Source: Undaria pinnatifida
Taxonomy: Eukaryota > Sar > Phaeophyceae > Laminariales > Alariaceae
Length of the DNA: 64,000 bases
NCBI GenBank assembly: GCA_012845835.1
Contig: JABAKD010000003.1
Location: 495,984 to 559,983, forward strand
Direction of reading: 5' to 3'
The notes under the pieces: model-generated
Told to the model about the DNA's origin: nothing
The model's database searches: none
The model's input: the letters and a program-made list of their open reading frames with translations, nothing else
Part shown: one piece after another, positions 1-64,000 of the stretch
How positions within the stretch are numbered: position 1 is the first letter of the stretch
Layout: each line of letters opens with the position of its first letter
Made by a program: the position numbers and the translations under genes

Positions 1-710
1 CGATTTCACAGGCACTGCAGCGGGAGTTTGTTCGCTTGTTTGCTTTTGTTTGTGTTTATTTGCTGTCCCTCTCCTTTTTTTGTGTTTCTTTGTTTTCTTT
101 GTATCTTGGCTTCGTGGCTAGTTGGTTTCTTTGTTTTCGTGCCCCTTTGATTCTTTGTTTGCCTGTGTTCTTTTTGGCTCCTTCATTGTGGGTGCGTTAT
201 ACGTCACGAGGTACTTCTTACTCGAAAAAAATGGTTGACACACGGTTTTAACTATTTCCAACCCCAGACCTAACCCAATCAAGCCCAATCAATCAATGTA
301 GGGACCAATGTAGGGATAAATCCCTTCGTCTTGCACACGAAATGCCTTCGCTTTTTGTTCTCCAATTGCCTGCTGTACGAGTAGTTTTTTCTTGTTGGCT
401 TGCTTGCTTCCTAGTTTTACTTATTTTCTAAGGTTTTCTCGTGTTCCTTCATTGTTGATTAGAAATACAGCAGTAGTACATACACATGTGGCAGCTGTGA
501 GATATAAAAAAAAAAACTCCTTGGAAAAGGCAGATGTTCCTGCAAAAGTTTTCCCGCGAAAAAATTCTGCGAGAGCTTTCCCGCGAAAGCTGGGATCTTC
601 TTTTTTTCTTGTGTTTTCCCCACCCCCTCCCTCTACAGATAAACGTTTTTTTCTTGCGATCGCCCACGGACCCCACGAAGTCGTCGCTTGTTCATTTTTT
701 TGTTCACACT
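1..710. other. T-rich non-coding stretch
   Basis: No convincing gene, RNA or recognised repeat. The DNA is T-rich with short poly-T and poly-A runs, and the open frames in it are low-complexity. Confidence 0.5.
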
Positions 711-804
711 TGACCCCTTCAAGATCCCCCAAACCCCTCCCTAGGGATACTAGTTCGAAGTAACGCGTCCCCCAAAAACGGGTTTCCAGTTGTAAAGGCG
801 TTAC
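711..804 (+). mobile_element. Family P TTAA-bounded MITE, copy 1
   Basis: A roughly 90 bp element with the core words GAACCCCTCCCTATACTA, then CCAAAAACGGGTTTCCAG, ending TAAAGGCGTTAA. In this copy both terminal TTAA words are mutated (TGAC and TTAC). It is the first of two direct copies. The family recurs at 880, 25330, 40416, 44425 and 52409, which identifies it as a dispersed element rather than local sequence. Confidence 0.6.
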
Positions 805-879
805 GACGGGTGCTACGTTAGAGGTGTATGGTATACCGCTTTTTGGCTGAAATGGTTTCTGAATGACGGAGCTTCCTTC
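805..879 (+). repeat. Family E fragment
   Basis: It contains TGCTACGTTAGAGGTGTATG and TTTCTGAATGACGGAGCT. The same words recur near 6790, 10730 (inverted), 12985, 38820 (inverted) and 63370. Function unknown. Confidence 0.5.
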
Positions 880-969
880 TTAACCCCTTTAGAGCCCCCG
901 AACCCCTCTCTATACTAAATCCAAGTAATTTTGTCCCCAAAAACGGGTTTCCAGTTGTAAAGGCGTTAA
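880..969 (+). mobile_element. Family P TTAA-bounded MITE, copy 2
   Basis: The cleanest copy of the family. It begins TTAACCCCTTTAGAGCCC and ends TAAAGGCGTTAA, so the reverse complement of the end (TTAACGCCTTTA) matches the start. TTAA at both ends is the target duplication used by piggyBac transposases (family knowledge). There is no coding capacity. Assignment to piggyBac is inference from TTAA plus the CCC-type terminus. Confidence 0.65.
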
Positions 970-1021
970 CCCCGAAACCGTCTCAACTACGTATGACTAT
1001 ATACCCTAGGCCGTGGGTTCA

Positions 1022-1440
1022 ACTTTTTTGGTGGCCCGATCTGTGTCTCGGGCACAGACGGACGCCTTGTTGTTCCAATTTTTTTTTCGGTTGTTGGCGC
1101 TCCGATCTGTGTCTCGGGCACAGACAGACGCCTTGTTATTCCAACTTTTTTTTTTTTTGGTTTTTGGCCCTCCGATCTGTGTCTCCGGCACAGACAGACG
1201 CCATACGATTTTTCCAACTTTTTTGTTTTTGTTTTGTGGCCCTCCGAGTTGTGTCTCCGGCACAGACAGACGCCATGTTATCCCAACTTTTTGTTTTGTT
1301 TTTTGGCCCTCCGATCTGTGTCTCCGGCACAGACAGACGCCATATTATTCCAACTTTTTGTTTTGTTTTTTGGCCCTCCGAACTGTGTCTCCGGCACAGA
1401 CGCCTTATTATTCCAAATTGTGTCCGACACAGACACGTGT
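1022..1440. repeat. About 62-66 bp tandem repeat with hairpin core
   Basis: About six tandem units, each containing CCCTCCGATCTGTGTC then CGGCACAGACAGACGCC followed by a T-rich spacer. TCTGTG and CACAGA flank a short loop, so each unit can fold into a hairpin. The open reading frames across it simply follow the repeat period and are not taken as genes. Confidence 0.85.
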
Positions 1441-2095
1441 TTTAGACATCTGATCTGTACAAACGAAGCACAGATCGGGGTTGGTTTTCAGCTAGGCGAC
1501 CCCCCCCCCTCCCCCCCCCCCCCTTCAGAGATCAAGGGCTTCCTTTGTTTCTACCTGGTAATTATTATAGGTTGACCACAGACAGGTGGTGTGTTTCATG
1601 TATTATGGGCATCGGATCGCACTTTCGGCTCACTCATAATTATTTTTTTTCTTGTCTTCGAAGGCATAAGAGCTCCTCAAGCCAAGAATCTGGGGGAGGG
1701 AAGAGTGGTGGTGCGCTTCTGCACCTCTGCCTTCTTGTTACGCGTCGAAAAAAAAAACAAAACGCGTTAGCTGCACGCAAGAGACCGCGAAACGATTGTT
1801 CCTCCAGAAACATTTTTTCCCACGATTTTATTTTTTTCCTGCGAACTTCCCCCCCCCCCCCCATTATATATATACATGTCTATATGTACATGAACATTTT
1901 TTTCTTGCGAAACTTTTTTTTTTTTGTTTGTTTGCGTTTCTTTTGGCAGCCAACACGGAGTTCTCAACTTCGACGGGGAGCCGCCAACGGATCCTACGAA
2001 GTCGTCTAGAGGCGTGAACTCAATCGCCATGAAGATGATGGGGAAAGGCGCGGGGAGGACGGGCGCCAGAGACGGCGATGAGTGCAACGATGGAG
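1441..2095. other. Non-coding stretch with poly-C runs
   Basis: Long C homopolymers lie near 1500-1523 and 1848-1862 and T-runs near 1913-1925. No gene or dispersed repeat was recognised. Confidence 0.4.
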
Positions 2096-2099
2096 ACTA

Positions 2100-2500
2100 C
2101 TAGCTCAATTCAATGTCGGGGGAAAGGGGGGGGGGGGGAGAGGGCGGAGGTGGGTGAAGCATTATTTTCGACGGTGATTAGTGCGGCGATTAGGATTGCT
2201 AGCTCAAGGTCGGGAATCAGGGGGAAGGGGCGGGGGGGGAAGAGGAGGGGGGGGGGGCAAGGGGGGGCGGCCTTGTTTTATAGCCTCGGTCCGCCTTGTA
2301 TTCTGAGCCTGGTGTGCCGTTCATTGTCACTGGCTGCGCGTGTTCACAAACTCGGGAATCAACGGGGTAAGGGGGAGGCGAAGGGAATGAGGGGAGGAGG
2401 AGGGGGAAGGGGGGGGGGGCATTTTTTATAGCCTCGGTCCGCCTTGTACTGTGAGCCTGGTGTGTCGTTCATCCCCACCGGCTGTGCGTTTTTGCACAGC
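2100..2500. repeat. G-run-rich tandem duplication
   Basis: Two or more imperfect units share TATAGCCTCGGTCCGCCTTG, GAGCCTGGTGTG and a G-rich block. The plus strand carries runs of up to about 13 G and has G-quadruplex potential by inspection. Confidence 0.7.
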
Positions 2501-2632
2501 TGCGATGGAGCAATCGTGTTCCTGATTGGAGCGATGCGATTCCCGCCTTCGGCCCAAGCGGCGAGTGCCCCAGACAGCCTATGGTAATGTATTATTTTTA
2601 ACTATTTTGGTTTCCAGAGTTTTTCACGGGTC

Positions 2633-2800
2633 ACGACCCGAGCCGCGGGTCGGGTCAGAACATCTTCAAGATCTAGCGGGTCGTTTCGGGTCGGGTCGGG
2701 TCGGGTCGGGTCGTTTCGGGTCGGGTCGGGTCGGGTCGGGTCGGGTCGGGTTAGGAGGTTTTTAAATCTCATGGGTCGGGTCGGGTCGGGTTGCACAGAC
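2633..2800. repeat. (GGGTC)n pentanucleotide array
   Basis: Long runs of GGGTC interrupted by GTTTC variants and one unrelated stretch (AGGTTTTTAAATCTCAT). The same pentamer forms an array at 56593-56725. Confidence 0.9.
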
Positions 2801-3820
2801 CCAACCTGACCCGCGAGAAGCGATCCGTCCCGTGAAAATCGTTATTTTTTTCTTCCATTGGGACGCAGTTATATAGAGCCAGATTTCAGGGAAATGAGCT
2901 ATTTCAATAATGTGAAAACATCGTACAATCAACGGCAAGTTGTGCCGCTCTAGTTGAGGGGGGCACGGGTATGCGAAAGGTGCACGGTATGAACGGAAGA
3001 GAGCATCACTGCTGTGTCTCCTTTTGATGCGCCACGAGCGGTTTTTGGTTCAGCCCTCGCCGCGAACGTGTTCACCGTGTTTTTTTTTTATATATCCGGT
3101 TGGGACTTCAATGAAAAAAATAAGAACGAAAACAGGTGGAAGTTGTGCAGCATCGGCCAACACGCTTCTTGACCGTTTGGGGACTTGATGATATCTTGAT
3201 TATAGTGTAGCGACCGAAAAAAGGACGGTTGCGATATTGCAAGTGTCTACGAGTAGCGTGAGCGCGTGGCAAAAGCAGTACAAGTAGGATCATGCTTCCT
3301 GATTTTATTTTATCATTTACTTATTTCGGACACCGATTTCATTTTTCGCCACCCGGAGCAGTGGCCGATCGATGCCGTAATCGTTAATTTTCATCGCCAA
3401 TTTTTCCGTCTGAAGTTCCGAAGGGGTGAACTTGCTTGGTATGTTTTCGCCACATTTTTGTATTTTGTCTTCTTAGCCCCTTTCTTAGCTCCTTGTGGGG
3501 GAAACGTGAGAGTGGACCGAAATATTGGGTGGCTATCTCACACCTTCTTGGCCGAAATTTATAGGGTTCGGCCAAAGAAGGCCGACAAGTCCACGGCGTT
3601 GACTAAACCGAAGGGGCGTCAGTCTGCGTTTTGCAGATGGACAAAAACTGGTACAAAAACGAAAGTGTATGGAGCTTGAGTTTTTTTACCCGGATCTCCA
3701 GGAGGATATAAAAACAAAAAACAAAAAACAAAACAAAATACCATATAATATGACTGAATAACGTGACGATTACAGCGTCGATCACAGGACGTGTAACCCT
3801 TAGTAGTCGGACAGATCACC
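2801..3820. other. No feature recognised
   Basis: About 1 kb of mixed sequence. The ORF at 3266-3679 on the plus strand lacks protein-like features and has no splice context I can support. The AT-rich stretch around 3700-3760 is simple sequence. Confidence 0.4.
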
Positions 3821-3824
3821 GATC

Positions 3825-4215
3825 CTCACTTGACGAGTGATCTAGATACTTAATGGAAGATCTGCATGGTGTAGTCCATGGTACCGGGTGGGAGCCGTAC
3901 GAACTGCGTGATCTAGCGATTGTCCCCAAGGTTGGATATGTACTCTATATATGTACAGATCCGTCTCTGTGTACCATCATAACGGAAGATACATGGTCTA
4001 CTATCTGTAAATGATCTAGATCGTTATCTGTCCAATGCAGATGATGACGATCGTGATCTTTCCGATGTACATTATCTAAATCGTGATCTGTCCGATGTAG
4101 ATTATCTAGATCGTGATTTGTCCGATGTAGATGATCTAGATCGTGATCTGTCTGATGTAGATGATCTATATCGTAATTTGTCCCATGTAGACGATCTAGA
4201 TCGTGACCCGTCCGG
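3825..4215 (+). repeat. Family J repeat with 30 bp tandem array
   Basis: Positions 3825-4000 match 46055-46260 with many substitutions; shared words include GGAAGATCTG, GGGAACCGTACG-like and GTACTCTATA. From about 4010 to 4210 there are six or seven units of about 30 bp built on GATCTAGATCGTGATCTGTC followed by CGATGTAGAT. GATCTAGATC is a perfect palindrome. Confidence 0.75.
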
Positions 4216-4272
4216 GGTGTGTTGAGAATTGCAAACGTTACCCGACACTAATTTCAAATAGCTTGTCCCCGA

Positions 4273-4590
4273 GTCATCCCACGCCACCGTAGGGGGTGCA
4301 GCATATTCCAAGAACTTTCTGAGCTCCTAACAGGAGGATATCTGTCGAAATCTCACGCCCGAAACATGAAATCGAAGACATCCGTTCGTGCCGCAACCCG
4401 ACCATTGTGTACCTATTGCGCTACCAGTATGATGGTCCTAAAACAAATGGTATCCTCTTGCAAAAGTTATTGGCATACTAACCGATAGTCCCATACACTT
4501 GAGGAGCTCAACCGGTCAGAGGTAAGAAACGCCTGCCCCAAAAAGCGGAACCCCTACCGATGGATGATTCGATTCCCCCATTAACGTGGG
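4273..4590 (+). repeat. Family K dispersed repeat, copy 1
   Basis: It starts TCATCCCACGC, continues with TTCTGAGCTCCTAACA and GAGGATATCTGTC, and ends in a block with AAGAAACGCCTG. The same order of blocks occurs at 58750-59040 and 62251-62545, so it is a dispersed family of about 290-320 bp. No coding capacity or terminal repeats seen. Confidence 0.7.
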
Positions 4591-5690
4591 GTGCAGTCCT
4601 ACATACACAGCTCTCATCAGCCTGGGCTGCTGCTGCTGGAAGAAGTTAGTGTCCGAACTTTGGTGTAAAGACTAAAGACCTGCTGTGACAGCCCGGGGCA
4701 TGATACTACACGCGCGCGAGCTGGTGCGCGCTTACCCTACGAGCTGGGCCAGCCAAGACCGTGTCGAAAAACAAAAGATCGGCCACGCACCCCCAATTTC
4801 ACGCAGTTGGACATTATTTTTTTTGCACGGAGTCTTGGCCATGCACCAAGCGAGACGTGTCTTGCCGGGCTTTTTTTTTCGGGAGAGAGTTGTTACACAC
4901 CGAAAAAAAATGCAACCCCGCCAAAAAGTACCAAGTCAACTGAAACTCATCTGAAAGAACAAAATATCAAACAGCCACCTGGGCAAGACATAATTTTCGC
5001 AAGGGCGGGTGTCACGAAAACGTTGTTGAAAAAGGCGGATCGAAAATCGCAAAATTGAGTTGTGCATCGCGGTAAACACATTTTTTCTCGGTTAGACTAG
5101 GTGTATTTTATGAAAAAAAATTCAAGGACGTCAGCCGGTGTATTGTCATTACTCTTCTTGCATTAAGTATGGAATCTCGTCGTGGCCACATCTCGTGAGG
5201 ATCGACAAATCGGGCAATAAAGCTGATGTCCATCTTCTCCTTGTGTCCTCAGTGATGTCTATACCCACTTTCATCATAATCGAGAATGGACATTTATGAC
5301 GGAATTTTGGTGTTGAAAAATTAGTGTTTTTTTTTGTTTTTCGCCGATATCTCGTCGACTTCTATTAATAGTCGAATTCTAAATATGTCATAATTTGTCA
5401 TTTACTGTTTCTTTTTACATGCGCTCATGTGTCAGGACCAGTGCTTCACAATTCCAAGTCCTAATCAATTGGTGGTAGTTCACGAGATACGACTCCATAT
5501 TGCTTTGATTGTACGTTTTATGGCTGGCCCAGCTGGCCCAGCTCGTAGAGACGGTCGGTTGCTGATACCATGACTTCGTTTTTACGTTGTCTTCGCATAG
5601 TAGCTGGGTCCCGAAGGAGTTAGATATTTCTCCACGAAGACAGATTTATTCCGAAAGAATGGGCGCCTGTAAGAATATGCCCGTGTGCCC
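4591..5690. other. Mostly unannotated sequence
   Basis: A fragment of family B (TTCAAGGACGTCAGCCG) lies near 5123. Otherwise I see no gene, RNA or repeat that I can support. Confidence 0.4.
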
Positions 5691-5699
5691 CTGTGTTTC

Positions 5700-6320
5700 C
5701 TACATGGAGGCGTTAGTGTTCTTCCGAAAGAGGTGCTGTTCCTCTGAACGAGGTTGTCTGTTCGGCTGAAAGAGGTACTCCGCTTCTCTGAAAGAGGCAC
5801 TCGGTTCCTTTGAATGAGGGTACTCCATTCCTCTGACAGAATAATCGTTCTACGGTAGCCCCCCCAACATTTATTTAACGAAGTCGCCGGTTTCGAAACC
5901 AGCTCCCGGCCGCATCTCCCGAAATACGGTGCGCCGTGCCCCCCCGACGTCATCGTCCGATAGTCCTTTGCGAACGAGAAAATGTATCAAGACTTTACTT
6001 TCCATATACAAGGTAATCCTTTCTCGTGTCAAGCAGCCATGAAAGGTTCGTGAAAGAAAATCGCTGGGTTTTTTTAGGGGGGCTATCGTAGAATCAGTCC
6101 GAAGTACTATGTTCCTATGACGAAGGTACTCCGTTCCTCTGAAAAAGATACTCCGTCCCTCTGAAAAAGGTACTCCGCCGTCCCTCTGAAAGAGGTACTC
6201 CATTCATCTGATAGAACTTACCCAGTTCCTCTGAAGGAAGGACTATGTTCCTATGAAAAAGGTGCTCCGTTCCTCGAAAGAAGTACTCCGTTGCTCTGAA
6301 AGAGATGCTTTGTTCCCCTG
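5700..6320. repeat. CCTCTGAAAGAGG minisatellite
   Basis: Degenerate tandem units of about 22-26 bp, of the form TACTCCGTTCCTCTGAAAGA, occupy 5700-5850 and 6110-6320, separated by non-repeat DNA. More units reappear near 6700-6750. The core CCTCTGAAAGAGG is close to a palindrome. Confidence 0.75.
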
Positions 6321-6329
6321 AAGGATGTT

Positions 6330-6415
6330 AACGTATTAGTGGGGTATTAGTCCGATTGACCACTTGCAAAAGATTAACCAATAGCTCACCCAAACCAAGC
6401 CTTATAACACTCCCC
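6330..6415 (-). repeat. Partial copy of the tRNA-like repeat at 6545
   Basis: It shares ATTAGTGGGGTA, AGTCCG, TGACCACTTGCAAAAG and AGCCTT with 6612-6700 and in the same order. It lacks the T-arm-like part. Confidence 0.55.
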
Positions 6416-6544
6416 CCCCCTGAAACAGCGGGATAGCAGGTCGGCCGGATATATGGGCGGACTTGTCAATATCCAAGCGGTTTCATTTCCTGAGGATACC
6501 GGGGAGGGTATTTTTCAAGTTCGACACGGGGAAAGTCTGAAAAA

Positions 6545-6700
6545 GATTATTATAGTGGATGGTGGGATTCGAACCCACGACCCCAAAAAAACCATTGTCT
6601 GTTGACGACGCCATTTGTTAAGGAATTAGTGGGGTACTAGTCCGTTTGACCACTTGCAAAAGGTTAGCCAATAGCTTACCCAAACCAAGCCTTGTATCAA
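6545..6700 (-). repeat. tRNA-like sequence, probably a tRNA-derived repeat
   Basis: The minus strand has a perfect T-arm-like hairpin, GTGGG-TTCGAAT-CCCAC, at about 6566-6583, followed downstream by a T run. Upstream, TGGTCAAACGG fits the pol III A-box consensus. The two boxes are too far apart for a normal tRNA, and no acceptor stem pairs with CATCCAC. A degenerate tRNA or tRNA-derived SINE is more likely than a working tRNA, and a second partial copy 250 bp upstream supports a repeat. Confidence 0.4.
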
Positions 6701-6779
6701 AGAGGTATTCTGCTCCTCCTCTGGAGGTACCGATCTTCTGAATGAGGAACCGCGCACCCCCTCGTGAGCAAAACATCAT

Positions 6780-6870
6780 CATGGCGAGACGCGTGCTACG
6801 ATATAGGTATACCTTTTTTCGGCGAAAATGTTTTCTGAATGACGGGGCTCTTTAACCCAACAATCGTCGG
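6780..6870 (+). repeat. Family E fragment
   Basis: It contains GACGCGTGCTACGATATAGG and TTTTCTGAATGACGGGGCTC, shared with the other family E copies. Confidence 0.5.
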
Positions 6871-8261
6871 ACAATAAATAAATAATATGCCATTTTTTTG
6901 CAATGATGATTCTCAGTTGTGTACGTAAGCAACGGGTTTTTTTCTTACGGTAGTAGTTTTCCTTTTTTCTCCAAAATCAGCTTTTGGGGAGAGGTCTTAA
7001 AGCTCCCAAATTGAGGAGTAGTATTAAAAAAAAAAGTGGTGCAGCCTCTATCGTAGCACGTTGTCGCGAGGCAAGAGCTGCTTGGTGCAAAATAATAAAA
7101 CGCCGCACGCGCCAGATCGAGGCAAGAAGAGCTACTACCTGGTACATAAAAAAGTAGCAATGCCCCGCACGTGTGAGCGATCAATCATCAATGATTACGA
7201 CCCGGTTACTAGTATTTTTTAATCCGCTGGCATACGGGTAGACTGACTAGAGCATACTCCGTGCATGGGCATACGGGTACAGACTAGCAGTAGTGTACTG
7301 TAAGACCACCCTCGTACAGGCTATTTTCAGTGGGCCTTTTCTCCATTTTTGGTCTTGCCTTCTTTGTATCGCACAAATTATCCCTTATGAATCCTACGCA
7401 GTTCGCTCTCATATAGGGATAAACAATCCCATGTTCCTGGCCTCATCCACCGGAAAGTCTTCTACGGGATGGTTTTAAAACGGACGGTCTCGAACGTGGG
7501 CAAACCACTGGTAAACCAGAACATCGGCGACAAAACATAGTGTAGGCACGTTTCTCGTCATGGTGGACCGATTCAGCACGCGGCAGTGCAAGCTATGCAC
7601 GTGTTTCGCAGGAAATTGCCCTGTACCGAGTGTGGGGAGTAGGAGTATCTCCGTGGTGAAGTATGCTACGGGTAGAGGTGCGCCGTTTTTTTTTCTAATG
7701 CTTCCCTTCCCTTGATGACTCTCCACAACGTTCCCCTCCCAAACCCTGATTTATGGGGGAAAATAAAGAGCAGTCCCATGGCCCAAGCATACAACGAAAA
7801 ATAGTTGCAAAAAGCGAAAAGACAAGAAAAAAAACGAAACGAAATTCCGGCGTTTTGGGCTCAAGGTGTCCGCCCTTGTCATCCTGAAAAAAAACGTCTA
7901 ATCCCTAGCTACTAATACCCCAACCGCCACCTCTTTCGTTCCACACATTCGACGCCAATTTGGAAATATTGTCTCAGCCAATTTTTTTTTCTTGTCAACC
8001 TCTCCATGCATCAATCCGAAGAATAACCGGAGAGTACCGTTCAAAAAACAAATTTTTGCGCGCTTCTCGCTTGTCTCGCTCAGCATCCATCCGCGTTCAC
8101 GTCGAGGTGCTGAACGGATTGACCAGCAACAACATTCAGTAGCCAGCGTAATTCTTGCAACCACACAACAAAGCGTTCGAAACACTACTGCCTTGATAAT
8201 CACACCTACCTTTAGAAGAGTATCCACGTTTCGTTTGTGGGGATAAATATACATGGATTTT
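6871..8261. other. No feature recognised
   Basis: About 1.4 kb without supportable genes. The ORFs on both strands (for example 7475-7726 and 7898-8254, minus) overlap each other and show no domain or splice pattern. Confidence 0.4.
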
Positions 8262-8760
8262 TTTAGCGTGGGTAAGGAATGTCCGGGAGGAAGGATAGGT
8301 CACAAATGTCCTGCCGTCGACGCCAATAAGGGTAAGGGGTCTCAAACGCCGCAAGGAGAGATGAAGCTCCAACGCTGGACGGGACTAAGGCAGCGGCCGC
8401 AGAACGGGGCAGTGTGAACAAACACCGGACAGACGGAGAACTCGGTAAAGAGTCGGATATCTCAGGGTGAGATGGAGACGGAAGCGGAGAGTGAGAGGTG
8501 TGCGGGGGCGAGCCCTCGCACCACCCTCGGACGAAAGGGACCGACAATATGCCGAGCAAGACACGTAGAAGACTCCTCTAGGTGTCCTCGGGACGTTGTA
8601 TCCTTTCCTTGTGGCTCGGTGCCTTGAGGACAGAGACATCGCTCCGAGGACAACATTCCGAGGAGAACTCACGAAACGTTCCCAGTGGTTCTAGGTTTTA
8701 TGGATAGAGACAGCAAGTCGGTAGTTGGGTTCGCAGAGCTGTGACTCCCATGATATATTT
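8262..8760 (-). mobile_element. Possible LTR fragment with primer-binding-site-like sequence
   Basis: On the minus strand, the word ATTGGCGTCGACGGCAGGAC at about 8301-8320 closely resembles the word just inside the 5' LTR of the element at 11211-12637 (ATTTGGCGTCGTCGGCAGGA). TTGGCG-type words after an LTR are typical tRNA primer-binding sites. The 430 bp upstream of it (8325-8760) would then be the LTR, starting with TG at about 8743. The LTR end is not CA, no second LTR was found, and the element would be truncated. Confidence 0.35.
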
Positions 8761-8800
8761 TATAAAAATATTTCAAGGACATCATTTATTATGCGGTCCC
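8755..8800 (+). repeat. Family B fragment
   Basis: TTTTATAAAAATATTTCAAGGACATC matches the edge of family B copies at 57990 and 33755 over a short length. Confidence 0.4.
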
Positions 8801-9340
8801 TCATGTTAAGAAATACCTGGTAGGTGATATGTCAGCCCATTATCATTATCAATGTTCAGTAGCGAATGCACAATAACACTGCTAGCTGCAGTGCCACAGC
8901 AGTAGCACGTAGCCTACAGAGTCCCTTGTGGGTGTGGCAATGCCATCTAACACTCGTGGCGGTTCAGGACACTGCGCTGTCTGCGTAGTCAACGAGTATC
9001 GGCCAATCCTACCAGACACCAGGTACAAGGTTATGTTGCACAAATACAACAACTAGTAGTGTAGTGGCTGCTGTTGACTCAAGGAATTGTTGTCCCTGTA
9101 CTCGTAGTTCGCGTTCTAGAATGAGGGTTCTGGGTAGATCGTGTTCTAGGACTATTCGATGGCTTTCTGACAGTCCTGTGACGGTCTATAGCCTAGTCTT
9201 CTGGAGCATGGCTGACATCTAGACGCCGGTCGAATAGGGTTTTGAAACCTAGCAGCTTTTGCGACGTCGAGGAAGTAGGTGGAGCCCCCCCCCTCTCCTC
9301 TCACTCTTCTCAATCGCATCTGAGCGTCTTCCCGTTCATC
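8801..9340. other. No feature recognised
   Basis: Mixed sequence between a family B fragment and a family A SINE. No gene signal seen. Confidence 0.4.
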
Positions 9341-9358
9341 GGCCAGTAAGCTGTAGTA

Positions 9359-9657
9359 CCGGTCGCCCCGGTAGCGTATCAGGTTATCCTCGAGCCTGGT
9401 ATAGGTCAGTTTCGTGAGTTCGAGCCCCGTCGAGTGCATACTCGCATAAATCCGTTGGGACTTTTTCTTGTGCACAAATTGACTTGCGGAAAGCGCGAGA
9501 GCGTGAGTTAGCAACACTACATCGACGAGCAGTGGGATTGCTGAACCCTATGCGTGATAAAAAATTGAAGGCAAGAACCGGGGGGAAGAAGGGACGACAC
9601 CTGTGACCACGGCTTGTCCAGAAGCTGGAAAGTAAAAGTGTGAGAAGAAAAAAGAAA
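9359..9657 (+). mobile_element. Family A tRNA-headed SINE, full copy
   Basis: The head runs from CCGGTCGCC through an A-box-like TAGCGTATCAGG and a B-box-like GAGTTCGAGCC, which is a tRNA-like organisation. The body has TTGTGCACAAATTGACTTGC and GGGATTGCTGAACC, then a 3' part with CACCTGTGACCACGG and an A-rich end. Near full-length copies lie at 61628-61932 and 35627-36155 (minus), with others at 16044 and 40139. The founding tRNA cannot be assigned because the anticodon arm is degenerate. Confidence 0.75.
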
Positions 9658-9715
9658 GTTGGGCCATCGAGTGCCCCTGGTCAACGGGAAATATGTATCT
9701 CTTACACCATATGTG

Positions 9716-9777
9716 ATGCTCGAGTTCGTCTCGCAACGACTCTGTGATGCTCGAGCTCGTCTCGCAACGACTTTGTG
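9716..9777 (+). repeat. Two-unit tandem duplication, about 33 bp
   Basis: The unit GATGCTCGAGTTCGTCTCGC followed by AACGACTCTGT occurs twice in direct succession. Confidence 0.75.
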
Positions 9778-9779
9778 AG

Positions 9780-10719
9780 AAACCTCTGAAGACCGTCATC
9801 GGTCGACCACCTAAGAGTGTGGTCCTAGTTTCTCAATACCTGAAAGATGGATCGTTGATCGTGGACCAATATATACGGAAAGACTCTTTGGGGCGGTGAC
9901 GAAAAAGACTGACAAAACATTGTTTCTCGTACTACTACAGTACTGCGATTTTTTTAAAAGCGACCACTCCGTTCGTTGTGTTTTCGTATTTTGTATCTTT
10001 TTTTCATAGTCTGGCTTGTTTTGTTGTGTTCTCGTACCCGATACACTAGCATTTCACTTGCTTTATGCCTTGATTGATTGCGATTGTTTGGTTTACTCTT
10101 TCTCACCGTCTGTGACCACAAAATAATAAGTTCTATCTCTCTAGGGTGAATAATCAGCACGGACTCTGGGTGTAATGATGTCGTTGGGTAGGGAACGGCC
10201 CCCCTCGAAGACAACGAACGCTCGAACAAAGATATGTAATCGTGAAATCCGAAATCGAAAAGCAACGACACAGCAGTCGCACGACAATAGGCCAAACGCT
10301 TCGAGGTGTGACCATGAAAAGAGTGTGGTGGGGACGAAATTAGAAGCCAATTTGGAAATGATGCCAACTTGGAAATATATGTTTTCCCATATGTGTTTTT
10401 TCGTTCAAGCTCTGCATATGCCAAGATCCAAGAATAGCTCGGGCGTATGCCGCCCAAAATACAAAATATTGAGTATTTCTCGCTTCTCTCGCTCAGCCCA
10501 CGTACCCGATCCCGGCCAGGTGCGGAACGGATACGGCAGGGCGAGGGGCGTTTGAGCTGCCCCCCGAAGACGGCGCTCGAACGAAGCTATTTGACCGCGA
10601 ATTCAAGTTCCGAGAATCGCATACTCAGGCCGAGACGGAAAAAAACTCCTGACCGAATCCCCCCAAAAAAGAATAATCATATATATATTAATGTCGTTTT
10701 TCTGACGATTTTGGGTTAA
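9780..10719. other. No feature recognised
   Basis: The 167-residue minus-strand frame at 9954-10457 and the overlapping plus-strand frame at 10175-10555 look like chance openings. Neither has a domain or consistent splice sites. Confidence 0.4.
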
Positions 10720-11100
10720 GGAGCACCGTCATTCGGAAACCATTTCAGACGAACTGTGATACCTCTATCGTAGCACGCGTCCCGCACTTTTTTTAATTTA
10801 TTTTTCGATGCGTGCTACGGGCAGAGGGGTGGATCTTTTATTTTTTTCCGAGGCTCATAACCTGAGGAGCTCTTACATGCCTCACCCCCAAAAAACAAAA
10901 ACGATACTTCGAGAAAGCTTCAAGTGCAATCCGATGAAGAAACCCATGGCCTGGAAGACCACAAAAGATATATTTGAATAACAAGAAGGACATTTTCCGC
11001 GATTTTCTGTTGGAGAGATCCCATCATTGGGAAAAAAAAGAATGGCCGAAAAGTTATACCTCCGTCGCAGCATGCGTCCTACTGCTGTAACCTGTAGCCC
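10720..11100 (-). repeat. Family E, inverted, one or two copies
   Basis: GACGATTTTGGGTTAAGGAG, CCGTCATTCGGAAACCATTT and CTCTATCGTAGCACGCGTC are the reverse complement of the copy near 6790. A second, more diverged block ends near 11080 with ATACCTCCGTCGCAGCATGC. Confidence 0.5.
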
Positions 11101-11210
11101 GACGGTCTACTATCTCAACGAATGGCGTCGTCTCGGCAAGGCAACCCCCATCGTCGTACAGGTGTATTAGTTTTTTTTTTTTAAAGCGATCAATCTCCTT
11201 GTTTGTGGTC

Positions 11211-11715
11211 TGTGAAGGAGTCGTGGTGCCGGATGGTGAGAGGGAAAGGACGCAGAGGTATCAGCTTCGCTTGGAGACAGCACCAGTTCTTCTTTGTCGA
11301 TTTCTTATTATTATTGGCGTTGAGCTATGGGAAGCTCGAGGAAACAGGAAAGGAGAAGGAGGAGGAGTGAGAGCATGGGGGTGGGGTGAGGCTCACAGAG
11401 TTCGCTTTAACTTCCAGCATTGCTGCTGTGCTCTCTTCTGGACCATTACCTATGGAACGTACAAGGAACGTTCTCCTAGGTGTTCTATATTCCCATGAGC
11501 GCTCAACGCGCTTGCTTCTACATATCTTGTCCAGAGGAGGAACGTCCCATTACCGAGAACGTTCTTGTGGTATAAGCTAGCTATTAATAGGTTCTACGGG
11601 TTATCTTCTCCACTGAGAATATTCCGTTCAAGAGAATCTTTTTGTGGCCAACAGACCATGACTCTGCGGGCGATCTTACCTAATGTATTGACAGCTATAC
11701 TGACTGTCTATTACA
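11211..11715 (-). mobile_element. LTR of miniature retroelement (3' LTR in element sense)
   Basis: A 505 bp direct repeat of 12133-12637. It starts TGTGAAGGAGTC and ends CTATTACA on the plus strand, so both strands read TG...CA. GGTC at 11207-11210 is the left target duplication. A short purine-rich tract (AGGGTGGGCTAA, minus strand) lies just inside, as expected for a polypurine tract. Confidence 0.85.
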
Positions 11716-12132
11716 TTAGCCCACCCTGAATAGTCGTATATGCAAACCTCAAGACGGTCGGAGGGTGACGACAAAGTTCATCCTAAAAGACCGGAAAAGG
11801 GGATCGAAGATGCGGCAATTCGAAACAAAGACATGAGGCTATAGATTCCCCCACACCTCGTAATGAGGCCTAGACGCCAAGGATAGGGCCATACACTAAT
11901 AAAGCAGATCGCTGAAAGAAAGGCCATAACAAGATAGAGGAAAACAGAAAACCCAGAATGGAGCGACCCATGTAGAGCAGCCGAAGCTGGAAACCAGAAA
12001 GGAAACCTGAAGACTAAGCGAAGGTAGCTAAGAAAGTCAGAGATCGAAGCGAAGACAAAGAGAGACAAAAGCATATTACCGGAGCGATCTATGTGAGACC
12101 CAGGGGGGAGCGTCCTGCCGACGACGCCAAAT

Positions 12133-12637
12133 TGTGAAGGAGTCGTGGTGCCGGATGGTGAGAGGGAAAGGACGCAGGGGTATCAGCTTCGCTTGGAGAC
12201 AGCACCAGTTCTTCTTTGTCGATTTCTTATTATTATTGGCGTTGAGCTATGGGAAGCTCGAGGAGATAGGAAAGGAGAAGGAGGAGGAGTGAGAGCATAG
12301 GGGTGGGGTGAGGCTCACAGAGTTCGCTTCACCCTCCATTGCTGCTGTGCTCTCTTTTGGACCATTACCTATGGAACGTACAAGGAACGTTCTCCTAGGT
12401 GTTCTATATTCCCATGAGCGCTTAACGCGCTTGCTTCTACCTATTTTGTCCAGAGGAGGAACGTCCCATTACCGAGAACGCTCTTGTGGTATAAGCTAGC
12501 TATTAATAGGTTCTACGGGTTATCTTCTCCACTGAGAATATTCCGTTCAAGAGAATCTTTTTGTGGCCAACAGACCATGACTCTGCGGGCGATCTTACCG
12601 AATGTATTGCCAGCTATTATACTGACACTCTATCACA
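12133..12637 (-). mobile_element. LTR of miniature retroelement (5' LTR in element sense)
   Basis: A 505 bp partner of 11211-11715. It begins TGTGAAGGAGTC and ends CTATCACA on the plus strand, followed directly by the GGTC target duplication. The primer-binding-site-like word lies 2-3 bp inside, at about 12113-12130 on the minus strand. Confidence 0.85.
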
Positions 12638-12694
12638 GGTCTACTCCGAAGAATATTAGTGGCATGTCTTCACAAGGAGGTGTTTAGTATGGTT

Positions 12695-12950
12695 ATAATA
12701 TGTCCCCCTCAAAAACGGGTCGTATAGTTCTTCGCGCACAGATAGAGTGAGATTAGCATTGATCACCCTGTTGACCCTGGTACAAGACACGCCGTAGTAG
12801 TTCTAAGGGGAGTCGCCGACCTAGATAATGAGGACACGCACCCAGTAATACGCGCGATATCGGAGTATCCCACAGCTTGTAAAAACGAGTTTCGACGAAA
12901 TATTCCATCTCAACGCTGGACTGTATTTTTATCTTCATAATACACTCTGT
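12695..12950 (+). repeat. Family B repeat, near full copy
   Basis: It contains AAAAACGGGT, CCCTGTTGACCCTGGTACAA, GGGGAGTCGCCGACCTA, AATGAGGACACGCACCC, GATATCGGAGTATC and GAGTTTCGACGAAATATTCC in the order found in all full copies of this abundant family (about 240 bp). Confidence 0.75.
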
Positions 12951-12969
12951 CTGCCGGTATACCCGAGGC

Positions 12970-13200
12970 ACATCTACGAGCGCTACGAGAGAGGTAGCCT
13001 TTTTTTTTTTTGCTAATTTCGGTTCCGAAATGACGGGGGCTCCTTACCCCAAAATCGCCGGAATTTCGACATTTTTTTTTGCGATACGAAATTGTAGTAT
13101 ACCTAGACCATAATTTTGTTCATCGAGTTTAGCACTTCCAGTTTTACTCGAAATCATTTTTTTGGGTGAGGGCATAGAGCCCCTCTCAAGCCAAGAACCT
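12970..13200 (+). repeat. Family E copy
   Basis: It contains GCGCTACGAGAGAGGTAGCC, TTCCGAAATGACGGGGGCTC and CCCCAAAATCGCCGGAATTT, shared with 6790 and the inverted copies at 10730 and 38800. Confidence 0.5.
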
Positions 13201-14580
13201 TGCAGCGAAAAAATGCTGGCGCAACTCCACCACCACCGTCTTATTAATATTAGTAGCATCTGTCCACCCCGAGCATGACGCACAACCAGATTTTTTATAC
13301 CCGGGTACACACCCGAGCATGACACACAACCACAGCTTTAGTCCAGAGTATATACCTCCTCCGTCCCATAAGTCTGGTCGATTATGTTTTTGTACGAACC
13401 CTTGACGGTGTCCGATCTGATTTGCGATGTTTTTTCGATATTTTGGCTGTTTTTTTTAGTTAGCTAAAACCATTTTGTGTTTTGTTTCTTTTGCAGCTCG
13501 GTGTGTAACCATGCGGCCGAACGGCCACGAAAACATTAGCCGGCTCCAAAATCGCAGCATTTCGCTCATTTTCCGAGAAAAACGAAAGAGACCCGAGAGA
13601 ACGAAAATCGGCCCAAATTGAAGAGAAAAAAAACGCGAAAATCGCGAAAAAAACGCAAAAATCGCGAAAGGAACGTTGATTTTGGCATTATTTCGTTTGA
13701 AACAAACCTATGCAAGCGGTATGTAACATTTTTTTTCCATCATGATATCTCTCCTACGACGTGAAAACGTCTAAAACCGGCCAATAGTGGTTCTTAAGGG
13801 ATGAAGAAGCCCCAAATGGGGTAAATTTTGACATGATTAAAGTATTGAAAACCAACATATTTTCGTTTTTCCTCGGCTTCCTCTCTCTCTGCGCTTTCTC
13901 TTTTTAACGATACCAGCAATAGGATCATCGTCAACCGTGTTAAACCCAAACCACCAAACGCTCAAACGCCCATAACCGACCAGACTGATGGGACAGAGGA
14001 AGTATATACACGCCCTACTACTCGGTGCTAGGCACACCCTTGCTTGGTTTCCTACCAAAAGTATTGCAAAAAAAGGTGCCTTCTACGTGTCGCGCGTGGC
14101 AAGCCCGCGGGTGGCGCGCGGCATTCGGATGAATGGATGGAAGGACGCCTTACGCACTAGGACAAAAGGCAGAAGGAAGCGAGCGGTGTTTATATTAGAG
14201 CGACATCACACCGAACACACTTGAAGGAAGGACGCCGTGCATTTGCACGAGCGGAATCCCATCCATCTACGACTTGATGGCATCGCGATCAAATATGGAG
14301 AGGAACGAAAAATGAGCCTATCTGAGCCTATCTATGGGCTAAAGTGAGTGGGGGGGCGGCCCTTTTTATCGGTCATACTACAGCAGTAGGAGCTACTGTT
14401 TATATACATATCAACAACCAAAAGTGTCATGAAAGCACTCCCGCTTGGCCGAAGTGACCGCGCCACGATATAACTAGACAAATACAATGTTGTTGCGTTA
14501 CAGTGGCGCAGAGACTTACGGTACTTGTACAGATCAGATATTTCACATATCTCTTAATGCCGAACACAATCAAAAGATAA
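13201..14580. other. No feature recognised
   Basis: A diffuse stretch with an A-rich block near 13580-13680 repeating AACGC/AATCGCGAAA words. No gene supported. Confidence 0.4.
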
Positions 14581-14588
14581 TCCCTTCA

Positions 14589-14655
14589 TCATGGTTCATT
14601 ACATAGTTTCGCGAGCGGCTGTCATGGTTCAATACATAGTTTCGCGGGCGGCTGC
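14589..14655 (+). repeat. Two-unit tandem duplication, about 33 bp
   Basis: TCATGGTTCATTACATAGTT followed by TCGCGAGCGGCTG occurs twice with small changes. Fragments of the TTCGCGAGCG word recur near 14740, 14968 and 15535. Confidence 0.65.
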
Positions 14656-15054
14656 TCGTACACGTCACACGGGTTACCATAACGGTGTCAAAAACGTTCA
14701 ACAAAGGACTTATTACGAATGATTTATTGGTGACTGCAGAGTTTCGCGAGAGGCGATGTTTCACGGACAGCGCTATCCGTCGAAGCACTTCTACACGAAA
14801 ACAAAAACAACATAATTTTGAAAGCGTTTTTGCCACCCAGGCGAGGGAGCATAGCCACAGAGCAGGGACAAGGCACACAACCCGATCAGTTCAGTCATGA
14901 TACAAACGGGCGCTCTCAAGGAGCAAAGATCAGACAAGAGCCCGCCCACGATTCGCTCCAGAAATTTCGCGAGCGATTCCGTGCCTGCGTACAGGTGTAT
15001 TGCTAAGTGTCATACGAAGCCCAAATTACTAGACAAACTACTCAAGCATGCGTT

Positions 15055-15260
15055 CATATATATAAACACCCTGTTGACCTTGATGCTACACTGTACGAGT
15101 AGTTGCAAGGGGAGTCGCCGACCTATATCCTCAATGAGGACACACAACCCATAATATTATAATATGCGCGATCGTAGTATCACACACAGCTTGCTAAAAT
15201 GAGTTTCGACAAAATATTCGATCTCACAGCTGGAGTGTATTTTAATTCTTATACATGTAA
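15055..15260 (+). repeat. Family B repeat
   Basis: Same block order as 12695-12950: CACCCTGTTGACC, GGGGAGTCGCCGACCTATAT, TGAGGACACACAACCC, GATCGTAGTATCACACACAG and GAGTTTCGACAAAATATTCG. Confidence 0.75.
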
Positions 15261-15261
15261 A

Positions 15262-15490
15262 AAACGGGTCTTAGAGTTTCCGCGCACAGACTGATTAACA
15301 TCTCCCTGTTGACCCTGGTACAAGCTACACTATCTGTAGTTCCAAGGGGAGTCGCCGAACTACGTTAATGAAGCCACACTCAGTAATACGTGCGATCGGA
15401 GTATCACACACAGCTTGCAAAGATGAATTTCGACGAAATTTTCCACGATCTCGCAGCTGGAGTGCATTTTTATCTTCATAGTCTAATAAC
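15262..15490 (+). repeat. Family B repeat, second copy in direct tandem
   Basis: It follows the previous copy directly and in the same orientation, beginning AAAAAACGGGTCTTAGAG and ending with GCAGCTGGAGTGCATTTT. Confidence 0.75.
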
Positions 15491-16043
15491 TACGACCCAG
15501 GATAGACCCAGTATCCATAACGGGCTTCAAAAATTCGCGAGCGGTAATTTTTCACCTAAAGAGCATTTCGTCGGAACATTCTCTCACGAAAAGAAGTAAG
15601 AAGAAGAATGACCACCGGAGAGGGGGGGGGGGAACAATATTTTCAGCGTAGGACACGGCACAAAGCCGATCAGTTCAATCATGATGATGCAAGCGAGCGC
15701 TCTCAATGAAGGAGCAGCTAGCTGCAGCACGCCACCAATAAAAAAAAGACAACCTGGCGGGCATGCATTTCTTGACGCATGTGTATGCATTGGGTAGAAT
15801 GTGCATGATGTGCACATATTTTGAAGATTGTTCACTTTTAATCAATTGCGTAAAACTCTTTCGTGTCGAAACACGCCGCCCGCGGCACACCAATGCGGCG
15901 ACCCCTCTACACACGGGAGAAACGAACAGCACACTCTCTATACGAACATCAATCACCATAAAACTAACAGTAAGAGCCGGCAGCAATGCTCACTGACAAG
16001 TCTACTACCGACCAAAACACGCTTTTTAATCATCACTACTACT
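15491..16043. other. No feature recognised
   Basis: A G-run lies at 15620-15632. The small overlapping frames are not supportable as genes. Confidence 0.35.
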
Positions 16044-16325
16044 GTTTACTTCCCAGCTCAACTCGTACGACGCTTTATTTACCCTCAGCGACCTTCTGGA
16101 CAAAACCATGGGCACAGGTCCCTTCCCTGCCCCCCCCGATACGTGCCTTCATTTTCGTCACGCATAGGGATCAGCATTCCCCCCTTTCAGCTTTGTATGC
16201 TCGTCGAATTTCATCGAATTATGCCAACTCACGCTCTCGTGCTTTCCGCCTGTCCATATTTTACGCAAGAAAAAGTCCCTACGAGCACCAACATGCACTC
16301 GGAAGGATTCGACCCTGCATCATTG
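16044..16325 (-). mobile_element. Family A SINE, diverged copy
   Basis: Reverse orientation. TCAGCATTCC, CCAACTCACGCTCTCGTGCT, AAGAAAAAGTCCCTACGAGC and ATGCACTCGGAAGGATTCGA match the body and head of the 61628-61932 copy with many changes. The tRNA-like head is truncated at its 5' end. Confidence 0.6.
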
Positions 16326-16400
16326 CATTAGTAGGGACGACATCCACCTACTACGCCACAGAAGACACAATCGTCCGCGCTGAAGGTCGGCTACAAGGTA

Positions 16401-16569
16401 CAGTAAAGTGGTCCCTCTAAAGCGCCGGCGTGTGCCCGCCGCAATTACCGGCACTATATTGGCAACCGGCCTACTCCATACTGCCACTACTGGCTGCCCA
16501 ATCTGCACCAAAGGACTTCACAGGCACTGTAGCGGGCAACCGGCATTATAGAGGGACCACTACTTACTG
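16401..16569. mobile_element. Small mariner-like MITE, 169 bp
   Basis: The left end is CAGTAAAGTGGTCCCTCTA and the reverse complement of the right end is CAGTAAGTAGTGGTCCCTCT, an imperfect terminal inverted repeat with a 2 bp indel. It is flanked on both sides by TA (16399-16400 and 16570-16571), the Tc1/mariner target duplication. CCGGCA words inside both ends and the GGTCCCT/TAGTGCC style resemble the larger element at 29731-30755. No coding capacity. Confidence 0.7.
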
Positions 16570-18590
16570 TACTCTGCAAAAACGACGAGAAAACGAAGGC
16601 AAGCAAAAACACAAGGGAGTGTGCAGGCAAGCGAACCAGCAGGCAAGCAAGATCAAGCAAGAAGAGAGCATGCGGTAAAAGCATCGACGTCGACACCCCC
16701 ACCCCCACCCACAACAAACGGGGCTCCCCCCCCTTACTACAAGAAAAAAAAAACACTACTCATATATACCATCAGCTACTGCGTACCAGGGAGGTGGCCG
16801 CAGTCGCCGATCAATCGCGTCCTTCCTTTGTACCCGTCCCCCGCCCGCCCCCCCCTCGTCTACGCCAACAGCACAATTTAACAAAAAACGGGAAAAAGAG
16901 AGAGGGAAAGCATTCCGCGATACCAGTGCACAAAACAAAGTGCCTGGAACTTATGGTAACATACAGCAACGCGTCGTTGCATCTCGCCCTTCCGAGAGTA
17001 TACTAGTGGTAACAGCAGTAGTAAATTGTTGTACGGCAAGTCAAGTCAAATCAGCACATAAAAGCGAGGAGCAAAAAGGGCAAAAAAATACGCCGGAAAG
17101 CTGCGCCCCCGCCCCCCCCCCCCCCCTTCCCCCCCCCTCTGGCTACGTAGTATAGTCTATATACCACGTAGAAAGACTACCATCCTAATAAATTTACAAC
17201 GAACGCTGACAGGGCAGCAGGCAGCAGACAGGAGCAGTAGTTGTCGCAGTGGTACGCTGCGTACTGCTTTTTTTGCGCAATCCTCGCTTGATGCATGCGG
17301 GGGGCATACAACAGGTACGACAGCACGTACGGTCGGGTGAATGGGGACAGATCAACTCCCACGCACGTGTCAAAAAATCAACTCGCACGCACGCACGCAC
17401 AGAAAAAAAGATAAAAATCGCACGCACGTGTCCCAAGAGATCAGTAGTATCACACGCACACGCGACGGACAATATAATCATGCCAAAATCAGTAAACCAA
17501 ACGCGTTGTAAACAGATCAAACCACGCGCACACACAGCAAGCGCGGTTGCAAAAAAAGTCGTCATCGTACCACACGCGTCCAAAAATGATACCACTACCC
17601 ACAGATACGCTAGGTAGATCAAGTCACACGCACACGCACAACGCATGCACGCATCAAACAATAAAAAAGATATCACAACCGAACAGGTTCAAGGGGGGGG
17701 CACGTTCGAGAAGCCCCTCACTTCTCCTTACCTACTTATACTCTTCTACCACTACCATTACGATTTCTACCTGTCTACTACTTGATATCATACCTATACA
17801 TAAGCCGGGTCGAAGGCACACTAGACTTCGCTGTGCACCACTAATAGACGGGCCTACAACACAGCGTAGTAGTAGTTGTAGCAGCAGTACTAGTTAGACA
17901 CAGCAATGGCAACTCTACACAGCGGCTCAAAAAAACAGACAGCCGATCTGCGCAGCAGCAGCAGCGCGGCGGCAGCAGCTCTAGCCTTGCCGACCGGAAG
18001 ACGCCCGGAACATATGTACACATATGCATAAAATACATGCATGCGCGCAGACATGAAACGCCGTGGTGCTCTGTACGAGTAAAACAAAAAAATCAAAAAT
18101 CAAAAACGGATCCCGTGGATTGACCTTTCACCAACCTTCACAACTCTGACACCACCACCACCACCACCATCATCGCCATTGGCAGCAGCAGCAGTGCAGT
18201 AGTATCATATCGTGAGGGCGTGCGAAAAACATCGTGTTACGGGGATGGCTATGTAATAGAGCGCCGCCGCAAATGCGCGCAACTAAGCTTATATTTAAAA
18301 CCAATGAGATCTTATTTTTTTTTGCCAGGGCAATCAAATATGCCAATTCCACGTACTATGTGCAAAATAGTACACCGCAAAAAATGCTGCTATCGTATGC
18401 ACGAGTGCTGATGTCATGCACCGACAATCTTCCCATGACACGAAACTTAAAAGCACACGCAGCAGACATAAAACAGCTTGAAAACAGCAGGCAGCAGCAG
18501 CAGCAGCAGCAGCTATTAATAGCTGCAGTCGCATCACGACAAGAATAACCCAACGCACATACACGCCACAAACGCATATATGCCCATGCA
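16570..18590. other. Low-complexity, C-rich and CA-rich stretch
   Basis: Poly-C near 17109-17126 and CGCACGCACG-type simple repeats at about 17320-17660. A CAC/CAG trinucleotide run lies near 18152-18200 and a (CAG)n run near 18490-18512. No gene supported; the many overlapping frames reflect composition. Confidence 0.4.
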
Positions 18591-18599
18591 TGCACAACT

Positions 18600-18785
18600 G
18601 TGGATGATATTGTATTGTAGGTCCTTGCCTCTCAGCAAAAAACGCCACCATAGCATACCCCTTCGCCAGCATCGTGGCCAGGTCGCGCTCTGATACGCCC
18701 TCTTTTGCCCCAGAGAAAATCAAAACCCATCTCCGCCCCTCGATCAAGCAAACGCAAACTCTCGGCTTTTTTCTATGCCACTGGC
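18600..18785 (-). other. Possible unassigned exon
   Basis: One minus-strand frame reads RRWVLIFSGAKEGVSERDLA and then TMLAKGYAMVAFFAERQG, which is amphipathic and protein-like without low complexity. A second frame over the same bases is also open, and no clear acceptor or donor pair could be placed. It might belong to the gene candidate at 19650-20476, or be chance. Confidence 0.2.
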
Positions 18786-18889
18786 ACATTTTTTTTTTTT
18801 TTCACTGATTGTAATCTGGCGCCCATCGAAAAAGTTCAATAAAACAAAAGCAAAAAAACGTCGACGTAACTCGTCCTTCTACATCTATA

Positions 18890-18917
18890 GAGGGGAGGGG
18901 GGGGGGGGGGGGGGGGC
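18890..18917. repeat. Long G homopolymer
   Basis: A nearly uninterrupted run of G of about 25 bases, flanked by non-repeat sequence. Confidence 0.9.
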
Positions 18918-19649
18918 AGCATGATCATCATCAGCATCTCACTGTCGAAGTAAATGATACCAGTACCCTGCGGTACATGCATCACATAGCGCGTGCCCTC
19001 TATTGAGCACACTCCCGCGTGCGCGCATGAGCTCGTGTATTATACCAGGTATAGTACGGGTCCCCCGATAAGATAGTATGGGTCCTCCAATAAGCCCAAT
19101 AACGCGGCATCCCGATAGATATACAGCAGTATTAATAGTAGTGATATCCAAAGGGCGATCCAACAATCGATTGGCGCGCCTGGGTAACTGCACTCATAAG
19201 CTGGAATGAATGAGGTGGCTTCCCCCATTAAAACGCGGTCATATTATTGCGCTGGCACACCGCACCGCCATACCGGCGGACCCCTACTGCTTGCTGTGAC
19301 AGGCACCTGTTCCATACCTGTGGGTACGAGAAAAATCAAAGCCTTTATATGAGTGTACGCAAGCTTGTGGTGTACGTGGTGGTAATGATACTGCAACGCA
19401 AGAAAGCGAGCCACAAAAAAAATACGATGATATGATCATCAGCAACCACGTGTCACACGAAAGTAAAAAACGATCGGGCTTGCCCAGCGTCAGTCACCCC
19501 TCCTTGCTAGCCAAGGAACAGACAACCGCCGCCGAGGGGGGTAAGCAGGGGGGTTACAAGCCTCTCGCCAACCGGAGCGGAGCGCTACCGCCCACAACAA
19601 CAACCAATGCAAAGCCAGTCAGGAGAGCATGTTGGAAAGGCAAAGATTT

Positions 19650-20476
19650 TCAATCAGCGCAAGGAATCCTCCCCCACGCCAGAGATCTAACTTTTTGTTT
19701 GTTGTGCTTCGTACTCAATCGTGCAATGACAAACCTTCGCAAAAACTTTCGGAAGCCTACTTCTTCTGCACGCTGCTGCGCAACAAGAACAACCCACCGC
19801 GGGTTACAGGGGTGTGTGGGTGTGCACAGCAAGCAGTGCCCGCTGGCTTGCCGCAAGAGCAGCACGCACTCAGCGCGAGCTCTTCTATCTAAGGTGCTAT
19901 CACGTTCACCGACCTACTAACCGCCTTGTTGCTGTCGTTCAGCTTTTCCGCCTCCATCTCCTGCACCATGTCCACCCAAGCGGAGTTTCCTGAGCCCAAA
20001 AAATCTTGCAACGCACGACCAGAATCTGATGCTGCAGACTCAGCGCCGCCAATGACGCAGCCATCCTCTGCGCCGCCTGAAACCGCCGACAGCGAGCCCT
20101 CCTCGTGGGGAGGCAGCGCTAGGAACTTGCGCTGAGCGATGTTTGCGGTGGTGGGGGTCGTAGCAGTGGCGGCAGGTGTAGTGGTGGCTGCTGCTGCCCG
20201 GGATTGCTGCTGCCGTCGTTGGCGCCGCACAGCGGTGCACGTGTCGAAAAACGGGTCGAGGATTGTGGAGATCTGCCCGAGAGACAGCACAGCAGCAGCT
20301 TCCGGGGATGCCTGTCGGACGGGCTGGTCTGCTTGGCTGGTGGACTTGGGATGGGGAGGCGGCATGCTCTTGTTGACGAGGGATCGGTGGCGGTTGGTCC
20401 TAGGTGGTGCTGCTGCTGTTGTCGTGGTCGTTGTTGTGGTTGACTTTCGCGATGGAGTCCTCTGCTTGCAGCACAT
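19650..20476 (-). CDS. Hypothetical protein, two exons (candidate)
   Basis: Exon 1 is 20476-19922 (ATG at 20474-20476; start MCCKQRTPSRKS) and exon 2 is 19775-19650, ending in TGA. The donor GCG|GTTAGT and acceptor TTGCGCAG|CAG give a 146 bp intron with both sides in phase 0. The product would be about 226 residues: a Thr/Ala/Pro/Gln-rich first half, then SLGQISTILDPFFDTC, an acidic helix-like part WVDMVQEMEAEKLNDSN, and a basic C-terminus with GFRKFLRRFVIARLSTKHNK. No family was recognised. The longer open frame reaches 20746, so the true start could be upstream or in another exon. Phase agreement and the non-repetitive second half are the only support. Confidence 0.4.
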
Positions 20477-20838
20477 CGCTGTGTGGAGTGGCGGGCGGGG
20501 AGCGTGGCAGCAATATAAGATAAGCAAGTGCGATGAAAAGCTTTGTTCGCGCGCGTCTCTTGGATCGAAAAACCACGTGTTGAGATGGTTGTGTGGTGGC
20601 AGAGAGTGGGTACGTGGGTTTTCACGGGTATTCTCTCTGAGGCGGAGTGACCTCGTACGTAGCACCTGTGACGTGAAAATGGTTGCTGATGTAGGCTGTG
20701 GGCCTGGCTGGCACATTGCAGAGGCTGCTGACTGGATGCGGTCCAATGTTCTGACTCAACTGGCCGGTTGAATTCGATCCTAGGATTCAACTGTCAAACA
20801 GCAAAAAGTGACCGGACCCATCAAACCCGGCTTCCCCG

Positions 20839-21141
20839 TTATTCCTTGGAAGGCGTGTTTATTAAAGCACACGTACTTATACGTACTCGGTTCAGCTTGA
20901 AATTGCCTGTAGCAAGCACGTGCAGCAGCACGGGAGGTGCTTTTGAGGCGAAGGCACGCGCTCGCACGCTCACAGGCACGGACATAGCCCGCAGGCACCG
21001 CAGGCTATGAAGTTTCTGTACGCCCTTCGACGCGAGGTGTTCGCGCTTCACGCTCGCGCACCCCAAAACTTTGTCCGATCTCCGGCGGCCATCCCGTTGA
21101 GCATTGCGGAGCAGAGAGGGCAGGCTTCTCTCGTCAGGCAT
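20839..21141 (-). other. Possible upstream exon or chance ORF
   Basis: A minus-strand frame starting MPDERSLPSLLRNAQRDGRR is moderately protein-like and lies 5' of the 19650-20476 candidate in the same orientation. A GTGAGC word near 20970 could be a donor. An overlapping minus-strand frame is also open, so I do not claim a gene. Confidence 0.2.
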
Positions 21142-21279
21142 GGGCAGGGGTGCGGGTCCGGCTGCGGCTGTGTGTGCGACGTGCAGGTATGACGGAAACA
21201 GTGAATGGCTTGGTGTAGTCCTTGCTCAGGTCGAGAGTGCAGTGTGGTGTGAGAAGCTTTTTGTTTGCGGGATCTCTGC

Positions 21280-21610
21280 TTGCTTGTTGTTCTCGCATTG
21301 ACTCGCATAATCAAGTTCGTGGTCACAGGACGGGCTCCAGTCACTCTGGAGCTGAGGAATACCCGAGGGAAAACACAAACCAAAGGTTTACACGACTACC
21401 TGGGACATCACAGCTGACGCAATTCATCCCTCCACCAGAAACATATAAAAGTGAAATCGGGAGTCAGCCTACGATGTGCCAGGTCCATACTGGTGCATGC
21501 GTCTCACTACTTGCGCCTGGAAAAACCGACCATACCGCTTGCCACCCAAGGAAGACTGCCGCGTACGAGTATAATGCACGTAGTACCTGTCACTACGCAT
21601 ACGCACGACA
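21280..21610 (-). mobile_element. Family C SINE-like element, near full copy
   Basis: On the minus strand (element sense) it reads from GCGTCTGTCGTGCGTATGCG through CTTGGGTGGCAAGC, GGCGCAAGTAGTGAGACG, TTTATATGTTTCTGGTGGAG and CTCCAGAGTGACTGGAGC to a 3' end with GACCACGAACTTGATTATGC and AACAA. Other copies at 22056, 23641, 32985, 34140, 34650, 35160 and 59430 define the family. CTCCAGAGTGACTGGAG is an internal palindrome. Confidence 0.75.
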
Positions 21611-21615
21611 GACGC

Positions 21616-21616
21616 T

Positions 21617-21707
<91 letters not shown>

Positions 21708-21716
21708 CGTTGTTGT
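21616..21716. repeat. (GTT)n microsatellite, about 33 units
   Basis: An almost perfect run of GTT, the longest in the window. It sits directly before TCTAGAGTCCGTGGTCACAC, so it looks like the expanded (AAC)n tail of the element that follows. Confidence 0.95.
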
Positions 21717-21866
21717 TTACATAAAAAATCTAGAGTCCGTGGTCACACAAATGTGCTGGAGCCCTACTAATATGAAGATCCGAAAAACAAATGAAATAAA
21801 AATTCTTCCGGGAAATACTACGCTTTCCCGCCTAAAACGCACGATACGAAGAAGGCGCACTATTAA
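21717..21866 (-). repeat. Variant family C element, copy 1
   Basis: About 130 bp from AAAAATCTAGAGTCCGTGGT to CGATACGAAGAAGGCGCAC, repeated at 22945-23082. It shares the GTGACCACGGACTC 3' word and a GTT-type tail with family C but has a different body. Confidence 0.6.
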
Positions 21867-22055
21867 TAGTGAAAAGGTCCAAAATGTGCAAACTGAACTC
21901 ACACGGCCGCGGGTATCCGCTCAACTACAGGCAGCATAGAGTTCCCCCGTTCCCAACACTAACCAACTCGCTGCAACAAACTACAGCGGTTCGTACGAAC
22001 CGCACGGTAATCGTGAGCACAGACGAACGCGCCTGCTGTCTGGAGTGCTGTCAGA

Positions 22056-22056
22056 G

Positions 22057-22088
<32 letters not shown>

Positions 22089-22255
22089 CTCACATTAACT
22101 TGCATAATCAAGTCCGTGGTCACAGGACAGGCTCCAGTCACTCTGGAGCTGAGGAATACCCCAGGGAAAAACACACACAACCCAAGGTGGTACACGCATA
22201 TATCACAGCTGACGCAATTCATGCCTCCACCAGAAACATATAAAAGTGAAATCGG
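22056..22255 (-). mobile_element. Family C element, 5'-truncated copy with (GTT)n tail
   Basis: Eleven or so GTT units, then TCTCACATTAACTTGCATAA and the rest of the family C 3' half up to the GTTTCTGGTGGAG block. The sense strand is minus; truncation at the element 5' end is typical of retroposition. Confidence 0.7.
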
Positions 22256-22340
22256 TGTCGACCCGCGGGCATGCAGTGAAACAGGAGCAATCGAATCAAA
22301 GATGCCACCTCTGGTATCTCCGAGTCGCAAAATATCAGTG

Positions 22341-22525
22341 GTACAGCGGCGGTGGAGATCCCTGTAGTGCCGGTTTAATAGTGCCTAATTTCCATACAAT
22401 GCGGGTTGAATCGCTTTTTACATGTTTATGTACTAGTTTCACCGTCGCTGATATGTAGTCTAGTGCTGATTTTCTCGACAATGCTCGTATTACATACGGG
22501 CACTATGAGGAGACCACTACTCTAA
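22341..22525. mobile_element. Possible decayed mariner-like MITE
   Basis: The left part CAGCGGCGGTGGAGATCCCT with TAGTGCCGG and the right part CGGGCACTATGAGGAGACCA with CTACTCTA resemble, in inverted orientation, the ends of the TA-flanked elements at 16401 and 29731. The ends are too diverged for a firm call. Confidence 0.3.
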
Positions 22526-22734
22526 ATGATACCAAATACGCAGCAGCAACGACGTATGCCAATTTTCTCGGTGCAGCGGTGATGCGTATCGGTTCAGTTA
22601 GGTGGCTTGCGAGGCCCTCTTCCCTCTTGCACAATGGGGGGCTATCCATGAGGAAGTTGGCTGCTATTACACACTGCTGCAGGAGGTCGTAGTCGCTGGG
22701 ATAGAGACCTGAGACCCTAATATTCTATGCACGT

Positions 22735-22800
22735 TGTTGTTGTTCTCGCATTAGCTCGCATAATCAAGTCCGTGGTCACAGCACGTACAAGGTACCAGGT
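22735..22800 (-). repeat. Family C 3' end fragment
   Basis: GTTGTTGTTCTCGCATTAGC followed by AAGTCCGTGGTCACAGCACG. Only the last 50 or so bases of the element are present. Confidence 0.55.
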
Positions 22801-22923
22801 ACGTACTTGCTGGTGGTCCTTCAGGGCCCTTCGTGTTTGCCCTGCTGCTGTTCGGCATTTATTGGCTCAGTAGACTCAACAATCTCATTGATCATTGAAG
22901 CAGCTGTTCTTTGCATTAGCCAG

Positions 22924-23082
22924 TTGTTGTTGTCGTTTATCTTGTCAAAAATCTAGAGTCCGTGGGCACACAGAGGTGCTGGAGCCCTAGGAAGATCCGA
23001 AAAACCAGATGAAATCGAAATTCGTCTGGGAAATACTACGCTTTCCCGCCTAAAACGCACGATACGAAGAAGGCGCACATCC
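22924..23082 (-). repeat. Variant family C element, copy 2
   Basis: A direct repeat of 21717-21866, preceded by a short interrupted GTTGTTGTC tail. Shared words: TCTAGAGTCCGTGG, GGTGCTGGAGCCCTA and CGCCTAAAACGCACGATACG. Confidence 0.65.
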
Positions 23083-23180
23083 ATGTATGGAACCCCTGTG
23101 AAAATTCAGACCACGACTTTTTTTTTGTCGCGCTGTGCATCAGTAGCAGGCGCCCCCTGTAGAGTACTCGTATTACATCA

Positions 23181-23183
23181 TAG

Positions 23184-23218
<35 letters not shown>

Positions 23219-23265
23219 CTCACATAACTCTCGTAAACAAGTACGTGGTCACAGCAGTAGCAGGT
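23181..23265 (-). repeat. Family C 3' end fragment with (GTT)n tail
   Basis: About 12 GTT units, then CTCACATAACTCTCGTAAAC and TACGTGGTCACAGCAG. The rest of the element is absent. Confidence 0.55.
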
Positions 23266-23274
23266 GATCTCGTC

Positions 23275-23350
23275 GCGAATGGCGCGGGACTTTTTCTTGC
23301 TACGATATCATTGATGAGCGGAAAACGCGAGAGCGTGAGTTTGCACAAGG
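23275..23350 (+). repeat. Family A SINE fragment
   Basis: GGGACTTTTTCTTG and GCGGAAAACGCGAGAGCGTG match the middle of family A; both ends are missing. Confidence 0.5.
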
Positions 23351-23640
23351 ACGTTTTTCAATTTTTGTAAAAGATGCTCCGCGTACGGTTCTGTACGTAT
23401 TTTATCACATAGAACACAGAATAAAACCTTCCAAAGTCCGAAAAAAATCGGTGAAAATTGTCGAGCAAAAGAAACTCAACTGAAAAAAGGAGGAAATAAG
23501 TAGGGATGCCGAAACCCTTCGAGTATGAACGATGAAGATGAAGCCATGCAGCATGGACAGGGGGGGCGAAGGGAAGACACCTGTGGCACGTCAGAGCCCA
23601 GAAGGTCGCTCATCTTAAAACCTCCTACGGATGGAAAGAG

Positions 23641-23674
<34 letters not shown>

Positions 23675-24003
23675 CACATTAGCTCGCATAGTCAAGTCCG
23701 TGGTCACAGGACAGGCTCCAGTCACTCTGGAGCTGAGGAATACCCCAGGGAAAAACACACACAACCCAAGGTGGTACACGCATATATCACAGCTGACGCA
23801 ATTCATGCCTCCACCAGAAACATGTAAAAGTGAAATCGGGGGTCAGCCTACGGTGGGCCAGGTCCATACTGGTGCATACGTCTGTCTCACTTCTCGCGCC
23901 TGGAAAAACCGACTACTACCGCTTGCCACTCAAGAAAGACTAGCACGTATATATCGCACGTAGTACCCATCACTACGCATACGCACGACAGACGCAAGTC
24001 AAT
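23641..24003 (-). mobile_element. Family C element, near full copy with (GTT)n tail
   Basis: Twelve GTT units at 23641-23674, then the whole body up to CACGACAGACGCAAGTCAAT. Orientation is minus. It is followed by an A/G-rich simple stretch at 24005-24120, matched in inverted form at 34530-34640 next to another copy, so that stretch may be part of the longest family form. Confidence 0.75.
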
Positions 24004-25329
24004 TGGAAAAAAAGAAACAAAGAAATGAAACGAAGACAAAGGAAAGGAAAGAAAAGACAAGAAATCGAAAAAACGAAAAAGAAAAGGAAAGAAAATAAAA
24101 GAGAAGAGCAAGAAAAGACAGAGTATAAGAGATTAGCCAAAGAATAAGAAAAAGTGCCCATGCCGGCGAGAGCAGACGAGCTCTGTATGTGTTGTCTTTA
24201 CATCAAACCGAACAATAGGTTCCCGGTCAATAGGCAATCGATAGGATTCTATTCCAATAGGAGACCTATTGACCTATTGTTGCCCGCGGTAGGTATCGAT
24301 GGATACTTTTTGTAGCCTTTTGGGGCCGACAATGGGTACCAATGGGCATCTTCAATGATGTACTGTTTGGCTAATAGCCTTTTGTACCTAATTTTTTTAA
24401 CATATTGATAAAACAAGTAGGTATCGAGATACATTTTCAGGATTGTACTGTTCGGGCGATAGGATATTGACGCTGAGAGACGGAACCTACAAGTATGGGT
24501 TTGTCCGATAGGTATCGACATACCCTTCACCAAACCTATTGTTTCGGAGAATAGGTTATCGCTAGAGCTTTCGCGATTGTATTGTTTCGGACGATAGGTA
24601 TAGGGCCTTTCACCATTTTATTGTTTCGGATGATAGGTATCGGTACGCAGACCTTTCGCCATACTATTGTTTCAGTGTTGGAGAGCAAAGGCGCTCGGAG
24701 ACAACCCGCATAGGTACAATCAACTCTAGTTCGCCATTCATCCGCGTCGCACGCCCCTCCAGCCCGGGGGAGAATGCCCGAAAACGGCGCTGTCTATCCT
24801 TGTTGTGCCCTAAGAAGCTCCAGGTGGATGGTCTCAACAGCAAGGTTATTACTACGTATGTGTGTTCGATGCGAAGCTCGAGCCTGCAGTGAATTTGAGC
24901 GACCTGTTTGTGTGCCGTTCAATTCCTTCTACGAAATACCCTGGATGATACCCTTTCAAATAGGCTATTGGATCAACACTAGATGGGCAACTAAGAGGAT
25001 CGATACCTATCGCGGGGCACAATAGCTCGGTTTTAGGGTCTATCGATAGGTATTGCACCTGGTAAGCAAATATAGGGTTAGGGCAGTGGCCACAATAGCC
25101 TATTGTGCGATCGATATGCCTGCGCAGGTGTATATCGATACCGGTAGTTATCTTGGGCACCAACAAAATTTGAAAATGACTCCCCACAGGCTATCGTTCG
25201 AACAATACCTTTTTATCGCCACCAATCAATACCTATTTGTTGAAGCGATAGGTGTGCGATTATATCGATCGATACCTATTGGTCAATGTAATAGGTTTGC
25301 GAAAGTATCGATCGATTCGTGCAGACAAT

Positions 25330-25427
25330 TTAACCCTTTTCCAACTGGAAACCCGTTTTTGGGGACAAAAGTACTTGGATTTAGTACGGAGGTATAGGGG
25401 GGGGTTCGGGGGCTCTCGAGGGGTTAA
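25330..25427 (-). mobile_element. Family P TTAA-bounded MITE
   Basis: Inverted relative to 880-969. It begins TTAACCCTTTTCCAACTGG and ends GGGGTTAA, so both TTAA words survive. It lies inside the CTATTG array and is therefore younger than that part of it. Confidence 0.65.
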
Positions 25428-25834
25428 TATATATATTTGCAAGGGTTTCGATCGATACCTGCTGCTTGTAAATTTGTAAATTTATACCCTTGTAGTGCGT
25501 AGAACATACCTCTACAAGTACGCACCGTATTTCCCAGGTTATTGCTTGAATTAATACCTTGGATGATATATATAGCAATACGTACCTTGATCTACTTCTT
25601 GCCTTTTGTTTCAAAACAGCCGATTTATTACAATACCTCATGTTAAAAAAAGTTTTAATCGATGTAGGCTTGTGAGGATTTTAATCGATATATAGCCGCT
25701 GCTGTTGAACAACTCAGAAACACCTCTCACTACTTTTTATGAGGGCATCAATCATACCAATTTTCTGGACCTTTCATGATAGGACCCTTCCGAGTGAGTG
25801 AAAAAACCCACCCACATAGTTTATAACGAGTACC

Positions 25835-25915
25835 AACAACGCAGCTTGCAAAGATGAGTATCGACCCTAAATTCGTCGAACTCACAGCTGACGTCCTTAA
25901 AATATACTCCGTATT
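25835..25915 (+). repeat. Family B fragment
   Basis: CGCAGCTTGCAAAGATGAGT, ATCGACCCTAAATTCGTCGA and CTCACAGCTGACGTCC are the family B 3' block in the same orientation as 12695. Confidence 0.55.
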
Positions 25916-26530
25916 TATATAGTAGGTATCTATCGACAATTTCACACTCCTGTTACAATCTACACTACGTATTGAAATTCAATTAATCGATATTCGATAC
26001 ACCAACTTATGGACAGACCAACAGGCGTACTCAATACATGGTATAGACTACTGCTGTGCAGGGCTTTATACCTACTGGTCATGGCAATAGGTATCGATCT
26101 TCAATCTCACGTACCTATTGGTTAAACAACACCTATTGGTTAAACAATACCTATTGGTCAAACTATAGGTATCGATCGGCACTTTTACGTACCTATTGGT
26201 CCCAGCAGTAGGTATCGATCGACAGTTCGACGTAACAATTGTAATAACGATAGCCTATTGTGCCGAATTATCAGAATCTATTGGTCAAAGAAATAGGTCT
26301 CGATAGACAAATTCACACACCTATCTTGAGAACCATAGCCTATTGTACCAACTCCTCTGGACCTATTGGTCCAAGCAATGGGTATCGATCGACACATTCG
26401 CATACTTATCGAAGGTGTCAATTGATATCGATGTGCAATGCCCCAACCTATTGACATTCAATAGACATATTCCATAGGCTATTGTTCGGGGTGTGCTATA
26501 TACCCAACGACATCAGTACACCCGGTGTCC

Positions 26531-26984
26531 GTGCTGATTCATCCTATATATATATATAGTCTGTGGTTACAGACGTGAGACAAAAACCAAACAATCGCAA
26601 TTACTCAAGGCAAACCAAGTGAAATGCTAGTACCGGGTGCGATAACACAACAAACAGGACAAAAGGCAGACAATAAAACTAAGAAAATAACTAAGAAAAA
26701 GCTAAGAAAAATAAATATCAATAATTAAATTTTAGCAAAAACGAGGTCCGTGGTCACAAAACTCATTACCTGGTACAGAAAACGAGGGCAAAACATATGT
26801 AAGCCAGCACACCAGGCTATTTAGAAGGGAAAAAGAGAAGGATGAGAAGGAAGAGAAAACCAACACTCGTAGGAATTAACTACTGCTGTTGTATCGGTAC
26901 TCGTACAGCAGTAGACTAACGAGTAGTCCGAAGTTAGAAGTCGGAGCGTGAGGCGTGAGTTGTACTCACAGTGTGTGCTCGTAG
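26531..26984. other. No feature recognised
   Basis: AT-rich and A-rich sequence. A GGTCCGTGGTCACAAAAC word near 26745 is the shared SINE 3' word but lacks surrounding family similarity. Confidence 0.4.
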
Positions 26985-27137
26985 AATACAGCAGTGGGGT
27001 AGGAGACCCGATTCAACATATTTCCACTACTGGTCAAATATCCTACACTTCGTCCAAGTAGTGTAGCAGTGGGGTAGGATACCCGATTTAACATATTTTT
27101 ACCACTGGTCAAATATCCTACACTACGTACGTCCAAG
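26985..27137 (+). repeat. Two-unit tandem duplication, about 70-75 bp
   Basis: AGCAGTGGGGTAGGAGACCC, GATTCAACATATTT and CTGGTCAAATATCCTACACT occur twice in succession. Confidence 0.8.
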
Positions 27138-27442
27138 TAAACATAGTTACCATTATCGAAGTCTGACCACTTTCGTTTTTTGGACTTTTGGGCTGTACAG
27201 ACTTCCAAAGCTGCAGCTGCTGGCTGGACCCTTCGAACAGCTCCCGCAGCTGCTGGGCCATTCGAACGGCTGTCCCAGAACGCCAGAACGTCAGCTATGT
27301 TTTGTAATTTCAATGTCTGTGGTGATCAGGGCTGCAAATGTTTCATCAGCCGCTGCTGCCGTGCGTTTTTTCCCCCCTATACGCTGCTGCTCACAACGTC
27401 GGCAGATTCCGTGTTGTACTTGGTGCTGATTTTTTACCGCTA
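27138..27442 (+). repeat. 1.43 kb tandem array, copy 0 (3' part only)
   Basis: It matches the ends of the next copies (28575-28871 and 31885-32188): CATAGTTACCATTATCGAAG, GCTGTACAGACTTCCAAAGC and TTTTTCCCCCCTATACGCTG. The rest of this copy is missing to the left. Confidence 0.8.
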
Positions 27443-28871
27443 TACCACAGCGCTGTCGCCAAAGCTTCCAGCGCCACCGCCAGCAACCCCGCGCCGCCGC
27501 GGCAGCCGCTGCTGCTGCTGCTGCTGCTGTTGGTGTCTATACTGCGTAAGTTTTTACAGGTAAAAAATCGGCTGTCTGTGATCATGACCTCGCCTAGCCT
27601 ATCTTCCTTGCTACATACTCGTTCCATGGCGGAGTGCCTATGCGTGGGGAGCATGCGAGGGAGGGAGCTGGCTATGATAATGGCAGTAGTGCTATGTGTG
27701 ACTGGGCACCCTAAGGGAAGGCGCTCAAGTGCTGGCTGCGGAGGTCGCCGTTGCTGCAGCAACGTGTTGCGCGAACTCGCATCGTGTGTTTCGGACCGCC
27801 CAACACAGCTGCAGCTTCGAGTATTTATTTACACCAAGACAGCAGTCCAATCGCTCATACATCAAAAAGTATCCGCAAATTGTTGTACGCATGGCCGGTC
27901 ACCCATCGACCAGTCAGTGTATTTTCCAACAAGATCTGGGGGGCCCTGGTAGGCTACCGCAGCATCAGATCACCATAATTCATCTGGGCCGTCCTTACAG
28001 CGGCAGTATCACAAATACATACCTTCCTTATTTCCGATACTACACCCGGATGAATTACTTCGTACAGTGTAGTGTATCTGCATGCTCTATCTGCCGTAAG
28101 GATGCGGGCCAACGCACGGGGGTACAAAATGCCAAAAAAAGCATCCGCCTCTCGCGTCACCCTGCCTCCGAAGGGGAACCTTGTTGTTTTTGTACCCAAA
28201 ACGCGTGTGCGGTTCTCAAGCACTGCTATTCAGCATTCAACAAATCAAGAGATCAAGCAGGCTCTACAAACTACAACATTGAAGCAGCAACACTTAGTTT
28301 TTTGTTCCCGTATACTTGCGTTTCATTGCATGGCCAAACCACTTGCTTGCTGTATGTGAAACATGTATCTCTGTCTCGTAGCTTGTGACGACAGAGCTCG
28401 TCTCTCTGTGAGTAGGGGACATCGGCACGGTTGTGCTGGATGTAGATGGGCGGAAATGCGAATAGAGAGACGTTTGCACCAGTATGGACCTGGCACATCG
28501 TAGGCCGACTCCCGATTTCACTTTTATATGTTTCTGGTGGAGGCAAGAATTGCGTCAGCTGTGGTATGAACATAATTACCATTGTTGAAGTCTGACCTCT
28601 TTCGTTTATTAGGCTTTTGGGCTGTACAGACTTCCAAAGCTGCAGGCAGCTGCTGCTCGACTCTTCGAACAGCTCCCGCAGCTGCTGGGCCATTCGAACG
28701 GCCTGTCCCAGAACGTCAGAACGTCAGCTATGTTTTGTAATTGCAATGCTGCTGGTGGTGATTAAGGCTGCAAATGTTTCATCAGCTGCTGCTGCCGTTC
28801 GTCTTTTCCCCCCTATTCGCTGCTGCTCACAACGTCAGCAGATTCCGTGTCGTACTTGATGCTGAATTTTT
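27443..28871 (+). repeat. 1.43 kb tandem array, copy 1
   Basis: It starts TACCACAGCGCTGTCGCC and contains a (CTG)n run near 27506-27530, the block CCATGGCGGAGTGCCTATGC, and a family C fragment at about 28465-28570. It is nearly identical to 30758-32188. Two frames stay open over several hundred bases in every copy (for example 27338-27952), but they are cysteine/serine-rich and differ between copies without obvious constraint, so I do not call a gene. A hAT-type element follows immediately. Confidence 0.85.
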
Positions 28872-29715
28872 CAGGGTAGTCCTCGGTACCGTTTTTTTTT
28901 ACGGTACCAGATCGGACGGTATTGCGAAATGACGGTACTTTTCAAACGGTTGACGGTATTTCGATTTCTCACGGTACCACTTTTGGCGGTACACGGTATC
29001 GCCGAATTTGACGGTACTTTTTCGGCGGTATCGAAAAGTGACGATATTTTCTAGACGGTAGACGGTTTTTCGATATTTGACGGGACTTTTTTGGCGGTAC
29101 TGCAAAACGACGGTACCGGTCCCGGTACTGCCAAATTTGACGGTACTTTTTTGAGGGTACTGAAATATGACGGTTCCGCCACTGAGAAATACAGAATTAC
29201 GAATGACGAAATACTAGACAGTACCTGCCGGGCGGCGATCAAGCATGCCGGCACCACCCCGCTGATGTTCCTGCATACCTATATAGAACGGACGAATAGA
29301 GGCTAGACTAATCGTCGAACCGTCAAGCTGACAAACTCACCAGCCTCACGCGAAACAACATTTAGACATTTAGCACCAAAATAAGACAATAAAACAATAC
29401 TACTACTGTAAACAATAAAACATGAAACCTAAAACATGAAAACATTCAATGAAAACCATCACCCTACAATCTTTGACGGTTCTGAATATGACGGTTTTTC
29501 TAAACGGGAAACGGTACTTCGCTTATTTGACGGTACTTTTATGGCGGTGCTGCAAAATGACGGTACTTTTTAAACGGTTGACGGTTTTTCGATTTTTGAC
29601 GGTACCGCCTTCGGCGGTACACGGTTTGCCCAAATATGACGGTATTCCGCCGAGTACCGGGACCGACGTACAGCACGGGAAAATTACCTCGGGAATTTTC
29701 CCGAGGACTACCCTG
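28872..29715. mobile_element. hAT-type non-autonomous DNA transposon, 844 bp
   Basis: The terminal inverted repeats CAGGGTAGTCCTCGG (28872-28886) and CCGAGGACTACCCTG (29701-29715) are perfect over 15 bp. GAATTTTT flanks both sides (28864-28871 and 29716-29723), an 8 bp duplication, and the empty site survives at 32174-32181. CAGGG termini with 8 bp duplications are the hAT hallmark. Both subterminal regions are packed with direct repeats of TGACGGTACTTTTTTGGCGG-like words, a feature of hAT transposase-binding zones; the centre (about 29180-29450) is unique. No transposase frame. Confidence 0.9.
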
Positions 29716-29730
29716 GAATTTTTACAGCTA

Positions 29731-30755
29731 CAGTAGATGGCCCTGTATAGTGGCAACCTGAATAGTAAAGTGCCCTATATAGTGGCATGAAAATCTCCTG
29801 GCAAAATCTCAACCCGATATAGTGGCACTTTACCACTATTGAGGACGGGGCCCTCAATAGTGGCATTTTGGGCATCACACACACCCAATAGTGGCAGTTC
29901 CAAGTAGTGGGCCCCCACTACTGCTGTACCACACCTGCCCACACACACTCTCAGCGGTGGGCGCCACACGTATCATGCCAGCCTGCGCGGACCTAGAACT
30001 GTGTAAACTCCCAAACAAACCACTGGGAGAGAATTTTTTGGTCCTCTAGAACAATACGCAGAGTCGTGTGGCGTTGGTGACGCCGGGCACTTTCTCCGCA
30101 AGGCGAAAATGGCATTCTTAGCAGCTACATTCGCTAGACCGGCACAGCAGTTGGACATTAGAGTGTTTACCAACTCGTAGTGCAATCAGTCGGCTAAAGC
30201 CTACAGCAGTTGCAGAGCTTCGTGGTGGTTGGGTTGATGCGCCGGGGTGGGGGTGTTTGAATTTTCTATACTGGCTGTTTCAGTTAGTTTCGCGTCTCTA
30301 CGTTGCTGTTTTCATGCGTTCTACACGTAGTGTTGAATGTTGAACCCCATGTTACACTGCCCGCCGGATAAAAAATATTGATGTGCCACCTATGATACAA
30401 TGCGTTTGGACGTGGTTCCTGTGGTCTGCCTGCGCAGAAGAAACAGGTCTTGACCACAGAAGGCTCGGTAACCGTTGGATAATCAACGGTCATTTCATGT
30501 GTTTCATGCGGATACTGCTGCACACAAATCAACCACGAGTAGTGGAACAGTATGCACGGCTTTACCTGTACACAACAGCGTATAATCAGTGTACAGCGTG
30601 AACATCGAAGCTCTTCATTCGATATAGTGGCACTATGGCCACTATAGACTGTCTAATAGTGGCAATAGTGCCACTATATCGAATAGTGGCACTGCCCTGA
30701 ATAGTGGCACAATTCTGTCCTGCCACTATATGCCACTATACAGGGCCACCTACTG
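29731..30755. mobile_element. mariner/pogo-type non-autonomous element, 1025 bp
   Basis: The 25 bp terminal inverted repeats differ at one base: left CAGTAGATGGCCCTGTATAG, then TGGCA; the right end reads as the complement with CAGTAGGTGGCC. TA flanks both ends (29729-29730 and 30756-30757) and the empty site (AGC TA TACC) is present at 32185-32192. CAGT ends with TA duplication indicate the Tc1/mariner superfamily. Inside both ends the word ATAGTGGCA is repeated many times in both orientations. The interior has no transposase frame. Confidence 0.9.
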
Positions 30756-30757
30756 TA

Positions 30758-32188
30758 TACCACAGCGCTGTCGCCAAAGCTTCCAGCGCCACCGCCAGCA
30801 ACCCCGCGCCGCCGCGGCAGCCGCTGCTGCTGCTGCTGCTGCTGTTGGTGTCTATACTGCGTAAGTTTTTACAGGTAAAAAATCGGCTGTCTGTGGTCAT
30901 GACCTTGCCTAGCCTATCTTCCTTGCTACATACCCGTTCCATGGCGGAGTGCCTATGCGTGGGGAGCATGGGAGGGAGGGAGCTGGCTGTGATGATGGCA
31001 GTAGTGCTATCTGTGACTGGGCACCTTAGGGGAAGGCGCTCAAGTGCTGGCTGCGGAGGTCGCCGTTGCTGCAGCAACGTGTTGCGCGAACTCGCATCGT
31101 GTGTTTCGGACCTCCCAACACAGCTGCAGCTTCGAGTATTTATTTACACCAAGACAGCAGTCCAATCGCTCATACATCAAAAAGTATCCGCAAATTGTTG
31201 TACGCATGGCCGGTCACCCATCGACCAGTCAGTGTATTTTCCAAGAACTGGAAGTACCTGGTAGGCTACCACAGCATCAGATCACCATAATTCATCTGGG
31301 CCGTCCTTACAGCGGCAGTATCACAAATACATACCTTCCTTATTTCCGATACTACACCCGAATGAATTACTTCGTACAGTGTAGTGTAGCTGCATGCTCT
31401 ATCTGCCGTAAGGATGCGGGCCAACGCACGGGGGTGCAAAATGCCAAAAAAAGCATCCGCCTCTCGCGTCACCCTGCCTCCGAAGGGGAACCTTGTGTTT
31501 TGTACCCAAAACGCGTGTGCGGTTCTCAAGCACTGCTATTCAGCATTCAACAAATCAAGAGATCAAGCAGGCTCTACAAACTACAACATTGAAGCAGCAG
31601 CACTTAGTTTTTTGTTCCCGTATACTTGCGTTTCATTGCATGGCCAAACCACTTGCTTGCTGTATGTGAAACATGTATCTCTGTCTCGTAGCTTGTGACG
31701 ACAGAGCTCGTCTCTCTGTGAGTAGGGGACATCGGCACGGTTGTGCTGGATGTAGATGGGCGGAAATGCGAATAGAGAGACGTGTGCACCAGTATGGACC
31801 TGGCACATCGTAGGCTGACTCCCGATTTCACTTTTATATGTTTCTGGTGGAGGCAAGAATTGCGTCAGCTGTGGTATGAACATAATTACCATTGTTGAAG
31901 TCTGACCTCTTTCGTTTTTTTGGCTTTTGGGCTGTACAGACTTCCAAAGCTGCAGGCAGCTGCTGCTCGACTCTTCGAACAGCTCCCGCAGCTGCTGGGC
32001 CATTCGAACGGCCTGTCCCAGAACGTCAGAACGTCAGCTATGTTTTGTAATTGCAATGCTGCTGGTGGTGACTAAGGCTGCAAACTTTTCATCAGCTGCT
32101 ACTGCCGTTCGTTTTTTTCCCCCTATTCGCTGCTGCTCACAACGTCAGCAGATTCCGTGTCGTACTTGGTTCTGAATTTTTACAGCTA
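30758..32188 (+). repeat. 1.43 kb tandem array, copy 2
   Basis: The same unit as 27443-28871, separated from it only by the two transposons. It joins copy 3 without interruption at CTGAATTTTTACAGCTATAC, which is the pre-insertion junction sequence. Differences from copy 1 are scattered substitutions and a few small indels. Confidence 0.85.
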
Positions 32189-32252
32189 TACCACAGCGCT
32201 GTCGCCAAAGCTTCCAGCGCCACCGCCAGCAACCCCGCGCCGCCGCGGCAGC

Positions 32253-32296
<44 letters not shown>

Positions 32297-32985
32297 TTGG
32301 TGTCTAAACTGCGTACCTGGTAAGTTTTTACAGGTAAAAAATCGGCTGTCTGTGGTCATGACCTTGCCTAGCCTATCTTCCTTGCTACACACCCGTTCCA
32401 TGGCGGAGTGCCTATGCGTGGGGAGCATGGGAGGGAGGGAGCTGGCCGTGATAATGGCAGTAGTGCTATCTGTGACTGGGCACCTTAGGGCAAGGCGCTC
32501 AAGTGCTGGCTGCGGAGGTCGCCGTTGCTGCAGCAACGTGTTGCGCGAACTCGCATCGTGTGTTTCGGACCGCCCAACACAGCTGCAGCTTCGAGTATTT
32601 ATTTACACCAAGACAGCAGTCAAATCGCATATACATCAAAAAGTATCCGCAAATTGTTGCACACATGGCCAAAAAGTATCCGCAAATTGTTGTACACATG
32701 GCCGGTCACCCATCGACCAGTCAGTGTATGTTTCAAGAACTGAAAATACCTGATAAGCTACCACAGCATCAGATCACCATAATGTATCTGGGCCGTTCTT
32801 ACAGCAGCAGTACAGTATCACAAATACATACCTTCCTTATTTCCGATACTACACCCGGATCGTTTACATTGCAGTATAGCTGCATGCTCTATCTGCCGTA
32901 AGGATGCGGGCGAACGCGCGGAGGCGCAAAATGCCGAAAAAGCATCCGCCTCTTGCGTCACCCTGCCTCCGAAGGGGAAACTTGT
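32189..32985 (+). repeat. 1.43 kb tandem array, copy 3 (5' part)
   Basis: It begins TACCACAGCGCTGTCGCC. The (CTG)n run is longer than in the other copies, and a 36 bp word AAAGTATCCGCAAATTGTTG... is locally duplicated at 32640-32700. Similarity ends near 32980, where the sequence passes into a family C 3' end. Confidence 0.8.
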
Positions 32986-33117
32986 ATGCGTGTACCACCT
33001 TTTGTTTGATTGTGTTTTTCCCCTGGGGTATTCCTCAGCTCCAGAGTGACTGGAGCCTGTCCTGTGACCATAGACTTGATTATGCGAGTTAATGTGAGAA
33101 CAACAAACAACAACAGC

Positions 33118-33152
<35 letters not shown>

Positions 33153-33200
33153 CTGCTACTACTACTACTACTACTACTACTACTAACACCACCACCACCA
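32985..33200 (+). mobile_element. Family C 3' end with (CAA)n, (CTA)n and (CAC)n tail
   Basis: GCGTGTACCACCTTTTG, CTCCAGAGTGACTGGAGC and TGTGACCATAGACTTGATTA, then AACAACAAACAACAACAGC followed by about 11 CAA units, then CTA and CAC runs. It is plus-sense and shows that the CAA run is the 3' tail. Being fused to array copy 3, it may mark the break that ended the array. Confidence 0.7.
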
Positions 33201-33224
33201 CTACTACGGACCGGTAGGAGTTCC

Positions 33225-33560
33225 TTGTATTTTTTTTTTTTTTTTTTTTTTTATCCTCCGGCGGATGGGGAAAAATAAAGCTTTAGCTCACCACACTTCC
33301 GCGTATTTTCATACGCGGAAGTGTGTCGATTTAACTCAGTTGCTTTCGCAGCCCAACGCTAGCTGGCGCACCCTTCGAGTCCCATTGTAGGTATAGCGTA
33401 AGCTGTCCCTATCATTGGTCCTTGTTGCAACCCCGGCAGCGCAAGCTGCCGTTGTATACGGGTGCGTGTGTATGTCGACCCGGCCTGTCCCCTGAGGGTC
33501 AGGTTCGGTGGAGATAGCCACCCGGAATGTCATCTTTCCGGGTAGTGTGGGACTTGCGCA
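33225..33560 (-). mobile_element. Family D poly-A retroposon, longest copy
   Basis: A poly-T run at 33230-33252 precedes ATCCTCCGGCGGATGGGG and AAAAATAAAGCTTTAGCTCA; read on the minus strand the element ends in poly-A. It includes a perfect 15 bp hairpin at 33292-33325 (CACACTTCCGCGTAT with a TTTC loop). Other copies: 36310-36348 plus 38168-38380, 39615-39800, 45283-45416 and 52605-52745. Confidence 0.75.
33292..33325. repeat. Perfect hairpin inside family D
   Basis: CACACTTCCGCGTAT, a 4-base loop TTTC, and ATACGCGGAAGTGTG. Copies at 38182 and 39661 keep a similar but imperfect stem, so the fold seems to be part of the family. Confidence 0.8.
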
Positions 33561-33754
33561 AGCTCACCCACTAACAAAACCCCTGGCCATGGGAGATAGC
33601 CTTCCGCCGGACTTGGTCCAGTTACGGTCCACCCTACCCATTCGGGCGTTGTAATGACGTCAGTGGGGTGAAATGGGGTGAAATGGTTGAAAAAACACCT
33701 TCAATGTGTATTATTAATATTGCATTATTATTATTCAGCGAGGTGATTTTGTAA

Positions 33755-33915
33755 ATCATTTTCAAGGACGTCAGCCGTGAGTTCGACGAATTTCAGGTCA
33801 ATACTCATCTTTGCAAGCTGCGTTGTTGGTACTTGCAATATACCAGTACTATATGAGTGAGTTTTCATCTTTGCAAGCTGCGTTGTTGGTACTTGCAATA
33901 TACTTTATGGGTGAG
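33755..33915 (-). repeat. Family B fragment with internal tandem duplication
   Basis: TTTTCAAGGACGTCAGCCGT and CTCATCTTTGCAAGCTGCGT occur, then CATCTTTGCAAGCTGCGTTG with TTGGTACTTGCAATATAC is repeated once in direct tandem (about 33809-33845 and 33867-33903). Confidence 0.6.
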
Positions 33916-34139
33916 TTTTTATTGGGAGGGGTCCTATTTTTTGTCCACTATAATGGTAAGTGTTGGTATTTTTACTTTAGGTGGGAATTTTGAGCTAGGT
34001 GAAACATCACATCTATTTTATAAATGTATTACTGTAGTTTCCACTATATTGCTCTATCATATGTATGGTAGGCGGTTTATTTTGTTTTTTCTCCCCCCGG
34101 CTTTAATATCGGGAAGTGATTTGGCCATGAAATGCCGAC
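33916..34139. other. No feature recognised
   Basis: AT-rich sequence between a family B fragment and a family C copy. Confidence 0.35.
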
Positions 34140-34260
34140 CGCTACATAAATGCATATATACGTCGTGGTAGTCTTTCTTGGGTGGCAAGCGGTATGGTCG
34201 GTTTTTCCAGGCGCGAGTAGTGAGACGTATGTACCAGTGGCAGCGCCATCCGCCGTCGGC
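34140..34260 (+). repeat. Family C 5' fragment
   Basis: ATATATACGTCGTGGTAGTC, TTCTTGGGTGGCAAGCGGTA and CCAGGCGCGAGTAGTGAGAC match the sense 5' half of family C. It ends in a G-rich run at 34268-34328. Confidence 0.6.
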
Positions 34261-34529
34261 ATTTCTAAGCGGCCGGGGGAAGGGGGGAGGGGAGGAGGGG
34301 GGAAGGGGGGGGGGAGGGGAAGGGGGGGCGTCATGCCCAAGGGACTGAAATCTGGGTCTGGCCATCATCTTCTTGAAATTTGTGGGCCTTCCAATGGCCG
34401 TCACAAGATAGCCTAAAACCGCCCTGACTTCTTCGCCATGTTGCGTCTCTCCCCAGTGCCATTGATGATGCACTCGATACCCTCTATGAGCCCAATGCCG
34501 TCTTTAGTCAGTTCCTAGGGTCTGCTAGT

Positions 34530-34812
34530 ACGGCATTTTTTTTCTCTTTTCCTCTTCTTGCTTCCTCTTGTCTTGTATTTTCTTGATTTTCTTGTCTTTT
34601 CTCTCCTTTCCTTTATCTTCTTTTCTTTGTTTCTTTTTTCAAAAATTGACTTGCGTCTGTCGTGCGTATGCGTAGTGATAGGTACTACGTGCAATATATA
34701 CGTGGTAGTCGTTCTTGGGTGGCAAGTGGCATAGTCGGTTTTTCCAGGCGCGAGTAGTGAGACGTATGCACCAGTATGGACCTGGCCCATCGTAGGCTGA
34801 CTTATGATTCCA
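34530..34812 (+). mobile_element. Family C copy with pyrimidine-rich leader
   Basis: A T/C-rich stretch (34530-34640) then TTGCGTCTGTCGTGCGTATG, GTGGTAGTCGTTCTTGGGTG and CCTGGCCCATCGTAGGCTGA. It is cut off at the CACTTTTATT block, where family B begins. The leader mirrors the purine stretch beside 23641-24003. Confidence 0.65.
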
Positions 34813-34814
34813 CT

Positions 34815-35050
34815 TTTATTATAAAAATTAAAATACACTCCAGCTGTGAGATCGAATATTTTGTCGAAACTCATCTTTGCAAGCTGTGTGTGATACTCCG
34901 ATCGCGCGTATTACGGGTTGTGTGTCCTCATTAAGGATATAGGTCGGCGACTCCCCTTGCAACTACAGTGTAGCTATCAGGGTCAACAGGGTGATGTTAG
35001 GCAGTCTGTGCGCGGAAACTATAAAACCCGTTTCTGAGGGGGACAAAATC
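34815..35050 (-). repeat. Family B repeat, full copy
   Basis: AATACACTCCAGCTGTGAGA, TTTTGTCGAAACTCATCTTT, GATACTCCGATCGCGCGTAT, TAGGTCGGCGACTCCCCTTG, GTCAACAGGGTGATG and AACCCGTTTCTGAGGGGG. Opposite orientation to 12695. Confidence 0.75.
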
Positions 35051-35159
35051 TGACAGCTGTGGAAGGAAATGCATCAGTTTATCAAGTGAATCCCGTAAGT
35101 CGAATATCCAGTGAGGGGAGGGCGGAGTTTTTGAGTACGTGGGGGCCTGATTTTGATAT

Positions 35160-35325
35160 TTTATATGTTTCTGGCGGAGGCATGAATTGCGTCTGTGATA
35201 TATGCGTGTACCACCTTTGGTTTGTGTTTTTGTACCTGGGGTATTCCTCAGCTCCAGAGTGACTGGAGCCTGTCCTGTGACCACGGACTCGATTATGCGA
35301 GTCAACGTGAGAACAACAACATACG
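35160..35325 (+). mobile_element. Family C 3' half
   Basis: TTTATATGTTTCTGGCGGAG, GTGTACCACCTTTGG, CTCCAGAGTGACTGGAGC and GACCACGGACTCGATTATGC followed by AACAACAACA. Together with 34530-34815 it looks like one family C copy interrupted by family B, since the break falls inside the same CACTTTTA/TTTATATG block. Confidence 0.65.
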
Positions 35326-35626
35326 AGCACGCGGGCAAAAACCCTGCAAAAACAAAAACGTGAAAGCCAGCACACCAGACTATTTGCAGTAAAAAAGAAA
35401 GTGGAAGAAAACAATCGAAACGGAAAACTACATTACTTTTATTAAAAAGGAAAAAGCAATTGGAAGAAAAAGGAAAACAGGACGGCACGACAAATATAAT
35501 AAAACAAAACACAACAGACAGCCAGCAACTACGAGCAACACAGCAGATTACGCCGTTCAACCAACATCGCGGGCAGCAACCATGTTGTGAAATAGACCAT
35601 ATTGGTTTTCGAATGACCATTTTTTT
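35326..35626. other. A-rich, no feature recognised
   Basis: A-rich sequence with many ACAGCA and AAAACAA words. No gene supported. Confidence 0.35.
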
Positions 35627-36155
35627 TCACTTTGTTCTCACACTTCTACTTTTCAGCTTCTGGACAAGCCGTGGTCAGAGGTGTCGTCCCTTCTCCCCCC
35701 CGGTTCTTGCGTTCAATTTTTATCGCGCATAGGGTTCAGCAATCCCACTGCTTATCGATTTTTCATCGAGTGTGGCTAACTCACGCTCTCGCGCTTTCCG
35801 CACGTCAATTTGTGCACAAGAAGAAAGTCCCAACGAATTTTATATCAACTGAAGAACGTCAGCTGTGAGTACAACCGTTTGATTGGCTGAAACTCAACTT
35901 TTGCAAGCTGCGTGGTACATCTATGTTTCACTAATAAGCAGCAGTAGTAGTTGCACACAATTTACGGAAGGTCGTTCGCGCGTGTTATGTGTTTGATGCT
36001 CATGGAAGATATAGGTCGGTGAATCCCCTGGATGTTGTCAGGGTCAACAGGACGATTTTCCATAATTTATACGAGTATGCACTCGGCGGGGCTCGAACTC
36101 ACGAAACTGACCTATACCAGGCTCGAGGATAACCTGATACGCCACCGGGGCGACC
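35627..36155 (-). mobile_element. Family A SINE interrupted by family B
   Basis: 35627-35845 holds the family A body (CACTTCTACTTTTCAGCTTC to AAGAAAGTCCCAACGAA). 36066-36155 holds the missing tRNA-like head (ACGAGTATGCACTCGGCGGG, ACTCACGAAACTGACC, GATACGCCACCGGGGCGACC). The uninterrupted copy at 61628-61932 reads straight across this point. Confidence 0.75.
35846..36065 (-). mobile_element. Family B copy inserted within a family A SINE
   Basis: It contains ACGTCAGCTGTGAGT, GGCTGAAACTCAACTTTTGC, TAGGTCGGTGAATCCCC and GTCAGGGTCAACAGG. The flanks CGAATTTTAT and ATAATTTAT are similar and could be a degraded target duplication. Its position inside a SINE shows that family B is itself mobile. Confidence 0.65.
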
Positions 36156-36300
36156 GGATGCCCCTATGATACGATGGCGTGGGAGTAGGAGCTTTGCCGC
36201 ATGGTCTAAATCACCTGCGCATTGTTTCTGACGACAGCAGTAGTAGCGGTGCCAATGCCGTCATCGTCGCCCCCGAACCGAATAAAAAAACGTTTTTGGT
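36156..36300. other. No feature recognised
   Basis: Short unique stretch between SINE A and family D. Confidence 0.3.
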
Positions 36301-36348
36301 TTTTAGTTTTTGTTATCCTCCAGCGGAAATGAAAAAATGAAGCTTTAA
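36301..36348 (-). mobile_element. Family D retroposon, part 1 (split by palindrome)
   Basis: TGTTATCCTCCAGCGGAAAT and GAAAAAATGAAGCTT match 33240-33272. The remainder continues at 38168 beyond the palindromic element. Confidence 0.75.
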
Positions 36349-38167
36349 GGCTATTTCTTACGTTCGGATTCGTCAGTCGAAAACGGCCTTTTTCGACTGG
36401 AGCCCAAATCGGGCTTTCTTACACAGTCGAAAAAGGACTTTTTTTACTCACCTTTTTTCGACTGAGTTTTCCGCCAGTCGAAAAACTCAGTCGAAAAAGT
36501 TTTCCACGTGTTTTGTGAACCCATCGCATTGCTCATCGCACTGCAAAGCACATCCACACACCCATACCAAGTACCACATAGCAGTATTACACCACAGCGC
36601 CAACTCTGGCTTGGCCAGCACTGCTGTTGCTTCTTCGCCACAAGTCGGCGTGGCGCATTCCTAGCTCCGCTCGCCAGCAGCGTGTATCACACGACGACAG
36701 CTGCGCGCGGTATCGATGCCACTTTGCGAACAACGGCTAAGCCTGCTGTAGCTATGGCGGCTCTCGGCTGAGTACAACGCCAAAAACGTAGCTTTCGCGA
36801 CTTGCGGCTGAGTCCAACGCCACCAACCCGCTCAGCGCCATTAACCCGCTTGGACGAGGATTCGTCGCGCGCGAAGCACACGTTGCTCGCGGTGAACGCG
36901 CGAAGCACAGAGCTGCCAACCGATTTTCGACCGCCATACAGCAGTACAGCAGTATCCTTTTACACCAACCGCCTCTAGGAAGAGCACAAAAACTATAAAA
37001 GCGACTCGACTGACGATAAGAAGAAGGACCAGAAGAATCCAGTCGAAAAAAAGTCCAGTCGAACAGGGCGGTTTTCGACTGACGGAATCCGACTGTGAAA
37101 GAAATGGCTCGAAAAAAAGTCCAGTCGAACAGGGCGGTTTTCAATTGACGGAATCCGACTGAGTAAAAAATGCGACTGACGATGAGAAGAAGGACCAGAA
37201 GGATCCATCGAATTAAAGTCCAGTCGAACAGGGCGGTTTTCGACTGTTGGACTGGACTTTTTTTCGGCTGCATTTCTTACACAGCTGGATCCCGTCAGTC
37301 GAAAACCGCCCTGTTCGACTGGACTTTTTTTCGACTACAATTTTCGTACACAGTTGGATTCCGTCAGTCGAAACCACCCTGTTCGACTGGACTTTTTTTC
37401 GTTTGCATTTCTTACACAGTCGGATTCCGTCAGTCGAAAACCACCCTGTTCTACTGGACTTTTTTTCGACTGGATTCTTCTGGTCCTTCTTCTTATCGTC
37501 AGTCGAGTCGATTTTATAGTTTTTGTGCTCTTCCTGGAGGCGGTCGGTGTGTGGGGGAGTACTGCTGTATGGCAGTCTAAAATCGGTTGGCATCTTTGTC
37601 TTCCGGCGTTCTCCGCGAGCAACGCGTGCTTCGCGCGCGACGAACCCTCGCTCAAGCGGGTTGATGTCGTTGGGTTTAGCCGAAAACTGCCAAAGCTACG
37701 CTCGTGGCGTTGCACTCAGCCGAGAGCTGCAAAGCTACATACACCAGGCGTAGCCGTTGTTGGCAAAATGGCATCGATACCGCGGGCTGCTGCCGTCGTG
37801 TGATACACGCTGCTGGCAGGAAGATCGGAGCTAGGAGTGCGTCACGCTGGCTTGCGGCGGGAAGCAACAGCAGTGAAAGCCAAGCCAGCTTCGGCGCTGT
37901 TGTATGACACTGCTGTGTGGTACCTGGTATGGGTGTGTAGGCGTGTGGGTGTGTGTTTGGTGGTGGGACGAGCGATGCGATGGGCTAAGAAAAACACGTG
38001 TAGTACATTTTCGACTGGGTTTTTCGACAGGATCGGCCAGTCGGAAAACTCAACTCGAAACAAGTTGAGTCGAAAAAGCTCTTTTGGACTGTGTAAGAAA
38101 GCCCAATTTGGGCTTCAGCCGAAACGGCCGTTTTCGACGGACAAACCCGACTGTGTAAGAAATGGCC
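36349..38167. mobile_element. 1.8 kb foldback (palindromic) DNA element
   Basis: The whole element is an inverted repeat with arms of about 900 bp meeting near 37258. The ends are GGCTATTTCTTAC and the complement of GGCCATTTCTTACACAGTCG. Each arm holds, from outside in, AGTCGAAAA-rich blocks, a common 450 bp segment (words such as TCGTCGCGCGCGAAGCAC and GTGTATCACACGACG), and an inner array of about 85 bp units built on AAAAAGTCCAGTCGAACAGG. It splits a family D copy. The flanking triplets TAA and CAA, with GGCC-type ends, suggest PIF/Harbinger, but no transposase is present. The open frames within it are mirrored in both arms and are not taken as genes. Confidence 0.8.
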
Positions 38168-38380
38168 CAAGCTCACCACACTTTCACGTATTTTCATACA
38201 CGTCGTGTGTCAACTTAACTCATTGGTCTTCGCAATCCAGCTGGTTTTCTGACATGTCCTTCAGTTCCCGTGAAAGGGATAGCGCAAGCTGCCGTTGTAT
38301 ACAGATGCGTGAGTATGCCGACCCGACCTGCACCCGGGGGGGCAGATGCGATGGAGCTAGCCACCCGGAACGTCGTCATT
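38168..38380 (-). mobile_element. Family D retroposon, part 2
   Basis: AGCTCACCACACTTTCACGT, GCGCAAGCTGCCGTTGTATA, CCCGACCTGCACC and GCCACCCGGAACGTC continue the family D sequence interrupted at 36348; compare 33280-33545. Confidence 0.75.
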
Positions 38381-38619
38381 TCGAACCCTAAGAATTAAGC
38401 AAGCAAACACTCAGCAACAAAGCAGGTGACACCACGCAGCCGGCGTCGGGGTAGCACTCTAACTTGGCTCCGAACGCAAAATCTAGAGGGTTAGGAGCTT
38501 TGCTGCCTGGTCTGTCCTCCACTTACTGTAAGTTCGACGGCGGTGTCCATGCCGACATCATCGCCTCAGTATCCCTCAAGGGTAGGAAAACAGAAAAGGC
38601 AAAAAAGACCGGTGCTACG
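38381..38619. other. No feature recognised
   Basis: Unique sequence with no supportable gene. Confidence 0.3.
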
Positions 38620-38880
38620 GTAGAGGCGCACTTTTTTTTTTCGGGAGTTCCACAATTTGAGGGCTTAAGACATCTCTTAAGGCAAAAACTGATTTGAAGA
38701 AAAGTCAAAAATTGTGTACCGAGGTGAAAAATCCCATGGCCTACGGTAGGTACACAACGAGAATCACCATGCCAGAAGAAAAAAAATGGCGTATTTCCGA
38801 CGATTTGGGTGAAGGAGCCCCCCCGTCGTGCAGAAACCGTTCCAGGCGAAAACTGCTTCCTCTGTCGTAGGACGCGTCAA
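38620..38880 (-). repeat. Family E, inverted copy
   Basis: GTATTTCCGACGATTTGGGT, GAAGGAGCCCCCCCGTCGTG and CTCTGTCGTAGGACGCGTC are the reverse complement of the copies at 6790 and 12985. AAATCCCATGGCCTACGG also pairs with 10943. Confidence 0.5.
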
Positions 38881-39339
38881 AAAGCGAAAGGGAAGCAAAC
38901 GAATACAGCGACCAAGAAAGGGAAAAAAGAAAAAAGGAGATGGAAATTGAAAAGGGGAAAACCGGTCCAGCGAGAAAATCGCTCATCAGCGGTGGTTATT
39001 CCGCAGTAGTATCGGCCAAGACTGTACAACCGAGCGGGATGGAGCAGGCGATCGAAAGAACGAAAAATAATAACAAAACACGAGGTAGTCGCGGTAGCTT
39101 CGAGGTTACGTAGTCAGACTGTCTACCTACTACTGGTCGGCCTGGTGCCTCGCAACCCTGTCTGCCATCTCGTTCTTGCTTTCTTCGGCAGCGGTTTTCC
39201 TGAATCCCCCCCCCCCGCCCCGCCCCCCTTCGGCTTGCGCGTGACGCATCCGGGCTGTCAAATGGTAGCAAACCATTGACAACCCATTAAAACCCCAATT
39301 CGCTCCAAATCAACCGCAAACAATTATAAATATCATGTA
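38881..39339. other. No feature recognised
   Basis: An A/G-rich stretch to about 38985 and then mixed sequence with a poly-C run near 39207-39230. Confidence 0.3.
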
Positions 39340-39535
39340 GTCGCAGTTCGATGCAAGCCAACGAGGGAAGAAATAGCTGGAGTCTCCTCGCGATAAAAAC
39401 GAAGGCGCGTAACGTAGTGGGGAGGGGGGAGAAGAGCCTGCTTTTTTGTGGCCCCGGATCTGAGTTATGTCTAGGGAGGGAGCAGGAGAAAGAACAGTGC
39501 AATGATGATAGACCGGATGAGCAAAAAAAACGAAA
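39340..39535 (+). repeat. Family G repeat, copy 1
   Basis: GTTCGATGCAAGCCAACGAG, GCGATAAAAACGAAGGCGCG, AGAAGAGCCTGCTTTTTTGT and GATCTGAGTTATGTCTAGGG. The family recurs at 40598 and 43797 and loosely resembles the 3' half of family A. Confidence 0.65.
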
Positions 39536-39614
39536 GCAAATGGTACAGTGGTGCGGCCAACGCCCTGTACGAATATGTGGCCGCTCCGTTCCACCGACCT
39601 CCGAGAGTATTTTT

Positions 39615-39800
39615 TTTTTTTTTTCTTCCGGCGGATGGGGAAAAATAAAGCTCTAGCTCACCACACTTTCACGTATTTTCATACGCGTCGTGTGTCGATT
39701 TAACTCAGTTGCTTTCGCAGCCCAACGCTAGCTGGTGCACCCTTCGGATCCCATTGTAGGTATAGCGTGAGCTGTCCCTATCAGTGATCTTTGTGAGTAA
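39615..39800 (-). mobile_element. Family D retroposon
   Basis: A poly-T run (39610-39624), then TTCCGGCGGATGGGGAAAAA and TAAAGCTCTAGCTCACCACA and on through GCTAGCTGGTGCACCCTTCG. On the minus strand it ends in poly-A. Confidence 0.75.
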
Positions 39801-40138
39801 TCGTTGTTTTTCTTGCATCCGATCCTAAACGTCCATCCTTTGATAGGAGCACCCAGTATCGTATACCGGTAGGATTTTTTTGTTCGTCGGTTTTGAACAA
39901 AACTGACTTTTCGAAGACATATTATACATACATTGCTCGTGTCGATGCCACTCGTATCTGAGATTCGAGGTTGGCGATCATGTGTGTCTGCTTCACGTTA
40001 AACTGATCTTTCCATCCATCTACTTCCAGCACAACCAGTGTCCGTGCTTGTGCCGCCAAACTCCTGATAAGAGGCGAGGTCTGTGGTCACAAACTACAAG
40101 ACAAAAAATCCATTATTGCAAAAATGGCCATGTATTAT
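39801..40138. other. No feature recognised
   Basis: Unique sequence; a GTCTGTGGTCACAAAC word near 40080 matches the shared SINE 3' word only. Confidence 0.3.
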
Positions 40139-40345
40139 TACTTTTTTCCCCACACACTTCTACCTTCCAGCTTCTGGACAAGCCGTGGTCACAGGTGTCG
40201 TCCTTTCTTCCCCCCCGTTCTCGCCCTCAAGTTTTATCGCGCGTAGGGCTCAGCAATCCCACTGTTCGTTGATTTTTCATCGAGTGTTGCTAACTCACGC
40301 TCTCGCTTACTTTCCGCAAGTCAATTTGTGCACAAAAAAAAATCA
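40139..40345 (-). mobile_element. Family A SINE, 5'-truncated
   Basis: CTTCTACCTTCCAGCTTCTG, AAGCCGTGGTCACAGGTGTC, CAGCAATCCCACTGTTCG and AAGTCAATTTGTGCACAAAA match the family A body. The tRNA-like head is missing, as expected from 5' truncation (element sense is minus). Confidence 0.7.
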
Positions 40346-40415
40346 ATATATGATATGATACCACATAGCGGTAGCGGTAAACCTTCGAGGTCAACCTTGG
40401 AATGCTGACCTACCC

Positions 40416-40505
40416 TTAACCCCTTAACAACTGGAAACCTGTTTTTGGGGACAAAATTACTTGGATTTAGTATAGGGAGGGGTTCGGGGGCTCTAAAGGG
40501 GTCAA
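40416..40505 (-). mobile_element. Family P TTAA-bounded MITE
   Basis: TTAACCCCTTAACAACTGGA to GGGGCTCTAAAGGGGTCAA, inverted relative to 880-969. The left TTAA is intact and the right is TCAA. Confidence 0.65.
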
Positions 40506-40597
40506 CAGAGTTGATTCTGGAGTTGGAATCCGGCGTGAATCGGACTTGGAGTTGGCTGGCTAAAATTGTCAAAGGAATCAGTTCGTGAGAGCACCTT

Positions 40598-40830
40598 CGT
40601 CGTAGCAGCGTGGGTAGGCTGAATTCGATGCGAGTCGACGAGGGAAGGAAGAACTGAATTCTTGTCGTGATAAAAATGAAGGCGTGTACCGTAGCGGGGA
40701 GGGGGAGAAGAGCCTGCCTCGTGGCCCCAGGTCTGATTTACGACTAGGGAGGGAGAACGAGAACGAAAAAGCGCGAAAGCAATGGGGGGGATGAAGGAAG
40801 AAAAAAAAGAATCCCACTCGCAATGAATAC
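40598..40830 (+). repeat. Family G repeat, copy 2
   Basis: ATTCGATGCGAGTCGACGAG, CTTGTCGTGATAAAAATGAA, GGGAGAAGAGCCTGCC and CAGGTCTGATTTACGACTAG. Followed by an A-rich end near 40795-40810. Confidence 0.65.
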
Positions 40831-40854
40831 GAAGGCAAAGCACATACCTGGTGA

Positions 40855-41095
40855 TACATTATACAAATAATACAATAAGAGTGCACACCAGCTGTGAGAT
40901 GGAAGATTTCGTCGAAACTCATCTGTGCAAGCTGTGTCTGATACTCCGACCGCGCGTATTACTGGGTGTGTCCTCATTGAGGATACAGGTCGGCGTCTCC
41001 CCTGAGTGGGGGAGAGGGGGGGGGGGGATCCAATCTGTGCTCGGAAAGTCTAAAACCCGTTCTTGAGGGGTATACTACGGAATCTGACGGCTGTG
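40855..41095 (-). repeat. Family B repeat, near full copy
   Basis: AGTGCACACCAGCTGTGAGA, TTCGTCGAAACTCATCTGTG, GATACTCCGACCGCGCGTAT, GGTCGGCGTCTCCCCTGAG, then AACCCGTTCTTGAGGGG. A G-run at 41010-41030 replaces part of the middle. Confidence 0.7.
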
Positions 41096-41534
41096 GAAGG
41101 AAGGCGTCGATTACACTTAATATGCACGCCAGCACTCCTGACCATTCGCGAGGAAAAAGAAAGGAAGCGAAACAAAACGGAACAAAAATGGAATGAAAGA
41201 GGTAACAGGAACGCGGGGGGGGGGGGGAAGGGGAACAGGTACCCAGGAATAGCAAAATCGAGTGAAACAAGACGGCACGACTAAAATGAAACAAAGCAAA
41301 TACAAAACTAAGACAACCCAACAATAAACTAAGAGCAACAGAGGCAGATAGCACCACCCAACCAATGTCGGGAGAAGCGACCGTTCTGGGTTCCGAATGC
41401 AGGGACTTTATTTATGGTTTTTTTTTCGTAAAGTCCCAGCGTGCTTATTGCGGTTGTGGCATTGCATTGCATGGCTTGAATATGAATAACCTTTTGCTGC
41501 ACTTGCAGGCCAACCCGGCTCGCTGTGTTTGTGG
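41096..41534. other. No feature recognised
   Basis: A-rich and G-run-containing unique sequence with no gene signal. Confidence 0.3.
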
Positions 41535-41630
41535 TCTCTGTCTCGTAGTTCGTGACCGCAGAGCTCGTCTCTCTATGAGGCATCAGCACGGACACGGGTT
41601 GTGCTGGCTGTAGATGGGTGAAAATGTCAG
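41535..41630 (+). repeat. Fragment related to the 1.43 kb tandem unit
   Basis: CTCGTAGTTCGTGACCGCAG, AGCTCGTCTCTCTATGAG and GGTTGTGCTGGCTGTAGATG resemble 28376-28455 and 31686-31765 of the tandem array. Confidence 0.55.
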
Positions 41631-41981
41631 TTTCATGTGAAGACGCACACGTAGGGTTCACAATCAAGTAGGTTCTGGGTACGAAGTGATGTACAGCACT
41701 GCTATGTGCTGTTCCCAGGTACCAACGTCTTGCGGGCTGTGGGCCCTGAATCGATCACCCTTGAGTCTGAAGTGCAACTGAAGCTGTGGGAGTAGCCTGA
41801 GCGAGTATCTGAGGACTCGCGCATGCTTCCTGGTAGGACTCGCCCATGCTTCATCTTTTTCTTTGCTGGAAGCTACGCATTGCTTTTCGCCCCGGTGGTC
41901 CTGTGTGTGTGCGCGTCACATTAGCCTTACACATGTTACATTTCAAACCATCTAGAGTCCTTGCGGGACTTTTTTAATATT
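41631..41981. other. No feature recognised
   Basis: Unique sequence with no gene signal. Confidence 0.3.
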
Positions 41982-42171
41982 CAGTCAACCCCGCTTTAAG
42001 GACGCACATGGTTTTTGTTGAAAAAAAGTGTCTTCAAAAGCGGGGTTTCGTCCTTGATAGTGTATACCCCTGTATTTATACCGTCTGTCGGCCCCCTCGG
42101 TCCGGAAAAAAAAGTCGTCCTTAAAGTGGGGAGTTTCCTTACTACAAGCGTTCTTAAAGCGGGGTTGACTG
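41982..42171. mobile_element. pogo/Tc1-mariner-like MITE, 190 bp
   Basis: The left end CAGTCAACCCCGCTTTAAGG and the right end (GTTCTTAAAGCGGGGTTGACTG in two parts, GTTCTTAAAGC and GGGGTTGACTG) form an inverted repeat of about 24 bp with one mismatch. The right flank is TA and the left flank is TT, so one side of a TA duplication may be mutated. Similar words (AAAGCGGGGTTTCGTCCTTG, TCCTTAAAGTGGGG) recur inside. CAGTCAACCCCGCTTTAA-type ends are typical of pogo-like elements (family knowledge). No coding capacity. Confidence 0.75.
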
Positions 42172-43181
42172 TACCCTGACCCCCACTTTTTCTCGCTCAA
42201 TTTTGAGGGTTGGGACGTGAAACAAAGTTGGCATGAACCACGTGGTCGAGAGGAATCGATATACGGTGCAAAAAAAAAAAAAAAAACGGCGATAAATGGC
42301 CATGTTCGAAAAAAATACCCCGAAAATACCCCGAAACAACATATACCTGCCCCACAACCATTGGAACGTGCTCTGCGGCACGTGGAGAGCAGTCCAACTC
42401 GTGATTTCGCCTTTTGTGGCGCGAGGTGTGTGTGTATGCAACTAGGTGATGCTTGGTCTCGCGTGTGTGTATTGCTTGGGGGTGGGGACCCCGAACTTTT
42501 GACGCGCGATATCTCGTTCGAAAATTCTTCTTGGGGAAAACAAAAAAAACTATCCAGGGTGCAGGTTCAATTCATCCGAATGCGTCGAGTTATTCGAAAT
42601 CGTATGGTACAAAACTCTGATAAAAACTGTACCCTGAACGCCAGCTGAGAACGGTTTTTTGCCCTTTTTTCCATCAAAACTCTTATGGAAAATAAACTTG
42701 GGTTTGGTTGCCGTGAGCCCCTCGACGAGATACGCACCAAAACGTTGGTAAAAAAAATAATCGGACCCTATAATCGTCCATATAAAACTATCCTAATTTC
42801 CAAAAAATCTCGGCAGAATCACGATTTTCTCGCGAACCAAAAAAAAACAAAAAAAACTGCTCCCTGCCAATGATTTCCCTCAAACAGGGCTTTTCCTTCG
42901 TACGGTATATCGTGCGTCACGAGGGGGTACGTCAGTCACTCGGAATTAATTCCCAAGTGGATTTGACAAGTCGAAATGAAAATGTCCCGGATGGACTTAT
43001 AACTGCTACTCTGGTTACCCCCGAATGCTATGTACGAGAGTTGGTTCTGGGGTTCGACTCCCACGTGGGTCGGACTTTTTCAAGGTGGTTACAGTATTCA
43101 CAAAAATAAAAAGATGTAAGGGGGCCAATTGCCGAGGAGCCAAACAAATCAGGGCCTTCCCCGAGATTACTCTCGCGGAAC
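42172..43181. other. Mostly unannotated, with one tRNA T-arm-like word
   Basis: At 43042-43075, TGGGG-TTCGACT-CCCAC followed by a T run resembles a tRNA T-arm and terminator on the plus strand. No A-box or acceptor stem could be placed, so it is not called a tRNA. The ORF 42217-42648 has no supportable domain. Confidence 0.35.
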
Positions 43182-43525
43182 GTGGAATCGCGGTGAGTAG
43201 ACCGTAACACAGCAGTCACGGATAAGGAATAAACGATGGCGAAGCGCACCACAAGAAAGACAAATCCACGGCGAATCGACCGACGGTGGTTTTTCTGTTT
43301 ACCGAGGAGGAACCGCGGTATGACCACGGCATTTTTACCGCGGCATTTTTACCACGGCATTTTTACCACGGCATTTTTACCACGGCATTTTTACCACGGC
43401 ATTTGCGACAGAAGAACCACCGTCATTCGATTCGCCGTGGATTTGTCTTTTCTTGTTGTGCTTTCGCCATATTTGTTCATTTTTATTCGCGACAGCAGTG
43501 TTACCGTTGATTCACCGCGATTCTA
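43182..43525. mobile_element. Hairpin element with tandem-repeat loop, about 345 bp
   Basis: Arms of about 115 bp pair: the left carries GAATCGCGGTGAGTAGACCG, GGCGAAGCGCACCACAAGAA and AATCCACGGCGAATCGACCG; the right carries the complements ending ATTCACCGCGATTC. The loop (43320-43405) is five units of CCACGGCATTTTTA. This is a small foldback or MITE-like structure; no target duplication is clear. Confidence 0.75.
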
Positions 43526-43796
43526 CGATCAGCGATACATCCCAATTAATCCCGGGGAAGGCTCTGAAAATAGTGATACGCACACCCAGGTAGTGTGCCG
43601 ATTCACCTAGTACCAAGTCGCAACCCGACCGGACGCCTAAGCCCTAACTTAGCCCGAAAATCACACGTGATAGGATCAGGGTGTATACATAAAATACAGT
43701 GTTTTGGGCAGGGGTTCACTCTTACATATGCGCCCCCAGGGGTGCGTGTAATATATCTGCCTCACGGGCGGAGAGCGCCGAGCAGCGTCGGCAGGC
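43526..43796. other. No feature recognised
   Basis: Unique sequence between the hairpin and family G. Confidence 0.3.
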
Positions 43797-43995
43797 GCCA
43801 TTCGATGCGAGTCGACGAGGGAAGAACGGACTGAAATCTTGTCGCGATAAAAATGAAGGCGCGTACCGTACCAGTGGTGGGGAGGGGGGAGAAGAGCCTG
43901 CTTTTCAGTGACGCTGGATCTGAGTTGCAACGTCTAGGGACGAAGAAAGAGAGAGAAAAAAAATACGAAGATAATCCATGGGACAAGCAAGAAAA
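43797..43995 (+). repeat. Family G repeat, copy 3
   Basis: CATTCGATGCGAGTCGACGA, CTTGTCGCGATAAAAATGAA, AGAAGAGCCTGCTTTTCAGT and GATCTGAGTTGCAACGTCTA, with an A-rich end near 43955-44005. Confidence 0.65.
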
Positions 43996-44424
43996 GAAAA
44001 AAAAATGCTATACAGTGTACGTTTTTTTACTTGTTACGACCCGCAACGCATGAGTCCGCGTCTGGTTTTTACCCATTATTATCGCCACGCCCTCGCCGTA
44101 CGCGCGGGCTCCCGTACTACACCTGGTATGAAAACATCGTGGAACATGTGAATCTGAATCGTGGAGCGTACGCCTTTTTGCCTTGTGGCCACCTGTTCCG
44201 GCCAATCCCGTGATCCCGTGAGCCCTTCATTGGTTCAGCGTGGGCCTGTCGTATGATGATGGCATACCGATATCTGGTATTGGTATTTGACTCAGAAATT
44301 TTATAGCTGTGATTTGGTCGGATTGACGACCAAAAACTAATCGGTATGGGCCTTTAGCCAACTATCTGGCTTAAGTCAGCAAGTCGGCTGGTGAAGCCAA
44401 CTGATGGCCAGCCGACTTGCCGAC
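43996..44424. other. No feature recognised
   Basis: Unique sequence. Near 44370-44425 the words AGTCGGCTGGTGAAGCCAAC and GCCAGCCGACTTG form a local inverted repeat. Confidence 0.35.
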
Positions 44425-44515
44425 TTAACCCCTTAAAAGCCCCACAATCCCTCCCTATACTTACTTCAAGTTGAATTTGTAAAAAAAAAGAGGTTTCCAG
44501 TTATAAAGGCGTTAC
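44425..44515 (+). mobile_element. Family P TTAA-bounded MITE
   Basis: TTAACCCCTTAAAAGCCCCA, CCCTCCCTATACTTACTTCA and GGTTTCCAGTTATAAAGGCG, ending TTAC. The left TTAA is intact. Confidence 0.6.
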
Positions 44516-45084
44516 GTCAGGTGAACGAAGCGAGCCAAATCAGTTCCCCCTCTGGCCCCGGCCAAGAAGGAAAAAATGCATTCCCGCCTTAGATAGTCCT
44601 TCCCGAGTATGGAAACCCAGTAAGTCGGATAGTACGTGTGGAACCCCAATACCTCGGCACCCGCGGGAACCGACGATGTAATTATGCGACTAAGAACTAG
44701 TTGGTGACTTTAGTCGTGCCCATACACATCGCTCTTACAAAATACTTTTACTTGATGTTCATGTTACTGCAGTATCAATGGGCATACATACGGCTGTAGA
44801 CTTTTCTTCATAGCTGCCGCAGTACGTATGCATGGTATCATACTTGGAACTATAGGCTCGCCAATAAGAAACCCGAAGCTCCAGGGTGGAATAATCCAGG
44901 AATAATCGTATTTTCTGCTTTGGGGTTCATGACAAGCACAGCATGTACGCCTGGATATATACGATCGTGGCGTGCAGTTGTTTATCACAGTTACAGCGAG
45001 CGGAGGACCCCACCGCCGATGTGATTTGTGCTCTGTCGCTTTGTCCCTTACCACTCATGCCATCGTATAATTGATGCACATTGT
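44516..45084. other. No feature recognised
   Basis: Unique sequence with no gene or repeat that I can support. Confidence 0.3.
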
Positions 45085-46030
45085 TGTCTGTTTTTCCCGG
45101 GTTCCCACGTGACCCAACGGTATACCGTGGGGTGACGGTCCCGCGACGGCGGTGGTATACCGCGGATGTTCCAGCGGAGCCCGTGAGATACCTGTGTAAT
45201 TCCCGTGGGAACCAACGCGATACCGTGGGATTCCACGGGGAATTCAGGTATCCCGTTGGGATTCCCGCGGGACTTCACGTGTAGCTAGCGTTGAGCTGCG
45301 AAAGCAACTGAGTTAAATCGACATACGACGCGTATGAAAATACGTGGAAGTGTGGTGAGCTTAAGCTTTATTTTTCCCCATCCGCCGGAGGAAAAAAAAA
45401 AAGAAGAAAAAAAAAGTCACGTGTTGAAGTCCATCCACGGCAATTCCCACGGGAGCCTACGTTTACATCGTGATCCATTGTAACGTATGGGAACCCGACG
45501 CTATAATGCGGTAGGCAACCACGGGTTTGTTTGGACGTTCCGACCACACACCCGGTGGACCCTCGCGACCCTTACTTTGTGGGGTCCTGCGACATGTCTT
45601 GTAAAAGCAGGAGAGGACAACTTGGGGTTTAGATTTTTGACGCCAACTGGTCTAGGACGATCATAACATGCAAACCCGGGGTTTCGTTTTTGGGAGGCAT
45701 CTAACTAATGAAACTGGTACGCACTGCTCAAGTAAACCTACCCTGGGACGGGCATCCCGTGAAATCTGTCGTGGGGACCCCGCGACGCGTCCCGCGGGAA
45801 AAACGCCTCACGGCAACTCCCTTGGGACCCCGCGATAATCGCCATAGGACCCCATGGCTTGCCACGGCAACTCATCGGACCCCGTGATGTTCCCGTGGGA
45901 CACCGCGGTATCAATGGGGCCTCACCATCTGTTCCCGCGGGCTTCCTGGGGGTCCCGTGGAACCCCCCATGGGAGCCTTACGGTGTTCCCGTGTGGGCTC
46001 CCATGGGTAGTCCCGTGGCAACCCAGTCAA
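45085..46030. repeat. CCCGCGGG-type degenerate palindromic array
   Basis: Frequent TCCCGTGGGA, CCCGCGGGA, ATACCGTGGGA and GGTATACCGCGG words at irregular 20-40 bp spacing on both strands. The array is interrupted by a family D insertion (45283-45416). The open frames here follow the repeat words. Confidence 0.7.
45283..45416 (+). mobile_element. Family D retroposon with 8 bp target duplication
   Basis: A 5'-truncated copy running AGCTAGCGTTGAGCTGCGAA to TTTTCCCCATCCGCCGGAGG and a poly-A tail, in plus sense. TCACGTGT lies on both sides (45275-45282 and 45417-45424). Poly-A tail, 5' truncation and a target duplication together are the signature of LINE-type target-primed insertion. It is inserted inside the CCCGCGGG array. 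Confidence 0.85.
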
Positions 46031-46054
46031 GAACACAGTAATGCACACGTCGTA

Positions 46055-46291
46055 CAGATGACCGATCGATCCCCGCTTGATGATCTACTACTGTAGATCT
46101 TTCAGGGAAGATCTGTATGGTCTAGCTCTTTTTGCCCGGTGGGAACCGTACGATCTGCCTGATCTAGTGAATGTTTTCAGGTCTGGATCTGTACTTGTTT
46201 ATATATAGATCCTGCACAACACCTCGTAACTCGAGATACAGGATGTACTCTATAGATGACGTAGATTGTGATCTGTCTAAGTTGTGCAGCC
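46055..46291 (+). repeat. Family J repeat
   Basis: GGGAAGATCTGTATGGTCTA, GTGGGAACCGTACGATCTGC, TATATATAGATCC and TGTACTCTATAGATGACG match 3830-4010 in the same order with many changes. It abuts the truncated end of the LINE. Confidence 0.65.
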
Positions 46292-47702
46292 CTCGTGGTG
46301 ATCGCGATATGATGCCCGCTCCGTCAGCGTACAGCATGCCCCACAATTCCACCTCCTCCTCCTCCTCCTCCTACTCCTCCTCCTCCTCCTCCTCTTCCCG
46401 TCGACTTTTCCTGGTCTTGGTTTTCCCTTCGTCATCCTCTTTTTTTTTCGTTGGAGCTGTGCCATGTTTGTCCATGATGGCTGCATCAGCAATGAAGCGT
46501 TTCTCGGCCACATGCAGTACCGCGTAAAATATGTTGAACAGCAGTGGTGCGAGCACACACCCTTGCCGAGGACCCTGCCCCACGCCGGACTTATCCGAGC
46601 GCTCCCCGTCATCTAACCGCACGCGTGTTTGCATGCCGTCGTGGGATTGGCGGATGACGGCGAGCATTCTCGGTGGCACGCCAAAACGAGGAAGGACAGC
46701 CCACAGAAGGGTTCGGTCGACAGAGCATACGCTTTAGTGAGGCCGATACAGCACGAGTACAAGGGGGTTGTCCTTGTTGCGTGCCAGTTACTGCGGGCGT
46801 CGTAGTACGAGCATCATTGCCAACCGTCGAGCGCTGGGGTACTAACCCGCACTGTTCCTCCGGCAAAATGTTTTTTCCGTTCGCAGTAGTCGCTAAGGTG
46901 ACCCGCGATGACTCTAAGGAGTACTTTACCGGCGTTAGCCACGAGGGAGATGCGACGATAGCTGCCACACTCTGTCCGATCTTTCTTGTTGTGCAGCACC
47001 TCGATCACTGCATATTTCCATTGTTGCGGTGCGCCACCTCCCCTCCTCACTGCGACAATGATGTCGTGGAATATTCCGAGCGTGTCCGACTCTCCTTCGT
47101 CCGCCAAGACTTTCACGAGTTCGGCCGGGAGGCAATCAGACTCGACCGCCTTGCGGTTCGCCATCACACGGATCGCGTCTTCTACTTCGTAGCTAGACGG
47201 GAAATCGTCCAGTGACCCGAGCCACGCCTTGAGCTCACCCACAATGGTCGGATCGAGGAGCGGTGACTTGGTGTTCACCAGTTTATGAAACCACCCCACC
47301 CACCGCTCCCGGATGAGGGCATTGTCCAGCAGCAGTCGACCTTCCTCGTCCTTGATGTACTGCGAGTGAAACGTCCTCTTCCCTTCCACATCCATCCTCT
47401 TGAGATATGTTGTAAAAGCCGAATTGATCACTTTCTCGGATGCGCCCTTCGATTTGGCTAGCGTATTCTTCGAAGAATCTCTGTATAGCTTCCGCCCGCG
47501 TGCGTTCAAGCTGCTTGCTAGCCATCTTCCAGGCTCGCCGTGGACTACGATAGTTTGGAGCAGAACGAAGCTGTTTCCTCGCGCCTCCCGTAGCCTGCCA
47601 TCGCGTATGCGGCTCCGCTTTCGTCTTGTCGGTCGCCCACCAACCCCTCGGTACTTGCTTTCGCCGATTAAGGGGCGTTATTTCGGGCGCAGTCGACAGT
47701 AG
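46292..47702 (-). pseudogene. Degenerate LINE (non-LTR retrotransposon) with RT domain
   Basis: Minus-strand frames give, in order, a basic N-terminal part (frame ending 47283: [20 protein letters not shown]), the RT finger region (frame 46814-47509: [39 protein letters not shown]), the PEEQCG/PQRST segment (46868 area), [15 protein letters not shown]-like [16 protein letters not shown] (46530s), and LYADGAG near 46310-46340. Such a string is typical of LINE reverse transcriptases that copy RNA into DNA at the target site. At least three frame changes break the ORF, the catalytic YADD is YADG, an (GAG)n insert encodes a Glu run at 46355-46400, and the 3' part after YADG is missing. It cannot be active. 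Confidence 0.85.
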
Positions 47703-48135
47703 GGTCTCGGTTAGCACTATATTGTGGTCATGGCATCAATGCCGCTGGAAATGATAATGGGGAGACAAGCTTGTTGGTTATCGCTTTGCTGAGGTCCGCT
47801 CGAAGAACGGATCTCCGAGCCTACCTCCATAAAGCGATAACCAACGAGCTTTTCTCCCTGCTACTATTACTACCAGCAGCGTTGATGACGTGACCACAGT
47901 GCTAACCGAGACTATCGACTGCGGCCGACGTAGCGCCCCCTATTCGGCGCAAGTAAACACCGGGGGGGTTGTGTGCGACGGAGGAGACCAAAGCGGAATT
48001 GCATAGGGGACTGCCCAGCACCAGGGGAGCACACGGAAATAGAAAACGGAGCCATCCTCCTAGAAAGGTCAAGAAGAAAACGAAATGGGAGCGCGTTGCG
48101 ATTTATGTGCGAATCAACAAAATGACGGGGGGGTT
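47703..48135 (+). pseudogene. Second LINE fragment, head-to-head with the first
   Basis: From the palindrome centre at about 47810, the plus strand repeats (diverged) the 5' part of the minus-strand LINE: GATAACCAACGAGCTT, CAGTGCTAACCGAGAC and AGCGCCCCCTATTCGGCG pair with GATAACCAACAAGCTT-type words at 47700-47790 and 47655-47700. The frame from 47969 (ATEETKAELHRGLPSTRGAH) corresponds to the LINE N-terminal part at 47283-47717. The similarity fades by about 48135. This gives a hairpin of some 300 bp at the LINE 5' end. Confidence 0.7.
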
Positions 48136-48159
48136 ACAATTTTTTTTTCGTGACGTTAG

Positions 48160-48432
48160 GTTGGTTAGCTGCCACCTCTCAGCGTTGGCAGGTCTTACAA
48201 AGGACGGACGTGGGACAAGCGAGACTCCCAAATGTTCACTCAATGCTCATGTATATTATCGAACCTCGGTAACCATCGAATGAGGCAAGGGGTATCGCAT
48301 GGCAAATCATCATACGTCAGGAAATTACCCGCCTCAGTAAACTCATTTTCCCCGGCAGGAGCGAATCCCTCATCAAATGTGGAACTCCCTAATTTTCGAT
48401 GGAACATCCTCTTCGTAAACCAGAGGACAACC
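48160..48432 (-). mobile_element. 273 bp direct repeat, possible LTR
   Basis: It matches 52025-52303 in direct orientation: GGACGGACGTGGGACAAGC, AATGCTCATGTATATTAT, GGTATCGCATGGCAAA and GTAAACCAGAGG. In minus sense both copies begin near TGGTT and end near AACCAAC. Could be the 3' LTR of a decayed element, or an independent dispersed repeat. Confidence 0.5.
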
Positions 48433-49800
48433 AACGTCCCCCCTCCTCGGTGCACGACGAAAAGCATTGCCCTTTTCGGTGCACAACAAGCACCCCCCGT
48501 GCTCGGTAAACTACCAGTACCCCCCTGCTAATTTCGCGACCAGTATAACCCAACGCAGTGCATGGCAAGGCACAATATGACATGGTCGATACATCGTCAT
48601 GTCATAATGAACTCATATCAAACTCAGAACCCCAAACTCAAATCCCCCAATCAATAATCAAAACTCCCTAATCAAATCGTTAAATTTAATCCCTTCAAGT
48701 CTCAAAACAAAGTAACAAACAGCTAATGCTGGAAACATGAACAACTAGTACTCTCGAAAATCATAGCCAGGTGAAAACGGCGTGTTTTATCTCACAAATG
48801 GTCAGGTAAACACGGCACAATTATCGAAAATCGACGCAAATATATGCTCCATTCTGAAATATAAAATTCCTTCCTGATTTTTCATGATCCCCTCGAGATA
48901 CTAGCACCCACAGTACGGGCAGAGCCTAGCCAAATTAGGGAAACAGAACTCCATATTATACGGAAATGAAAACCACAGAAAATCGATCTACTCGTACTCC
49001 CCACGCTTCACGACGAACCACACGTAGCGGCGGGACGTCTTGCGCTGCTCAAAAGCGCAATCTTTGATAGCCAAATAGCTCCCCGAAAAACTGACGAATA
49101 CAATATTTCAATACCTGGTATCTACTCTGAAATCAAGATAATAGAAATGCCCCCGACGAGCATGCATGCCACGGGTGCTAGACATAATTCAACTAAGCAC
49201 GGGGAAAGTCAGCGCGACCAGACAAGGCATAACCAACGTGCCAGCGGGACAACACTCGAGTCACGAATACTCAAACTACACCGAACGCGCCTCTGCGCAG
49301 CTCGTGGCCTGTTCAAACTCGGACGCTTTGCCGTGGACCAAGTTTTTTTTTATATACCTGGTATATACCAAAAACAGTAAGCCTCCTGCAACAAAAACAA
49401 GAAGACAATCAAGCCCATCTCAAGCAGGCTCACAGTCAAAGTCCAAGCAACAAAATCGATCACCCAGCATCATACCCATTTCGTTCAATACCATTTCAAT
49501 CCCAATGCCCCAAACACTACTGCTGCTGGTGGTTCCCCCGCTGCGGCTGCTTCCTTCCGGTCTCATGGCGTCGCCGCAGCTCGGGAACTCCAGCCTATCC
49601 TCCTAAAGCAGCCGCTTCTGCCGCAAGATTGACTCCATGCAAGCAGAGGGGATGGGTCGTGCAATCGAGCGATTAGGTCGGTATATCTGGTAGGTTGTAT
49701 TGCTCTTCTCTTTCGTTCATCGTCGGCTTCCTTTTACCACTGCTTCGTGTAGTTCCATTTCTCAAATCCCACTCCAAACAATCGGCTACTTGTCGACGTT
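48433..49800. other. No feature recognised
   Basis: AT-rich sequence. The plus-strand frame 49166-49606 and the minus-strand frame over 49430-49600 are both open and neither has a domain, so no gene is called. Confidence 0.35.
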
Positions 49801-49802
49801 TA

Positions 49803-49988
49803 TATTATGAAAAATGAAAATATACTCCAGCTGTGAGATCGAATATTTTGTCGAAACTCATCTTTGCCAGCTGTGTGTGATACTCCGATCGCGCGTATTA
49901 CGAGTTGTGTGTCCTCATTAAGGTTATAGGTCGGCGACTCCCCTTGCAACTACAGTGTAGCTATCTTGGTCAACAGGGTGATGTATGA
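49803..49988 (-). repeat. Family B repeat
   Basis: AAATATACTCCAGCTGTGAG, TTTTGTCGAAACTCATCTTT, GATACTCCGATCGCGCGTAT, TAGGTCGGCGACTCCCCTTG and GTCAACAGGGTGATG. Very close to 34815-35050. Confidence 0.75.
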
Positions 49989-51204
49989 TACCCCACAATA
50001 AACGTGAGATCGCATCGTATCCATGTACGTCAACCATTACATACGCGTACGTACTGCTGTAGCCGCTGCTACGCTGGGGGAAATTCCTTTCTGCAATGAT
50101 CCGCAACGCAGAGTATCTGTGGGCGTATCATATTCTGGTAGGCAATAAACGTACAGCAGTAGATCGTGCTCGTGTTTCACTCGTGCTCGTATCCTCATGT
50201 ACGGACAGCTGGCAGCATGCAGCAGGAGTTTTGCTATTCTGCATGCTGTTTCTGCGCTTCATGCGGCGCACGCATCACACATGAAAGTGCCGGGTGTGTC
50301 AGTTGACGGCACTCTAACCCCTTGACGGACAGCTATCAAAGACTTGTACCCATATTAAAGCTAAATATACCTTGACGTGATGAATCTTTGATTGGAGGTA
50401 AATCGAATCAAAATCGAATCAAAGATGCGAAACGATACAGTAAATAACGTACATTATCAGCAGTATACGACGGTTGAATAAAACCGACAACCTGCAATTT
50501 GCTCGTGGCACATCATGCAGCACCATGTCTCAGCAGCACCATGAACTACGCACTACCCAACTCAAAGAGCATACATTAGCAAGACAGGTTGATCACTTCT
50601 GTGCTGCTTATCATGCACCGCCTTCAAAGGGCGTAGTTACGTAGCACTGCTCGGTCAGTGGCATTCGTTCACGACTTTACTTGAACTTCATTTGCAAGCT
50701 GGTTCATACGTTCGTAAAAATTTCGTACTGCTGTGTATGTGCTATACTGATGATATGATAGAGCAACACTGATTGGTGTAATCTTTTGAATTTTTTTTCC
50801 CATGCACTCCTCGGTCTCTACTCGGCATTCTCAAATCAACATAAAACAAGCCAAAACGGAAAACACCAGCAGCAAGCAAAAACAACGAAGCTAAACGTGA
50901 ATGGTGCGGGCGTAAAACCCTTGCTGACGGCGCGTTGACCCTTTCTCCTTCACTCGCGCTCGCTTTGGGCATCTTATCCTTTTGCGTCCAATGCTCCCAC
51001 CCCCAACCAATGGTGCAGACCCTTCCACCAGTGCCCGCCGCCACCGTTCTCTCACCCCCCTTCCAGCATGCGTACGCGTGTTGCATCGCGCTCGCAATCT
51101 CCTCCATCTCTCTTCGGGCACCTGCCGGCTACTCAATTCCTTATGTCCTTTTCTCTTCTCTTGTACAAAATGGATTAGCCACAGATTCAGGCATAGGCCT
51201 AGCT
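49989..51204. other. Unannotated sequence, partly GC-rich
   Basis: From 50740 on, both minus-strand frames are open and charged (for example MEEIASAMQHAYACWKGGER), which could be the continuation of the decayed ORF at 51205-51949, but no consistent frame can be followed. Confidence 0.3.
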
Positions 51205-51949
51205 TTACTGTGGTGTTGCTGCGGCGACAGTAACAACGCGGCATTGACGACGGCGGCGGCTGCGGCGGTATCGATGACGGCGGCAGCGGCGGCAGTGGTG
51301 AAGCGGCGGCGGTATCGGCGGCGGCGGCACTTTTTTGTCGCAGGCGCAGCAATCCTCGGACTGCTGCTCTCCCTGCAGACGAAGCGACTGGGGCAGCTGC
51401 TGCATCTGCAACAACTGCTCCTCTCCAGCGCCTTCGCCACTAGCGCCATGCAGACCTACCAGCTTAAGCTTATGTTTGGCTTTACTGGGACCACACAGTT
51501 GCTGCTGGGGCGAAGTCTCCTCTCTCTTATTTTCATCATCTCGTCTCTCCTCGTCTCTAACTCTCGCCTCGCGTCTCACTCTCTCCTCGTTATTCCTTCG
51601 TGCTCGCTCATCTCTCGAACTATGGGCTACTCGCCCCTTTAGTTGCGTGGCGTAATCCGCTGGGGCGTCGGCCTCACTGCGGGGAAGCCCGAACCTGCGC
51701 TTCATCGCCTACATCTCGAGCTCGAGTTCGGTGCGATAAGTCCTCTCTACGTCGTAGCGGAAGTTACTTGGATCCATAGTAGGCATCACTAGGTATGGTG
51801 CCCACAAAACTTTCTCTGCGCGCTCGATTTCTCGCCCAAGCTGCTGTGCTGCAATCACTGCTGTCTTACTTGATCTCTTTGACCAGAATTTCTATATACT
51901 CCTCGCTAAAGCCAGAATCCCCTCGACCTGACATGGCTCTCAATCCCAT
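51205..51949 (-). pseudogene. Broken charged ORF (gag-like or unknown), two disruptions
   Basis: Read from 51949 on the minus strand: MGLRAMSGRGDSGFSEEYIE, then a frameshift near 51866-51880, then TAVIAAQQLGREIERAEKVL and YDVERTYRTELELEM, an in-frame TAG at 51709-51711, and then AMKRRFGLPRSEADAPADYA through a long Arg/Glu coiled-coil-like stretch to Pro-rich sequence near 51205. The composition is clearly that of a protein. It starts about 75 bp inside the 52025-52303 repeat in the sense expected of a gag ORF behind a 5' LTR, but no gag motif or zinc knuckle is visible. A host pseudogene is the alternative. Confidence 0.5.
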
Positions 51950-52024
51950 TCCCCCCTCCCCCCGGGGCTTGTCCGAAACCAACGCGTTAGCGTGAGAGGA
52001 AGCGAGGTACCTTCGCGATATCGT

Positions 52025-52303
52025 GTTGGTTAGATGCCACACGTCTCAGCGTTGACAGTGATTGTATGGACGGACGTGGGACAAGCAAGACTCCCAGATG
52101 CTCACACAACGCTCATGTATATTATTGAACCTCCGGAACCATCGAGTGAGGCAAAAGGGGTATCGCATGGCAAAGCATCATGCTCCAGCAAATTATCCGC
52201 CTCAATACACTCATTTCCTCCCGCAGGGGCTTATCCCTTGTCAAATATGGAACTCCTTAATAAGTTGATGGAACATGTTCGTCGTAAACCAGAGGGCAAA
52301 CCA
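52025..52303 (-). mobile_element. 279 bp direct repeat, possible 5' LTR
   Basis: Partner of 48160-48432. In minus sense it carries CAATAATATACATGAGCG (a possible TATA-like word) and ends CTAACCAACA. TTGGTTTCGGACAAGC about 50 bp further could be a primer-binding site, but it lies farther from the end than usual. Confidence 0.5.
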
Positions 52304-52408
52304 CCACTTTAGTAACCCCTCCCCTTCCCTGTCTGGCTACTTGAAAAAACAGGTGTGGGTAAGTTAATTTTTTTTAGTGCTCCTGTGTCTGCTCCCTACC
52401 GGTATGTC

Positions 52409-52500
52409 TTGACCGATTTGGACGCCCCAAAACCCCTCCCCATACTAACTTGGAGTAAATTTGTTGCCAAAAAAGGGGTTTCCAGTGGTAAATGCGTTAA
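52409..52500 (+). mobile_element. Family P TTAA-bounded MITE
   Basis: CCCCAAAACCCCTCCCCATA, TTGGAGTAAATTTGTTGCCA and GGGGTTTCCAGTGGTAAATG, ending GCGTTAA. The right TTAA is intact and the left end is degraded. Confidence 0.6.
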
Positions 52501-52604
52501 CTGCTTCAACATCTCGCCCATTTTGGGGGGGCCAAACTAATTGGAATGAGTGAAGAATAATGTTTGCAACAGCAGTATATACATATATATATATACTCCG
52601 GAGT

Positions 52605-52745
52605 ATATTTTTATCCTCCGGCGGATGGGGAAAAATGAAGCATAAGCACACCGCACTTCCGCGTATTTTCATACACGCCGTGGGTCGATTTAACTCAAAT
52701 GCTTTCGCAATCCAACGCTAGCTGGCGTGGCCTTTGGTCCCCACT
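52605..52745 (-). mobile_element. Family D retroposon, partial
   Basis: TTTTTATCCTCCGGCGGATG, GGGGAAAAATGAAGCATAAG, CACCGCACTTCCGCGTATTT and CAATCCAACGCTAGCTGGCG match 33245-33375. Confidence 0.7.
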
Positions 52746-52754
52746 ACAGCGATA

Positions 52755-52830
52755 GAAGAATGGTTGATCAAGGTGAGATTCGAACTCACGCTAATGAAAA
52801 CTAGTACAAAGTGACGTCGCGTACTATTTG
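52755..52830 (-). repeat. tRNA T-arm-like sequence
   Basis: On the minus strand GTGAG-TTCGAAT-CTCAC is a perfect T-arm hairpin with a B-box. No A-box, anticodon arm or acceptor stem was found. A tRNA fragment or SINE head is more likely than a tRNA gene. Confidence 0.35.
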
Positions 52831-52923
52831 CTATATATCGATCTCACAGCTGGAGTTTATTTTTATTTTAAAATATATCTTATATCTGTTGTTCTTTGCC
52901 GTGCGGCATCACTACGAATCAAG

Positions 52924-55900
52924 GTTGCCGTGGACCAAGGCGGGGTGGTAACGGGCGCGTCTTTTACGGCGAAGCGGGTTGCGCTGGCGGTGGATGGGGC
53001 GCCGCTGCGAACCCGCGCGGGGAAGCTCCTCGTGCACGACTGTCCCTGCGATACGTTGCGTTCCCTTGGGTAAGAGACCCCCCCCCCCCCGCCCCCACGG
53101 CTGCTGTTGTACCTCCTGACGTGCCTGCTATCTGGTGTGTATCCTGTAGTTGCTGCTTTGACTTGTGTGGCTAGCAGTGTCCACTGCTGCAGTTGCTGAT
53201 GTGCTTATTACTCTGCTGGTGCTGTGGCTGTTGCTGTGGCTGCTTTTGTGTGCCTGGTGCCTGGTATGTTGGTTGTGTCTACACTTGTGTCCGCTGCTGT
53301 GGTTGCTGCTGTGCTTATTTCTCTGGCTGGTGCTGTGTCTGCTACTGCCGTGGCTGCTGTTGTGTACCTGCTACCTGGTATGTTGTAATGTCTACACTGT
53401 TGTGCCTGCGCATGTGCCTGCTGCCGCGGCTGCTGCTGTGACTACCGTAGCGCTATGCTGTGGCGGTCTGCTGCTTTTTCGGCAATGCCTGCTGCTTTGT
53501 GTCATGTCTGCTGTGCAGCTGTGGTCTGCTACTGCTGTGTCTGCAGGAGCTGTGACTGCGGCTGCAGTGGCTGCTGCTATGTCTTCTAGGCCTACCACTG
53601 CGGGTGATGCCGCTGTAGCTGTCTACGTACCGCTGTGTATGCTGCTATGCCTGCTGCTGTGGCTGGTGCTGCTGTGGCTGGTGCTGCTGTGGCTGGTGCT
53701 GCTGTGGCTGCAAACATGAAGAGTGTTGTATATGGTGCTTTCTCCGCTGCGTCTGCTGCTATATCTTCGGCTGTGCCTGCTGCTATATCTACGGCTGTGC
53801 CTGCTGCTGGGTCTGCTACTGTTCTTGCTGCTGTGTCTGCTACTGTTACTTGCTGCTGTATGTTGAAACACAAGTGCCGTAACTGCTTCTGTCACTACAG
53901 GTCGATCGCGACGAGCGAATGTAAAGGAGAGCGGCTGGAGAATCTTCGGAATCGGATGCTATTCTCGCCGTCCGCGCCGCCCTCCTTCTTGAGGACTCTC
54001 ACAAGAAATCTAGACGCGCCAAAGGCAGCAGCGGCTTGCGTCCAGGTGAGCCGGTGTGAAACCGTTACATCGGAAGGCTGGGAGGCCGTGGGGGGGGGCG
54101 GGGCGGGGGCGGTGGAGGGGGGGGTGGGGGGGGGTAATCATGGCATGCATGGCTTTACTGGAGTCGTATGATAATGGACCCTCGCGTCCCTACCATGACC
54201 GGCCTACAGTGACGGGTCGGAGCAGGTCCGGCTTTCGCAGACCAGGTAGACGTTTTGCTTGCACGAAGCGTGGAACTCCGTGAAGTGTTCGCCGAGCCGC
54301 GTGAAGGGTGAGCTGAGCTGCATCCCACGAAGAAGTGCTTGTGAGGCAGACTTGGGCACGTTGTGCGTAGTTTCTTGCATGTGGTTGGCAGAGTGCAACG
54401 AGACGGTGGGGATGCCGTTACATCGGGAGGCCGCTAGGCTTGGAGGCCGGCAGGGCGTTATGGCGTTATCCTTATCTATCCCCCCAAAATGTATTCCACG
54501 CTAGTTCCAAGTAATTTCCCAAAAAACGTGGACCTGGTTCTAGTATGGTTAAGCTGGCGAGCAGGGAGGCTGTTGTGTTTGGCTGGAAGACCCTGTAAAA
54601 TACAACTTATCACATATTCGAGAAACCCGATTAATGGGTCAATTACGTTACTGATGCTTCGGAACGTTCCGTTGGTCCGCCAATACACGCACGCACATAA
54701 CCTGCACCCTGCTCGCGCTTGGCAACCAAATATGTCAGGACACGGCCAGTCAAGGGAAAAAAGTTCAGTGGTCAACGGTGTAAAACCGGTCGTTCCCCAC
54801 GAAAACCTAGCATTTTAGTTGGCGTCAGTGTGAAGGTAAATTAGTGGAAAATTGCCGTCGATTATCTGGTCGAAGTGCCGTCTCCTGGCATATTTTGTTG
54901 GCAACCCGATCCCACCCAGACCAGATTCTACCCGGGCCTGAGCCCTCCAATTTCACCCCTGGTCCTTCGTATCGATTTTATGAAATTATTATAACGACGT
55001 CGGCTGTGAGTTGGACGAATTTAGGGTCGATACTCGTCTTTGCAAGCTGCGTGCTTAGATTTGGCCGCCGGGAGGGCCCACCATGCACTCTGATCCCACA
55101 CCGGCCAAAATCGATGGTCGGCCATATCCAGCAAACTTTTTTTTCGAACAAAGTGGTAAACTTGGCCTGCCTACCCTGGCTGCTAAATCGTGGTGTACTC
55201 ATGTCGTGCATGGCCGTAGTGTAAATACCATAGACCCTCGCATTCCTACCATGCCGGGACGGGGCGCGGCTAGATGGGCTGTTGGGCTGAGGATTCGGGA
55301 GGGCGTTAAACCGCAGGGCCGGTAGGCCGGGAGACAGCTTTGGATATCATATCATTTTTTTCCGATACTTGAATATATCGTTTATTCGATACATTATTAT
55401 CGAACGCGATTTGTTTTTTGCCGTAACATATCGAATTATCGAACTTTCTATACATCGTGCGTATTGAACCCGTTTAGTCTCCATCCCCTCGCATCCCCGT
55501 TTTTTTTTTTTTTTCCCAGATACCGAACGGTGTGTGGACGTGTCTACTCGAAATCGTTGCGACTTGATGTTTTGTTGACCGATATTTTATCGAAACTCAA
55601 TTCTCGTTCGATATCGATCACTCCTGGGACGTCGTTTAGGCTGGGAGGCTGTTAGGGGGTTGGTTGGGCTGGGAGGCCATCGTTATGTTGTTCCTTAGTG
55701 TTTACTCGTTGCTACACACGCCAACACGTCTCGCTCTCCACACTCATGACACATCCCATTCACCGCAAACCCCCACTCCAAATTCCTGGCCACCGAAACC
55801 CTAATTTGTTACCCCCGCTCTGCCGCCCTCAGGTGTTTGAAGCAGCGTTAACGACAGCGTTGACAGACCGCACGTACAGCAAGCCAATAGCCTGGAACTC

Positions 55901-56135
55901 CCGAGCGGCGTTTCCCACCCCGTCCCTACAAGGGGACAGGGGAACGGGTACGGGCAGCGAGCGCCGAGATTATCGCCCACGGGGATGGGCTGGTGGTGCC
56001 GCGGAGCTCTTAGACGGCGACGGTGTTGGCTTGCAACGGCAGCTGGAGGAGGGGAGGAGGCGGGGGGAGGAGGAGGAAGAGCACGATGGGCTGGCGGAGT
56101 TTGACTTTCGAGACCAGTACGATGACATTGCGTGA
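52924..56135 (+). CDS. Unrecognised protein, three C-terminal exons
   Basis: Exon 52924-53069 (VAVDQGGVVTGASFTAKRVA... to CDTLRSLG) ends CTTGG|GTAAGAG in phase 2. Exon 53901-54045, after CACTACAG, contributes the single missing base and reads SIATSECKGERLENLRNRML... to AAAACVQ, ending CCAG|GTGAGC in phase 0. Exon 55833-56135, after CCGCCCTCAG, reads VFEAALTTALTDRTYSKPIA... and ends EFDFRDQYDDIA with TGA. About 197 residues are visible. The last exon has an acidic Glu run. Both junctions agree in phase, and all donors and acceptors are canonical. The 831 bp first intron is CTG-rich and the 1787 bp second intron holds a family B fragment. The first acceptor (AATCAAG) is less certain, and 5' exons were not found. 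I do not recognise the family. Confidence 0.55.
53070..53900. repeat. CTG/GCT-rich degenerate simple repeat (intron)
   Basis: TGCTGCTGTGGCTG-type words dominate, with GGTGCTGCTGTGGCTGGTGC in perfect tandem at 53660-53710. Long frames on both strands (Leu/Cys/Trp-rich or Ala/Ser/Thr-rich) follow from this composition. It fills the proposed first intron of the 52924-56135 gene. Confidence 0.7.
54978..55052 (-). repeat. Family B fragment
   Basis: ACGTCGGCTGTGAGTTGGAC, GAATTTAGGGTCGATACTCG and TCTTTGCAAGCTGCGTGC. Lies in the proposed second intron of the plus-strand gene. Confidence 0.6.
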
Positions 56136-56590
56136 TGACTTTTTTTTCTTCCTTCGTGACCCAAAACGCGCCGAATTCAGCGATCGGATAGAGCGGGACG
56201 ACGCAATGGTTGGCTGGACCGTGGAAGCCAGCAGATAGAAGTGATGTTCATTGGAATTGATCGGAGGGTTACTCACCCCCCCCCCCCCCCCTTTTTTTTC
56301 TCTCTTTCTTTTTTTTTTTTCTGTTGTTTATTATTTCCTGTTGTTTATTATTTCCTGTTTTTGGTGTATTGTGTTTTGTTTCGCTAGATGTTTGGACGCA
56401 AAGCAATGCTGTGTGATGAGAGGGGACTAGGTGTTGAAGCTTGGTTTGGGGAGGATCGAGGACGCGACGTTGTGCCTGGTGTCGAAAACAAGGAAACAAG
56501 GAGATGGAACTGAACGCAGAGGAAGACGGATACATGGCAGGAATCGAATCGAATCGAAATGAAATGGAACGATTCCAAACGACATGAACA
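56136..56590. other. 3' flank of the plus-strand gene
   Basis: A poly-C run (56276-56291), T-rich stretches and two copies of CTGTTGTTTATTATTTCCTG near 56321-56358. No gene supported. Confidence 0.4.
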
Positions 56591-56592
56591 TG

Positions 56593-56725
56593 GTCGGGTC
56601 GGGTCGGGTCGGGTCGGATCGGATGGGATCGGGTCGGGTCGGGTTGGGTCTAGTCGGATCGGGTCGGGTCGGGTCGAGTCGGGTCGAGTCGGGTCGAGTC
56701 AAATCGGATCTGATCGGATCGAGTC
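56593..56725. repeat. (GGGTC)n pentanucleotide array, degenerate
   Basis: GGGTCGGGTCGGGTCGGGTC runs alternating with GGATC, GAGTC and TAGTC variants. Same pentamer and strand as 2633-2800. Confidence 0.85.
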
Positions 56726-57254
56726 GGATACCCTAAGGGTTAATAATGTACCGCGAATTGTGCACTTGCCAGCGTTTCCTCTGCTTATAAGTGTTTGGCG
56801 GTTGCTTATGTTTTGGCTGGCTTAGAAACGCCTGCTACACGGACACCGAAGCTGCCGATCAACGACCAACGCGATCTGCGCTTTCTGCACGCACGCAGCC
56901 ATCCGGCGGGCACCACATACGCACGTAGGGACAAAGATCTTTCTTGCAGCAGGGAGTGACTCTCTTTCGAGAGTCGCTTTTTCCTGTTTCGTGAGTGTGT
57001 TTTTGCGTCATTGTGACTCACGAGAGGTATTTTCGAGATATATATTTTTCGGGGGAGGGTGTATTTTTTTGTTGTTGCGCTTTTAGCACGCGGTGCCTCG
57101 CTAGAGTAGCAGTAAAGGGGTCGATGCCAGTGCCAATGTTGAAGCGCCGTTCATTTCTTGATGCAGTTTGGGTCGCGCTGTATGCGAACCACACTACAGT
57201 AGTATCATAGCGATAGCGCAGTCAGTGATTAGTTGTCGCAGGGTTTGTTTTGTG
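56726..57254. other. No feature recognised
   Basis: Unique sequence. GACTCTCTTTCGAGAGTCGC near 56958 is a local palindrome. Confidence 0.35.
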
Positions 57255-57945
57255 GAATACCTGGTATATGCTATGGAGTGCACCCAAAACTGTGGAGTGC
57301 ACCCAATACTATGGAGTGTACCCGGGTACTCAGTCATGGAAGTTGGTCACACTCGGGTATGTACTCGGGTACCCTCCAGAGTGTAGGTTGTTCTCGGGTA
57401 TGTATCCGGGTACCCTCCAGAGTGGAAGTCGTACGCGGATATGTACCCGGGTACCCCCCAGAGTGTCAGTCGTACTCGGGTAATACTATGGAGTGTACCC
57501 GGGTACTCAGTCATGGAATTTAGTCACACTCAGGTATGTACTCGTGTACCCTGCAGAGTGTAGGTCGTACTCGGGTATGTATCCGGGTACCCTCCAGAGT
57601 GGAAGTCGCACGCGGATATGTACCCGGGTACCCTCCGTAGTGTAGGTCGTACTCGGGTATGTACCCAAGTACCCCCCAGAGTGTAGGTCATACGTGAGTA
57701 TGTACCCGGGTACCCCCCAGAGTAAAGGTCGTACTTGGGTACGTTCCCGGGTACCTCCCAGAATGTACCGGTATGTTCCCGGGTACCCCCAGATTATATT
57801 CCCTGCTAAACACACCCTTGCTATATTTGATTGCTGTAGACGGCGTATTTTTCGGTCATACTCGGGTATGTACCGGATACCCTCAGGATGCGGGTCGTTC
57901 TCGGGTATGTGCCCGGGTACCCCCAGAGTATAGTTCCTGCTAAAC
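57255..57945. repeat. GGTACCCGGGTACC minisatellite
   Basis: About 11-13 units of about 48 bp with ACTCGGGTATGTACCCGGGT, ACCCCCCAGAGTGTAGGTCG. GTACCCGGGTAC is a perfect palindrome. The segment TATTCCCTGCTAAACACACC recurs near 57795 and 57925, giving a higher-order period at the end. Confidence 0.9.
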
Positions 57946-57984
57946 ACTAAACACACCCTTGCTACAGTTAGTAGTTTGATGCCG

Positions 57985-58052
57985 CTATTTTATAAAAATA
58001 TTTCAAGGACGTCGGCCGTGAGTTCGACGAATTTCGTGTCAAAACTCATTTA
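57985..58052 (-). repeat. Family B fragment
   Basis: TTTTATAAAAATATTTCAAG, GACGTCGGCCGTGAGTTCGA and TCGTGTCAAAACTCATTT. Confidence 0.55.
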
Positions 58053-58749
58053 TATGCAGGACCTGTAGACAGGCAGCGCTGCAGACAGCCGGGTAGCAAA
58101 GCAGATAGGCAGGCTAGTAAAGTAGTGCACGCGTTTGTGGGGAAACCGGCCCACGGGTGGGGAGGGGTGATATAGGTAGCATGAGAGGGCTCAGCGTTTT
58201 CAGCGCCGCGTGTCTCTCCCTCCTCCCCTCCCCTCCCCTCCCCTCCCCTTCCTCCCCTATCTCCCCGGTCCCCCCCTCCCCCTCTCCTTTCTTCCTTGGT
58301 TGACTTGAATTTATGTATTATCATGGTTGTGGTGATGTTGTTTGCCGTCTTGAGTGCTCGCGTTTGGAAGGGGTGGGAGTGGGGGGCAAGAAGCGGTTGC
58401 ATGTGTGTGTATATCATGTATGGGGGCGTGCGTGCTTGAGAGTGTTTCTCGGAGTTGTTGTTCTTGCTGTTTTTTTTGTATTCCGTACAATCCAGCGGGG
58501 ACATATGTGAGCCGTAAGGTTCGTGATACGTGTGGGATGTGGTTGACGCTATGGGACTGCCGAAAACAGGCGTGATCGAGCGATTGCCCCTGGTATTATA
58601 ATAGTACAGTAGTACCACAACAGTAGGAGTGTCATTTCCTGGAGTATCAAGTATCAAGATCCGAAGTAAATGACTGGCACTGGTTGGTACTGGTACGTAG
58701 CCATAAGCAAGCCCTGCTTGGGAATATATTTGCATGTGCAAGAAAAGAG
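58053..58749. other. Open minus-strand frame, not accepted as a gene
   Basis: A 235-residue frame (58046-58753, minus) includes a CCCCTCCC-derived Gly/Arg/Glu run. It has no domain, no conserved-looking stretch and no splice evidence, so the length is best explained by composition. Confidence 0.4.
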
Positions 58750-59045
58750 TCATCCCACGCTATAGGGGTGCAGCATATTCTAAGAATTTTCTGAGCTCCT
58801 AACATGAGGATATCTATCTGTCAGAACCTTATCCGAAACATGACTTGGAAGGCGTTCGTTCGCACAACGCCCAACCAAGCTTCTATGCCTTAGTCCTAAT
58901 ATATATATACTCGTGAGATTAATACACTTCAAACTAGCGGGTAGTTCCTCGCGTGAGGCGTGAGTTCAATCGGTCAGGAACGTCTTTGGCCTCAAAAGTG
59001 CAACCCTGACCGCCCTATGGAGGAATGACTAGAACACCTTAGCGA
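58750..59045 (+). repeat. Family K dispersed repeat, copy 2
   Basis: TCATCCCACGCTATAGGGGT, TTCTGAGCTCCTAACATGAG, AAACATGACTTGGAAGGCGT and AGGAACGTCTTTGGCC follow the same order as 62251-62545. Confidence 0.7.
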
Positions 59046-59129
59046 GAACATTGTACACAAACAATGGTAGGATTCGTGGAATGTTGGGAACCAAGTTAAC
59101 TTCGTACCTGGTAAGCTTTTCGTTTAATA

Positions 59130-59410
59130 ACAAACATCTCGCAGCTGCCAGGCATTTATGAAATATCGGGATTTTCGTCTCAGCTCATGTTTTTTTTTCT
59201 GCAAGCTGCGTGTGGTTCTTCGATCGCGAGGGATACGAGATGAAAGACTGAAAAGACGCCTCACCTCAGCTGTGAGATCGACCATTCTTGGACCATTCCG
59301 TCGAAACTCAACATACTACTTGCAAAACCTGGTTGTGATAGTGATTATTTGTCGATCGCGCGCATCATTACGGGGTTTACGACCTCCTCGTAAAGGATGT
59401 GTTCTGCCAA
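59130..59410 (-). repeat. Two degenerate family B copies
   Basis: Block pairs CTCGCAGCTGCCAGGCAT with CTGCAAGCTGCGTGTGGTTC, and CTCAGCTGTGAGATCGACCA with CCGTCGAAACTCAACATACT, then ACCTCCTCGTAAAGGATGTG. Arranged in direct tandem. Confidence 0.55.
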
Positions 59411-59429
59411 GTACCTGGTATGATACTTG

Positions 59430-59565
59430 GGAATTCTTCCATTGTTTTTTCCCTTGGGTATTAATCCACTCCAGAGTGACTGGAGCCTGTCTTGTGGCCA
59501 CGGACTTGATTGTTGTACGAGTTACTGTAAGAGCAGCAACAACAACAGCAACAAGAACAACCGGC
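59430..59565 (+). mobile_element. Family C 3' half with CAA tail
   Basis: GGGTATTAATCCACTCCAGA, GTGACTGGAGCCTGTCTTGT and GGCCACGGACTTGATTGTTG, then AGCAACAACAACAGCAACAA. Confidence 0.65.
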
Positions 59566-59734
59566 ACTATTCAGGGCACCAGCACTTGGGATTATAGTGA
59601 TTTAATAATATAGTAACTACATAGTCTAGTGTCAATCGTGCCAAGCGATATCACCGGCACCATAGAGAACAGTGGCACTATGTTACCGGCAATATTGAGA
59701 GCCCCCCACTGTATGTTGTGGTATCATCTCAAAA

Positions 59735-60150
59735 TGATCACCCTCGGCAGCATTTTGTTCAAACCCAAGTAGGGCTGTTGTGACAGCATCTCATTTTCAT
59801 CACCCATGTACCAGTAGGGCCATTGTGACACCTCGTTTTGATCGGCCCACCATGCAGGGCAGTTGTGATGCATCCGTTCGGTCACCAACCACGCAGGGCG
59901 GTCGTGATTCCTTTCGATCACCCATTTTGATCATCGCGCACGCGTTTTGACCACCCATTATTGATCACGCATCACGCATAGCCGTTGTGACTTTATTTTG
60001 ATCACTCATTTTGATCCAACACACCGGACGATTTGTGAGGTTATTCATCTTAATGTTACTCATTTTGATTATAATACTCAGGCTGTGATCTTCGTATACT
60101 TCATTTTGATTACTCAATTTGATCAACTCCGTAAGGCTGTTGTGATACTC
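59735..60150. repeat. TTTTGATCA degenerate minisatellite
   Basis: Units of about 50-60 bp with CATTTTGATCACCCA and AGGGCAGTTGTGAT/AGGCTGTTGTGA words. TGATCA is a palindrome and the spacing drifts along the array. Confidence 0.75.
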
Positions 60151-60425
60151 CATTTCGCTGAAACCCCCCGCCCGCAACGAGTAAACAGCCGACGGTGCGG
60201 GTCCTCATAGCCTACAAAAATTACGGACACAGAAATGACAAACAACAGATCTGTACCCCGCGCCCTCCCCCTATCTGCCCCGCCCTCGCCCCTCCCCGCC
60301 CCCCACCTCCCTCCACCCAACCATCCCCAGCCACTCCCAGTCCCCCCCCATTCCACCCAAAGGCAAAACTGCGTTGTCTAGCTCTAAATAAGCTTTTCGC
60401 TAACCAAAAATACGTTGTGTGTGCT

Positions 60426-63192
60426 TTATTTACGGGGTTTCGTAATGATGGTGGCGTCTCCCCCGATAATCGTTTGGCAAGCCAGCCGCCTGGATTCCGG
60501 ACGGCCCTGAGCGTCCATTCCATTCCATTCCATCCCATGCCACGCGACGCCGTGTCGCGAAGCAAAACGTACGACACCAGCGCCATGAGGGGACAAGACG
60601 TCAGCGCCGAGCGCACACAAAGAACGCGAAGAGGGGGGAAGGAGGCACAGAGGCGTGCAGGGAAAGGGGAGAGAGAAGTGTATGTTTGGTTTGCTCGTGT
60701 GTTGCAGTGGCTCCAAAAGGGTTTCACAATCGACTGGGTGGCTGGGGTAAGGGACAGGGGTCGCTAAAACTTTGAGTTCTCCAACACCTAAGACGCCATG
60801 TTTTTCAATTTTCTGGCTTTACCCCGACTTGATGTAGGGTTTTCGTACAAATAAGAAAAACATACTGGTATATGAATGCGTATTTCCTACTAGGTTTCAA
60901 GAGTATCTCTCCCCGCCTCTCTCGTTTCCCAGGGCACAGCTTGGGCATTGATATGTATATTGCGTACAACATAACTTAGAATGCAAAAAACACTTTTAAC
61001 GTTTTACATTTTTTTTTTGGGGGGTACTCTCGGTTGGCCTATGAGTACCTTTAGTTTTCCGGCTTCCCAGTCGCTTCTCGGGTCCCACCCTTCCGCTTCC
61101 TCGACCTGCACGGCGCACGTGCCGCACTGGCCGCCCCCATTGCAGTTCGTCATCTGGTGGTCCGCGCGATGAACGGCGAGTCCGGGTGGGAAGGGTTGGG
61201 ACGGGGCGAGGGTTGCTACGGAACACCATAAGAAAAAAAGCAAGGGGGGGTGTAGGGTGTGGGGTGCCATTGGCTGCACACCCATAATCGTAATGGGGTG
61301 TACTCGTTTGTTGCTTGCCTTCGTCGTTTTACCATTGACCACGCATCCCTTTCGAGACGGAGCACCGTTCCTACTCCTAATAGAGACACCTCCAACGTTT
61401 GGGCGCTCACTACGTAGGTTTCTTCCACATCTCACATAAACAATTTTGGTTTATCTCAAATATCGTTACAACTTTGGCCGTTTATGGCCACCATATGTCC
61501 CTTAGGATAGCGACCGTTTTCTCGCTACTATCTATGTACCAAAAACTTCTTCGTGTCATGGGGGGGAGGGGGAGGGGGAGGGTTGCTGTTGGAAATCGTC
61601 AAGTAAGACACCTATAGATAGATATTTTCCTCTTTTTTCGCACACTTCTACTTTCCAGCTTCTGGATAAGCCGTGGTCACAGATGTCGTCCCTTCTCCCC
61701 CCAGTTCTTGCCTTCAATTTTTATAGCGCATAGAGTTCAGCAATCCCACTGCTCGTCGATATCATCGAGTGCTGCTAACTCACGCTCTCGTGTTTTCCGC
61801 AAGTCAATTTGTGCGCAAGAAAAAGTCCCCAAGAATATATACGAGTATGCACTCGGGGGGATTCGAACTCACGAAACAGACTTACACCAGGCTCGAGGAT
61901 AACCTGATACGCCACCGGGACGACCGGCTGATATACACCATTATCACAACACCCTGCACACACCACCCACCTTTGTCAAAGTCGGACACCTCAACCTTCC
62001 CGGCCAGCACCGCCTTTCGAAGCTTATCTCCCGACAAACATAGAAAACCGTTCTAATGTATAGAAAACCTTCCCATAAGAGCAATATACAAAACATACAC
62101 CATGACACCATCCTCGAAGCACATCACACACCACGCACCGCACACATTCCCCATCATTTCGTACACCTCCACCTTTCCGGCGAGCAGCGCCTTCCGAAAG
62201 CTACCCCCCATCTAACACATGTTTACCAGTAGAAAAAAATCCTACTACACAGCAGTCGTCATCCCACGCTAGGTAGGGGTGAAGCAAATTCTAAGATTTT
62301 TCTGAGCTCCTAGCATGAGGATATCTGTCAAAATCTCACCTGATACACGACTTCGAAGGCGTTCGTTGGTGCAGCAACCCGGCCAACATTTATGTGCGCT
62401 AGTCTTGAAAATAGATATTCTCGTGAAAATATCATGCTAACCGATAATTCCACACTTGAGTAGGCCAATCGGTAAGAGGTAAGAAACGCCTGGCCCAAAA
62501 AGTGGAACTCCTACCGTGACATGACTCATAGAACAACTTCCCATAAGACAAGTAGACACTAGCTAACACGCAAGTCACGGAACCATTCCGAAGGACGACG
62601 CAGAGAACGGGAAGGAGATCGATATCGGCAGCTTCAGAGATGCGGTTGTTGTTGACGCAGAGAAGGGGAAAGAGATCGATATCGGCAGCTTCAGAGATGC
62701 GGTTGTTGACGCAGAGAAGGGGAAGGAAATCGATATCGGCAGCTTCAGAGATGGGGTTGTTGACTTTGTAGCCGGCTGCGTGTCGGGGTTGCGCTGGGAT
62801 CGTACTTGGTCAGGCAACGTCTGTCTACAATGATGATTTGATGCCCGTTGAGCCATGCTACCGGCCTTGAACACACCACCCACCTTTCCTACCATGTCGT
62901 ACACCTCAAACTTCCCGGCTAGCAGCGCTTTCCGAAGGTTATCCCCCGTCTTCGCCTTCACCACCCCCAGCTCCTTCCCGTCCGCACTCATCACCCGAAC
63001 CTCACACGCCACCACCGGCGGCGGTGGCGGAGGCGGAGGCGGTGCCGGTGCCGGGACAGAGGGGTCACGGAAAACGAGGTCAATGGGGACCCCTGCAGGG
63101 GTGGCGACTAACGCATCCATGATGGCGTCGAACGTCGCGCCGGTTACGTCTTGGCCTCCGAGCTCTACCAAAAGCATGCTAGGGCCGACTTC
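60426..63192 (-). CDS. PDZ / [2Fe-2S] ferredoxin-like protein, three 3' exons
   Basis: Exon A 63192-62884 (after AAAAAACAG; donor AAG|GTGGGT), exon B 61153-61049 (after CCACCAG; donor AAG|GTACTC) and exon C 60506-60426 (after GCTCAG; stop TAA) join in phase 0 at both junctions, giving 164 residues. Exon A starts with the end of a PDZ-like fold (MLLVELGGQDVTGATFDAIM, then GVPIDLVFRD), a linker with nine prolines, and the first half of a plant-type ferredoxin fold (VRVMSADGKELG). Exon B brings TNCNGGGQCGTC, three of four iron-sulphur cysteines; exon C brings ESRRLACQTIIGG with the fourth. Such proteins carry a [2Fe-2S] cluster for electron transfer; the cysteine region and ending most resemble the ferredoxin-like chloroplast NDH-associated subunit PnsB3. 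Plastid location is inferred. 5' exons, including any transit peptide and PDZ start, lie beyond the window or are unrecognised. Confidence 0.8.
60507..61048 (-). other. Intron between exons B and C of the ferredoxin-like gene
   Basis: 542 bp, starting GTACTC and ending TCAG. It includes C-rich/G-rich simple sequence and no recognised dispersed repeat. Confidence 0.65.
61628..61932 (-). mobile_element. Family A tRNA-headed SINE, full copy in an intron
   Basis: On the minus strand: CCGGTCGTCCCGGTGGCG, A-box-like TGGCGTATCAGG, B-box GAGTTCGAATCC, then GACTTTTTCTTGCGCACAAA, GGGATTGCTGAACTC and CATCTGTGACCACGGCTTAT to an A/G-rich end. Same orientation as the host gene. Confidence 0.8.
61951..62035 (-). 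pseudogene. Degenerate duplicate of exon A 3' end (copy 1)
   Basis: The minus strand reads GATAAGCTTCGAAAGGCGGT... giving DKLRKAVLAGKVEVSDFDK, close to exon A's DNLRKALLAGKFEVYDMVGK, and keeps the GTGGGT donor. It has lost 2 bases before the donor, so it could not join exon B in frame. Confidence 0.65.
62124..62210 (-). pseudogene. Duplicate of exon A 3' end (copy 2), frame intact
   Basis: The minus strand after GTGTTAG gives MGGSFRKALLAGKVEVYEMM and GN before GTGTGC. It has no stop, keeps phase 0 and aligns with exon A over 20 residues. Either a decayed exon or an alternative exon of the ferredoxin-like gene. Confidence 0.6.
62251..62545 (+). repeat. Family K dispersed repeat, copy 3
   Basis: GTCATCCCACGCTAGGTAGG, TTTCTGAGCTCCTAGCATGA, ACACGACTTCGAAGGCGTTC, AAGAAACGCCTGGCCC. 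Lies antisense in the ferredoxin-like gene's intron. Confidence 0.7.
62597..62765. repeat. Three-unit minisatellite, about 55-60 bp
   Basis: GACGCAGAGAAGGGGAAGGA, GATCGATATCGGCAGCTTCA and GAGATGCGGTTGTTG repeat three times with few changes. It stays open on the minus strand as an extension of the exon A frame, but lies beyond the GTGGGT donor. Confidence 0.85.
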
Positions 63193-64000
63193 CTGTTTTT
63201 TCGGTGGTGGTGAGGGTTGGGGTGAGCGGGGGGGGGGGGGAGGGGGGGGAGTGAAGGTTGGAGGGACCGCCTGAGTGGCCGTGCCGCTTTGCTTCTTTAT
63301 TTACTCTCTTCTCGGTCGAAACTTAACTTTGCGAGTAACGTGTTGCGTCGGCCGCGCTTGCACCAGTGATTCCCGATGCGTACTACGATAGAGGGGTCGG
63401 GGGCCATTTTTTGCAATTTTTTTCCCGAAAGGCGGGGGCTCCTTAACCCTCACCGGGCGGAACTTGAAATGTTTGAAAAAAAACAAACATTTTTTGAATG
63501 CCTAGGCAATGGATTATGGCCATCGGCTTGCCCTTTCAGTTTACCCAAAAATATGTTTTCGGGTGACGTATCTGATATAGAGCTCCTCAAGTGGATATCG
63601 GCCTCAGAAAAGCAAGGCTGCACCGGTACCGTAGACCCATCTCCCCTGACCAGCTGAACAATCTACTACTGTTCGTAGCGCCGGAGGGCCAACAGCACGA
63701 CACCGTACCAATAATTTCGGCCATGTGCAGCCATTCTGTGCACGGAAAACGAAAAGTCTCAGGGGCGGGCACGTTAGAAGCCGGGACGCGAAAATGTGGC
63801 CGGGACGGGAACGAGACGCGACGTGAACGGGAAACCGTGTGATGTTTCGTTCTCGATCGCGATTTCCCGACCGTTCCCGTCGTTGTTTTCTGTTCTCACC
63901 GTCTACCATCCCAACGTTAGGTGTCTTGTTCCCGTCCCGACTGTTTCCAGTCCCACTGTCTGCCCAGTTGTTCCCATCCCATCTCGACGTTCGCACACAC
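63193..64000. other. Upstream intron or 5' flank of the ferredoxin-like gene
   Basis: A poly-pyrimidine tract precedes the exon A acceptor (G-run on the plus strand, 63229-63251). A family E fragment lies at 63370-63450 (GTACTACGATAGAGG, GGCGGGGGCTCCTTAACCC). GGGACGGG/GGAACG-type words repeat at 63780-63980. No PDZ-coding exon was found here. Confidence 0.5.

Follow-up and report, generated by a model that had tools for sequence, protein, structure and literature searches.

How does a 1.8-kb inverted repeat with almost no spacer come to lie inside a retroposon of the brown alga Undaria pinnatifida, and does its size call for a special kind of transposable element? The repeat spans positions 36349-38167 of the window, by which we mean the whole 64-kb stretch of DNA that was analysed. 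The feature is real, and the original prediction, which took it for a giant palindromic foldback element, spotted and bounded it correctly. It is almost certainly a tail-to-tail inverted pair of non-autonomous PIF/Harbinger copies of ~0.8 kb each.

Comparison of 36349-38167 with its own reverse complement by self-BLAST gave an end-to-end alignment of 76.4% identity over 1,921 columns (204 of them gap columns), which confirms a near-spacerless inverted repeat along the whole 1.8 kb. A repeat search resolved it into a series of shorter inverted pairs; the longest one (36962-37106 and 37406-37550) is 96% identical. The predicted folding energy of the central 589 nt (36962-37550) is -433 kcal/mol, whereas 100 shuffles average -168 (z -41.9) and none of them did as well. 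The 64-kb window has no match in Rfam and no tRNA called by ARAGORN, and a Pfam search of 10 window ORFs returned a single weak match, below its cut-off; the two longer ORFs that overlap the palindrome are without a Pfam match.

The palindrome had also been said to split a family D retroposon and so to have well-defined borders, and alignment with an uninterrupted copy nearby bears this out, as follows:

33231..33540, uninterrupted retroposon copy with the empty site, by alignment to the split copy
36293..36348, left part of the interrupted retroposon (family D), matching about 33231-33285
38168..38383, right part of the interrupted retroposon, matching about 33286-33540

Shorter matches to the retroposon lie near 39610, 45297 and 52608. 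Genome searches covered 68 contigs (511.15 Mb), and in the search with 33239-33360, in which split copies are at a disadvantage, all 40 scored matches (57 candidates) cross the site without an insert. Some empty sites in the genome read GCTCAAGCTCACC, and CAA is therefore also a natural variant at this position. A second repeat family is present in the window: 9359-9451 and 61834-61930 are 91-97% identical to 36065-36157, which by eye resembles a tRNA-derived SINE on the minus strand, presumably with box A and box B motifs, and ARAGORN called no tRNA at the copies of this family.

The genome-wide search with one arm proposed in the original prediction yielded 133 matches (40 scored of 2,443 candidates), and the long ones mostly end near arm position 760. 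Thirty of the 39 loci fetched gave 34 copies with both ends recognisable, while those that were cut, nested or of uncertain start were left out (L009, L026, L028, L029, L032, L033, L036, L040 and L041). Together with the two window arms these copies form an alignment of 36, the consensus of which is 798 bp long, or 799 bp with the last base. The element begins and ends in GGCC-led terminal inverted repeats of 53-54 bp that start GGCCATTTCTTA (GGCCATTTCTTAYRCAGTCGG), and over 54 columns the consensus ends show 92.6% complementarity. Allowing one mismatch at most, the first 21 bp match the genome 2,652 times (1,347 + 1,305) against 0 + 0 for the reversed control, and the copy number of the element is therefore above 1,300. 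Among the matches listed for contig C1, with 62 exact ends, 15 pairs are in facing orientation 591-889 bp apart, the other ends being single. A 3.07-kb unit on this contig (C1:4969116-4972181) looked autonomous by its end spacing and was rejected, being another pile of copies with an insert.

Target-site duplications were counted in 31 copies. Five of the 36 were set aside: both window arms, because their inner ends are not true ones, and L011, the first copy of L012 and L024, whose ends are missing or uncertain. All 31 are single arms of 720-833 bp. Their 3-bp flanks, mostly TTA or TAA, agree exactly in 16, with one mismatch in 13 and with two mismatches in 2, compared with 0-2 of 31 at eight shifted offsets; TTA is so frequent that a left flank and a right flank taken from different copies match in 215 of 930 pairings. 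No target motif extending beyond TWA was evident in 29 sites. The genome thus supplies both the further copies and the flanking 3-bp duplications that had been looked for. It also holds one-arm copies between unrelated flanks, the outcome named beforehand as telling against a giant palindromic foldback element, and that description gives way to 31 single-arm copies, 29 of them with duplications exact or one letter off. The family has the features of a MITE in being non-coding, high in copy number and homogeneous in length (720-833 bp), and 0.8 kb is long for a MITE.

Read against the consensus, the palindrome and its flanks are made up of the following parts, in which L062 is a transposase-bearing locus considered below:

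36346..36348, left target-site duplication TAA, from the junction sequence; a TWA duplication is usual for the family
36349..37108, plus strand, monomer A, a copy of the 0.8-kb element (consensus 1-798), 91.2% identical to the consensus
36349..36401, plus strand, outer left terminal inverted repeat, starting GGCTATTTCTTACGTTCGG, from self-alignment and consensus
36631..37077, plus strand, decayed remnant similar to the L062 upstream frame (tblastn, 33.8% amino-acid identity to residues 11-159)
37109..37172, plus strand, second tail copy (consensus 733-796, 89%), by consensus comparison, in a 66-bp tandem array
37173..37246, plus strand, third tail copy, partial (consensus 697-771, 91%), by consensus comparison
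37247..37270, palindrome centre, a partial tail copy on the minus strand, within the inverted pair 37036-37066 / 37244-37274
37271..37336, minus strand, tail copy (consensus 796-731, 91%), by consensus comparison, in a 67-bp tandem array
37342..37409, minus strand, tail copy (consensus 794-726, 86%), by consensus comparison
37406..38167, minus strand, monomer B, inverted (consensus 796-1), 91.0% identical to the consensus and 85.3% to monomer A
38115..38167, minus strand, outer right terminal inverted repeat, 53 bp by consensus, from self-alignment and consensus
38168..38170, right target-site duplication CAA, differing from the left one at one position, from the junction sequence

Both outer ends of the palindrome are element 5' ends, and both inner ends are tails without a target duplication. 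The centre consists of element tail copies in both orientations, lying between monomers A and B; their tandem unit measures 66-67 bp rather than the 85 bp first given. Since the palindrome is two 0.8-kb copies placed tail to tail, its size needs no special element. Another element in the genome is followed by tandem tail copies with a unit of about 80 bp in direct orientation (L044:1577-1733), which may be compared with the 66-bp array of the window.

The two arms had been described as differing by scattered substitutions; they do, and by indels too. The 85.3% identity between A and B is counted where both monomers have a base, and over 730 aligned sites monomer A has 53 private differences and monomer B 54 (107 in total), indels besides. 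They also have in common 12 non-consensus states over these 730 sites, of which 3 occur in no other copy, 2 of those 3 being in the tail. In a tree of the copies the end branches of A and B are 0.079 compared with a median of 0.048, and the pair is old. The arms do not group in this tree, in which a joint clade is nevertheless not rejected (p-AU 0.125, or 0.195 with more rows). On this evidence A and B may derive from two different copies or from one.

To which superfamily does the element belong? The assignment to PIF/Harbinger was upheld by the 3-bp TWA duplications, the GGCC-led end repeats and a Plant_tran/DDE_Tnp_4 stretch beside the same 5' end. Harbinger-type transposases are numerous in the genome, in which PF13359 has 138 matches (150 of 154 candidates scored), and two element ends among the matches listed flank one of them, in the stretch called L062, with these parts:

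L062:2225-2698, minus strand, transposase piece (PF04827, E 7.1e-12; PF13359, E 3.2e-8)
L062:2884-3309 and 3334-3627, minus strand, transposase pieces, weak matches (E about 1e-3) below the cut-offs
L062:4864-5751, minus strand, upstream frame, without a Pfam match at 0.1

An element 5' end lies at L062:5726 on the same strand and starts TAA|GGCCATTTCTTATGCAGTCGG; it is nearly identical to the consensus over ~195 bp (1-195) and 74% identical over 1-489. In L064 and L065 the transposases are likewise preceded by relatives of the upstream frame, and for this reason we take it to be probably part of the transposase gene. Tblastn also picked up traces of the frame in the window arm and in at least about 40 of the element loci fetched. 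Two of the L062 transposase pieces are separated by a stop, and the far end of this transposase-bearing element was looked for and not found. There was no second close copy of the transposase piece among 16 matches of 18 candidates, the next being 58% identical, and L062:2225-5726 (minus strand) is apparently the lone close copy of its transposase lineage against more than 1,000 non-autonomous copies. The 0.8-kb element itself contains no DDE transposase of Harbinger type, the arm having a decayed coding remnant only, and is therefore non-autonomous. Its matching 5' end and the traces of the upstream frame suggest that it is most likely an internal-deletion derivative of the L062 Harbinger lineage. 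Three other loci were considered as partners and set aside: L063-L065 hold related Harbingers with 53-64% amino-acid identity and no match to the element consensus. One of these, L063:897-2552, has many 29-bp repeats on both strands ahead of its transposase gene.

If the palindrome is a pair of copies, other pairs in the genome may tell how such structures form. The whole centre of the palindrome was found nowhere else among the 40 candidates scored out of 1,820, in a search that skipped common words and was not exhaustive, and we did not find the same palindrome at several unrelated sites, as an amplifying palindromic element would have it. A search with the junction of L053 (40 scored of 2,016 candidates) led to 12 loci that extend over both halves, and each of these was read. 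Tails face each other in 8 of the 12, namely L048, L051, L053, L055 and L070, and L071, L073 and L074, in which the partner is a short stub; L068, L069 and L072 are head to tail, and L046 has an inverted copy inserted into another near position 120 of the consensus, flanked by TCA on either side. The tail-facing junctions differ among loci, which points to repeated and independent formation of inverted pairs, and among those that can be read self-insertion would be commoner than other origins. L051 is a self-insertion into the TTA/TAA of the partner's end repeat and reads GTGTAA|GGCC...GGCC|TAAGAAATGGCC. The reading is AAATGGCC|TTA(T/C)ACAGTCGG both in L070, whose copies lie tail to tail, and in L046, whose copies lie head to tail, and in the self-insertion of L070 most of the end remnant is gone. 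The junction of L073 reads TAA|GGCC and is probably a self-insertion as well, and L025 lies within another element copy. L048 is ambiguous, with CAA/TAA outside and GTATAA|GCCATTT inside, and L055 lacks its left end. The pair in L053 is tail to tail as in the window, with TTA/TTA at the outer ends, both inner tails cut, a short filler and an unrelated insert in one copy, and looks like the sole repair-like product among the other inverted pairs with a readable origin. Two copies can also be fused head to tail: L068:465-2016 is such a pair in one perfect TTA/TTA with a single GGCC common to both, and L067:429-1995 is a dimer with one GGCC common to both at the joint. A pattern for this shared-GGCC fusion has 5 matches at 3 places and misses variants such as L068.

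The retroposon position that holds the palindrome (33285 / 36348) is also occupied elsewhere. L070 holds a pair of these elements there, and L076 a single copy beside the right half of the retroposon; the insert in L075 is another kind of element with GGCC ends. On the tree, a common origin with the window insertion is rejected for the L076 copy with both arms and for the L070 copy with arm B. The p-AU values for arm B as a sister are 5e-5 with the L070 copy and 1e-4 with the L076 copy, and grouping all three together gives 4e-4. L070 and L076 have flanks in common beyond the retroposon (by eye), and their insertions may be one event (p-AU 0.457). On the tree evidence, the 0.8-kb family appears to have hit this site at least twice independently, and another GGCC-ended element once. 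A pattern spanning the junction occurs at 13 places in the genome with 0-1 mismatch, among which the window, L070, L075 and L076 were read; since L075 holds a different element, not all 13 belong to the 0.8-kb family. Among the matches listed, many with 3 mismatches look like empty sites.

What, then, placed two copies tail to tail in the window? Our preferred origin, to which we give an even chance with self-insertion as a close rival, is template switching. One element copy would have sat in the retroposon between TWA duplications, and during repair of an excision gap, or stalled copying of the same region, synthesis may have switched between the similar end repeats. The switching would have added an inverted second copy and, between it and the first, the additional 66-bp tails, everything lying inside one target duplication, and the product is probably a dead end rather than an amplifying foldback family. 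The duplications fit, with none at the inner ends and one at the outer ends with one mismatch, and we cite L053 for the same topology and L068 as a related case, head to tail in one TTA/TTA. Against the repair route stand L046, L051, L070 and probably L073, which are self-insertions among the readable inverted pairs. For the window, a second copy inserted into the TTA/TAA of the first copy's end repeat, with later loss of the remnant and addition of tails by slippage, is the chief rival, though less likely than not. Self-insertion is known in the family (L051, L070, L046 and L025), the remnant in L070 has mostly gone, and the exact pattern CTGYRTAAGGCCATTTCTTAYRCAG occurs at 15 places where we estimate perhaps 4 from base composition; however, the outer ends in the window adjoin the retroposon directly without a TAAGAAATGGCC remnant, and TWA|GGCC is absent from both inner junctions.

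Two independent insertions next to each other at a retroposon hot site would draw on the filling of the same position by the L070 and L076 copies, which are not sisters of arm B, and by the L075 element, but they should have left a TWA duplication between the inner ends, where there are tail copies instead, and we regard this origin as improbable. The size, the symmetry and the target duplication at the outer ends led to the view of a distinct giant foldback transposon, which is now very unlikely, given that single-arm copies are the usual form and that the junction is unique among the scored candidates. Palindromes are a recognised artefact of single-molecule reads, and a hairpin read or false join could in principle have produced this one. 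A false join of a folded molecule would give near-identical arms, whereas these differ at 107 aligned sites besides indels, and the borders coincide with a target duplication in a known empty site; an assembly artefact is accordingly the least probable of these explanations. Taken as a whole, an inverted pair of Harbinger copies, perhaps formed by template switching, is likely to be the best explanation. Points that count against it are the mismatch in the window duplication, the far end of L062 that was not found, the stop between two L062 pieces, the lack of a Pfam match in the upstream frame, the arms that do not group in the tree and the self-insertions among the other inverted pairs.

Several known systems resemble the Undaria element in part. 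In Medicago truncatula (PMC2213677), the PIF/Harbinger subfamily MtPH-A6-4 has 60-bp subterminal repeats in opposite orientation, for which the authors propose abortive gap repair, and it resembles the window element in being PIF/Harbinger with non-autonomous deletion derivatives. In Undaria, unlike MtPH-A6-4, the terminal tail itself serves as the 66-bp unit and the two copies that stand face to face are almost complete; the end repeats are different and the host is a brown alga. The same source gives end repeats of 14-25 bp for autonomous PIF/Harbinger elements, compared with 53 bp in Undaria. Tourist-like PIF/Harbinger MITEs likewise have TWA duplications, terminal inverted repeats, high copy number and no coding capacity, but the Undaria element is longer (about 0.8 kb) and retains a recognisable decayed coding remnant. 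Galileo of Drosophila (PMC3573991) also has long, internally repetitive inverted ends, two-TIR structures and tandem expansion in its ends. It is, however, a P-element relative with 7-bp duplications; the Undaria element has 3-bp TWA duplications and a Harbinger transposase relative, and so lacks both the duplications of 7 bp or longer and the P-type transposase of the Foldback/Galileo group. Self-insertion has been raised (PMC10288884) as a possible cost of longer PIF/Pong/Harbinger elements. Among the papers listed on Harbinger in brown algae, none is by its title on the present 0.8-kb family, which is a weak negative.

The apparent oddity of a giant foldback without a transposase thus dissolves into a known kind of process, here in a brown alga, and the outcome is fairly ordinary in showing such elements piling onto themselves. 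We see only a slim chance that the recurrent tail-to-tail pairs, the window one among them, when transcribed yield long hairpin RNAs from which small RNAs silence every copy and so make the family self-limiting. The retroposon site that has been hit more than once could help to define target preference, and the single copies, self-insertions, head-to-tail pairs and tail-to-tail pairs of this family form a readable series for sorting out the routes to composite transposons.
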